Virus record (IMG/VR): IMGVR_UViG_3300025128_000134
Span: 1-37,778 of that record
Strand: one strand, 5' to 3'
Origin: a virus
DNA length: 37,778 nt
Shown here: positions 1 to 37,778 of the stretch, in pieces
Layout: every line of letters starts with the position of its first letter
Position numbering within the stretch: position 1 is the stretch's first letter
Made by a program: the position numbers and the translations under genes
Notes under the pieces: model-generated
Seen by the model: only the letters and a program-made list of their open reading frames with translations
The model's database searches: none
Told to the model about the DNA's origin: nothing

Positions 1-3000
1 AGAGTGGGGTCATCACCACGCCCGGATGGTATGAAGTTGTTTTATATTGCTTCACCAGCCTGTTATATGAATCATCCTTCGCTTGAGCCAAATCGATCTA
101 AGTTTATGACTCGCGATGAATATGTTGATAAAGGTTTGGTAAAATATCAATATGTTCTTAGCACAGACAAGATAGATTCTAAAATTAAAGAGCTTAAGCG
201 TAATTTAAAGAGATTTCAAAAAAGAATTGATAACTTCCAAGGCAGTTTTACTTTAAGTTCATCAGAACTCGCATCAAAAATTGACAGAATAAGTAAATTT
301 AAGGCTGACTTTGAAGCTTTCCTAAAACTTAATGACACAAAATGGGCAGCCCAATACGAACCTGCCGCTAAAAAATCAGGAGAAAGCTGGAAAGATTACA
401 AGAAAAGAAAGAAAAAAGAAAAAAAAGATTTTCAAACGGAAAATTTTGATATTGAAATTGGATTAGATGAAAATTTTAAAGTTGTTTTTGTCACCCAAAG
501 AAAAGAAAAACAAACGGAATGTGAATTTTTAAGAGTTGGATTAAACTGCATAAACGAGACTGTTGCCGTTTTTGAAGATACCACTAGCTCTGCTTACATG
601 TTTTATGCACCAGATATTGGCATAGCGGTTTCTTTAGATAGTGAATATCCTGGAATTAAATTAGTTCAAAAATTCACAGTTCCCATTCCTGAAGCGCATC
701 CGTCAAAGAAAAAAAGTGTAGAAGATCAAGCTAAAGGTATTCAGCCAGAAAAAGAAGAAGAAAAAAAAGAGCTTGAAAAATTAGAAAGCAAATCTTTAAA
801 AACCAAAGAAGAAGTACGAAAAGAAAATGTAGTTTTAAATGATACCGTAAGAAAAAGCAACAAAGCTAAAAAAGTAAAAAGACTTACTTTTCCGACTAGT
901 GATCAAGCGGTTAATGGCTTGGGCAGGATAGCTTTGTCAACGAACACAACTAATGATCTTTTTGGCAACGTATTAGATACAACACCGGTTAAATCTTTAG
1001 CAGTCAGGTATGCACAATGTTTAGGGCCGGCCATAATAAACGACTTAGATCCTAATTTACTTGATTCTTATGATAGAATTGTTGCTGCGCACGATCTTGC
1101 TTACAGCTTGGGGCTTCAAGCACAGGGCAAGGATTTATCTCAAATTGGAATAGAACTTCCAAGGCTGACTTATTCTGATGACCCTTTAAAAGATTTTGCA
1201 TTAACTGCTAAAGCAGAGATTCAATTAAAATTAAATGAAACTTTAGTTCCAATAGTAAAAGATATGATGCAGAATCTAATTAATGCGTGCCAGGGCTTAG
1301 ATCTAGATACGCCAACGGGAGATGAGTCTGGAGGTTTCGCAACACAAGATCCAAATATACCGCTTGATAATTTAGATCCGAATGAGTTCGATAACTTAGA
1401 TAAATTGATGAACTTGCCTGAAAGCCCAAATCTGCCTGGTAGTTCGAATATATTTGATAGTTTCGACGGCCAAACAGTAACAAATTTAAAAACTATTATA
1501 AGAAATATTTTTAATGAGGCTAGCGGAATTCCATTAAGCCCAGCCGGCCTCAAACAATTTAATAATTTACTTGATGTCTTGTCAAATATTTTAAGGCCTG
1601 CTGAAATATGTACTCTTTTATCAGGGGAAGCTAGTGATACTGTATTAACTATTGTCTTGTCATTAGTACAAGGTAGATTAGAATTTAATTTACTATCGGA
1701 GATGTTAAATACTACTGAGGCAGTAGAAAAAATATTTAAAACCCTAGGAGAATATGCAAATTTAAGCTATTGTAGGACTTTTACAGAAGATTTGACACTG
1801 GTATCATTGTTATGCGAGGAAAAACTAAACAAAGAAGCTTATTGTGAAGTATTGCAGCAGAAAGGTTTTACACCTCAAGAATGTGAAGATATTATATTTG
1901 AAAAACTACAAGATGATAAAGATAGACTGCTCATACTATCCGAAATAATTACTAGTGAAAACATTTCTGATTATTTTCAAAAACAGCTAACAGATGATTT
2001 GTGTTCCCCAGGTGCTACAAGTTTAGCTTTGCCAGCCAATGATTTTGTAAGTGATGTAATAAACGACGCATTAGAAAGTGCAATTGGCACAGTTGAGTCG
2101 ACGGTAAATTCAGAGTTACTCGGAGTAACAAATTTATTTGTTTTAGAAGAGGTTATCCCTTATGGTCAAGATCCCGATCTCGGCGGCGACGGTATACGAA
2201 GGCCTCCAGAAATTGGACGTGACTATGCTAATAATAATAATCCAATAGGATTGATTGGCACTCCTCAAGCAGGAAAACCTTTTTTTGAAGCTTCCAGCAC
2301 TGAAGGATCCGCAGGCCAGCCGATAATAGAAAATTGGCCGTATGCCGATCGGATAGTTCGTAATATTTCTCCTTCGTTTAGAGAAAGTATAGAAACCTAC
2401 AAAGATGTAGGACCAATTAAAATTACCGATATCATAGAAAATTTTCCTAAGAGACTTTCAGTTTCTATCAAAGAACTAGAGCAATCCTTAAGAGGTGAAA
2501 TTCAAAATAAGTTTTTAGAGATATTCAAAAATTACGATATGGCTAGCACAGACTCTGAAACAAAAGAAACTTTGAAAAATTTAGCAACGCTCGTAAGCCA
2601 AGTTGATAATAGTATACAAAACAGAAAAATAGAAAGAAATTTAGTTGAGTATCGTCTTCCTTCTTACGGATATCTTCAAAGCGATGAAGCCCAAGAAAAT
2701 AATATACCAATAGACTTTGTTAAATTTATCATAAACAAAATTCCTATACAAAAAAATGGAACTAATGTAAAAACATTAACATTAAATGTTATGGCGAACT
2801 CACCAGATAAAGAAACTTTGAATTTTATAAAAAACTTAGTAGCTACGCCAGAAACTTCTGGTGGTGATTTAGATTTAATACAACAGCCCAACCTTACTGT
2901 GCAGGAGTATAGTTTTGCTAAAATACTTTCAATCGCTTTAAACAGCGCGAATAATGATAAAACAGAAAAAGTAAAAACTGACCTAGAGGATCAATTTTCT

Positions 3001-6000
3001 AAATTGTTTATTTTTGCGCTAGCGCAGAAACATAATGAAGTTCTTCAAGAGTGTTTGAAATCTAGATTTCTTAACCCTATAAGTCTAGATAAATTATCAC
3101 TTGCGCCCCTTACAAAGCACGCACTTAGTTTTATACCTTGTGCCCAGCACCCAGATGTAAATCTAGAACATTTAAAAAAAGGTCTTCTGAATTTTGAATC
3201 AACTGTTCAAGATGTTGCTGATTACTATGCTGATGCGGTTTGTGATGAAAAAGTAAGAGATGACAATGAACCAGACGCCTTCGATGATGCAATTCAATAT
3301 GCTATGATGGTTATATTTATTAAACTTATCGTTGCGGAAACTGTTATTCGAGGTCTATTCTTTTTTTCGCGTTGGGACGCTATCGAGACAATAACAGATT
3401 CTGATATCTTTACTTCTTTAGTAATAATGAAGTTTCGCGATGATTTAAAAAATTCAACGATGGAACAGTTTCTTATTGAAGATTTTGAAGATATCGCTTA
3501 TAAGAAATTATTAGGAAAGGCCGCCGGCAAAGGCTCAATAAAATTTTTAATTAATGAGATTGTTTATGATGATAATTTAAAATTTGGTTTTAGAAGATTT
3601 ACAAATATTAAAGATAGATATTTTAATTTACACGATTTAGTGTTATTAGAAAATTGGTCTGAGGGCGCCCCATCGACGCCGCTTGTTGAAGAAATAATCA
3701 ACAATGCTATATTAGATGGTATAGAGATAGAGCTTACTGATTCAAATATCGCTGTTCTTATAAAGCCGGTAATTTCTTTCTATGAATCTAGATTTAAAAC
3801 TCTGGCTATTAAAATTATTATAAATGAGGTAGCTGTAGAGATGGCCGCTACTGTTAACTCTATTTTTCTAGATGATACAAGAAAAGATATTTCGAATTCA
3901 AGCGTGTTCCTGGCCTCGAACACAATTTTTGATGTTCCAAGCAATATGTTTGATATTGATCAAGCATCAGCAGCTCAAGGCGGCGACCAAGGTATTTATG
4001 AACTTATAAAAAAATACATAGAAAGCCCTGAAAATTATCAATCTGTAGGGGGCATAACAAAAGATTTTGGAGATGTATTAAGTAGTACTGGTCATATGGG
4101 TAGCACCGGCGGAACAATTTTCGTAAATCCTGAAGAAACTTTTGCCAATACCGAAGACCCTGCGTATTTTTATGCCGTGGTAGACTATCTGTATGAAAGA
4201 GAGAGGGTAAAAGAAATAACATCTGAAGGCAATACTTTAAGAAACATATGTCTTGATGCGTATACTCCGGGCTTTGCAAATTATCGTGTAGCTTATCCAA
4301 ACACACATATTGAAAAACAAAAAAGTACGTTTTATGATGCCAGAGGTATGTTGACAGAACTCGGAAAAGCTACTACTAACGGAGGATTTGTATTACAAAA
4401 ATATGTAAGATTTAAATTTAGGAATTGGGATCAATATAGAACTGAGTACGAAAAAAATAGTAATAAGAAGGCAAATCTTTCGGAAGAAAAATTTGAATTC
4501 TTACTTTATGATATTAAACGTAGAAGTCTAGGAATATCACAAAATAAAATTTTAAAAAATCCTTTGTTTGAAGAAATAATAGAAGGACTTGACACCCAAG
4601 TGTGGACAGATGAATTCGGCGTTGTACCCGACGGCCCCGGCCAAGGTCAAGCAGCAGAGCAAACAATTGAAGATGCGTATTCTGACATAGATGAATATCT
4701 AGTATCACATAAACATTTTGATTGGATTTTAAGAATTGCATCAAAAGCACAAGCTTCGAAATATGCTGTTGTTTGGGATTATAATACTGACGAGTTATTC
4801 GAATATATAAAACATGGCGTTCGTTTAGTTTACGTTATGCCTCATAATGTCGGCGGTAATGAAGATTATACCAGTGCCGAGGTTATAAATACATATAGTA
4901 AACTTATTGAAGTAAGTAACAAGAGAGCTGCGATCGGCTCATTGCCGGGAGAAATGTTAGAAGATATTGAACAAATTGAAAATCTATTAATAGGAGTTGA
5001 TCGCCCACAGGAAGAAAAACAATCCTTGTTTAATGAGATTCTACAAAAGAAAATATATCAAATAAGAGAACCGGTCCCAGCTACAATGGCAGAAAATCAA
5101 AAGCTTGGACCCCTCGTCGATCCTTCTAAAATACTCAATGAATTTAAATCTGAAGAATTGCCTCCACGTCCAGCCGGCTATGCTGCTCTCCGAGGTCTCC
5201 GACAAAAGCAAATCGATGACAAAATAGCTGAAGCTATAGCTGCAGGCCATCCCGTTTATCATCCTGACGCGTCCAACCCTGATAGAAGAGACGCGCCGAG
5301 CCACGGGTTCATGGGTGCCAACACTAAGGCAGTAAAAGTCGGCCCGGGCACAGAGCCAGATTTTCGCACCGACGAACAAAAAAGAGCCTCAAATAAAGCT
5401 CGCGAGTCCGCAGAAAGAAGCCCAGCGCGCAACGGACAGGATCCTGGGGAGTACTCCTCAGCAGAGACAACATACAGAGATAATTATGTTGTTGACTATG
5501 AAACTGGAGAGATATTGGCCGGCCGCGGCCAAGATCGGGAAAGAGTGGCCGAAGCATTCGCTAAGTGTCTTAGTTACGCGACCAACGCCGTCGGTGCACC
5601 CGTCGTTTTCAAACTTGAGCCCGAACTTGAGGATAGTTCATATGGACCTATCACAGCCGATATGATTTTACCTTTTATTACAAATTTTGGTATTTTTAAT
5701 GAAGACGAGTGGTTCAAAAAATATAATTATAAAATTACCACTTCGATACCACCGGATTGTGATCCTTATTACGAGGCTCTAAGCCCCCAAGAAAAAACTG
5801 TAAAAAAGATTGCAGAGTTGGAAGCAAAAAATATACCAGGCGGCCTAAGAAAAACAAAAAGTGGACTTTTAATTCCTACAGATAGCTTTTCAATCAACGC
5901 GGATAATAGAGAGTATTTTGATTATATTTTCAGTGTTGACTCAGAGCAAGATGTTAGTGTATCTCACGCAGATTTGGATAATTTTAAGCCAAAAGTTTTA

Positions 6001-7080
6001 CAATCGTTTAGTATTATACCCATAGCAGTTCAAGAAGAAGATTTACAAGAAACAGAACTAGGAAAACAACTTTACGAGAGCAGTATCGATCTTATAAGAC
6101 AATTGGTTTGGAAAGATTATGATTCTAGCGATGAGTCTAATATGTGGCTTTCTGACCCCCAACGCGCTTTCGCTGAGGAAAAGCCGGTAGTACAGAAATA
6201 CGGCGCCGACCCTCAAAATTTAGTTACAGAGTTGCTTGATCAGCCAGTAGTAAAAACGTTAAGCAAGTATGCTTTATCAACCACTAATCTATTGAACTTT
6301 GCTGTTTTGCAAGAAGCGGTCTTTCCATATAATAAAGATTTTGATTTAAACGATATTTTTGCAAGATCTAAACAAGTTATTAATCAAATTTCAAGCAACA
6401 GCAGAGAAGATAAAAATGATTGGTCATCTCCTTTAACACCTGAAGTAATGGCAGGGTGGGAAAATGAAATGGATCGAGCAATGTCAGCGCAAATACCCGA
6501 AGGTGCTTATTATTCTTGGCTCAACACTGTTTTGCCTAAATGGATTTTAAGAACATATCTAAAATCATCAGATCCTTGTATGAGAGACGCGTTTAGACAA
6601 CAAGATATATACGGTTATGACGATAAAAAACTTCCGGAAATTGTATTTGGATCATTATTCACTAACCCGACCGCTTGCGCTGATTTATCTAATGTGCTGG
6701 GTGGCCTCGAAGGCCTCTCTGGCGCAGGAATTCCGCTGCCGGATCTTGATTTAAGAGGAGATAGCGAAGAACGTTGCCTACCTGGAATTAGGCCTGTTCC
6801 GATTTTCCCTCCTGGTCCGCCACCATTTGGATTTTTTGGAAATCCGTTCAAGCCGATCACGGCCCCGGGCCTAACATACATCGCAATGCAATTTCTGACT
6901 GGGTTTGAAGATAAATACTCGAATAGTAATGAAAACATTGAAGAACAAAAATCTGATTTTGAGACCGGCCAAGCAAATCTACAAAACAAAAGTCCTTATG
7001 AAACTGATGTTTGTGCTCCGGATTCTATTTTAAAACAAGATGAGCCTCTAGTTATTGATGAAGCAGAGTTAGGAGAATAA
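1..7080 (+). CDS. Giant putative virion protein, 5' truncated by window edge
   Basis: The frame is open from the first base and the only early start-like codon is a GTG at 4 with no ribosome site, so the gene probably begins upstream. About 2,359 residues are visible and I recognise no catalytic domain. Residues about 45-75 look like a short Lys/Glu coiled coil, and residues about 235-300 are a highly charged Lys/Glu linker. Residues about 1719-1876 form a GC-rich, Ala/Pro/Arg/Gly/Asp-rich disordered-looking stretch. The C-terminus has a Pro/Gly/Phe-rich segment (about 2260-2295) and an acidic tail. No signal peptide can be judged because the start is missing. The stop lies 3 bases before a gp25-like gene, with that gene's AGGAG inside the end of this one, so it sits in the baseplate operon and is probably a baseplate or tail component. 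That role is inferred from position only. Confidence 0.75.
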   Translation, partial: RVGSSPRPDGMKLFYIASPACYMNHPSLEPNRSKFMTRDEYVDKGLVKYQYVLSTDKIDSKIKELKRNLKRFQKRIDNFQGSFTLSSSELASKIDRISKFKADFEAFLKLNDTKWAAQYEPAAKKSGESWKDYKKRKKKEKKDFQTENFDIEIGLDENFKVVFVTQRKEKQTECEFLRVGLNCINETVAVFEDTTSSAYMFYAPDIGIAVSLDSEYPGIKLVQKFTVPIPEAHPSKKKSVEDQAKGIQPEKEEEKKELEKLESKSLKTKEEVRKENVVLNDTVRKSNKAKKVKRLTFPTSDQAVNGLGRIALSTNTTNDLFGNVLDTTPVKSLAVRYAQCLGPAIINDLDPNLLDSYDRIVAAHDLAYSLGLQAQGKDLSQIGIELPRLTYSDDPLKDFALTAKAEIQLKLNETLVPIVKDMMQNLINACQGLDLDTPTGDESGGFATQDPNIPLDNLDPNEFDNLDKLMNLPESPNLPGSSNIFDSFDGQTVTNLKTIIRNIFNEASGIPLSPAGLKQFNNLLDVLSNILRPAEICTLLSGEASDTVLTIVLSLVQGRLEFNLLSEMLNTTEAVEKIFKTLGEYANLSYCRTFTEDLTLVSLLCEEKLNKEAYCEVLQQKGFTPQECEDIIFEKLQDDKDRLLILSEIITSENISDYFQKQLTDDLCSPGATSLALPANDFVSDVINDALESAIGTVESTVNSELLGVTNLFVLEEVIPYGQDPDLGGDGIRRPPEIGRDYANNNNPIGLIGTPQAGKPFFEASSTEGSAGQPIIENWPYADRIVRNISPSFRESIETYKDVGPIKITDIIENFPKRLSVSIKELEQSLRGEIQNKFLEIFKNYDMASTDSETKETLKNLATLVSQVDNSIQNRKIERNLVEYRLPSYGYLQSDEAQENNIPIDFVKFIINKIPIQKNGTNVKTLTLNVMANSPDKETLNFIKNLVATPETSGGDLDLIQQPNLTVQEYSFAKILSIALNSANNDKTEKVKTDLEDQFSKLFIFALAQKHNEVLQECLKSRFLNPISLDKLSLAPLTKHALSFIPCAQHPDVNLEHLKKGLLNFESTVQDVADYYADAVCDEKVRDDNEPDAFDDAIQYAMMVIFIKLIVAETVIRGLFFFSRWDAIETITDSDIFTSLVIMKFRDDLKNSTMEQFLIEDFEDIAYKKLLGKAAGKGSIKFLINEIVYDDNLKFGFRRFTNIKDRYFNLHDLVLLENWSEGAPSTPLVEEIINNAILDGIEIELTDSNIAVLIKPVISFYESRFKTLAIKIIINEVAVEMAATVNSIFLDDTRKDISNSSVFLASNTIFDVPSNMFDIDQASAAQGGDQGIYELIKKYIESPENYQSVGGITKDFGDVLSSTGHMGSTGGTIFVNPEETFANTEDPAYFYAVVDYLYERERVKEITSEGNTLRNICLDAYTPGFANYRVAYPNTHIEKQKSTFYDARGMLTELGKATTNGGFVLQKYVRFKFRNWDQYRTEYEKNSNKKANLSEEKFEFLLYDIKRRSLGISQNKILKNPLFEEIIEGLDTQVWTDEFGVVPDGPGQGQAAEQTIEDAYSDIDEYLVSHKHFDWILRIASKAQASKYAVVWDYNTDELFEYIKHGVRLVYVMPHNVGGNEDYTSAEVINTYSKLIEVSNKRAAIGSLPGEMLEDIEQIENLLIGVDRPQEEKQSLFNEILQKKIYQIREPVPATMAENQKLGPLVDPSKILNEFKSEELPPRPAGYAALRGLRQKQIDDKIAEAIAAGHPVYHPDASNPDRRDAPSHGFMGANTKAVKVGPGTEPDFRTDEQKRASNKARESAERSPARNGQDPGEYSSAETTYRDNYVVDYETGEILAGRGQDRERVAEAFAKCLSYATNAVGAPVVFKLEPELEDSSYGPITADMILPFITNFGIFNEDEWFKKYNYKITTSIPPDCDPYYEALSPQEKTVKKIAELEAKNIPGGLRKTKSGLLIPTDSFSINADNREYFDYIFSVDSEQDVSVSHADLDNFKPKVLQSFSIIPIAVQEEDLQETELGKQLYESSIDLIRQLVWKDYDSSDESNMWLSDPQRAFAEEKPVVQKYGADPQNLVTELLDQPVVKTLSKYALSTTNLLNFAVLQEAVFPYNKDFDLNDIFARSKQVINQISSNSREDKNDWSSPLTPEVMAGWENEMDRAMSAQIPEGAYYSWLNTVLPKWILRTYLKSSDPCMRDAFRQQDIYGYDDKKLPEIVFGSLFTNPTACADLSNVLGGLEGLSGAGIPLPDLDLRGDSEERCLPGIRPVPIFPPGPPPFGFFGNPFKPITAPGLTYIAMQFLTGFEDKYSNSNENIEEQKSDFETGQANLQNKSPYETDVCAPDSILKQDEPLVIDEAELGE

Positions 7081-7083
7081 AAA

Positions 7084-7461
7084 ATGTATGGAATTTCGCC
7101 AAAATTGCCTTTATTAATCGATGACTTAGATGGTCACTATGGATTGACAAAAACTATAAGAGAAGCAGTCAAACAAAATTTTAAAAATATTATATTAACC
7201 GCCCCCGGGGAGAGAGTTATGGATTCTAATTTTGGCGTTGGATTAAGAAATTATTTATTTGAAAATTTTACCACTGAAGTAGCAGAAACTATTAAATTTA
7301 AAATTTCGAACCAAGTAAAAACTTATATGTCTTTCGTAAAAATTAATTCTATCAATGTTAACCAAGGGCAAGACAACTTAGGCACACTGTTTGTTTCGAT
7401 TGATTATTCTATTCCGAGCTTAGGTGCTAACGACACTATGATGATAAATCAAACAGCCTAA
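7084..7461 (+). CDS. Baseplate wedge protein, gp25/GPW lysozyme-like family
   Basis: This 125-residue protein matches the gpW/gp25 family in size and pattern. The hallmark is near residues 35-60: a hydrophobic strand, then TAPGERVMDSNFGVGLRNYL, the usual 'L.T.pGER.m.p.fG.gL..ylFe' signature. In T4, gp25 joins the baseplate wedge to the sheath and central hub; in contractile injection systems it helps start sheath assembly. The fold resembles a lysozyme, but family members are usually structural. The start ATG follows AGGAG (about 7071) at good spacing and only 3 bases after the upstream stop, so translation is likely coupled. It is followed by the gp6-like wedge gene, a common order in T4-like marine phages. 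Confidence 0.88.
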   Translation: MYGISPKLPLLIDDLDGHYGLTKTIREAVKQNFKNIILTAPGERVMDSNFGVGLRNYLFENFTTEVAETIKFKISNQVKTYMSFVKINSINVNQGQDNLGTLFVSIDYSIPSLGANDTMMINQTA

Positions 7462-7501
7462 AAAATAAAACAAAACTAATTAATATTGTTGAGGATATTA
7501 G

Positions 7502-9307
7502 ATGGCAACAACAAACGTAAAAGAATTGGCGATAGATTACACGGCAAGAAATTTTTCTTCTATCAAGGAAGAATTAATAACTTATACCAAGAGATACTAT
7601 CCTGACACATTTAAAGATTTTAATGAGGCTTCTTTCGGCGCCCTAATGATAGATATGGTCTCCTACGTAGGGGATATGTTATCTTTTTATACTGATTACC
7701 AAGCAAACGAAAGTTTTTTACAAACGGCACTAGAGTACAATAATGTAGTTAAATTGGCGCGCCAATTAGGGTACAAATTTAATGCGGCGCCGTCTTCACA
7801 CGGCACACTTACTTTTTATGTATTAGTCCCACCGTCGTCACCAGGCTCGGGCCCCGATCCAGATTATTTACCCGTATTAAAACGAGGTTCTACTTTTTCT
7901 TCAACAAATGGAGCCTCATACATTTTAACAGAAGACGTTAATTTTGCTAACTCTTCAAATGAAGTTGTAGTAGGGCGAGTAGATGATATTACCGGTGCAC
8001 CAATTGACTTTGCTATTAAGGCTTACGGAAGAATTATATCGGGCAAGTTCGCCGCTCTTAATTATGAAATAGGACCTTTTGAAAAATTTAGAAGGCTAGA
8101 AATTCCAGGTGGCCAAACCGTATCAGAAGTTATATCGGTTGTTGACTCAAATGGAAATGAGTATACTGAAGTAGACTATCTCTCTCAAGACGTAATCTAT
8201 CAGTCAGTAGCAAATCCAAATGCGGATCAAAAAATTCAAGCACCCAGTATATTAAAGCCTGTTGTTGTTCCAAGGAGATTCATTGTTGAACGCGAGGGTT
8301 TTAAAACTTATATAATTTTTGGCCACGGGTCAGAATCGGATTTAAGTTCAGATCCTGTTGCGGAACCTAACAAAGTTATACTCAATCTCCACGGAAAAGA
8401 TTATATAACAGACAAAAGTTTTGATCCAAACAATCTCGTGAGTTCTGATAAACTAGGTGTGGGCCCAGCCAATACTACTTTGACAGTTGTTGTGAGAGCC
8501 AATAGATCAGAAAACATTAATTCTCCAGTTGGTACCGTAACCAGAAATAATACTGCAAATTTTTCTTTCAATGGAAAATCCACTTTAAACGGCAGCTTAA
8601 TGAACGGCGTAATTGGCTCTCTACAAATTAATAATGACGACCCGATTATTGGAGATCCCGTTGAAGCTTCAACGGATGAAATTAAACACAAGGCATACGG
8701 AACTTTCCATTCACAAAACAGAGCAGTCACCTTTCAAGACTATAAAAACTTAGTTTACTCTATGCCACAGAGGTTTGGATCGATTGCTCGATGTGCGATA
8801 ACAAAAGATCAAGATTCTTTTAAAAGGAATTTAAATTTATATATAATGTGCAAAAATAATGATGGAACAATGACGAATGCAAATGCGGCCCTTAAATTAA
8901 ATTTAAAAACTTGGATTAATAAGTATAGAATGCTTAATGATAGTATCGATATTTTGGACGGCCATTTAGTTAATCTAGGAGTTGAATTTGAAGTTATTTC
9001 TAGGCGCGGCTTTAATAAGTCAGCGGTGTTAAACAATTGCATTGATGCATTAACAGATTTATTTAAAACTGCTCCGGATATTGGAGAATTTTTAGAAATT
9101 ACAACAATTTATAAAAGATTAAATTTAGTTGAAGGAGTGGCTGATACGGTCAAGATTGATGTCAGACAGAAGATAGGCTCTTTATATGCAGATACATTTT
9201 TTGATATTGAAACAGCATATTCTGCCGATCGCAGATTTATTCGTATACCCAATAATACAATGTACGAATTCAAATATTCAACGGATTTCGAAGGTATAGT
9301 AAGATAA
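7502..9307 (+). CDS. Baseplate wedge protein, gp6/baseplate-J-like
   Basis: This 601-residue protein has the gp6/baseplate-J-type N-terminus. Residues about 10-85 include a segment in which 'FGALMIDMVSYVGDMLSFY' is followed by 'DYQANESFLQTA', the usual 'D.layigd.L.yy.d...NE.fl.TA' pattern. The middle is a beta-rich region typical of wedge proteins. The C-terminal third (about 390-600) contains 'KAYGTFHSQNRAVTFQDYKN', the junction motif before the C-terminal dimerisation part of gp6 relatives. In T4, gp6 forms the inner ring of the baseplate wedge. The ATG is preceded by TGAGGA, and the stop overlaps the next start as TAATG. Its length is close to that of T4 gp6 (about 660 aa), and the gp25 neighbour supports the call. 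Confidence 0.85.
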   Translation: MATTNVKELAIDYTARNFSSIKEELITYTKRYYPDTFKDFNEASFGALMIDMVSYVGDMLSFYTDYQANESFLQTALEYNNVVKLARQLGYKFNAAPSSHGTLTFYVLVPPSSPGSGPDPDYLPVLKRGSTFSSTNGASYILTEDVNFANSSNEVVVGRVDDITGAPIDFAIKAYGRIISGKFAALNYEIGPFEKFRRLEIPGGQTVSEVISVVDSNGNEYTEVDYLSQDVIYQSVANPNADQKIQAPSILKPVVVPRRFIVEREGFKTYIIFGHGSESDLSSDPVAEPNKVILNLHGKDYITDKSFDPNNLVSSDKLGVGPANTTLTVVVRANRSENINSPVGTVTRNNTANFSFNGKSTLNGSLMNGVIGSLQINNDDPIIGDPVEASTDEIKHKAYGTFHSQNRAVTFQDYKNLVYSMPQRFGSIARCAITKDQDSFKRNLNLYIMCKNNDGTMTNANAALKLNLKTWINKYRMLNDSIDILDGHLVNLGVEFEVISRRGFNKSAVLNNCIDALTDLFKTAPDIGEFLEITTIYKRLNLVEGVADTVKIDVRQKIGSLYADTFFDIETAYSADRRFIRIPNNTMYEFKYSTDFEGIVR

Positions 9308-10944
9308 TGGGAATTAAAAGATACACCGCCAATAAAGACAACACCATTACCAATGCATTTGAAGAAAACCTTACAACGAGGGGCACCGGCTCTAATATGG
9401 GTGCCTCAGATGTACTAGAAGTCTTCTCTATTTATGGACAGTCTTTTAGTTCTGGATCGACAACCGGAATTACACAAACACAAGAATTATCTAGGATCCT
9501 GGTTGAATTTCCTGTCAGCGATATAATTGCTGATAGAATCTCTGGTCATATTCCTATATCTGGAAATGTAGATTTTTATCTATGTATGTACAATGCTAAA
9601 CACGGCCAAACAGTACCTAAATACGCGACCTATACGGTTGTTCCCGTATCTTCATCCTGGGAAGAAGGGTTTGGTCTTGATATGGAAAATTATCAAGACT
9701 TGACCAACAACCAAGAAGGATCAAACTGGATTAAAAGAGCAGGCAACAATAGCTGGGATACGATAGGGGGTACTTTTCTTACTGCTTCTGCAGGAAATAA
9801 TTACGGAGATAGAAGAAAAGAAGTAACTTTAGAAAAAGGAACTGAAGATCTAAAGATTGACATTACAGATGAGGTTGAAAGATGGATTAAAGGAACTTTA
9901 GCTTCCGGCGGATATCCAAACTATGGTCTTGGTATATATTTGACTGCTAGCCAAGAGGCCTATTATTCTAGCTCTGCCGGCACTTTTTCTAAAAACAATT
10001 CAATTCAAAACGTATCTGGCGCCACGCGCTCTTATTATACAAAAAGATTTTTTTCGAGAACAAGCCAATTTTTTCATAAGAGACCAGCAGTAGAAGCTAG
10101 ATGGGATTCCTCGATTAAAGATAATAGAGGAAATGTGCAATATAGCAGTTCATTGCTGAATTCTTCCGATAATCTTAATACTTTGTATTTGTATAATTTT
10201 GTCAACGGACAATTAAAAAATATACCAGGTGTAACTGGCGCCTCAGAAGAAATATACGTTCAGCTGTTTTCGGGGTCAGATTCACCAACAGGTAGTGCCG
10301 TAGAACTGGTTACGACCACTGACTATACTACAGTAGCTGTGCCAACTGTGATTACTGGTGGTTATGTATCCACAGGAATTTACTCAGCCTCATTTGCTCT
10401 CACCGCTTCGACACTGCCACTAACAACGGTGTTTGATGTTTGGGCCCTCGACGGCGGAAATAAATTAGGCACCCAAGTGTTTACCGGCTCTTCAAATCCA
10501 AAAGTTTTTAAAAGTTCTACTGAAAATGTACCCAATTCTTATGTTATAAACATTAATAATCTAAAGCCAAGTTACAATAGTAATGAGATAGCACGTTTTA
10601 GAGTTTTTACTAGATTAAAAGACTGGAATCCAACAATTTATACTAAAGCTACATCAAAAGTGGAAAATTATATACTTGATAATATGTATTTCAAGATCAA
10701 TAGAACTATTGATGATGAAGAAATAATACCATATGGAACAGGTAGTACCGCTCCGCAAGCAAATGGAGTAAATGGATCATATACTAGGTTATCATATGAC
10801 ATATCTGGGTCTTATTTTGATTTAGATATGTCTATGCTTGAGCCTGGGTATATGTATTACACACAGATTGCTTATTATGATAGTAACTCATATAAACAGT
10901 TTAACCAAACGTTTAATTTTAAAGTAGATGGGGATGGATATTAA
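9307..10944 (+). CDS. Putative virion protein with DNRLRE/CBM96-like domain
   Basis: The 545-residue product begins at a TAATG overlap with the gp6-like gene. Residues about 1-260 resemble the DNRLRE/CBM96 beta-sandwich found in surface and carbohydrate-binding proteins. An early segment has 'LSRILVEFPVSDI', then a strand with 'VDFYLCMYNAKHGQ', then 'VSSSWEEGFG', a Trp-rich stretch, 'IDITDEVERWIKGT', 'NYGLGIYL', and a closing 'RFFSRTSQFFHKRPAVEARW', which mirrors the family's terminal 'F.SRe....rP.L.v.w'. The remainder (about 280-545) is beta-rich and Ser/Thr/Gly-rich, possibly two immunoglobulin-like modules. Position in the baseplate operon suggests a structural part, perhaps with a glycan- or surface-contact role. 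The domain call is from pattern memory, not an alignment. Confidence 0.6.
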   Translation: MGIKRYTANKDNTITNAFEENLTTRGTGSNMGASDVLEVFSIYGQSFSSGSTTGITQTQELSRILVEFPVSDIIADRISGHIPISGNVDFYLCMYNAKHGQTVPKYATYTVVPVSSSWEEGFGLDMENYQDLTNNQEGSNWIKRAGNNSWDTIGGTFLTASAGNNYGDRRKEVTLEKGTEDLKIDITDEVERWIKGTLASGGYPNYGLGIYLTASQEAYYSSSAGTFSKNNSIQNVSGATRSYYTKRFFSRTSQFFHKRPAVEARWDSSIKDNRGNVQYSSSLLNSSDNLNTLYLYNFVNGQLKNIPGVTGASEEIYVQLFSGSDSPTGSAVELVTTTDYTTVAVPTVITGGYVSTGIYSASFALTASTLPLTTVFDVWALDGGNKLGTQVFTGSSNPKVFKSSTENVPNSYVININNLKPSYNSNEIARFRVFTRLKDWNPTIYTKATSKVENYILDNMYFKINRTIDDEEIIPYGTGSTAPQANGVNGSYTRLSYDISGSYFDLDMSMLEPGYMYYTQIAYYDSNSYKQFNQTFNFKVDGDGY

Positions 10945-10951
10945 AATTTAG

Positions 10952-13900
10952 ATGGATAAAAAATTTATACAAAACAAATTTTCCGAGGATCAATTATCTA
11001 TTTCTGATCTTTTTACGGGCCCTGTAATTGGAAGTTCGAGCACCACTGCATCATTTTCGGAAGACGCTGAATCTGGTAAATTTTTAAATGCGGCTTCGGA
11101 AGAAGAGAATCGCTTTATTCCACAAATTAATTTCGCAACAGCATCAAATTTTGCTAGGTTTGGTTCTGCAGTCTCTTATTATGAAGACGCGTTTACAAGA
11201 ATTCACAATCAATATCCATACGACGGCTCTCATCGTGAAAAAGTATTATGGAATCTTTCATCGAGTTACTTGGACAAATATATTTTTGAAAATGTTTATC
11301 CACGTACCAACGGTTATATTAACATTAATAGTGGATCAAATACTTATACAACAACGAAATTAAGTGAAATATATAGCAGTAGTACACCACAATATGTATT
11401 TTTTAAAGGCGGCCCGAACGCAGATCCATATGGAAATTACAAGCTTGATATATCAACTGGGCTAAGTACTGATGCTATCTCTAAAGCTAACGTTTATGAT
11501 ACAGCCAGTAATAGAGGCAATAATTTAGAGATTAACCTAGATAAAGGTCTTACTATTGAATTTTGGATGAAAAAAAATGGCTGGGCCGTAACACCGGATT
11601 CGGGCAATAACAAAGAAGTTATTTTTCATAATTCAACTACCGCTTCAGTTAATAATGATTCTTATTGTTTGTTACTTTTAAGCTCATCTGTAAAGAGTAA
11701 CCTTTTTCTAAATTTAGTTTCTGGTTCTAGCACATCTATAACAGGTAGAAATTTTAGCCTATCTACAAATTTAGCCGACGTAGCTGACAGTAAATGGCAC
11801 CATTATGCTGTCACAGCAAAAAATAGTGGCTCTTACGTCAAAGCAAAGCTTTATGTAGACGGTGTGTACGTTTCCGAACAAGCCGATTCAAATACTTTAA
11901 ATCCAATAACTGCGTCAACGCAAGCGGCGCTTGGTGCACTCGCCGGCCAAGTTAGTGTATCGGGCGCAGCCGGATATGGTCCCGGTTGGGGAAACATTAT
12001 TTCATCGTCGTTTGATGAGTTCAGATATTGGAAAACAGAAAGGAGTGCCAAAGAAGTTGGAAGATATTATATTAGTGATGTTAAGGGTGGCACTAACACT
12101 GATCTAGCCAATACAGAGCTTGGTGTTTACTTTAAATTTAATGAAGGCATAACACAAACTGCATCTGTTGACCGCGCAGTGTTAGATTATTCTGGTCGTG
12201 TAAGTAACGGCACAATTATTAATTATGACAGCAACACAAATAGATCAACTAGCTCTGCTATAATAGAATCTGGAAAAGCCTCTATAGAATTTAAAGATCC
12301 AATTATATACTCTTTTCATCCCTCGGTGAAATCTAAATTAGCTGACTTAAAAATTAAAGGCAGCGATCACGATTTTAACAATTCTAATTCCTTAATAAAC
12401 AGCATTCCGGCTTGGATTGTAGAAGACGATGAAGCAGGAGGTACTGGTGAGTTAGCTAAATTAATTCAAATTTCTGCCAACTATTTAGATACTCTTTATT
12501 TACAGCTCGAAGCGCTTCCAACAATTAAAAATATCAATTATGCCTCACACGGATCTAAGCCTCATTTTTTCAACGATAGGTTGCTTAAAGATTATGGTTT
12601 TGATGTTGATGAAATTTTAACAGATGTTAGTTTATTTGCTTATTCAAAAACAAGAGATGAAGATAGAATATTTGAAAGAAAGCTATATGAAGTCAAAAAT
12701 CAGATTTACAAAAATATATATAATAATCTTTCATACATATATAAATCGAAGGGAACGATTAAGTCATTTAGAAATCTTCTTAGGTGTATGGGCACTGACG
12801 AAGAATTAGTTCGTCTTAATCTCTACGGTTCAAACACAGATTGGCAAGCAAAAACAAATTCTAGAAATGTTGCTTCAAAAGTTAAATACTTAGATTTCTT
12901 TAACAATAATAAAGCTATTGTATATGGATACCCGGAAACAGGAAACTCTAATTCTAATAGTTTTATTTCCGGTTCTGGAGATGATACTTCGGGCATCGAC
13001 GCCCTGGCCGCCATAACTTTAGAAGCAGATGTAATATTTCCTAAATATCCTTCAAATGCTGGAAACTATTCAAAAAATTATCATGAATTAACTAGTTCTA
13101 TTTTTGGGATGAGTGGAGTTGGGGATATATCGGATCCCACAGATTTAACCTGGCCATCCACAAACAACAACATTTCTTCTTCGTTATCGGCTTACATTGT
13201 GAGAAAGCAAAAACAAACATCCGATGACAATCCTGAAGTATTTTTTATGGTTTCCGGCAGCATGTTATCCGCACCAATAGTATCTTCAATATATGCGGAT
13301 GTTTATGATAATTCTAAGTGGAAGCTAGCAGTCAGACTAAAACATAGGTCTCAAGGCACAGGATTAGATTTTGTTTCTGGCGCCGCAGCCAACGATTCAA
13401 TCGATGTTGAGTTTTTTGGAGCACAAATAGTTGCTGATTATGTAATACACCAATTTAAAGTTTCTGGCTCTTTGGTAGAAGCTTCGAAATATGGACCTTT
13501 TGTGGAGCCTAAAAGAATCTATTGCGGCGCCCAGCGCACAAACTTCACTGGCTCTGTTATAAACGAGTCTGATGTCTTTCTCTCTAATATGAGATATTGG
13601 AATTCTTACATAAGCGATGAAGCGTTATTATATCACGCAAAAAACGATACATCATATGGCACCGATCATCCATATCAAAATACATATTTATTTGAAGGCA
13701 AAGAAACAACCGGGCTATCAACAACGGAGATGCCAGAAATATCTTCATTAGCTTTAAATTGGACCTTGGATCAAGTAACTGGCAGTGATGCTAGCGGAAG
13801 ATTTACGGTAGCAGATTTTTCTAGCGGGTCGAATGATTTATCAGATTATAAACTATCGAACATAGTGCAGAGACAACATACTGGCCGCGGCGACTTCTTT

Positions 13901-16900
13901 GAATATAACTCATCGGAAGTCACAGAAATAAAATATAATCCTTCAACAAGATTAGTGCCTTTCGATCAAATTAATTCTGACGATATGGTTGATGTTGTTG
14001 ATTTCGAAGGTGAAATCTTCACTAGAGAAAGCCGACCACAAGAATATTTCTTTGCTTTTGAAAAGAGTATGTACGCAAATATTTCTGATGAAATGTTAAA
14101 TATGTTTGCTACGATTAGAGATTTTCATAATATTGTTGGCGAACCGGTTAATCGGTACAGAAAAGAATACAAAGAAATGGAGAAGATTAGACAACTGTTC
14201 TTTAGAAGAGTTGGGAATACTCCAGATGTAGAAAAATTTGTTGACTATTATAAGTGGATTGATAGCTCTATATCAACAATGTTAGGTAATTTAATTCCTG
14301 CGAGTGCTAATTTTGCTAAAAATATACGCACAATGGTTGAAAGTCACGTTTTGGAAAGAAACAAGATAGAAACAAAGTTCCCAACACTTGAACTAAATCA
14401 GTCGGAACCAATTGGGCAGATTAAAGCTATCAATGAGTTAACTTATGATTGGAAACACGGTCACGCTCCGATAAGCAATCAAGCCAATGCACAATTGGTA
14501 TTGTTATCAAATAATCCGGCTCAACATCTTTCGAAAAAGTTTACATTAGTATCCACGAATGGTGTTTCTAAAACTTACACCTTTTACAATGGAGGTGTCG
14601 GCCCGCCGGCAACTGGTGATGTTGTGTCCGATGAGGTTGTCATTCAATTGAGTGGCCTATCTTCGGAGGCCGATTTTACGGCTCAAGTCGTTGCGGCAAT
14701 TGCTAGCAGTAATGGTCATAATGGAGCCATTTTAACAACAAGATCGACAACAACGGACTCGAATGATACTGTAACTTTCACACAACGTGATCCTGGTTCA
14801 AGTGGAAATACAGCTATTACTCTAAGTTCTTTCATTGCAATATATCAAACAATGAATGGTGGTCCATATAATACTTTTTTTAGCGGCGGCTCTACGCGCA
14901 ACTCACTTCAAAGTGTAACCATCGCTGACCGCTTCTCTGGGCCCGGTTCCCCGGAAGCAATGTCTCCAGGCTACCTTGACCCTGCCTCGCATACATTCTC
15001 TGTCTATAACAGTATAAACTACCGTAATATGACCGTTCGTTTGCCAAGATCGAACGTTACGTTTACTGCTTCCGCAAACGCAGCCGGCTCAACTGGCTAC
15101 CCTGCAACACCGTATTATCAATTCAAGCCTTTTGGCGGAAATCCAGATCAAAATCTAAGAACTTTGCAGACAGGCGTACCTCTAAGAACACTATTAAGGC
15201 ATCCGATGTCTGTCGGGGGTTATGATACATATCTAAGCGCACCACGCGGGGCCGGCTATATTTTAACTGCGTCAATACACAAAGTAAATCGTAATTTTAA
15301 AAGAAAGCCTATGATAAGCGGAAGCTACATCGTTAATCATTTTAGCAATGATAACGGCTTCGTACAACATCCAATTCCGAGAAGTGACAGACAATATTCT
15401 TGGATTACCGCTTCATTAAAATATGCATATGCCGGCCCAAACATAAACACATTTAATATTTATAGTGGTTTAGGCGATGGCTTGACTGCTCCTTTGGGGT
15501 ATTCTATTAAATCGGATGATATAACCTTCGTACCAACTAGCTCAGTTTCGGCTAACGGCAATAATATTGATTTTGCGGGCTTAAACACTCTGGTTAATGA
15601 TCCTATTAATTCGTCAACAAACTTTTTAAGTTCTTCAAATAACAATTATTACAAAAATACATTAATCGGCACGCTGTCAGACACTGAATTATTAAATAGT
15701 TTAATTAACCATCGACAAGGCCCATATGGCTGGCCAAGCTGGAAACAAACTCGCGGAAGTAATCATCCTGTAATCAGAAGTCATAGAAAAACAAGTACAT
15801 TTAGTACAATTGATAGATTAGCTAAAAAACCAGAAACAGCTCCTGTACAAATACCAGAGTTTGATCCCTTCGCAAAGAAAAAGGGAACAAATATTTTTAC
15901 GCCCATAAAAGTTTTCAACGATGGGTACAGAGAAATTATTAATTTTACTGAATCGGCTGTAACAGTTGCTTACAAACCAGTAGCAATTGAAGTTTTTCTA
16001 AAAGGATTAAATACCAATGGTTTACCACAAGATGCAACAAGCATATTAAAACAAAAGTTTAAACTTACATTTGCAAACGAATCTGCTTATTTCGCTGAGG
16101 ATCAAGTTTTAAAACATATAACAACAGATAATTATTTAGATTTGACAAAAGCTAATCACGGCCGTTCTAGGGCTTATGAATCAACCGTTAACTTATATAA
16201 GCCTGGCACATTTGATTTTAATAGTAGCATTAATCCGCTGCAGCAGTTTGAAACTTTAAAAGCATCACAAGTTATTTGGCCACGCCCAAGAAACACATTC
16301 TTGAAAAGAACAAAAATGAGAAATAATTATACTGAAATTGCTGGTACTGGTTCAAATGGTTTTGACAGGATTAAACACAGGACTTTCTGGAGAGATAGCC
16401 CCGAAGATAGAAGAAAAACAGATATTCAAGCGTTGAACAGCCAGGGTACTATACTTTCTCAGTCACTTTTTGCCGGCCGCTCAAGTGGATCATCCGCCCA
16501 AGGTCAGTTTAACCGTGGCGCTTATGAGGGCTGTTTAAGTGTATGGCCGCTAGATGGCAGATATACTGGATCTATTGATGATCTGGCTGCGGAATCTTCG
16601 GTCGCAACATATGTTGGAGTATTTCCAAGTGATGCTCAGCTATTATTACAAATAGGAAAAGGCAGCGGAAGACAGGTAATGTTCACCGAGGGTCTTTCGG
16701 GAGAATTATTTGGAAGCGGAATGTATAGATCGGTTGCGCTTGACAGTGGCCTTTACCATCTAGAAAATCGTTTTGTTACTGCATCTGCTAAATATCACGG
16801 TGTTGATTGGAATATGAGTGCATACAGTGGTAGTGGTACCCCGGGTAGTAGTTGGAACCAGTATACCGGACCCATAAACCCCCAGATTATAAAATTTACT

Positions 16901-19471
16901 GCTTCTTCAAATGTTGAGTGGACAACCAATATAGACTCTGGTAAGAATCCTTGGTTTGATTCATACGAAGATTATTCTGCGGACTTAAGAAAAATAGGAA
17001 AAGATTATTCTATAATTCCTGAGTTCAATATGTCGGATCATATGGAATATTATGTTGTTAGCTCGGGGTCAGATTTCTTTGCACCCCTCCCTAAAGATAA
17101 ATTTATAATTCAAGGAATTAATAATTCTGCTAGTGTTAATGGTACTTTCTACAATGATTACTCACATTCAGATTTCTTGAAAAACTTTGATTTACTTATT
17201 GAGGATCACAAAGAAATTGCAGATATCAAAAACATCAAGATGACTTGCAGGGGTCTCAAAAAACTTCTGCCGTACAACGGTTTTTATCCTGTAACGAGAA
17301 CTTTACAAATGGCTACACTGTTATCAGAATCTTTGGGCTCAAAGATACTTGGTAGTGGCAGCGCAGCCGATGCAAATTCACAAGCATTCCATCCTCCTGC
17401 TGCAGCATCGCAACGAATGCAAGCATTACTACAGCCACTATTCGCACCTGGAATCTTATATAATACTATAAAATCTGGAATAGCAGTGGACTGGCCAGTT
17501 TATACTGGTTCTGCTGCAGCCTCAGGTCTCGATGGAGCTACGTCTGCCGGTGGTAACGTTCAAATGAAATCATACATAAGTTCATCATCAAATTATAGAT
17601 TTCCGTTTGAAACGATTTATAATCTAAATAATATTCCAATTACCACTGAAAACTCTGAAAAAAGGGTATACGCGGTCTCGAATGAAAGAACAGATACTCA
17701 TTTTACTTGGGATGGACAAAAGAATCATAATTTGTATGAAAAGGCGATGAATAATTTCTTAGCCGAGAGTGTTAATTTATTCCTTACGGAAGGAAAACTA
17801 ACTTCATTTGTGTCTAAAAAAATGTCGGATGTTAGTTTCACGCCGAATAAAAAATATTTAATGTCAATTGATATTACTAAAACAGCTAACTTTATTATGA
17901 CCGAGGGAGCATCAGCTGATTCGGTAGTTAATAGTAACTTATTCCACGGCGCCGCGTATCCCACTAGGTCGTATGGCTTTCAAGGTACAGCGAAAAGAGG
18001 GATTATCTATGGACCTGCTGTAAGATTTTTTGATATTGCTCCCGCAGCCGGATTTCCTGGTACTCCAATAGCGAGAATATCTGGTGCAGGGTGGCCATAT
18101 TGTGAACAAAACGACCCGGCGTTTGCACCTTATACACCTCCTTACTTTTATGGCAAGTCTACCGTTGATTTGGAATATACGAACGAGATTGATCATACGG
18201 ATGAGCCATCACTGGCTACAATATTTGCCTCTATAACAGCATCTTATTCAAATGATTTATCAAATATTCCAACTGGCTCATATTACACCGCGTCATTTGC
18301 TGGTGGCCAAACTATTGATTGGCGTTCTGTTGTTAGCTCTTCAAGTCCGGCGATACAAACAATTATGCAAGTGTCTTCATCGTTAAATTTATTTGGAAAA
18401 ACAATCGATGCGCTAAAACAATATGGCCCAGATGGAAAAACTATTGGATTTGTTGATGCTGAGGATCCCTCTGCTCAAGAAAGATGGGTCATATCAACCA
18501 AATATGAATGCCCTGTACTTAATTTCAATCATTATTTAGATGACACTAAGGCTAGAGGAATGTGGAATGGATATGGAAAAATTCCTAAATATGCGGCGGA
18601 GGGAATACAAATTACGTTGAGAGAGACTGATCCTGAAGCTTTATATAATCCATCTAAAAAACTAGTTACGGGGTCATTATTGCAGAAGTTTTTTGGCGAT
18701 AGAACACAAAATAAATCTGTTGGCCAGTTGGCCAAAGATTTTGAGAAATCAATTTCTGAATGTATTGTAGCAATACCATATTTACCTGGAAAATCAAATA
18801 ATAATTCCATAGCAGATAAATACAACTGTATTTATTCTCCAGATGACGATAAGTATTTTTTCCCAATTGGCGCGCCAAGCCCAGCATCAGGCTTTGGCAC
18901 CGCACCCGAACCTACTGGCACCTCGATCGCAGACCTGCAGCTTGCCCCATCAGCAGAAGCACTGCGCTCCAAAATGAAAAAGTTTGTCTTCCCGCCACGC
19001 TATGACTGGGCAAACAACGAAAACCCAGTCTTGGCGCCGTTTGCTATGTTCGCTTTTGAATTTAATCATAAGCTGACGAGACAAGAATTGGCAGATATTT
19101 GGCAAGGAGTTATGCCGGATATCGCTATGAAAGTTGTGCCAGAGACAACAACATTAAATATTCCTGTTGCTAAAGGTGAATTAATGACACAATTTCTTGT
19201 GGATGTAATCTCTACGGACGCGTCCAAACAAAAAACATATAAAACGATAAAAAGCTTAAAATGGATGGTTTTCAAAGTGAAACAAAGAGCGAGAAATATT
19301 TATGCAAATATTACTGAAGATTTAACAGATAATATTGCTGGAACTTTAAAGCCTTTTATTGACAAAGATATTCTATCATTAAACGATGATACATATAGTT
19401 ATAATTGGCCATATGATTTTTGTTCTTTGGTTGAATTAGGAAAAGTAGAGACGGAGATAGAGATTAAATAA
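10952..19471 (+). CDS. Giant baseplate/tail protein with laminin-G-like domains
   Basis: The product is 2,839 residues. Residues about 190-400 form a clear concanavalin-A/laminin-G-type sandwich: 'LTIEFWMKKNGW', 'WHHYAVTAKNSGSYVKAKLY', 'FDEFRYWKTERSAKEV' and 'GVYFKFNEG'. A second, more diverged one spans about 685-955 ('VFLSNMRYWNSYISDEAL'). Residues about 1193-1293 look like a separate small beta insert ending 'VTFTQRDPGSSGNTAITL'. Residues about 520-680 and 1010-1160 are helical and may be the conserved core. GC-rich patches occur at about 1306-1436 and 2636-2696. In T4 the gene after gp6 is gp7, also a large wedge protein, so this could be an expanded gp7 analogue; I cannot show homology. 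The laminin-G modules suggest glycan or receptor contact. The stop overlaps the next start as TAATG. Confidence 0.7.
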   Translation: MDKKFIQNKFSEDQLSISDLFTGPVIGSSSTTASFSEDAESGKFLNAASEEENRFIPQINFATASNFARFGSAVSYYEDAFTRIHNQYPYDGSHREKVLWNLSSSYLDKYIFENVYPRTNGYININSGSNTYTTTKLSEIYSSSTPQYVFFKGGPNADPYGNYKLDISTGLSTDAISKANVYDTASNRGNNLEINLDKGLTIEFWMKKNGWAVTPDSGNNKEVIFHNSTTASVNNDSYCLLLLSSSVKSNLFLNLVSGSSTSITGRNFSLSTNLADVADSKWHHYAVTAKNSGSYVKAKLYVDGVYVSEQADSNTLNPITASTQAALGALAGQVSVSGAAGYGPGWGNIISSSFDEFRYWKTERSAKEVGRYYISDVKGGTNTDLANTELGVYFKFNEGITQTASVDRAVLDYSGRVSNGTIINYDSNTNRSTSSAIIESGKASIEFKDPIIYSFHPSVKSKLADLKIKGSDHDFNNSNSLINSIPAWIVEDDEAGGTGELAKLIQISANYLDTLYLQLEALPTIKNINYASHGSKPHFFNDRLLKDYGFDVDEILTDVSLFAYSKTRDEDRIFERKLYEVKNQIYKNIYNNLSYIYKSKGTIKSFRNLLRCMGTDEELVRLNLYGSNTDWQAKTNSRNVASKVKYLDFFNNNKAIVYGYPETGNSNSNSFISGSGDDTSGIDALAAITLEADVIFPKYPSNAGNYSKNYHELTSSIFGMSGVGDISDPTDLTWPSTNNNISSSLSAYIVRKQKQTSDDNPEVFFMVSGSMLSAPIVSSIYADVYDNSKWKLAVRLKHRSQGTGLDFVSGAAANDSIDVEFFGAQIVADYVIHQFKVSGSLVEASKYGPFVEPKRIYCGAQRTNFTGSVINESDVFLSNMRYWNSYISDEALLYHAKNDTSYGTDHPYQNTYLFEGKETTGLSTTEMPEISSLALNWTLDQVTGSDASGRFTVADFSSGSNDLSDYKLSNIVQRQHTGRGDFFEYNSSEVTEIKYNPSTRLVPFDQINSDDMVDVVDFEGEIFTRESRPQEYFFAFEKSMYANISDEMLNMFATIRDFHNIVGEPVNRYRKEYKEMEKIRQLFFRRVGNTPDVEKFVDYYKWIDSSISTMLGNLIPASANFAKNIRTMVESHVLERNKIETKFPTLELNQSEPIGQIKAINELTYDWKHGHAPISNQANAQLVLLSNNPAQHLSKKFTLVSTNGVSKTYTFYNGGVGPPATGDVVSDEVVIQLSGLSSEADFTAQVVAAIASSNGHNGAILTTRSTTTDSNDTVTFTQRDPGSSGNTAITLSSFIAIYQTMNGGPYNTFFSGGSTRNSLQSVTIADRFSGPGSPEAMSPGYLDPASHTFSVYNSINYRNMTVRLPRSNVTFTASANAAGSTGYPATPYYQFKPFGGNPDQNLRTLQTGVPLRTLLRHPMSVGGYDTYLSAPRGAGYILTASIHKVNRNFKRKPMISGSYIVNHFSNDNGFVQHPIPRSDRQYSWITASLKYAYAGPNINTFNIYSGLGDGLTAPLGYSIKSDDITFVPTSSVSANGNNIDFAGLNTLVNDPINSSTNFLSSSNNNYYKNTLIGTLSDTELLNSLINHRQGPYGWPSWKQTRGSNHPVIRSHRKTSTFSTIDRLAKKPETAPVQIPEFDPFAKKKGTNIFTPIKVFNDGYREIINFTESAVTVAYKPVAIEVFLKGLNTNGLPQDATSILKQKFKLTFANESAYFAEDQVLKHITTDNYLDLTKANHGRSRAYESTVNLYKPGTFDFNSSINPLQQFETLKASQVIWPRPRNTFLKRTKMRNNYTEIAGTGSNGFDRIKHRTFWRDSPEDRRKTDIQALNSQGTILSQSLFAGRSSGSSAQGQFNRGAYEGCLSVWPLDGRYTGSIDDLAAESSVATYVGVFPSDAQLLLQIGKGSGRQVMFTEGLSGELFGSGMYRSVALDSGLYHLENRFVTASAKYHGVDWNMSAYSGSGTPGSSWNQYTGPINPQIIKFTASSNVEWTTNIDSGKNPWFDSYEDYSADLRKIGKDYSIIPEFNMSDHMEYYVVSSGSDFFAPLPKDKFIIQGINNSASVNGTFYNDYSHSDFLKNFDLLIEDHKEIADIKNIKMTCRGLKKLLPYNGFYPVTRTLQMATLLSESLGSKILGSGSAADANSQAFHPPAAASQRMQALLQPLFAPGILYNTIKSGIAVDWPVYTGSAAASGLDGATSAGGNVQMKSYISSSSNYRFPFETIYNLNNIPITTENSEKRVYAVSNERTDTHFTWDGQKNHNLYEKAMNNFLAESVNLFLTEGKLTSFVSKKMSDVSFTPNKKYLMSIDITKTANFIMTEGASADSVVNSNLFHGAAYPTRSYGFQGTAKRGIIYGPAVRFFDIAPAAGFPGTPIARISGAGWPYCEQNDPAFAPYTPPYFYGKSTVDLEYTNEIDHTDEPSLATIFASITASYSNDLSNIPTGSYYTASFAGGQTIDWRSVVSSSSPAIQTIMQVSSSLNLFGKTIDALKQYGPDGKTIGFVDAEDPSAQERWVISTKYECPVLNFNHYLDDTKARGMWNGYGKIPKYAAEGIQITLRETDPEALYNPSKKLVTGSLLQKFFGDRTQNKSVGQLAKDFEKSISECIVAIPYLPGKSNNNSIADKYNCIYSPDDDKYFFPIGAPSPASGFGTAPEPTGTSIADLQLAPSAEALRSKMKKFVFPPRYDWANNENPVLAPFAMFAFEFNHKLTRQELADIWQGVMPDIAMKVVPETTTLNIPVAKGELMTQFLVDVISTDASKQKTYKTIKSLKWMVFKVKQRARNIYANITEDLTDNIAGTLKPFIDKDILSLNDDTYSYNWPYDFCSLVELGKVETEIEIK

Positions 19472-20478
19472 TGGAATTTTTTAATAAAAAGGAAGAAGTG
19501 TTAGACATCCAAATAACGCCTCTGGGAAAAAGACTGCTTCAACTAGGGCAGTTTAAACCTGTGGCATATGCTTTTTTTGACAATGACATTGTTTATGATG
19601 GAAAATTTGCTGGCCTGCTAGAAAAACAAAATGATATTAAAGAAAGAATTAAAGAAGTTCCAAGAATAAAACAGCAAACTTTTCTTTATTCTCCGGAAGA
19701 AAAAATACAAAGTAACACGGAAGAATCTGATTTAATGAGTTACAATGAAAATTTGTTTAGAGATAAAACATTGACAGGGTATCAAACACTTTCACAAGAG
19801 TACAATTTACAAAAACAAGAAGCAAAACAAATAGAATTTGAATCATACGGACCCCTAGGAAATATGGCTTATCAGGCTTCGTCTTCCCCGGCCTGGAATC
19901 TGCAGTTTTTCGACGCGGAATTAACAGGCTCGGTATCAGTACTTACGGGAAGTAATAATCAAAAAATTACAAATTTAGAATGTGATATCCAATATAAATT
20001 TAAAATCAACACTGTTGAGCCTGGCACAATTGAAGACCCGGCTGATGAAGCACTGCTACAAGAGCTAGAAGACGAACTTTTCATCACAACGACTCCAATA
20101 AGTAATGATGGTTCATATCTTAAAGTAATGCCGGAAGCTTTTTTTATAAAAACACTTGAAAATAATACAAATTTTCAAAATGAAAATTTTGATATCGAGT
20201 TGTATCATATTGATTCTCAAGGTACAGAACAACAATTATATTTTGTCGATGAAGGCAGTGATTTTAACAACACACCTTTGAGTGTAGGCTACTGGTTTGA
20301 TGTTTTGGTTGACGCGGAAATACCTGATGCTGTATACTGTGAGCAAGTTAAATCTGAAAAACTCGAAGTTACTTACACAGATAAATTCTTGTTTGATTGT
20401 GAAGACTTAATTGACGAGAATCTTGCTGTTGACCAAATTTATAACATTCCCGGTGGGGATACGGAGCCTTGTGAATAA
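19471..20478 (+). CDS. Putative virion protein, shares N-terminal module with 27289-28278
   Basis: This 335-residue protein of unknown function is translationally coupled on both sides by TAATG overlaps. Residues about 11-45 read 'VLDIQITPLGKRLLQLGQFK' followed by a strand ending in 'DIVYD'. This aligns by eye with residues about 10-46 of the 329-aa protein at 27289 (shared LD, T, LG, L, G, FK, A, D, I, Y), so the two carry a common N-terminal module. The rest is acidic, with little obvious structure. It has no signal peptide or membrane segment. In T4 the gene after gp7 is gp8 (334 aa, baseplate wedge). The similar length and position are suggestive only. Confidence 0.65.
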   Translation: MEFFNKKEEVLDIQITPLGKRLLQLGQFKPVAYAFFDNDIVYDGKFAGLLEKQNDIKERIKEVPRIKQQTFLYSPEEKIQSNTEESDLMSYNENLFRDKTLTGYQTLSQEYNLQKQEAKQIEFESYGPLGNMAYQASSSPAWNLQFFDAELTGSVSVLTGSNNQKITNLECDIQYKFKINTVEPGTIEDPADEALLQELEDELFITTTPISNDGSYLKVMPEAFFIKTLENNTNFQNENFDIELYHIDSQGTEQQLYFVDEGSDFNNTPLSVGYWFDVLVDAEIPDAVYCEQVKSEKLEVTYTDKFLFDCEDLIDENLAVDQIYNIPGGDTEPCE

Positions 20479-23400
20479 TGGCAGATAATTTAATGACATT
20501 TGAAGACGTGGTTCAAAATATTGTACCGAAGGTCACAATACAAAGAATTGTGTTAGAAACAAGCGCTACTGATATTCCATCGGATCCTAAAAACCCACAC
20601 GCTACACCACCGGATATTCCGAAGGCTTTTAAAGATCCTACTTATACGCTAGGAGAAGATTCCGACAAACTTAAGGCAAATCTTACATTATCTCTACGCG
20701 GGTTTAAGACAAAAAGCTTAGATTTAAATAATCCACTAACATCTATTTTCGATAACTTAGATTTAATGTCAATGGTTAAAACTACAGTCTATCAAATTAC
20801 TAGTCTTGAGCATTTAGGAAAACTTATGATTGATATAGATCTTAAAGTGTTGCATGGAATAATAACGCATGCGCCACAATTATTTCCTAAAAGAGAGCTA
20901 AGCATACAAGAAATTTTACAAAGTTTAGAAGTAGTAGACACAGTAGAAATTCCTGGCCAAGATCCAGAAAAAATATTTACTAAAATAGATAATCGATATG
21001 AAAATATAGATTCTGACGGCTCCGTAACTTACGATTTCCCCTTCAGGCTAGATCCTTATCTTTTAGAAAAAAATACTAATTTTTTAGCTTACTTGGTTGT
21101 GACAGAAGTTGACAGTGATTCATTAGTAGACAGTATTAAAGCAGCGATCGGCGGAAGTTCTGATTATGAACTCCCCACAGAGGTAGAAGAATATGTTAAA
21201 CAATATAACAATAACGTTGCTAACAAGACTATGTCACTTGATATAGTAATAAACAATGGTGTTGTTACAAAGACAGCAGCATTGTTACAAAGACAAGATA
21301 ATCAAAAATACTGGTTTGGGCCATATCACGAAATGCCAAATGGCAATCTAATGACAGGCGCCGAGCACAACGATACGAATATAGCACCAAAAAATCGTGA
21401 TATAGTTTTAATTCCTGTGTTGTTGGCGAATACAAAAATTGTTGACCTTCGAGATGATGAGGAGATTGAAAAAGTACTTCTTAAGGAAGTTAATCAAATA
21501 ACAAGTCAGTACGATCAAATAATTAAAAGCTCAAGCCAAAAAAAGAAATCTGATAAAAATACCCTGGAAGAAATGCCAGAAAAGTTTTCATCTTCTTATA
21601 AATCAGCACACTCAGATGGATCTTGCTCTTATTTATTTGGCGTTGATAAAATAAAAATACTTAAGAATAGATCTTTGCTTTCTGGTATCGCACAAAATAT
21701 AATGATGTTAAGTAAAGGTCCTTCCGGGGCCCAGAAAGATTTGTTTGAAGATGTGAGAGCCGAAATACTTAACGCAACTCAAATTAAGTATATTAAAGTG
21801 TTTAGAAGAAGAATTAAAGTTGCAGATTCTGGAATTAATCGCCTAGGCGGCCCTACTGCCAATAATAAGTCTTTTACTTCTACTTATTTAAACGCTGACC
21901 TTGAAAACTCTTATGAAGATTCTAAGTTTGTTTTAGTAGCTTCAATAGAGAAAGATTTAAAAAATCAATCTATAGAAAAAATAGACGCCTTTAACTTTTT
22001 AGAAAGTTTAGCGAAAGAAATGAGATATAATTTTTATTCGTTTAGAGATTACGCTATTTCGGCCCTTGCCCAAGGAGATTACGAATATTCTTATGAGATG
22101 TCTGTAGAGGACGGCATTACAAAAGTACTTACTAATAAATTGCAAACTTTGATGGCTAGCCAAGCAGAAGTCAAAAGATACCTTAAATTTATTGAAGAGA
22201 ACATAGTAATTTGTTATGATGAAGCTAGAGACCAATTTAAATCAAACTATATCAAAAGTAACTACACAAACACTGGCCCTGGGGGTTCTCTTGAAGCCCT
22301 AGACGTACCAGCAATTATTCAATTAGCTACGACTGAGCTAACTAAAATTATTTTAATGTTAAATCCCAAAACCAATATAGGTAAATTTGTCTATAATATG
22401 GTTTTTCTAGCTCATCCTGACACTGGCAACTTTCAAGGATTGCTAAAATTTATTAAGATTGTCGATACATTTATCGACAAAATTGAAAAAATTCCAGGTG
22501 TAAGAACAGGAATAAAAGAATATCTTGATTTGGGAACAACAAGTTTAACAAGTGGTTTAACAAAAGAACCAGCGACTATTAAAATAAAAGAAACTTTTCC
22601 GGATAATGTTGATTTAGATAATTATGGTACTGGCTATGAGTATATCATACCAACAACTATTATAGCTGCTAATGTAAATTCGAATAGCGTTAATTCAATA
22701 TTGCGCATCCAGCCCGAAACATATCGAAACATATCTAATGGACAGCTCCAGGAAAATTTTTTATTAGATAATAATAGTCCAAATATTGGAAGCTCCAACG
22801 CCATTAACGTTTCTAGATATTTTACTCCCGCTCAAGTTTTTGTTAATAGAAGAAGGTACAGAACAAATTCAATGTTTGATTTAGGAACGCAGATCGTTTC
22901 AAAACCATACCTACTAAATTTTAATTATTATAAGCCAATAATATTAGATATTATAAATTATCACATAAACAGGCAAAATAATGGAACTGACGTTTTGACA
23001 AGCGCAAAAAACAATGTCATAAGACTTATAGAAATTGCAGCAAAATATGGAATTAGTTTCCAGGATGATTTTGTTGAGCAGTTACAGTTTTTATCTGATC
23101 CTGCACCAACCGATAATAGTCAGTACAGTGATTCTTCTGAATTTCAAAATTTTCAACAAAATAGTACAAAAAATACTAATCTTTCTGGAGTTGACTTTGA
23201 AGACACAGATCAAGAAAATCCAGCTGAAGAATACGAAAACGTCGATATAGAAGGGATGACAGGGATAGCAGGATTAAATTCAAAATATTCAAGTATAGAA
23301 AACCTTATGTTTGGAATGCTAAGTAATATTATTTTACAAAAAGAAGATCCGCTTTCGACAGCTTATCTTTTCGGCGCTAACACACCAGACGGCGTAAATC

Positions 23401-24134
23401 TAATATCAAGATTACCATCGTGTTTGCAGTCATTGTTTATACAGCATTCAACTAATGAACTTTCTAGTTATAAAGAATATTTAAGTGGACAAATGCTGAC
23501 CACATACAAACAATTTGGAGATTATCCTACTAGCTTGAGCACAATTGGTTGGTGGTTTTTTAATTATTCAAATATTGTTGAAGTACGTTATATAAAAGAA
23601 TACGACAATTTGTTTAATCCCGTCTGGGCCCCGCTAACACTAGACGCTTTAAGCGATACTGTCGGCAGTGGTAAAAGAATTATTTGTAAGCTATTTAAAT
23701 ATGAAAATACTTCCTTGGGTGTTATTAATAAAAATTTGCTTTTTGACCTGCCCGTCTATAATGAACATTTTATAATTGAACCGGGAGCGGATATGGTTAT
23801 ATTACCAAACGCACCAAAGCAATCTCTTACTCTCGCTGAAGAAGATGACTCGGACTTAAAACAGACTGCCAATGAAGCTTTAAACCTCGCGGCTTCAATT
23901 AGGGCTGAAGATCTAAGATCTTTTCTAGTTACCGATGAAAAAGTGGTTAAAAACAAAAATGCTAGGAAACTAAGCTCTGAAGAGGCTGTAAAAATAGGAA
24001 GAAGCACTAGATCTGCTAGATCAACAGCGCGCCCAACTTCCTCAAGTCCTCGCCCGGTTCCATCTGAAACGCAGGGTAGAACTGGCACAGAGAGAGATTC
24101 TGTAAGAAACCCACCGCGTAGCTCTAATTACTAA
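20478..24134 (+). CDS. Large putative virion protein, unknown function
   Basis: The 1,218-residue protein begins at a TAATG overlap. I recognise no family. It has mixed alpha/beta composition, a Lys/Ser-rich linker around residues 350-370 ('SSSQKKKSDKNTLEE'), a helical middle (about 480-620), a Gln/Asn/Ser/Asp-rich loop around 880-925, and a C-terminal basic, Ser/Thr/Pro/Arg-rich tail (about 1170-1218, containing 'RSTRSARSTARPTSSSPRP') that is probably disordered. It has no signal peptide or transmembrane helix. Its place between baseplate-type genes, in the same tight operon, implies a structural part made late. A role in the outer baseplate or tail is inference from position. Confidence 0.65.
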   Translation: MADNLMTFEDVVQNIVPKVTIQRIVLETSATDIPSDPKNPHATPPDIPKAFKDPTYTLGEDSDKLKANLTLSLRGFKTKSLDLNNPLTSIFDNLDLMSMVKTTVYQITSLEHLGKLMIDIDLKVLHGIITHAPQLFPKRELSIQEILQSLEVVDTVEIPGQDPEKIFTKIDNRYENIDSDGSVTYDFPFRLDPYLLEKNTNFLAYLVVTEVDSDSLVDSIKAAIGGSSDYELPTEVEEYVKQYNNNVANKTMSLDIVINNGVVTKTAALLQRQDNQKYWFGPYHEMPNGNLMTGAEHNDTNIAPKNRDIVLIPVLLANTKIVDLRDDEEIEKVLLKEVNQITSQYDQIIKSSSQKKKSDKNTLEEMPEKFSSSYKSAHSDGSCSYLFGVDKIKILKNRSLLSGIAQNIMMLSKGPSGAQKDLFEDVRAEILNATQIKYIKVFRRRIKVADSGINRLGGPTANNKSFTSTYLNADLENSYEDSKFVLVASIEKDLKNQSIEKIDAFNFLESLAKEMRYNFYSFRDYAISALAQGDYEYSYEMSVEDGITKVLTNKLQTLMASQAEVKRYLKFIEENIVICYDEARDQFKSNYIKSNYTNTGPGGSLEALDVPAIIQLATTELTKIILMLNPKTNIGKFVYNMVFLAHPDTGNFQGLLKFIKIVDTFIDKIEKIPGVRTGIKEYLDLGTTSLTSGLTKEPATIKIKETFPDNVDLDNYGTGYEYIIPTTIIAANVNSNSVNSILRIQPETYRNISNGQLQENFLLDNNSPNIGSSNAINVSRYFTPAQVFVNRRRYRTNSMFDLGTQIVSKPYLLNFNYYKPIILDIINYHINRQNNGTDVLTSAKNNVIRLIEIAAKYGISFQDDFVEQLQFLSDPAPTDNSQYSDSSEFQNFQQNSTKNTNLSGVDFEDTDQENPAEEYENVDIEGMTGIAGLNSKYSSIENLMFGMLSNIILQKEDPLSTAYLFGANTPDGVNLISRLPSCLQSLFIQHSTNELSSYKEYLSGQMLTTYKQFGDYPTSLSTIGWWFFNYSNIVEVRYIKEYDNLFNPVWAPLTLDALSDTVGSGKRIICKLFKYENTSLGVINKNLLFDLPVYNEHFIIEPGADMVILPNAPKQSLTLAEEDDSDLKQTANEALNLAASIRAEDLRSFLVTDEKVVKNKNARKLSSEEAVKIGRSTRSARSTARPTSSSPRPVPSETQGRTGTERDSVRNPPRSSNY

Positions 24135-24152
24135 TTACAATGGATATAAAAA

Positions 24153-27100
24153 ATGGCAACAGATAAGGCAGAAAAAGACTACAATCTAACTCTCGCACCC
24201 AAACCAATTGGTTTTAGAACGCTCTTTGTTAATAGTAAAGAAAGCCAAATCATACCGTATAAATATGGCCTTCCTTTACAGACAGATATAACATTATATA
24301 CAAACTTTACTGGCTCATCGCCCAGCGCTTTAACAAAAGATGACATTAGAGATGCGGATTTGCTTAGATATAATTTAGGTAGGTTTTTTTACGGCAACGA
24401 AAAAACTTATCAATTTATAGAAGCTAGAACTAACGTAAAGAAAAGTGGCATTTTGCCTAACTCTGACAAGCCTCTTCTTAATCCAAAAGAGTATGTTTCT
24501 CCGCTGAGGTATCAAATTTTTAAACCATATGCTGAAACAGCAGTAAATTTAGAAGATTTTTTATTTACTAATAAAACAATGATGACTTTGAAATTTAACG
24601 CGCACGAAGTTCCATTACATATGGCGCCTGGAAAAGATGAGGGCTACATTTATTGGATTTTAGATAGACTTTATGGAGGCGGTTCAGGTAAAGATCCTGA
24701 TGATTTTGACTATATTGGCAATCCCCGGACGGCGTTTATAACATACTTGAGCCAAGGTAAAACAAAAAGCCTCATCGACAAACAGTTTTACTACTCTCCC
24801 CAGTATTTGGGCCTCGCCACCGCGCCGACCAGCGCGCCCAGCGCGCCCACCGAGACCACGAATGAAGATAAAAAAATACCTTTCAAGCCCGCCGATGTCG
24901 ACGAACTCGGCTCGCAGTTAACTTACGACGACCATTCTTTTGTTCTTAGTCATCCTTACGGAAAAAATAAAACTGATGATCTAGGAAGTGTTAAAATTTT
25001 ATATCACAATATAATTTCTGATTATAACTTTTACCAAGCAAAATACGAACAAGCATTAAATATAATGCCTAACGAAATTACTAGTTTGAGCAACTTAAGC
25101 GACTTGGGTATACCAATAGATACCTCCAAACACCCGGCCGAGTTGCTCTTGCCTAATTTTATGGTAGTTTTAGAAGAAACTAAAACCGTCGTCAGTGAAG
25201 ATGAATTTTTAAATCAACAATATAATAGCAATTCAAACTATGCTTTCCATTCTACTTTAGGAGGCAGGTTGCCTATCAATACTCTGAGGCCATTGCAAAC
25301 ACAAGAAAAAGATTATGAAGAAGTGGTAGGAACGTTTGGAAATCAGTACCTTGATGCTTGGTCATCTGTTATTAACAAATATTCTTCAAACGTAACAAAT
25401 GATAGCGAGTTAACAAAAGTTGCTTTAAAATTTAAAAATATTATCTATTCTTTGGATGTTTTAAAAAATGAAGACACAAATATATCAAAAAAATCTTTTC
25501 CTTTTTATAATGAAATTAATTTCAATACTGACACATCAAATCAAGTCGCTGATATTTTGAAAAGTTCAAAACTATTTGATTTATTAGTTGTGCTTTACAG
25601 TGGCTATACACAAGGGTTTTTTCCTGATGAAGGATATGTAGAAATGGTAAATTTCCATCCATATCAAGAATTAATAGAAACAACAACAGGCGTTGGAAAT
25701 CAAACAGCGATTATTAGTAGTGATGATACGCAGTTTCCACTATCAAAAGTAGGAACATCATATCGTACTTTTGACTTTGAAACACTTATAGAAGAACTAT
25801 TAAAAATAGAAACTGTGCCTGCTTTAAGCGCAGCAATATCTCAAGCTATAACTGCCGGCGGAGAAACTTATGATCAATCTTATGACATTTTTAAAGGAGA
25901 TCCCCTGGCTAAACTTATTTCAAAAATGACATTTATGTCAAACTATGCGTCTTTCATAAAGAATAACTTGCGCACTTATGAAGATATAGCTACGGGTGTG
26001 CCGGCCTATAGCGAAACTTTATTTTATAGAGTTGAAAAAACAGACAGTACCGGAAATATAATACAGAACTTTTATGTACTAAACGATTCGGAATTAGAAA
26101 ATGTCAATTTAATTGATACTCAAATTAAGTACGGAAAAGAATATAATTATCAAATATATGCGATACAGCTTGTACTAGGAAATGAGTATTATTATGCTCA
26201 GGGGCCCCCACCCATCGCTACAGATAAATTCGGCCCCACCGGAGTTTCTCAAAATCCATATCAAGTGGGTAAAGAATATAGATTTAATTTAGACGCTATC
26301 TCTAAGCAATCTATTAAATTGATTGAGTTGCCTTACACAGGCAAAAAAAGTATAAAAGCACAAGAGCAGCCACCTGTGCCCCCAGAAATAAATTTTGTTC
26401 CATATCGCAATATAGATAATAAAATTTTAATTACATTTAACGTAGGTATAGGGGAATATTATGATTCTTATATACCTATAACTGGAGAAGATTCTGACAT
26501 TATTGAAAATTCTTCTATAGTCGATAATAAAGGCCAGGTTTTATTCAAAACAGAAGGGGACGTAACTGGTTATGAAATGTTTAGAATATCTGAAGTAGAG
26601 ATGCCTGACGGCCCAAAATCTTATTCTGACTTTGGAACTAAAGATAGCGTGAAAAGAGTTTTATTAAATAGAGAACTTGGAGAGCCAACTTTTATCGATA
26701 CACTACAACCCAATACAAAATACTGGTATACGTTTAGAACAAATGATAAAAAGCATTCTTCTTCTGAAATGTTTCCCGATTTTTCAAATCCAACCGATGT
26801 TTATGAGATACAACTTATAAACAATAGTGGCGCTATATATTTAATAATGCAAACTTACGATATTGGCTTCTTCGACAAGCAGCGATTGCTTTTACAAAAA
26901 ACAAAAACAAAAACAATGAGAAAATATTTGCATATTAAACCATCATTTGAGCAAACTATTCTTAATTCTGATCCGGAATTCGGCGGATCTGATTATACTA
27001 AAGCAGCTATGGTTGAATCTACTAAGGATTATGTAGAGAAAGATAAGAATGATGATGTGTCAGAGTTTAAATTAGGATATAAAGAGAAATCTATTTTTGG

Positions 27101-27212
27101 CAATTCAGACAATGATACCAATAATAGATTTAAAGTAAGGCTTACTTCAAAGAAAACTGGAAGAAGAATAGACATATTTTTAAGGTTTAAAAAACCGACG
27201 CTAGAAAAATAA
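24153..27212 (+). CDS. Large putative virion protein with fibronectin-III-like repeats
   Basis: The product is 1,019 residues. The N-terminal 600 residues are unfamiliar. Residues about 215-240 are a GC-rich, low-complexity Ala/Pro/Ser/Thr linker ('ATAPTSAPSAPTETT'). The C-terminal part has two stretches patterned like fibronectin type III: about 615-680 (strand with 'SETLFYRVEKTD', ending 'YGKEYNYQIYAIQ') and about 800-890 ('GYEMFRISEVEM', then 'TFIDTLQPNTKYWYTFRTND'). Such repeats commonly act as spacers or adhesive modules in phage tail proteins. The end is basic and may be an attachment tail. The start lies 18 bases after the previous stop, with only a weak GGAT before it. A structural or adsorption role is inferred from context. 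Confidence 0.62.
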   Translation: MATDKAEKDYNLTLAPKPIGFRTLFVNSKESQIIPYKYGLPLQTDITLYTNFTGSSPSALTKDDIRDADLLRYNLGRFFYGNEKTYQFIEARTNVKKSGILPNSDKPLLNPKEYVSPLRYQIFKPYAETAVNLEDFLFTNKTMMTLKFNAHEVPLHMAPGKDEGYIYWILDRLYGGGSGKDPDDFDYIGNPRTAFITYLSQGKTKSLIDKQFYYSPQYLGLATAPTSAPSAPTETTNEDKKIPFKPADVDELGSQLTYDDHSFVLSHPYGKNKTDDLGSVKILYHNIISDYNFYQAKYEQALNIMPNEITSLSNLSDLGIPIDTSKHPAELLLPNFMVVLEETKTVVSEDEFLNQQYNSNSNYAFHSTLGGRLPINTLRPLQTQEKDYEEVVGTFGNQYLDAWSSVINKYSSNVTNDSELTKVALKFKNIIYSLDVLKNEDTNISKKSFPFYNEINFNTDTSNQVADILKSSKLFDLLVVLYSGYTQGFFPDEGYVEMVNFHPYQELIETTTGVGNQTAIISSDDTQFPLSKVGTSYRTFDFETLIEELLKIETVPALSAAISQAITAGGETYDQSYDIFKGDPLAKLISKMTFMSNYASFIKNNLRTYEDIATGVPAYSETLFYRVEKTDSTGNIIQNFYVLNDSELENVNLIDTQIKYGKEYNYQIYAIQLVLGNEYYYAQGPPPIATDKFGPTGVSQNPYQVGKEYRFNLDAISKQSIKLIELPYTGKKSIKAQEQPPVPPEINFVPYRNIDNKILITFNVGIGEYYDSYIPITGEDSDIIENSSIVDNKGQVLFKTEGDVTGYEMFRISEVEMPDGPKSYSDFGTKDSVKRVLLNRELGEPTFIDTLQPNTKYWYTFRTNDKKHSSSEMFPDFSNPTDVYEIQLINNSGAIYLIMQTYDIGFFDKQRLLLQKTKTKTMRKYLHIKPSFEQTILNSDPEFGGSDYTKAAMVESTKDYVEKDKNDDVSEFKLGYKEKSIFGNSDNDTNNRFKVRLTSKKTGRRIDIFLRFKKPTLEK

Positions 27213-27288
27213 TATTATTAAACAATAAAAGACTAATTAAGGTAGTATACTATTTATGTTAGAAACCTTTATAATTCGGAGAACTTAA
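27213..27288 (+). promoter_or_regulatory. Longest gap in the structural module, possible promoter plus ribosome site
   Basis: This 76-base AT-rich gap is the largest between structural genes in the first 30 kb. It contains TATACT (27246-27251) and a perfect TATAAT (27270-27275), then a CGGAG ribosome site (27277-27281) before the ATG at 27289. No convincing -35 element stands 16-18 bases upstream of either box, and no T4-type late box (TATAAATA) is visible. A promoter for the three downstream genes is possible, but such boxes also occur by chance in AT-rich DNA. Confidence 0.3.
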
Positions 27289-28278
27289 ATGGGATTTTTA
27301 GACAACTCGGGCGACATTATTTTAGACGCCGTATTAACAGATCTTGGCCGCGAAAGATTGGCTAGAGGTGACGGATCTTTTAAGATTACAAAATTCGCCG
27401 TCGCCGACGATGAAATTGATTATGGTAAATATAACAAAAACAATGCTTCTGGATCAGCGTATTACGATTTAGATATCTTAACAACTCCTGTGTTAGAGGC
27501 TTTTACAAATAACATTGCATCGGTCAAACATAAATTAATGACAATTCCGCGCAATAATTTACTTTATTTGCCGGTCATTAAATTAGCAAATGAAGTATCC
27601 GGACTTTCTGCCGGCCTGTGGACAGGAGCGTCAACAGGCTCTCCTGCAACAAACTTATATTTAGTTACGGTTGATGCGGCAACTTCTTTAGCAGCCAAGG
27701 AGTCCGGGCCCACCGGCGCAGTTTTATCTAATCAGATAGGAGTAATAAGAGGCGACGGCGCGCCAGCTGGTGACATGTCCGACCCCAACACTCAGATTGC
27801 TTTAGACCAAGGGTTGGATACTAACAAGATTCCTTATAGCTTCAATCTAGATTCTGATCTGATAGAAAACCAATATATTCTTGAAATAGATGACAGGCTG
27901 GGGAAAATTGCTACTCCATTAAAAAGCAATGTTCAGGGCCTCCTTCCTCCAAACTTTATTGATGATGACAGGATTGCTAGTTATTATGTTTCAAGAACAA
28001 GTAACCAAAATTATGTTTCTTCTTTAATACCTGCTAGTGGTGAACAAACTGATCCGAATAGCACCGCCGTCGCCGGCCCCCGGGGCACACGCCTAGAGTT
28101 TACGATTAGAGGATCCCTGGAATTAAACACAAGCACTAGCATATTTACTAGACTAGGCGGAGAATTTAATATTACGGGCTGGGGTGATTTTTATTACATC
28201 GATTCAGCAGTCAGGGTTACTGGAGTCACTACAGGCTATAGAGTAGATGTACCCATAAGATTTATTAAGAAAAAATAA
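27289..28278 (+). CDS. Putative virion protein (GDIILDAVLTDLGR-type N-terminus)
   Basis: This 329-residue protein starts after a good CGGAG site. Its N-terminus, 'DIILDAVLTDLGRERLARG' followed by 'FKITKFAVADDEIDY', is a pattern I recall from many uncharacterised marine T4-like phage proteins. It matches the N-terminal module of the 335-aa protein at 19471. The centre (about 100-190) is Gly/Ala/Pro-rich, and the last 60 residues look like a beta domain that ends in basic residues. No enzyme motif, signal peptide or membrane helix is visible. It is probably structural. The exact role is unknown. Confidence 0.68.
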   Translation: MGFLDNSGDIILDAVLTDLGRERLARGDGSFKITKFAVADDEIDYGKYNKNNASGSAYYDLDILTTPVLEAFTNNIASVKHKLMTIPRNNLLYLPVIKLANEVSGLSAGLWTGASTGSPATNLYLVTVDAATSLAAKESGPTGAVLSNQIGVIRGDGAPAGDMSDPNTQIALDQGLDTNKIPYSFNLDSDLIENQYILEIDDRLGKIATPLKSNVQGLLPPNFIDDDRIASYYVSRTSNQNYVSSLIPASGEQTDPNSTAVAGPRGTRLEFTIRGSLELNTSTSIFTRLGGEFNITGWGDFYYIDSAVRVTGVTTGYRVDVPIRFIKKK

Positions 28279-28307
28279 TAATTTGTTAAACTAATAGGAT
28301 AAAACAA

Positions 28308-29453
28308 ATGGCAAGCACTTTTAAAACATTTTTAAATAACGATAGAACAACAACAAGAACTTTACTTCACGAAGCAATTCCGGTTACTGGAACAATAATG
28401 TCTGGCACATACGGAGCAGGTGTTTTTGGTGTTGGCACAGAATCAAATATTAAAAATTATTCTCACGGAATGTTTCAATCCGTTTACGATTATCCATATT
28501 TGAGTTCGTCAGCAAATCATATTTTAGATTTAACAGTTGGATTTTCAACTGGTTCACACGTTTCGTCCTCAGCTCAGGATACTACGCAAAGAAAGAATAA
28601 AATTAATATTTATAACCAAATGGCGCAAGTACTGGTTGGCCACGATAAAGATGGAAAAATACAAAGATTTGACGTTGATGGAAATCTGGCTGATGGTGCT
28701 GGCAAAATGAATGAAGTTATTTTTATTAATTTTGCTCGCCTGCTTTCAAAAGATGAAATTAAAAAAGGTTCTTTTAATTTAGATCTTGCAGTAGGAGGAG
28801 ATTTTAATCGCTCTGGATCCAAAGGTGCACCGATGTCGGCCCAAATTAGATTGAATGATTCATCGGGATCGGACGGATATTTTGTAAATTCACCCGCGGG
28901 AGAGTATGGTGTTTTGTTCGCCTCTAATCACGTTGGTACTCCGATTAAGTCTGCTCCAACTAAAGCAGTTGACGCAGCTGGACTAATTTATTATCAAGCT
29001 GGTATTGCGGTTGTTACTGCCTCGGTATTTGTTTCTGGATCAACGTTAGGCATTTCTGCTTCAAATTCTGATAATGCCCTAGGCGATATATTTGTCAATG
29101 CTGGTTTTCAAAAAATGTATCCTACAATAACAGGATCCGCACTATCTGCCAGCTGCGATAATTTTAGACACAGAATTGCTAATTTATCCTTCAACAATAC
29201 TACAGAATTAAACTCAACAATTTACTTCTGTCGTATGAATAACAACGAATTCAACTACAGCTCTAATCCTACTTACTTATCTGCCAGCCAGATTGTAACT
29301 AAAACAGTATCAACAGATTTACCTGTTTCTTATGCAACAACAATTGGTTTATACTCATCTGATAATGAGCTGTTAGCCACGGCAAAACTTTCTGAGCCTC
29401 TCAGGAAAGATCCTTCGAATGAGATAACTGTTAGAGTTAGACTAGACTACTAG
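28308..29453 (+). CDS. Putative virion protein, paralogue A of an adjacent pair
   Basis: This 381-residue protein is preceded by AGGAT. It resembles the next gene's product at the C-terminus: 'FNYSSNPTYLSASQ' near residue 315 and a closing block 'IGLYSSDNELLATAKLSEPL' ending in RVRLDY. The neighbour has 'LNYSPNPTYASYDGQ' and 'IGIYDENQNLIAIAKLATPV' ending in KLKLDY. The shared terminal domain of about 80-110 residues and the adjacency suggest an old tandem duplication followed by strong divergence of the N-terminal part. The composition is Ser/Asn/Gly-rich and beta-like. It is likely a tail or neck structural protein, and no more specific function can be supported. Confidence 0.68.
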   Translation: MASTFKTFLNNDRTTTRTLLHEAIPVTGTIMSGTYGAGVFGVGTESNIKNYSHGMFQSVYDYPYLSSSANHILDLTVGFSTGSHVSSSAQDTTQRKNKINIYNQMAQVLVGHDKDGKIQRFDVDGNLADGAGKMNEVIFINFARLLSKDEIKKGSFNLDLAVGGDFNRSGSKGAPMSAQIRLNDSSGSDGYFVNSPAGEYGVLFASNHVGTPIKSAPTKAVDAAGLIYYQAGIAVVTASVFVSGSTLGISASNSDNALGDIFVNAGFQKMYPTITGSALSASCDNFRHRIANLSFNNTTELNSTIYFCRMNNNEFNYSSNPTYLSASQIVTKTVSTDLPVSYATTIGLYSSDNELLATAKLSEPLRKDPSNEITVRVRLDY

Positions 29454-29464
29454 GGTATTAAAAA

Positions 29465-30604
29465 ATGCCTTTTTATAAATTTAAAAAAGAAGATCTGTTT
29501 ACAAACACAATTGAATTAAATCCGGATTGTAATTTTTTTATTTATGGTTTAAAAGCATACTATAAAAATGTTGATCAAGTTTTATCTAATCCAAACACTC
29601 CTTCTGGACACATTAATTTATATGAACTGAATGTTAACCGCTCCGCAGGTAATTTGATTTACCCTTTCTTGCCTAAAGGATCATCTTTAGAAAAATTTCG
29701 CACCGTTAGCACTACTGAATTTGCTGCTTTGGATAGCGGAACACTAATGACAGGATCTTATCCTTTGACCGCTACTATAAATACTGCTGTTTATGACACT
29801 TCCGCGACAAGAACTCAAGTAGATGCTCTTAAAAATGTTTTAAACTATTATGTTTACAAAAGTCAACATTATGCTTATTCATCTTCACTAGGAAACAAAA
29901 GTAGCCAACGATTAACTTTAATTGATTTACCATCTATATTTTATGGAAGTAGAATTAAACCTGGATCTGTTGATCTTCGCTTTTACCTTTCTGGCTCTTT
30001 GCTCGGTCAGCTAACAGACAAAAATAGAAATGGAGAGCTTATACAAGCCTCTGGTTCAATATCTTCCAATGATGGAAAAGTCGCAGGCGTTGTTTTATAT
30101 GACGAGGGACTAATGGTATTGACAGGCTCTTGGAATTTAAATACACTACACACTGAGAAATATGTTACTGATGGCGGATCCGCCGTAGCCCCTCGGTGGA
30201 ATGCTTTTGGTAGAAAGACAGAACAGACCGTTTCTTCCAGTTACGGAATTGATGTACGCGGCACTCAAAAATTAAATATGATTACAATGTTGACCCACGC
30301 CCCACGTGGGGACTTAAACTACTCGCCCAATCCAACATATGCTTCGTATGATGGACAAACTTCAAGCGAGGTTAAATATAGCACCTCGTCTTTTAACTAT
30401 TCTGAATATCCTGATATGAAGCTTGTTAATACTATTAGCAGCTCTTACTCTAATCATAATGAAAAATTTCAAAAACAGACATTTATTTCTAAAATTGGGA
30501 TATACGATGAAAATCAAAATTTAATTGCTATTGCTAAGTTAGCAACTCCTGTAAGAAAACAGGAGAACGATGAATATACATTTAAACTTAAACTAGATTA
30601 CTGA
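29465..30604 (+). CDS. Putative virion protein, paralogue B of an adjacent pair
   Basis: This 379-residue protein begins 11 bases after paralogue A. It shares A's C-terminal domain (NPTY motif, then a GIYDENQNLIAIAKLATPVR-type block and a terminal KLKLDY). Its N-terminus ('KKEDLFTNTIELNPDCNFF') differs from A's. It is the last gene of the structural module. Its stop codon TGA forms part of an extended -10 element (TGaTATAAT) for the next transcript. It has no signal peptide, membrane helix or catalytic motif. Confidence 0.68.
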   Translation: MPFYKFKKEDLFTNTIELNPDCNFFIYGLKAYYKNVDQVLSNPNTPSGHINLYELNVNRSAGNLIYPFLPKGSSLEKFRTVSTTEFAALDSGTLMTGSYPLTATINTAVYDTSATRTQVDALKNVLNYYVYKSQHYAYSSSLGNKSSQRLTLIDLPSIFYGSRIKPGSVDLRFYLSGSLLGQLTDKNRNGELIQASGSISSNDGKVAGVVLYDEGLMVLTGSWNLNTLHTEKYVTDGGSAVAPRWNAFGRKTEQTVSSSYGIDVRGTQKLNMITMLTHAPRGDLNYSPNPTYASYDGQTSSEVKYSTSSFNYSEYPDMKLVNTISSSYSNHNEKFQKQTFISKIGIYDENQNLIAIAKLATPVRKQENDEYTFKLKLDY

Positions 30605-30610
30605 TATAAT
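30581..30610 (+). promoter_or_regulatory. Candidate extended -10 promoter for the ruvC-like gene
   Basis: A perfect TATAAT (30605-30610) is preceded by TG plus one base (30602-30604), giving the extended -10 form TGnTATAAT. A weak -35 (TTTAAA, 30581-30586) lies 18 bases upstream. The expected start point, 6-7 bases past the -10 box, falls on or beside the ATG at 30617, and no Shine-Dalgarno sequence is present, so a transcript from here would be essentially leaderless. The site marks the change from virion genes to DNA-metabolism genes. Confidence 0.5.
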
Positions 30611-30616
30611 CTTTAT

Positions 30617-31147
30617 ATGATTTTAGGTTTAGATATAAGCACCAGCATAACTGGCGCAACAGTAATTGACGAAAATGGAAAAGTTATTCATAACGAAGCT
30701 TGGGACTTGAGAAAGTACAAAGACTTTTTTGAAAAAGCAGCAGTTATCAAGAGTAAAATTTGGGAACTAGACGATACTTTCCTTATCAAAGAAGTTTATA
30801 TTGAGCAGTCACTTCAGAGCTTTAGAAGCGGCTTCTCATCAGCGAAAACGCTTTCTACACTATCTCGCTTTAATGGCGTTGTTTCGTGGCTATGTTATCA
30901 TATACTAGAAATAAAGCCTGAATACATCGCAGCGACATCCGCAAGAAAGAAATGCGGCATCAAAGTACCAAAAGGCGTCAAAGCAAAACAAGTTGTAATT
31001 CAATATGTACTTGACAACGTACCTGCTGTTAATATAGTATATACAAAACACGGCAATCCTAAACCTAGCTGCTTTGACAAGGCAGATAGTTGGGTCGTTG
31101 CCCAAGCAGGATATTTATGTCGGATGGAAAAAAGCGATCAATCTTAA
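30617..31147 (+). CDS. RuvC-like Holliday junction resolvase
   Basis: The 176-residue product has the RuvC/RNase-H-like nuclease pattern. The first strand is 'ILGLDISTSITGATVID' with the catalytic Asp at 6. The second acidic residue is Glu63 in 'VYIEQSLQSF', and the C-terminal helix carries Asp154 and Asp157 in 'CFDKADSWVVA'. A Lys-rich connector ('GIKVPKGVKAKQVV') precedes that helix. These match the four acidic metal ligands of the family. The enzyme is expected to cut branched DNA, as needed before packaging of a recombining phage genome; T4 uses the unrelated endonuclease VII (gp49) for that job. The length is that of a compact RuvC. The gene lacks a visible ribosome site. Its last 31 bases overlap the primase gene. 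Confidence 0.82.
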   Translation: MILGLDISTSITGATVIDENGKVIHNEAWDLRKYKDFFEKAAVIKSKIWELDDTFLIKEVYIEQSLQSFRSGFSSAKTLSTLSRFNGVVSWLCYHILEIKPEYIAATSARKKCGIKVPKGVKAKQVVIQYVLDNVPAVNIVYTKHGNPKPSCFDKADSWVVAQAGYLCRMEKSDQS

Positions 31148-32058
31148 GAAGTGCTCTAGGCTACTATCATCAATCCGGAAATGAACTTCTTTTCGCTTGT
31201 CCAAAATGCAATCATCACAAAAATAAACTATCTGTTAATTTAGAACGAGATGTTTTTAAGTGTTGGGTCTGCGAATATGCGGGCCGATCGATTTATCGGC
31301 TTGTTCGTCGTTATGGAAATTACGAGCAACGCAAAGAGTGGGCCCAGTTCACTCAACAAATTGATGTCTCAACCTTCGCAGAGATAATGCTTCAAGAGGA
31401 TAAGCTTGTTGAAGAAGAGCAGACTCTTGATTTACCAAAAGAGTTTGTATCTCTGGCAAACAAAAATCTTCCAAAGACTTCTCTTTATCCTTTAAACTAT
31501 CTAGAAAGCCGCGGCATCTTCAAACAGGATATTATAAAATGGAAGATTGGATATTGTGATAGTGGTGATTTCGAATCACGAATAATAATCCCTTCGTTTG
31601 GTCTCGCAGGCAAAGCAAACTTTTTTATTGCGAGGGCCTATGGAGATGATTGGAGAAAATATAAGAACCCGCAGGCAAGCAAAGATATTATCTTTAACGA
31701 GCTGTACCTTGACTTCGATGAAGATATGGTATTGGTCGAAGGCGCGTTTGATGCTATAAAAGCTGGCGATAACGCTGTTCCAATTCTCGGCTCAACTCTA
31801 AGGGAACATTCGAAACTGTTTCAAGAAATTGTAAAAAACGATACACCAATTTACATTGCTTTAGATCCAGATGTGGATCGCAAGACTTTGCAAATAATAA
31901 AACTTCTATTAGAATATGATATTGAAGTCCATAAAATCAATATTCTTCCATACAACGATGTTGGCGAAATGTCACGACAACAATTCTTGAAGAGAAAAGA
32001 AGAAGCAACATTTATCAAATCTTATGACTATTTAATTAATGAAATCTTAAATTTGTAA
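31117..32058 (+). CDS. DNA primase with zinc ribbon and Toprim domain
   Basis: A TTG at 31090 is possible, but the ATG at 31117 gives a sensible 313-residue primase ('MSDGKKRSIL'), so I use it. The N-terminus carries a zinc ribbon with Cys28, Cys31, Cys49 and Cys52 ('CPKC' and 'CWVC', with an intervening HHK), as in DnaG/gp61-type primases. The Toprim region contains 'VLVEGAFDAIKAGD' (Glu208) and 'IALDPDVDR' (Asp250, Asp252), the acidic metal-binding motifs. The protein should make RNA primers for lagging-strand synthesis, working with a helicase that is not in this window. The C-terminal tail (about 270-313) is helical and may contact the helicase. The gene overlaps ruvC by 31 bases in another frame and is followed by a strong AAGGAG that serves the next small gene. 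Confidence 0.85.
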   Translation: MSDGKKRSILRSALGYYHQSGNELLFACPKCNHHKNKLSVNLERDVFKCWVCEYAGRSIYRLVRRYGNYEQRKEWAQFTQQIDVSTFAEIMLQEDKLVEEEQTLDLPKEFVSLANKNLPKTSLYPLNYLESRGIFKQDIIKWKIGYCDSGDFESRIIIPSFGLAGKANFFIARAYGDDWRKYKNPQASKDIIFNELYLDFDEDMVLVEGAFDAIKAGDNAVPILGSTLREHSKLFQEIVKNDTPIYIALDPDVDRKTLQIIKLLLEYDIEVHKINILPYNDVGEMSRQQFLKRKEEATFIKSYDYLINEILNL

Positions 32059-32070
32059 GGAGATTGATTA

Positions 32071-32172
32071 ATGAAAAAAGTATTACATAAATTAGTAAAC
32101 CTATTCAACAATAATCATTGCTGTTGCTGTTGTGGCTGCTGTGCTTGTGAAAGCTGCTCTGGAAAATGCTAA
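32071..32172 (+). CDS. 33-residue peptide with ten cysteines
   Basis: This short open frame starts with an ATG placed after a strong AAGGAG (about 32058-32063), 12 bases after the primase stop. The peptide has a basic, amphipathic start ('MKKVLHKLVNLF'), an Asn/His bridge, and a tail where 10 of 17 residues are Cys (17-21, 23, 24, 26, 29, 33; 'CCCCCGCCACESC'). The 16-codon head followed by clustered TGT/TGC codons, the strong ribosome site and the fit into the operon favour a real gene. I recognise no family. Metal binding like a metallothionein, disulfide or thiol chemistry, or membrane association through acylated cysteines are possibilities; none is shown. It could be a small regulator or a virion component. 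Confidence 0.6.
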   Translation: MKKVLHKLVNLFNNNHCCCCCGCCACESCSGKC

Positions 32173-32191
32173 ATCTATAGGTTCTTTAATT

Positions 32192-32773
32192 ATGCGAATT
32201 TCAAAACAAAATTTAAAAAAAATCATCAAAGAAGAAGTTGAAGCGGTTTTAGATGAAAAAAGAAAACGCAAGAAGAAAACAGACGATCGCTGCACTAAAA
32301 TAGCAAAAAGAAAATATGATGTTTGGCCTTCGGCCTATGCATCTGGCGCAGTTGTAAAATGCCGCCAGGGTAAAATATGGAAAGGTTTAAAAGAAGAAGA
32401 TCGTCCGTATATATCTGATAACGAACGAAGAAGTGATCTTGAATCAGATATGAAAAAGATTATTGAACAAGAGATACAAAAAGTATTAGACGAAAAAAAA
32501 AGAAAGAAGAGAAGAAAACTAACCGACAAGCCAAGTTCTGAAACTAGTCTTCGTGATTGGTTTGGAAGAAAAGGAGCAAAAGGTAAGAAAGGCGGCTGGG
32601 TTGATTGTAACACTTGTCGCAAAGATAAAAAAACAGGCCGCAAGAAATGTAAATCTTGTGGTAGATCTGGTGAAGAAAAGAGAGCAAAATATCCATCTTG
32701 TCGTCCAACACCGGGCGCCTGTGGTAAAAAAGGAAAATACGGCAAAAAATCAAAAGCCGGCAAAAAAGGATAA
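32192..32773 (+). CDS. Basic Cys protein with MKITK-type leader, duplicated leader and zinc-ribbon-like tail
   Basis: An in-frame ATG exists at 32132, but it lies inside the Cys-peptide gene; starting at 32192 gives the N-terminus 'MRISKQNLKKIIKEE', the same leader as four other proteins here. The product is 193 residues and very Lys/Arg-rich. The leader ends in L20-D-E22, followed at once by KRKRKKK. A second copy of the leader core lies at 87-110 ('MKKIIEQEIQKVLDE', then KKRKKRRK). Between them is 'KYDVWPSAYASGAVVKCRQG' (41-60), a motif I recall from many phage and algal-virus proteins. The C-terminal part has CxxC pairs (139/142, 153/156) plus Cys170 and Cys177, a likely zinc ribbon. Nucleic-acid binding and packaging in the capsid are inferences. 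Confidence 0.7.
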   Translation: MRISKQNLKKIIKEEVEAVLDEKRKRKKKTDDRCTKIAKRKYDVWPSAYASGAVVKCRQGKIWKGLKEEDRPYISDNERRSDLESDMKKIIEQEIQKVLDEKKRKKRRKLTDKPSSETSLRDWFGRKGAKGKKGGWVDCNTCRKDKKTGRKKCKSCGRSGEEKRAKYPSCRPTPGACGKKGKYGKKSKAGKKG

Positions 32774-32778
32774 CCATT

Positions 32779-33057
32779 ATGAAAATCACAAAAGAAAATT
32801 TAGAGCAGATTATTAAAGAAGAAATCGAAGCAGCTTTAAATGAAGAAGGAGTTAAAATTCACGGCGGCCGCGGCCTGAAAAACGGCAGAGATGTGTATTA
32901 TGTGAAAGATGAGCATGATAAGCGCGACGCAGGTCAGCGACCTGAGCTTTCGATTGAAAGCCAGAGAGAACACTGTCGTTCTAGATCTAAAGGTGAACGT
33001 GTACACTTTAATGAAAAAACAAAAAGATGTGAATATGATTATCCGGACGAGGAGTAG
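32779..33057 (+). CDS. Small charged protein with MKITK-type leader
   Basis: This 92-residue product starts 6 bases after the upstream stop, with AAGGAT just before it. Residues 1-22 are the shared leader 'MKITKENLEQIIKEE' ending in L20-N-E22. The remaining 70 residues are hydrophilic and charged, with Cys71 and Cys84 spaced around 'KGERVHFNEKTKRCEYDYP' and no recognisable fold. If the leader is removed after Glu22, the mature peptide would be about 70 residues. A GC-only octamer GCGGCCGC lies at 32864-32871. The function is unknown; the cluster suggests a co-expressed set of leader-tagged small proteins. Confidence 0.68.
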   Translation: MKITKENLEQIIKEEIEAALNEEGVKIHGGRGLKNGRDVYYVKDEHDKRDAGQRPELSIESQREHCRSRSKGERVHFNEKTKRCEYDYPDEE

Positions 33058-33060
33058 ACA

Positions 33061-33696
33061 ATGAAAATTACAAAAGAATATCTACAACAAATTATTAAAG
33101 AAGAACTAGAGGCTGTTCTTAACGAAGAAAAAGTAAAATTAATTTTCGAAGGCGGCAAGTACGGTTTAGATGGCGGCCGCCGGCGCACTCTTCGTCAAGA
33201 TATTGAAGACATTGAAAAAGAAACTGCAGCAACAGAAAGAAGAACTGCAGGTAAGCAAGCTTATTATGATAGAACTGGTAGATATTACGACGATGAAAGC
33301 ACGGAGCGCCACGGACCAAGAGATATTATTCAGCTAGATCCAAGCAGCCTGTATGAAGAAGAATTTTATGAAGTTGATGCTTTAGGTGAAAACGAAGAAT
33401 ATTGTCCTGCCTGCGCTCCGCTAGAAGAGAAAAAGAAAAAAAAGAAGAAGAAAAAGAAGAAAGCCTGTAAACCATCCAAAGGCAAAAGGTTTGCTAAAAG
33501 AGTTGATGGCAAATGTCGCTCATTCGGGCAAGCAGGCCAAGCAAAAAGTGGCGGTGACAGAATTCGTCCCGGCACAGCAAAAGGTGATGCTTATTGCGCA
33601 AGATCTGCCGGCATCAAAAAATGTAAAAATCCACCGTGCGCAAATACACTTTCTAGAAAGAAGTGGAAATGTCGTGGTAAAAAATCAATGAAATAA
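33061..33696 (+). CDS. Basic Cys protein with MKITK-type leader and poly-lysine tract
   Basis: The 211-residue product starts 3 bases after the previous stop and uses a GAGGAG ribosome site. The leader is 'MKITKEYLQQIIKEE' with L20-N-E22. An acidic, Tyr-rich middle (about 65-123) leads to a run of 11 Lys (124-134) that directly follows L121-E-E123, another (L/I)-x-E site. The basic C-terminal half has Cys136, 152, 179, 188, 193 and 204, including 'KGDAYCARSAGIKKC' and 'LSRKKWKCRGK', a combination I recall from small proteins of T4-like marine phages. It may bind DNA. No enzyme motif is seen. The stop lies 5 bases before the tmRNA 5' end, so tmRNA may be transcribed with this operon and then processed. 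Confidence 0.7.
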   Translation: MKITKEYLQQIIKEELEAVLNEEKVKLIFEGGKYGLDGGRRRTLRQDIEDIEKETAATERRTAGKQAYYDRTGRYYDDESTERHGPRDIIQLDPSSLYEEEFYEVDALGENEEYCPACAPLEEKKKKKKKKKKKACKPSKGKRFAKRVDGKCRSFGQAGQAKSGGDRIRPGTAKGDAYCARSAGIKKCKNPPCANTLSRKKWKCRGKKSMK

Positions 33697-33701
33697 ATTA
33701 T

Positions 33702-34011
33702 GGGGATGAACTGGTATCGACTGGATACTGAAAATTTAATGTGCAAGGCTGTGTGAGTGTGGCACAGTAAAAACACTCAACAATTTAAACGCAAACGATA
33801 ACGTTGGCTTTGATTACGCCCTAGCGGCTTAATTACGGGGTTGTAGTCGCCTTGTTAACCAAGACTACGAAAAAAGTTTTTGGCTTCTTTAAAGAGCCAA
33901 TAGTTAGCGAAATGAGATAAGTTTGTCAGAGTTCACAAACTGACTAACCTTGTGAATGACATTATTTTGGAAATATTTAGGACCCGGGTTCGACTCCCGG
34001 CATCTCCACCA
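33702..34011 (+). ncRNA. ssrA: tmRNA (ssrA), one-piece, phage-encoded
   Basis: All key parts are visible. The 5' end GGGGATGAACTGG pairs with the 3' end CATCTCC-ACCA to form the acceptor stem, and CCA is encoded. The T arm is CCGGG-TTCGACT-CCCGG near the 3' end. The resume codon GCA at 33791 opens a tag frame that ends at TAA 33830-33832. After the tag come a helix (33843-33848 with 33863-33868), a hairpin (33880-33885 with 33895-33900) and a likely pseudoknot (33921-33926 with 33935-33940, and 33925-33929 with 33940-33944). tmRNA, with SmpB, frees stalled ribosomes and tags the product for proteolysis. No smpB gene is in the window, so host SmpB is presumed. Confidence 0.95.
33791..33832 (+). 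other. tmRNA tag reading frame (ANDNVGFDYALAA)
   Basis: Thirteen codons from the resume GCA encode ANDNVGFDYALAA, then TAA. The end, YALAA, matches the E. coli tag ANDENYALAA and keeps the LAA recognised by ClpX. The AND start resembles the SspB-contact part, but a few extra residues (about 'VGFD') lengthen the spacing before Tyr. The tag is therefore a plausible degradation signal with altered adaptor geometry. The adaptor effect is inference. Confidence 0.92.
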
Positions 34012-34051
34012 GTTATTTAACAATACAAGAACTTGATATTAAGGAGTATAA

Positions 34052-35254
34052 ATGTTCAATTACATTAAGCGGCGACAAGAGGAATTGGAAGCAAAAAAAC
34101 GTCTAGAGGCTGAACTGGCAGCCGAAAAAGAAGCAAAGCGAATTGCCGAAATAGAAGCTGCAGCTCATCAAAAGAAGCTCCTTCGAGAGCAACAAGAAAA
34201 TGAACGTATACGTCGTCTACACGCCCAAAGAAAAAAAGAAATAGCAGAACAAAAGATGCACCGGCAGCGCGATATTTTAACAACTCAGGCTAAGGAGCGC
34301 AGGCAAAAGGATAATAAACTTGAAGAAATAAGAATTATAATCCAAAGTCGCGAACCCTCTCTCGATGCCCTTGATTGGACCAGCTGGCTATCATCTGACC
34401 CTCTTAATCAAAAACTTGTTGATTTAGATTATGATTACGCAATGGAGATGTTCAAGCGCGATCGCCTATTGGCAAAAAGACGCCGACCAACTCGTGGCAA
34501 AAAATCAGCCCGCGAAATTAATTACGCACTATCATTTGCTGGCGATAGAAGTGGAGCTGCAAAAACATTTGTATCAACTCCATTTAATCCTGATACTTAT
34601 TCACTTTGGAATGGATTTACTGTTTCTTTTTGGGTTAGGCCAGATGAAGAAATGAATCAAAAATCAGTTATATTAGGCAGTAGAGCCAGTAGTCCAGTTG
34701 CAAGATTTCATTTTGGATTATCAGGTGTAGGTACTAATATTGGAGTAGGTGTTGGTGGTAATGATATTACTGGAATTAATAATCCAATGGAAATAGGTCG
34801 ATGGTATAATTGGGTAATATCATATACAGGTACTCAGTTTGATGCTGGAGAAAGAAAACTTAGAATGTGGATAAATGCAGATGCAAGGATGGCTAACAAC
34901 AATAGTACTTCTTGGAATAATCAAGATGAAGGTATGACAATGTATTTTGGAGGTCGTAATACTGAGGGTTCAGGATATACTAACGGGTTTGCCTGTGCAC
35001 TTGATGAAGTAGCTATCTATAATACATGTATTGATTCGGACGGTACTTTTGCTAGCGAAGTATATAGTGCTAGATCTGACTATGATCATAGAAACAATAA
35101 TCATAGTAATAGCCTTGTAGGATACTGGAGACTTAACGAGGGCAACGGAACAACCGCTAAAGATTTGTCAGGAAATAGTAATGACGGAACATTAACTACA
35201 GATGGCGCCGGCCTGCCAATTTGGATCAGGACACCAGCAGGATACGGGCAATAA
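34052..35254 (+). CDS. Coiled-coil protein with C-terminal laminin-G-like domain
   Basis: The 400-residue product starts after a good AAGGAG. Residues 1-115 are almost wholly Lys/Glu/Ala/Arg/Gln with a heptad-like pattern, a long coiled coil. Residues about 150-390 form a concanavalin-A/laminin-G sandwich: 'YALSFAGD', 'FTVSFWVRPDEEMNQKSVIL', 'RWYNWVISYTGTQFDAGERK', 'FACALDEVAIYNTCIDSDG', 'SLVGYWRLNEGNGTTAKDLS'. This architecture fits an elongated fibre or tip that binds a glycan or surface. It lies outside the main structural module, next to tmRNA, which fits an accessory adhesin or decoration protein. No signal peptide is present. The virion location is inferred. Confidence 0.75.
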   Translation: MFNYIKRRQEELEAKKRLEAELAAEKEAKRIAEIEAAAHQKKLLREQQENERIRRLHAQRKKEIAEQKMHRQRDILTTQAKERRQKDNKLEEIRIIIQSREPSLDALDWTSWLSSDPLNQKLVDLDYDYAMEMFKRDRLLAKRRRPTRGKKSAREINYALSFAGDRSGAAKTFVSTPFNPDTYSLWNGFTVSFWVRPDEEMNQKSVILGSRASSPVARFHFGLSGVGTNIGVGVGGNDITGINNPMEIGRWYNWVISYTGTQFDAGERKLRMWINADARMANNNSTSWNNQDEGMTMYFGGRNTEGSGYTNGFACALDEVAIYNTCIDSDGTFASEVYSARSDYDHRNNNHSNSLVGYWRLNEGNGTTAKDLSGNSNDGTLTTDGAGLPIWIRTPAGYGQ

Positions 35255-35295
35255 TAAAATATTTAGACCGCGCTTACTACTATAGGTATCTCCAT

Positions 35296-35348
35296 CAACT
35301 ACTTAATATTAGAGGATTATCATATGAAAATCACAAAACAAAAATTAA
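35296..35348 (+). repeat. Direct repeat copy 1: leader, ribosome site and first codons
   Basis: About 53 bases beginning CAACTACTTAATATTAGAGGA run through the ATG of the 35324 gene into its first codons. The same sequence recurs at 36672-36723, differing only in a 1-2 base change between AGAGGA and CATATG. The copied unit thus spans the untranslated leader, the ribosome site and the codons for 'MKITKQKL'. It lies in the 69-base gap after 35254, in which I see no other element. Confidence 0.85.
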
Positions 35349-35731
35349 CACAAATCATTAAAGAAGAAATATCACACATTTTGAATGAGAATACAGGCTT
35401 TACCGAGATAAGTGGGCCCCATCAAATAGCCGCCGCCATCGAGACCAGCGGAAAGAATCCCGCAGGGTTGTATGCAGACCTGATGGGGGATACGCTGATA
35501 ATGGTAGACGACAGCTTCGTTACGATCAAACAGACGGATGCAGGCCCTGCCTGGACTTTGGGCCAACCTCAGCGCGGGGATGGAGCCTCCCCTAGGGCCA
35601 ACTGGATGGTTAGGTCGGATCTGGACCGTGGTCGTGTGCACACTACAAATAGATTAAAGTGGAAAAAAGCATTAATGGCAGCCGGCGTTCCAGAAAAAAA
35701 TATAAAGATGGGGCATCATAAATCACAATGA
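35324..35731 (+). CDS. Chimeric protein: MKITK-type leader plus GC-rich cargo domain
   Basis: The 135-residue product carries the leader 'MKITKQKLTQIIKEE' ending L20-N-E22. Its DNA changes sharply in composition after about 35400: the leader is AT-rich, while the cargo codons (about 35400-35640) are GC-rich with long G/C runs, then AT-rich again at the end. The cargo appears to be one compact alpha/beta domain ('HQIAAAIETSGKNPAGLY', 'GDTLIMVDDSFVTIKQT', 'RLKWKKALMAAGVPEKNI') with no family that I recognise. A captured cargo joined to a native leader would explain the pattern. The gene's stop overlaps the next ATG as ATGA. Confidence 0.7.
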   Translation: MKITKQKLTQIIKEEISHILNENTGFTEISGPHQIAAAIETSGKNPAGLYADLMGDTLIMVDDSFVTIKQTDAGPAWTLGQPQRGDGASPRANWMVRSDLDRGRVHTTNRLKWKKALMAAGVPEKNIKMGHHKSQ

Positions 35732-36645
35732 ACGATATGAAACTTATAATGGAGAACTGGCGAGATTATTCTGACTCTTGTAAAACGAGAGAAGAGATAG
35801 TAGCCAGATACCTCAAAGATTCAGAGTTTCTTCATGAAGTCATGGGAATTCAAGTGCCTCTTAATGAGTCCTATCCCTATTCTTCAGCGCTGACAGAATC
35901 TTTGTCAAAAAGAATTATGCAAGAGCAGATTCTTTTAGAAGGCTGGTTTAGCGATTCGTGGAAAAAAATTAAAAAACTCCCAGGCGAGGTTGCCGGCTTT
36001 ATGAAAAGTCTTTGGAATGTTATTAAGGGCGGCAACCTTGACTTATATTGGAGAGGCCTCAAAAGGGCCGGCTTGAACACGATTCAAGGTAACTTGCAGA
36101 AAGTTTTTAAAATTGTTATCGACGCTAAAGGAAAATACCCAGGATCAGAAACGATGGCTGAATGGGCTCAAACTCTTAGCGGCAAAGTGAATACAGCAGC
36201 TAAAAATTTAATGGGATCAGTCGGCATAAGCGAAGAGCTGCGACTTCGACAACGCGACCCCCCACCGGCAGCTATAAAGATATTTGGCGCTACCGTATTT
36301 TTGGTGGGTATAAAATTTCTTTGGGACAAACTTAAAGAATGGGCTGAGCCATTATTGAGAACAGAACTTGGTCGTTCGATTAACCTGCTAAAAAACATTG
36401 CAGCTAAGTTTGCAAAAGAAGCAGCTTTGAAGCTTGCTACTGGTTTGGCAGCGCTGACCAGCGCCTCGTTAACCGGGGGCGCCTCCGCCATTTACGCTGC
36501 CCTATTACAAGTTGCAGAGTATGCCGGGAAGGCCATCAGTGCAGCAATTTCAATTCTTAAACCGGCTTTGGCCTTTTACAAAAGAAGGGGTGGCTTAAAC
36601 CCAAACCGCGTTGGTCCCGGAGCCCCACAGCCCCAGCCAACTTAA
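35728..36645 (+). CDS. Helical protein with MKLIMENW-type start and (L/I)-x-E sites
   Basis: The 305-residue product overlaps the previous stop (ATGA). An ATG at 35737 would begin 'MKLIMENWRDY', an N-terminus I recall as frequent in marine phage proteins, so 35737 may be the true start. The first 72 residues hold repeated matches to the T4 prohead-protease rule: I7-M-E9, L35-H-E37, L45-N-E47, L55-T-E57 and L69-L-E71, three of them exactly 10 residues apart. The mature part would be rich in amphipathic helices ('DSWKKIKKLPGEVAGFMKS') and hydrophobic helices (about 185-205, 230-280), with a Pro-rich end. It may be a processed internal head or membrane-active protein. This is inference. Confidence 0.65.
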   Translation: MNDMKLIMENWRDYSDSCKTREEIVARYLKDSEFLHEVMGIQVPLNESYPYSSALTESLSKRIMQEQILLEGWFSDSWKKIKKLPGEVAGFMKSLWNVIKGGNLDLYWRGLKRAGLNTIQGNLQKVFKIVIDAKGKYPGSETMAEWAQTLSGKVNTAAKNLMGSVGISEELRLRQRDPPPAAIKIFGATVFLVGIKFLWDKLKEWAEPLLRTELGRSINLLKNIAAKFAKEAALKLATGLAALTSASLTGGASAIYAALLQVAEYAGKAISAAISILKPALAFYKRRGGLNPNRVGPGAPQPQPT

Positions 36646-36671
36646 ATTCGAGGCCCGAATGGAAACAACGC

Positions 36672-36723
36672 CAACTACTTAATATTAGAGGACATCATAT
36701 GAAAATCACAAAACAAAAATTAA
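36672..36723 (+). repeat. Direct repeat copy 2: leader, ribosome site and first codons
   Basis: This is the second copy of the unit at 35296-35348, here ahead of the 36699 gene. Near-identity includes untranslated bases, which points to recent duplication or recombination and not to protein-level constraint. A short inverted repeat (ATTCG/CGAAT, 36646-36660) lies just upstream and is too weak to call a terminator. Confidence 0.85.
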
Positions 36724-36941
36724 ACAAAATTATAAACGAAGAAATTCAACGTCACCATATTCTACAAGAAACAAATCGTACTGTTTTAGTCGAGAACAAT
36801 AATCCAACTCTAAGAAAAGTATTGAAAGAACGCTTTGAAAAATTAGGCGGCTATTATTTTGAAGCCATTGAAGAAGGCGACAAAGAGTTAGCAAAAACTC
36901 TTCAAGAAGAAATGACTAGAATTTTTGAGGATTTAAAGTAA
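36699..36941 (+). CDS. Small helical protein with MKITK-type leader
   Basis: The 80-residue product has the leader 'MKITKQKLNKIINEE' followed, two residues later than in the other proteins, by L22-Q-E24. The rest is predominantly helical and charged ('KVLKERFEKLGGYYFEAIEE', then 'DKELAKTLQEEMTRIFEDL'). No family is recognised. The first 24 bases of coding sequence and the untranslated leader copy those of the 35324 gene. Its TAA stop overlaps the ATG of the hydroxylase gene (TAATG), implying coupling. Confidence 0.72.
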   Translation: MKITKQKLNKIINEEIQRHHILQETNRTVLVENNNPTLRKVLKERFEKLGGYYFEAIEEGDKELAKTLQEEMTRIFEDLK

Positions 36942-37413
36942 TGGGATAATCTTATTTTATGTAATCAATTTTATATTAGGCCTGTTATATACAAACTTAT
37001 TAGAATGGGTATTACATAAATATGTCCTGCACGGGTTAGGAAAAAATAAAGAAAGCAACTGGTCTTCTCACTGGAATATTCATCACAAGAAATCAAGAAA
37101 GAATAATTTTTACGATGATGATTATGAGAAGAGTTGGCACTCACCAGGATCTCGTTCAGAGATTATGGGCTTGATTTTATTAGCGCTAGCTCATTCACCT
37201 GTTTTAATTATACTTCCAGCGTTTTATTTTGGTCTCCTTTATGGAGGATTTAGATATTACTACGTCCATAAGAAGTCACACCTAGATTTAGAGTGGGCAA
37301 AAAGACACGTCCCTTGGCATTACGATCATCATATGGGAAAAAATCAAGATGCCAACTGGGGAGTTACAACTGATTGGGTTGATAAATTATTAGGAACACG
37401 AATTAAATATTGA
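36941..37413 (+). pseudogene. Fatty-acid hydroxylase/sterol-desaturase-like gene with apparent frameshift at codon 2
   Basis: A continuous frame from 36946 to the TGA at 37411-37413 encodes about 155 residues with the His motifs of the fatty acid hydroxylase superfamily: 'LHKYVLH' (37015, 37030), 'HWNIHH' (37069-37086), 'HKKSH' (37267, 37279), 'HVPWHYDHH' (37306-37332), then 'NWGVTTDWVDKLLGT', the family's closing block. Two hydrophobic stretches flank the first motifs and the centre. Such enzymes are membrane di-iron oxygenases. That frame has no ATG before 37165, which would lose half the His ligands. The ATG at 36941, coupled to the previous stop, reads ATG-GGA-TAA. One extra base in the GGG run would join it to the frame. 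A sequencing error or a true mutation are both possible. Confidence 0.72.
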
Positions 37414-37437
37414 CTTTAACGTTGTTGTTGCTATAAT
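37410..37437 (+). promoter_or_regulatory. Near-consensus sigma70-type promoter
   Basis: TTGACT (37410-37415) and TATAAT (37432-37437) are separated by 16 bases. The -35 box overlaps the TGA stop of the hydroxylase gene. The predicted start lies near 37444, leaving a short leader with CGGAGA before the ATG at 37461. It would let host RNA polymerase transcribe the nuclease gene early. This is the best promoter match in the window. Confidence 0.78.
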
Positions 37438-37460
37438 AAACTTGTATACACGGAGAATTT

Positions 37461-37778
37461 ATGCGGTTTGCGCACATATCGGACACTCATATCCGAAATT
37501 TAAAATATCATAAAGAATATAGAGAGGTTTTCAGTCAACTTTACGAAAACCTTCGAGAACAAAAACCAGATTACATAATTCATTGCGGAGATATTGCACA
37601 CACGAAAACTCAGATTAGTCCTGAGTATGTTCAAATGTGTTCTGATTTCCTTAAGAACTTGGCAGACATAGCACCAACTTACGTTATTCTTGGTAACCAC
37701 GATGGCAACCTACGTAATACAAGCCGTCAGGACGCCCTTACACCTATCGTAAACGCGTTAGAACATCAAAACCTATAC
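37461..37778 (+). CDS. Mre11/SbcD-like nuclease (gp47 type), 3' truncated by window edge
   Basis: The 106 visible residues are the N-terminus of a calcineurin-like metallophosphoesterase of the SbcD/Mre11 type: 'FAHISDTHIRNL' (Asp8, His10), 'IIHCGDIAHTK' (Asp44, His47) and 'YVILGNHDG' (Asn79, His80, Asp81), with the spacing expected of that family. T4 gp47, with gp46, is the equivalent nuclease pair that resects DNA ends for recombination-dependent replication. A gp46/SbcC partner would be expected downstream, outside the window. The ATG follows CGGAGAATTT. The strong promoter just upstream suggests early expression. The frame is open to the last base. Confidence 0.88.
   Translation, partial: MRFAHISDTHIRNLKYHKEYREVFSQLYENLREQKPDYIIHCGDIAHTKTQISPEYVQMCSDFLKNLADIAPTYVILGNHDGNLRNTSRQDALTPIVNALEHQNLY

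What the first reader, a model, noticed from the sequence alone, without database searches (positions are those of the whole stretch)
32071..32172. 33-residue peptide with ten cysteines, five in a row
Seen: a 33-codon gene with a strong AAGGAG, between the primase and the leader-tagged set, whose last 17 residues include 10 Cys. It is too short for routine gene calling, so relatives are probably unannotated. Inference: a metallothionein-like zinc or copper chelator, a redox or thiol modifier of host enzymes, or an acylated membrane peptide. The neighbours are also Cys-rich and possibly zinc-binding, which may be one theme.
Basis: partly seen in the sequence, partly recalled or inferred. Interest (0 to 1): 0.7.

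Follow-up and report, generated by a model that had tools for sequence, protein, structure and literature searches.

The report
Conserved ten-cysteine peptide of uncultured phages
A gene of only 33 codons that annotation misses turns out to be one of about 75 distinct versions of the same ten-cysteine mini-protein carried, one per genome, by large uncultured T4-like phages, most likely a metal-binding (metallothionein-like) peptide that sits at the head of their cargo-gene clusters.

Summary
Window 32071-32172 encodes MKKVLHKLVNLFNNNHCCCCCGCCACESCSGKC behind a strong AAGGAG, and it is a real gene. Scans of IMG/VR gave 75 distinct relatives, consensus MKxxLHKLxNLFNxxHCCCCCGCCxCxxCxGxC, almost always one per record. 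A pattern holding only the N-terminal half found 45 places; all 45 run on into the poly-Cys. Cys codons are about half TGC, half TGT, with purifying selection in both halves. Exactly ten Cys are kept in 69 of 76 peptides although the C-terminal spacing differs. No Pfam, PHROGs, NCBIfam or PDB sequence match was found, except a weak AT-hook on extended versions. Records carrying it are large, mostly with a T4-type prohead protease. The peptide typically heads a cluster: the next gene carries a capsid-targeting-like leader in 44 of 55 cases (15% background), and the tmRNA lies within 2.5 kb in 14 of 30 records (1.2 expected). Best explanation: a cytosolic metal-thiolate peptide, metallothionein-like in mode but not a member by sequence, with a conserved helix that probably docks on a partner. 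A poly-Cys attenuator, an acylated peptide and a disulfide toxin fit less well. Metal binding, expression, host and the helix's partner are untested.

The parts
32071..32172 (+). Ten-cysteine peptide gene, 33 codons plus stop
   Evidence: homologues
32057..32062 (+). Shine-Dalgarno AAGGAG, 8 nt before the ATG, overlapping the primase stop codon
   Evidence: comparable sites before nearly all homologues
32071..32115 (+). Codons for the conserved amphipathic N-terminal helix MKKVLHKLVNLFNNN
   Evidence: consensus MKxxLHKLxNLFN; helix 3-11 in a low-confidence AlphaFold2 model
32116..32169 (+). Codons for invariant His16 and the ten-Cys cluster
31117..32058 (+). DnaG-type primase, upstream neighbour
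   Evidence: PHROG 47 E 2.6e-39
32192..32773 (+). Leader-tagged gene (MRISKQNLKKIIKEE...), next gene downstream, 19 nt after the peptide stop; basic, Cys-containing C-terminus
   Evidence: family-wide association
32779..33057 (+). Leader-tagged gene (MKITKENLEQIIKEE...)
33061..33696 (+). Leader-tagged gene (MKITKEYLQQIIKEE...)
33702..34011 (+). Phage tmRNA, tag ANDNVGFDYALAA
   Evidence: ARAGORN; Rfam RF00023 124 bits; linkage

Best explanation
It is a functional phage mini-protein that works as a metallothionein-like metal-thiolate peptide in the infected cell. Shown: a translated-looking, conserved, essentially single-copy accessory gene of large T4-like phages, kept as an invariant helix-His-Cys5 architecture with ten Cys, usually first in a cluster of leader-tagged genes and often next to the phage tmRNA. 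Inferred: in the reducing cytosol the ten thiolates (with His16 and perhaps His6) wrap soft metal ions, Zn(II) or Cu(I), in one small cluster. The conserved basic amphipathic helix LH[KR]LxNLF docks this cluster on a specific partner (in a few versions a C-terminal RGRPRK tail would add DNA affinity), so that it buffers, donates or strips metal or thiols at one place rather than acting as a free chelator.
For: Cys number is exactly 10 in 69 of 76 peptides across several different C-terminal spacings (CxCxxCxGxC, CxCxxGCC, CxCCC and others), as expected for a thiolate cluster and not for a disulfide fold, where spacing is conserved. Cys and His16 codons are synonymously mixed. The N-terminal half was not part of patterns 1 and 2, yet His6 is kept in 74/75, Lys/Arg7 in 75/75, Leu8 in 72/75 and Phe12 in 72/75, with a dN/dS-like ratio of 0.32, 0.16 in the Cys half. 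The N-terminal half never occurs without the Cys half (45 of 45). Length and hydrophobicity speak against an export signal. Sulfur and iron-sulfur genes lie beside it in some records: IscU in 7 of 50 records, 5 of these within about 2.2 kb of the peptide, and cysteine synthase 6 nt downstream in L306.
Against: There is no direct evidence of metal binding or expression. There is no sequence match to any metallothionein family or solved structure. Five contiguous Cys are unusual for metallothioneins as I know them. The conservation of Cys and His16 is partly built in by the search patterns. The strong link to leader-tagged genes and tmRNA is not predicted by a simple metal buffer. The IscU cases may all come from one lineage.
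Confidence: 0.5

Rival explanations
1. A poly-Cys upstream ORF acting in cis: ribosomes that slow at the Cys codons, or simply translate through, regulate the next gene (leader-tagged gene or tmRNA) by attenuation or translational coupling, as in the cysteine-responsive polycysteine sORFs of mycobacteria.
For: The next gene starts -4 (15 loci), -1 (6) or 0 (7) nt from the stop, 48 of 73 loci within -7 to +21; tmRNA begins 1-16 nt after the stop in several loci; in L306 the next gene is cysteine synthase. Polycysteine sORF attenuators exist in mycobacteria (Canestrari 2020, doi 10.1111/mmi.14498; known here only by its title, through PMC13236596).
Against: The N-terminal helix is conserved at the amino-acid level with free synonymous change. 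Poly-Cys codons show no excess pairing with the 120 nt downstream or upstream (mean z 0.01 and -0.02, 74 loci). Downstream genes are diverse and rarely concern cysteine. AT-hook tails make no sense in a cis element.
Confidence: 0.17
2. A capsid-cassette peptide: the helix is a non-cleaved virion-targeting sequence and the Cys cluster is packaged with the tagged internal proteins and enters the host with the DNA.
For: It heads cassettes of tagged genes (44/55 against 124/828, Fisher p 2.5e-24). The tags carry an [LI]xE site right after the leader (161 of 168, partly built into the regex), and 23 of 28 records encode a T4-type prohead protease. T4 internal proteins use short N-terminal capsid-targeting sequences cleaved by gp21 (PMC5694885, PMC9958956).
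Against: 0 of 76 peptides have [LI]xE before the Cys cluster. The helix sequence differs from all tag families. Genes near tags need not be packaged.
Confidence: 0.13
3. A redox or thiol effector, or an inhibitor that docks on a host enzyme and takes its metal or modifies its thiols.
For: The helix side chains are conserved as identities, not only as a pattern; some versions carry an AT-hook-like tail.
Against: No partner is known and there are no CxxC-type thioredoxin features.
Confidence: 0.13
4. An acylated membrane peptide, or a disulfide-rich secreted toxin.
For: Poly-Cys strings are acylated in some eukaryotic proteins (own knowledge).
Against: No signal peptide, lipobox or hydrophobic segment; Cys spacing varies; no such acylation system is known to me in bacteria.
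Confidence: 0.04

Closest known systems
Bacterial metallothioneins (SmtA/PmtA type)
   Same: Short, Cys-rich, cytosolic by sequence; Cys plus His as possible ligands
   Different: No sequence match in Pfam or PDB; Cys clustered as CCCCCGCC; N-terminal amphipathic helix; phage-borne
Yeast Cup1-type copper thioneins (own knowledge)
   Same: About ten Cys forming one Cu(I) cluster
   Different: No sequence relation found; no helix
Polycysteine leader sORFs of mycobacteria (Canestrari 2020)
   Same: Short poly-Cys ORF just before another gene
   Different: Here it has a Shine-Dalgarno-like site, a conserved N-terminal helix and diverse downstream genes, and no pairing signal
T4 internal proteins with capsid-targeting sequences
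   Same: The neighbouring tagged genes have leaders of comparable length ending in [LI]xE, in phages with a gp21-type protease
   Different: The Cys peptide itself lacks the cleavage site

Membership tests
Metallothionein | Small protein, about 20-30% Cys or more | tested here: met
   10 of 33 residues are Cys
Metallothionein | Sequence match to a metallothionein family model or solved structure | tested here: not met
   No match in Pfam or NCBIfam; PDB profile search gave 0 hits at E up to 10
Metallothionein | Cys number conserved, spacing tolerant, aromatic residues rare in the cluster | tested here: met
   69 of 76 have exactly 10 Cys over several spacings; aromatic residues are rare exceptions in the cluster
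Metallothionein | Binds several metal ions through thiolates | not testable with these tools
   Needs mass spectrometry on the purified peptide
Polycysteine attenuator sORF | Poly-Cys codons take part in an RNA structure controlling the next gene | tested here: not met
   Duplex energies with 120 nt on either side do not differ from shuffled flanks, mean z about 0; more distant structures not tested
Polycysteine attenuator sORF | Downstream genes of sulfur metabolism | tested here: not met
   Mostly leader-tagged genes; cysteine synthase directly downstream only in L306
T4 internal protein (capsid-targeting sequence plus gp21 cleavage) | N-terminal leader ending in [LI]xE | tested here: not met
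   0 of 76 peptides

The most novel reading that the evidence does not exclude
A dedicated phage metal-thiolate effector: the constant first gene of variable cassettes of capsid-targeted, ejected cargo (and tmRNA), made or delivered to take or give metal at one host or virion target recognised by its helix. That would be a kind of phage function not described before.
Probability: 0.18. Interest if true: 0.88.

Novelty: new variant of a known kind. Interest (0 to 1): 0.64.

Why it matters
A strictly conserved mini-protein of 31-49 residues recurs across diverse large phages and is missing from Pfam, PHROGs and NCBIfam, presumably because it is too short for gene callers. If it binds metal it would be, as far as this search shows, the first phage metallothionein-like family, and would make metal handling during infection testable with a very simple reagent. 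Its place at the head of leader-tagged cassettes also gives a marker for finding phage ejection cargo.

Tried and rejected
tblastn of the peptide against phage isolates found nothing, but the low-complexity filter masks poly-Cys, so this is uninformative; blastn of the locus gave only chance matches. Three GenBank phage records with related primases, two isolates and one uncultured phage assembly, lack the motif. The Cys-rich theme of neighbours was tested family-wide and rejected. RNA pairing of poly-Cys codons with the flanks was tested and rejected. The AlphaFold2 model is weak (pLDDT 65), so no fold search was made. Literature searches for phage metallothioneins or Cys-rich phage peptides found no description.

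Full report
The feature. Window 32071-32172 encodes MKKVLHKLVNLFNNNHCCCCCGCCACESCSGKC. AAGGAG at 32057-32062 lies 8 nt before the ATG and overlaps the primase stop codon. No other short Cys-rich ORF of this kind exists in the window, and none arose in 60 Markov resamplings. The window is a 37.8 kb IMG/VR record.

The family. Primase relatives in IMG/VR showed the same frame after the primase in L002, L004, L005, L010 and L011, and its absence in L003, L006 and L007. Degenerate Cys patterns and a profile search of all fetched loci gave 75 distinct peptides with the consensus MKxxLHKLxNLFNxxHCCCCCGCCxCxxCxGxC. Because these patterns fix most Cys positions and His16, I ran a pattern with the N-terminal half only: 45 places, of which 43 were already known members; the two new ones also run into poly-Cys, one of them cut by the contig end. 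The two halves are therefore one unit.

Selection. Cys codons are about half TGC and half TGT. The ratio of non-synonymous to synonymous differences per site is 0.32 for the N-terminal half and 0.16 for the Cys half (synonymous sites are saturated, so these are rough, and the second is biased by the patterns). Nearly every copy has a purine-rich Shine-Dalgarno-like site. Forty-eight of 50 records searched whole hold the motif, once each except a truncated tandem second copy in L077; the two without are L006, which lacks the gene, and L362, whose version HCCCCGTC does not fit the pattern. Ten records with related primases and three phage records from GenBank have none. It is an accessory gene.

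Stoichiometry. Sixty-nine of 76 peptides have exactly ten Cys although the tail occurs in many spacings, mainly CxCxxCxGxC (34) and CxCxxGCC (25). This favours a thiolate cluster over a fixed disulfide fold. The N-terminal segment is amphipathic with mean hydrophobicity near zero, so it is unlikely to be a signal peptide or a membrane span. AlphaFold2 gives a helix at 3-11 with low confidence.

Context. The peptide has different upstream genes; a primase is the commonest (18 loci within five genes). The next gene is a leader-tagged gene in 44 of 55 close neighbours against 124 of 828 other same-strand ORFs (Fisher p 2.5e-24; loci are not fully independent), and tagged genes are frequent after the peptide (70, 41 and 35% at +1, +2 and +3) but not before it (23, 13 and 8%). 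Start codons overlap or abut the peptide stop in many loci: -4 in 15, -1 in 6, 0 in 7. The tags (MKITKxxLxxIIxEE, ENWRKYLxE, PKFxxQNKKRxxPRYFLNE) end in [LI]xE, and 23 of 28 large records encode a Peptidase_S77 prohead protease. This matches the capsid-targeting sequences of T4 internal proteins, which are short N-terminal propeptides removed by the prohead protease (PMC5694885, PMC9958956). That the tagged proteins are packaged is inference. The Cys peptide itself lacks such a site (0 of 76).

tmRNA. The window's tmRNA at 33702-34011 is confirmed by ARAGORN and Rfam. Of 50 records, 32 carry a tmRNA over the cut-off. In 14 of 30 records where both were placed it lies within 2.5 kb of the peptide, 13 of these downstream, against 1.2 expected under uniform placement. 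In several loci it starts 1-16 nt after the peptide stop. Relatedness of the records weakens the statistic, but at least two tmRNA tag families (ANDNVxFDYALAA and ANDDVEIFEDFALAA types) share the linkage.

Mechanism. I commit to a metallothionein-like metal-thiolate peptide with a docking helix (confidence 0.5). Steps shown: coding, conservation, ten Cys, cassette position. Steps inferred: metal binding, docking, benefit to the phage. IscU, found in 7 of 50 records with 5 within about 2.2 kb of the peptide, is a hint towards metal or sulfur handling. The L115 IscU closely resembles bacterial IscU in the PDB, best match 2L4X, which suggests a proteobacterial host for that lineage only.

Rivals. 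The poly-Cys attenuator has real support from the tight coupling to the next gene, but the conserved helix, the lack of RNA pairing and the diverse downstream genes speak against it; a combined role cannot be excluded. Packaging in the virion is possible but has no direct support. Acylation and a disulfide toxin are unlikely.

Limits. All carriers are metagenomic or otherwise uncultured fragments as far as known; hosts are unknown. No expression or binding data exist. The literature held here is open-access only, so 'not described' means not found in this library and not in the family databases searched.

Noticed in passing
window 33702-34011: The phage encodes its own complete tmRNA with tag ANDNVGFDYALAA; 32 of 50 records searched also have one.
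   Followed up: partly
window 32192-33696 and family loci: Leader-tagged genes: several unrelated short N-terminal leaders, all ending in [LI]xE, on otherwise unrelated proteins in phages with a T4-type prohead protease; they look like capsid-targeting sequences of ejected internal proteins and could be used to list phage cargo.
   Followed up: partly
L110, L123, L164, L069 (peptide C-terminus): Extended versions of the peptide carry an AT-hook-like tail RRRGRPRK (Pfam AT_hook E 0.18, below cut-off).
   Followed up: no
L115, L038, L078, L306: Phage-borne IscU, an IscA-like protein, a thioredoxin-like protein and cysteine synthase lie close to the peptide gene.
   Followed up: partly
L077 reverse strand, about 1560-1660 of the reverse complement: A second, truncated tandem copy of the peptide (MKKILNKKHCCCCCGCCKWPIPLRYFAHLL), just upstream of the intact copy and the tmRNA.
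   Followed up: no

What the first reader, a model, noticed from the sequence alone, without database searches (positions are those of the whole stretch)
32192..36941. Five unrelated proteins share one N-terminal leader ending in a prohead-protease-like site
Seen: proteins starting at 32192, 32779, 33061, 35324 and 36699 begin M(K/R)I(T/S)K-xx-L-xx-II-(K/N)EE and then reach L-(N/D/Q)-E at residues 20-22 (22-24 in the last), after which they have nothing in common. Known: T4 internal head proteins carry a short N-terminal capsid-targeting sequence cut by the gp21 protease after (L/I)-x-E. Inference: this is a modular, removable capsid-targeting leader that loads small, mostly basic or Cys-rich cargo into the head, possibly for injection into the host. 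An anchor or dimerising helix is an alternative.
Basis: partly seen in the sequence, partly recalled or inferred. Interest (0 to 1): 0.88.

Follow-up and report, generated by a model that had tools for sequence, protein, structure and literature searches.

The report
Modular leader for loading phage heads
A short, probably removable N-terminal tag is stuck onto dozens of otherwise unrelated proteins in a large group of uncultured T4-like viruses of bacteria, and its sequence pattern indicates that it sends them into the virus head and is then cut off there, most likely so that they can be injected into the next host cell.

Summary
Five window ORFs share MKITKxxLxxIIKEE...LxE and nothing else, and one carries a second, internal copy. 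The leader sits on hundreds of unrelated proteins in viral contigs, up to 39 per record. It is essentially absent from bacterial genomes. Leader records encode a gp21-type protease (25 of 28, versus 3 of 20 random contigs), on the same strand. The three exceptions appear to lack the head region. In a close relative of the window gp21 lies about 22 kb downstream of primase.

Four sequence tests support cleavage. (1) [LIM] and E are coupled at exactly spacing 2. (2) Residue 23 is enriched for Ala/Gly/Ser only when LxE precedes it. (3) Leaders reading Ile12-x-Glu14-Ala15 lack the second site (2/29) and lose conservation after residue 15-16, while Glu15 leaders have it (62%) and stay conserved to 22. 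(4) Homologous cargoes swap this leader for another, MKLIMENWRxFLxE; both, like T4 IPII/IPIII, show hydrophobic-xx-hydrophobic-hydrophobic-x-Glu.

Best reading: a cleavable capsid-targeting propeptide that works like T4's, with one or two cut sites; a new variant of a known kind. Packaging, cleavage and injection are inferred, not shown. "Mostly basic or Cys-rich" does not generalise.

The parts
32192..32773 (+). Leader protein 1 (193 aa). Leader 32192-32257 (residues 1-22, predicted cut after LDE22); cargo A, DUF5872-like; then an internal second leader and cargo B.
   Evidence: DUF5872 18.6 bits, below the Pfam cut-off; cargo B is a separate leader-bearing gene in L347
32429..32494 (+). Internal second leader of protein 1 (residues ~80-101, RSDLESDMKKIIEQEIQKVLDE): gene fusion of two leader-cargo units; position 14 is Gln, so only the LDE site remains.
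   Evidence: sequence; aligned to the N-terminus of L347:11551 (MKISEEELNQIIREEVLKYLEEKK)
32779..33057 (+). Leader protein 2 (92 aa). Leader 32779-32844, predicted cut after LNE22.
   Evidence: only residues 1-26 match anything in close relatives (91% over 1-23 in L347)
33061..33696 (+). Leader protein 3 (211 aa, basic, Cys-bearing C-terminal part). Leader 33061-33126, predicted cut after LNE22.
   Evidence: C-terminal part kept at 89% in L347
35324..35731 (+). Leader protein 4 (135 aa). Leader 35324-35389, predicted cut after LNE22.
35728..36645 (+). Protein beginning with the second leader type (MNDMKLIMENWRDY...), with a degenerate first site; first [L]-x-E is LHE at residues 35-37. Probably another head-targeted protein (inference).
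   Evidence: leader type defined
36699..36941 (+). Leader protein 5 (80 aa). Leader 36699-36770 (24 residues), predicted cut after LQE24; the only cassette gene kept in all close relatives whose cassette is held out to SbcD.
   Evidence: L and E kept while x is Q, Q, R, E, E; AlphaFold2: leader helix pLDDT 50-70, mature hairpin 86-94

Best explanation
The leader is a capsid-targeting propeptide that works like the T4 internal-protein CTS. It is a short amphipathic N-terminal peptide that draws unrelated small proteins into the assembling prohead core. The gp21-type prohead protease of these phages (in relatives encoded about 22 kb downstream of primase) then cuts it off after [I/L]-x-Glu: after Glu14 when residue 15 is Ala, otherwise mainly after Glu22 (Glu24 in the 36699 protein). 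The mature cargo stays with the packaged DNA and is probably ejected into the next host. Shown here: the leader, its modularity, the association with gp21, and the sequence signature of a cut site. Inferred: loading into the head, actual cleavage, and injection.
For: gp21 (PF03420) in 25/28 leader records versus 3/20 random contigs; the 3 exceptions lack the head region or end next to the portal; all listed leaders on the protease strand; gp21 in a 90% relative of the window. [LIM]xE coupled only at spacing 2 (O/E 1.70). Ala/Gly/Ser at residue 23 in 43% with LxE versus 20% without (p=2.6e-5). Ala15 leaders lack the second site (2/29 versus 177/285, p=4e-9), also within contigs (z=-4.2), and conservation ends at the predicted cut in both kinds. 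Major capsid proteins of the same records all carry L-L-x-E at the expected maturation site and the protease motifs are intact. Leader swaps between class 1 and class 2 on homologous cargo. Same hydrophobic-xx-hydrophobic-hydrophobic-x-E spacing as T4 IPII/IPIII, where those positions do targeting and processing (PMC9026906). Absent from cellular genomes except apparent phage contigs in MAGs.
Against: No virion, cleavage or packaging data. 100/316 leaders lack [LIM]xE at 16-24, and most of these have Glu, not Ala, at 15. The window's own five have non-small P1' residues (K, E, E, N, T). No T4-like late promoter motif was found upstream of leader genes. The leader profile does not match T4 itself. 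The window is a fragment without the head genes. The random-contig control was not matched for environment or phage type.
Confidence: 0.82

Rival explanations
1. The leader is an uncleaved docking or dimerising helix that anchors diverse proteins to a phage structure (core, portal, tail or baseplate). LxE would just continue the amphipathic helix and its cap.
For: Hydrophobics at 3, 8, 11, 12, 16, 19, 20 fit an amphipathic helix; AlphaFold2 makes residues 5-30 of the 36699 protein one helix; a third of leaders lack the second [LIM]xE.
Against: A helix pattern does not explain coupling at spacing 2 only, the P1' Ala/Gly/Ser preference confined to residue 23, the Ala15 trade-off and shifted end of conservation, or exchange with two sequence-unrelated leaders that also end in hydrophobic-x-E.
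Confidence: 0.12
2. The leader targets proteins to a place or partner inside the infected cell (membrane, replication compartment, host RNA polymerase) and has nothing to do with the head.
For: Some cargoes look like intracellular effectors (sigma-70 region 2, GNAT acetyltransferase), and cassettes also sit next to SbcD and primase genes.
Against: Strong tie to gp21, leader genes directly upstream of gp21 in L153, register identical with the T4 CTS and with class 2 leaders. Effectors are also what T4 injects (Alt; PMC9026906).
Confidence: 0.04
3. The shared N-terminus is only a relic of gene duplication or a recombination hot spot in DNA that lets cassettes shuffle, without function as a peptide.
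For: Synonymous codons of leaders agree more within a contig (62%) than between contigs (54%), so some copying is recent; about 20 nt upstream of the ATG are shared by 35324 and 36699.
Against: Near-total protein conservation at residues 8, 12 and 14 across divergent contigs while codons vary; unrelated leader types occupy the same place on the same cargo; LxE kept while x changes in the 36699 family.
Confidence: 0.02

Closest known systems
T4 capsid targeting sequence of internal proteins IPII/IPIII (and IPI), cut by gp21
   Same: Short N-terminal leader on unrelated proteins; hydrophobic-xx-hydrophobic-hydrophobic-x-E with identical spacing (Y4-F7-I8-E10 in T4, L8-I11-I12-E14 here); followed by Ala in one kind; gp21-type protease in the same genomes.
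   Different: No significant sequence similarity (profile misses T4); leader 14 or 22 residues instead of 10; often two sites; up to 39 copies per record against three IPs in T4; cargo not basic; packaging not demonstrated.
Variable CTS-bearing internal proteins of T-even phages
   Same: Conserved CTS with highly diverse cargo, thought to reflect an arms race with host restriction (PMC3012670).
   Different: Different leader, different and uncultured phage group, much larger repertoire, and at least three leader types in one neighbourhood.
Head propeptides of giant phages phiKZ and SPN3US
   Same: Many different head/ejection proteins processed by a gp21 relative after a short motif ending in Glu, with redundant cut sites in propeptides (PMC9026906, PMC5694885).
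   Different: Those propeptides are not described there as one shared short leader on all cargoes; here the leader is shared and the phages are T4-like with Gp23 capsids.

Membership tests
T4-type capsid targeting sequence / internal head protein | gp21-type (S77) prohead protease in the same genome | tested here: met
   25/28 leader records, exceptions lack the head region. For the window itself not testable (fragment); present in its 90% relative G057.
T4-type capsid targeting sequence / internal head protein | (L/I)-x-E cut site at the end of the leader | tested here: met
   I12-x-E14 in 311/316; second [LIM]xE starting at 18-23 in 179/316, coupled beyond chance; all five window proteins have both.
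T4-type capsid targeting sequence / internal head protein | Small residue (Ala and the like) after the Glu | tested here: inconclusive
   Enriched over the whole set (43% versus 20%; Ala15 kind), but not in the window's five (K, E, E, N, T).
T4-type capsid targeting sequence / internal head protein | Targeting and processing positions with T4 spacing | tested here: met
   L8-I11-I12-E14 and class 2 W8-F11-L12-E14 versus T4 Y4-F7-I8-E10 (function of T4 positions from PMC9026906).
T4-type capsid targeting sequence / internal head protein | Recognisable sequence homology to T4 MKTYQEFIAEA | tested here: not met
   Leader profile A3 has no match in T4 or KVP40. So: works like it; common descent not shown.
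T4-type capsid targeting sequence / internal head protein | Basic cargo | tested here: not met
   Median cargo charge slightly negative, 28% positive. Not essential: T4 Alt is also head-packaged.
T4-type capsid targeting sequence / internal head protein | Leader is necessary and sufficient for packaging, is removed, and cargo is ejected | not testable with these tools
   Needs virion proteomics or fusion experiments.

The most novel reading that the evidence does not exclude
A large group of uncultured T4-like phages packs and injects up to about 40 different proteins per virion through an interchangeable set of at least three head-loading leaders. The residue after the first Glu decides which of two cut sites removes the leader, so the injected arsenal of a phage can be read from sequence alone.
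Probability: 0.5. Interest if true: 0.87.

Novelty: new variant of a known kind. Interest (0 to 1): 0.76.

Why it matters
Most genes of uncultured phages have no known function. If the leader marks head-packaged, injected proteins, a 14-22 residue signature flags hundreds of candidate early-acting effectors, including a sigma-70 region 2 protein, GNAT acetyltransferases and, with the second leader type, a zeta-toxin-like kinase, in phages that nobody has grown. It also gives a natural series of cut-site variants for the T4-type prohead protease, and candidate tags for loading proteins into phage heads.

Tried and rejected
A first DNA-pattern scan had one N too many and found nothing; it is not evidence. 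tblastn of the bare leader against deposited phages found nothing, or one weak hit (E=7, uncultured 484-kb phage LR756508); 24 residues is near the limit of that search. Pfam and PHROGs on the window's leader proteins gave no family of known function; DUF5872 is only a sub-threshold match. A T4-like late promoter (TATAAAT) upstream of leader genes was not found: 0.3% versus 1.5% for other genes. 'Mostly basic or Cys-rich cargo' was rejected as a general property. A pure recombination-relic reading was rejected on the conservation pattern and leader swaps. Leader-bearing records without gp21 were checked as counter-examples: G002 has the T4 portal 2.2 kb from its contig end, so gp21 would fall off the contig; G019 and G022 have neither portal nor capsid gene. 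Leader hits in bacterial genomes were traced to a few contigs of MAGs, one of which also carries gp21 and 27 leaders. A Pfam call failed on a wrong strand and was repeated.
Full report
What was checked. The five ORFs are at the stated positions and begin alike; after L-x-E they have nothing in common. The window is a 37.8-kb linear fragment of a virus record. T4-like baseplate genes lie at 7084 and 7502 and a RuvC-like gene at 30617, a primase gene at 31117, the leader cassette at 32192-36941, and an SbcD-like gene at 37461. A leader profile gives five matches in the window with strong E-values.

How widespread. In 152 loci, 370 distinct leader ORFs were found, 316 after length filtering and removal of similar cargo. 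Large records carry up to 39 copies. Among 132 diverse cargoes only 17 Pfam families match, each in a single member. Examples are sigma-70 region 2 (L009:10365), a GNAT acetyltransferase (L050:4679), pentapeptide repeats (L135) and LRR (L142). So the leader is a module and not the remnant of one family.

Where it is not. In one genome each for 84,980 bacterial and archaeal species no relative was confirmed. An exact pattern hit only 9 stretches, in six MAGs. In those MAGs the leaders cluster on a few contigs, and in one case gp21 and most of 27 leaders lie on the same contig. Twenty random viral contigs, T4, KVP40, S-RSM4 and Mel-JY01 have none; the Flavobacterium phage immuto has one weak partial match. 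No paper text held contains the core sequence in a phage context.

Tie to the prohead protease. gp21 (PF03420) is in 25 of 28 leader records but in 3 of 20 random contigs over 45 kb; Fisher p=4e-7. Gp23 is in 22 of 28. In every record compared, the listed leader genes are on the protease strand. In L153 two leader genes stand directly upstream of gp21. The three records without gp21 are explained by a contig end or by absence of the head region. The window's nearest relatives (primase 88-90%) include G057, where gp21 lies about 22 kb downstream of primase on the same strand. By synteny the window's own gp21 should lie about 16 kb beyond its right end (inference). The homologues keep GELDHP and GISSRG motifs corresponding to T4 gp21. 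The major capsid proteins of the same records all have L-L-x-E (or its near variants) before the mature part, usually followed by a small residue, as expected for this protease.

Is LxE a cut site? Four independent patterns say so. First, [LIM] and E are coupled at spacing 2 only (observed/expected 1.70; 0.87-1.13 at spacings 1 and 3-7), and 179/316 have it starting at 18-23 versus 99 +/- 6 in column shuffles. Second, Ala/Gly/Ser follows LxE in 43% versus 20% without LxE (p=2.6e-5), with no difference at residues 24-30 and 21% after LxE elsewhere in other proteins. Third, the invariant core is itself an I-x-E (I12-x-E14, 311/316). When residue 15 is Ala, the second site is nearly absent (2/29), against 177/285 when residue 15 is Glu (p=4e-9). 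The same holds within contigs carrying both kinds (2/29 versus 29/49, z=-4.2). Conservation falls to background after residue 15-16 in Ala15 leaders and only after 22 in Glu15 leaders. The conserved stretch thus ends at the predicted cut in both kinds. Fourth, in the 36699 family the x of L-x-E changes (Q, R, E) while L and E stay.

Leader swaps and other leader types. In the same neighbourhoods a second leader, M..(L/I)(I/M)ENWRxFLxE, ends in hydrophobic-x-E in 41/46 (baseline 16%), and a third, RKNxxxIDPRYF(L/M/I)xE, in 16/16. Homologous cargoes carry different leaders: L084:1985 (class 2) and L115:2757 (class 1), 75% identity over 52 residues; GNAT proteins L050 (class 1) versus L104, L017, L010 (class 2); L139 (class 1, Ala15) versus L085:1391 (MKKLLTEWRKYLNE), 74% over 53 residues. 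Read by eye, in the L084/L115 and L139/L085 pairs cargo similarity begins right after Glu14. The most common class 2 leader also ends at Glu14, with the same six-residue spacing from the first hydrophobic anchor. T4 IPII and IPIII (MKTYQEFIAEA) have that same spacing, and in T4 those positions carry targeting (4, 7) and processing (8, 10) (PMC9026906).

The cassette evolves fast. Between the conserved primase (about 90%) and SbcD (about 95%) genes, relatives of the window differ in nearly every cassette gene. The 32779 protein matches L347 and others only over about its first 22-26 residues (91% in L347), and only the 36699 protein is kept in all relatives whose cassette is held out to SbcD at 71% or more primase identity (L347-L350). 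Window protein 32192 is a fusion of two leader-cargo units: its second half, internal leader included, is a separate gene in L347. Other proteins with internal leaders exist.

Mechanism. Most likely the leader binds the prohead core, brings its cargo inside, and is removed by gp21 after Glu14 or Glu22; cargo is then packed with DNA and probably ejected. The first two steps rest on the association and on the cut-site signature; ejection rests on the T4 precedent alone. AlphaFold2 of the 36699 protein gives a lower-confidence leader helix and a confident helical hairpin as the mature part, consistent with a removable part but not proof.

Limits. The window's five leaders lack a small P1' residue. 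A third of all leaders lack a second site, and most of those have Glu15. The random control was not matched for environment or phage type; sample habitats were not verified; related sequences are not fully independent in the counts; and no virion data exist. The claim is therefore 'works like a T4 CTS', not 'is homologous to it'.

Noticed in passing
window 33702-34011 (+): A tmRNA gene (RF00023, 124 bits; tag ANDNVGFDYALAA) sits inside the leader cassette. It is not seen at that place in the relatives' gene lists.
   Followed up: partly
L324:1387, L318:10252, L060, L141 and others: A third shared N-terminal leader, xRKNxxxIDPRYF(L/M/I)xE, in 16 proteins, all with hydrophobic-x-Glu.
   Followed up: partly
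L324:16543-17222, L161:2025-2650, L158:2032-2670: Just downstream of gp21 there is a conserved protein with a leader-like start (MKKSELKKVIKPLVKECIKEVLxEEG), followed by a small basic protein resembling ribosomal protein bS21; compare the bS21 phages of PMC9723584.
   Followed up: no
L085:3522, L101:484, L110:1675, L046:10904: Proteins with one or two internal leader copies, as if leader-cargo genes had fused into polyproteins.
   Followed up: partly
window 34052-35254: A 400-aa protein without the leader inside the cassette: charged coiled-coil-like N-terminus followed by a LamG/concanavalin-like domain; absent from close relatives.
   Followed up: no
window 37165-37413: Fatty-acid-hydroxylase-like ORF that is shorter than its relatives' (82 aa versus about 153 aa in L347), weak Pfam match; possibly truncated or miscalled.
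   Followed up: no
window 35264-35323 and 36639-36698: The sequence AACTACTTAATATTAGAGGA stands shortly upstream of both the 35324 and 36699 start codons; it may be a shared promoter/ribosome-binding segment copied with the leader.
   Followed up: no
MAG contigs NHDW01000006.1 (305,838 b) and PBIO01000025.1 (101,404 b): Two contigs filed under bacterial genomes (Methylococcaceae TMED69, Halobacteriovorax SP2999) look like leader-rich phage contigs binned into MAGs.
   Followed up: partly
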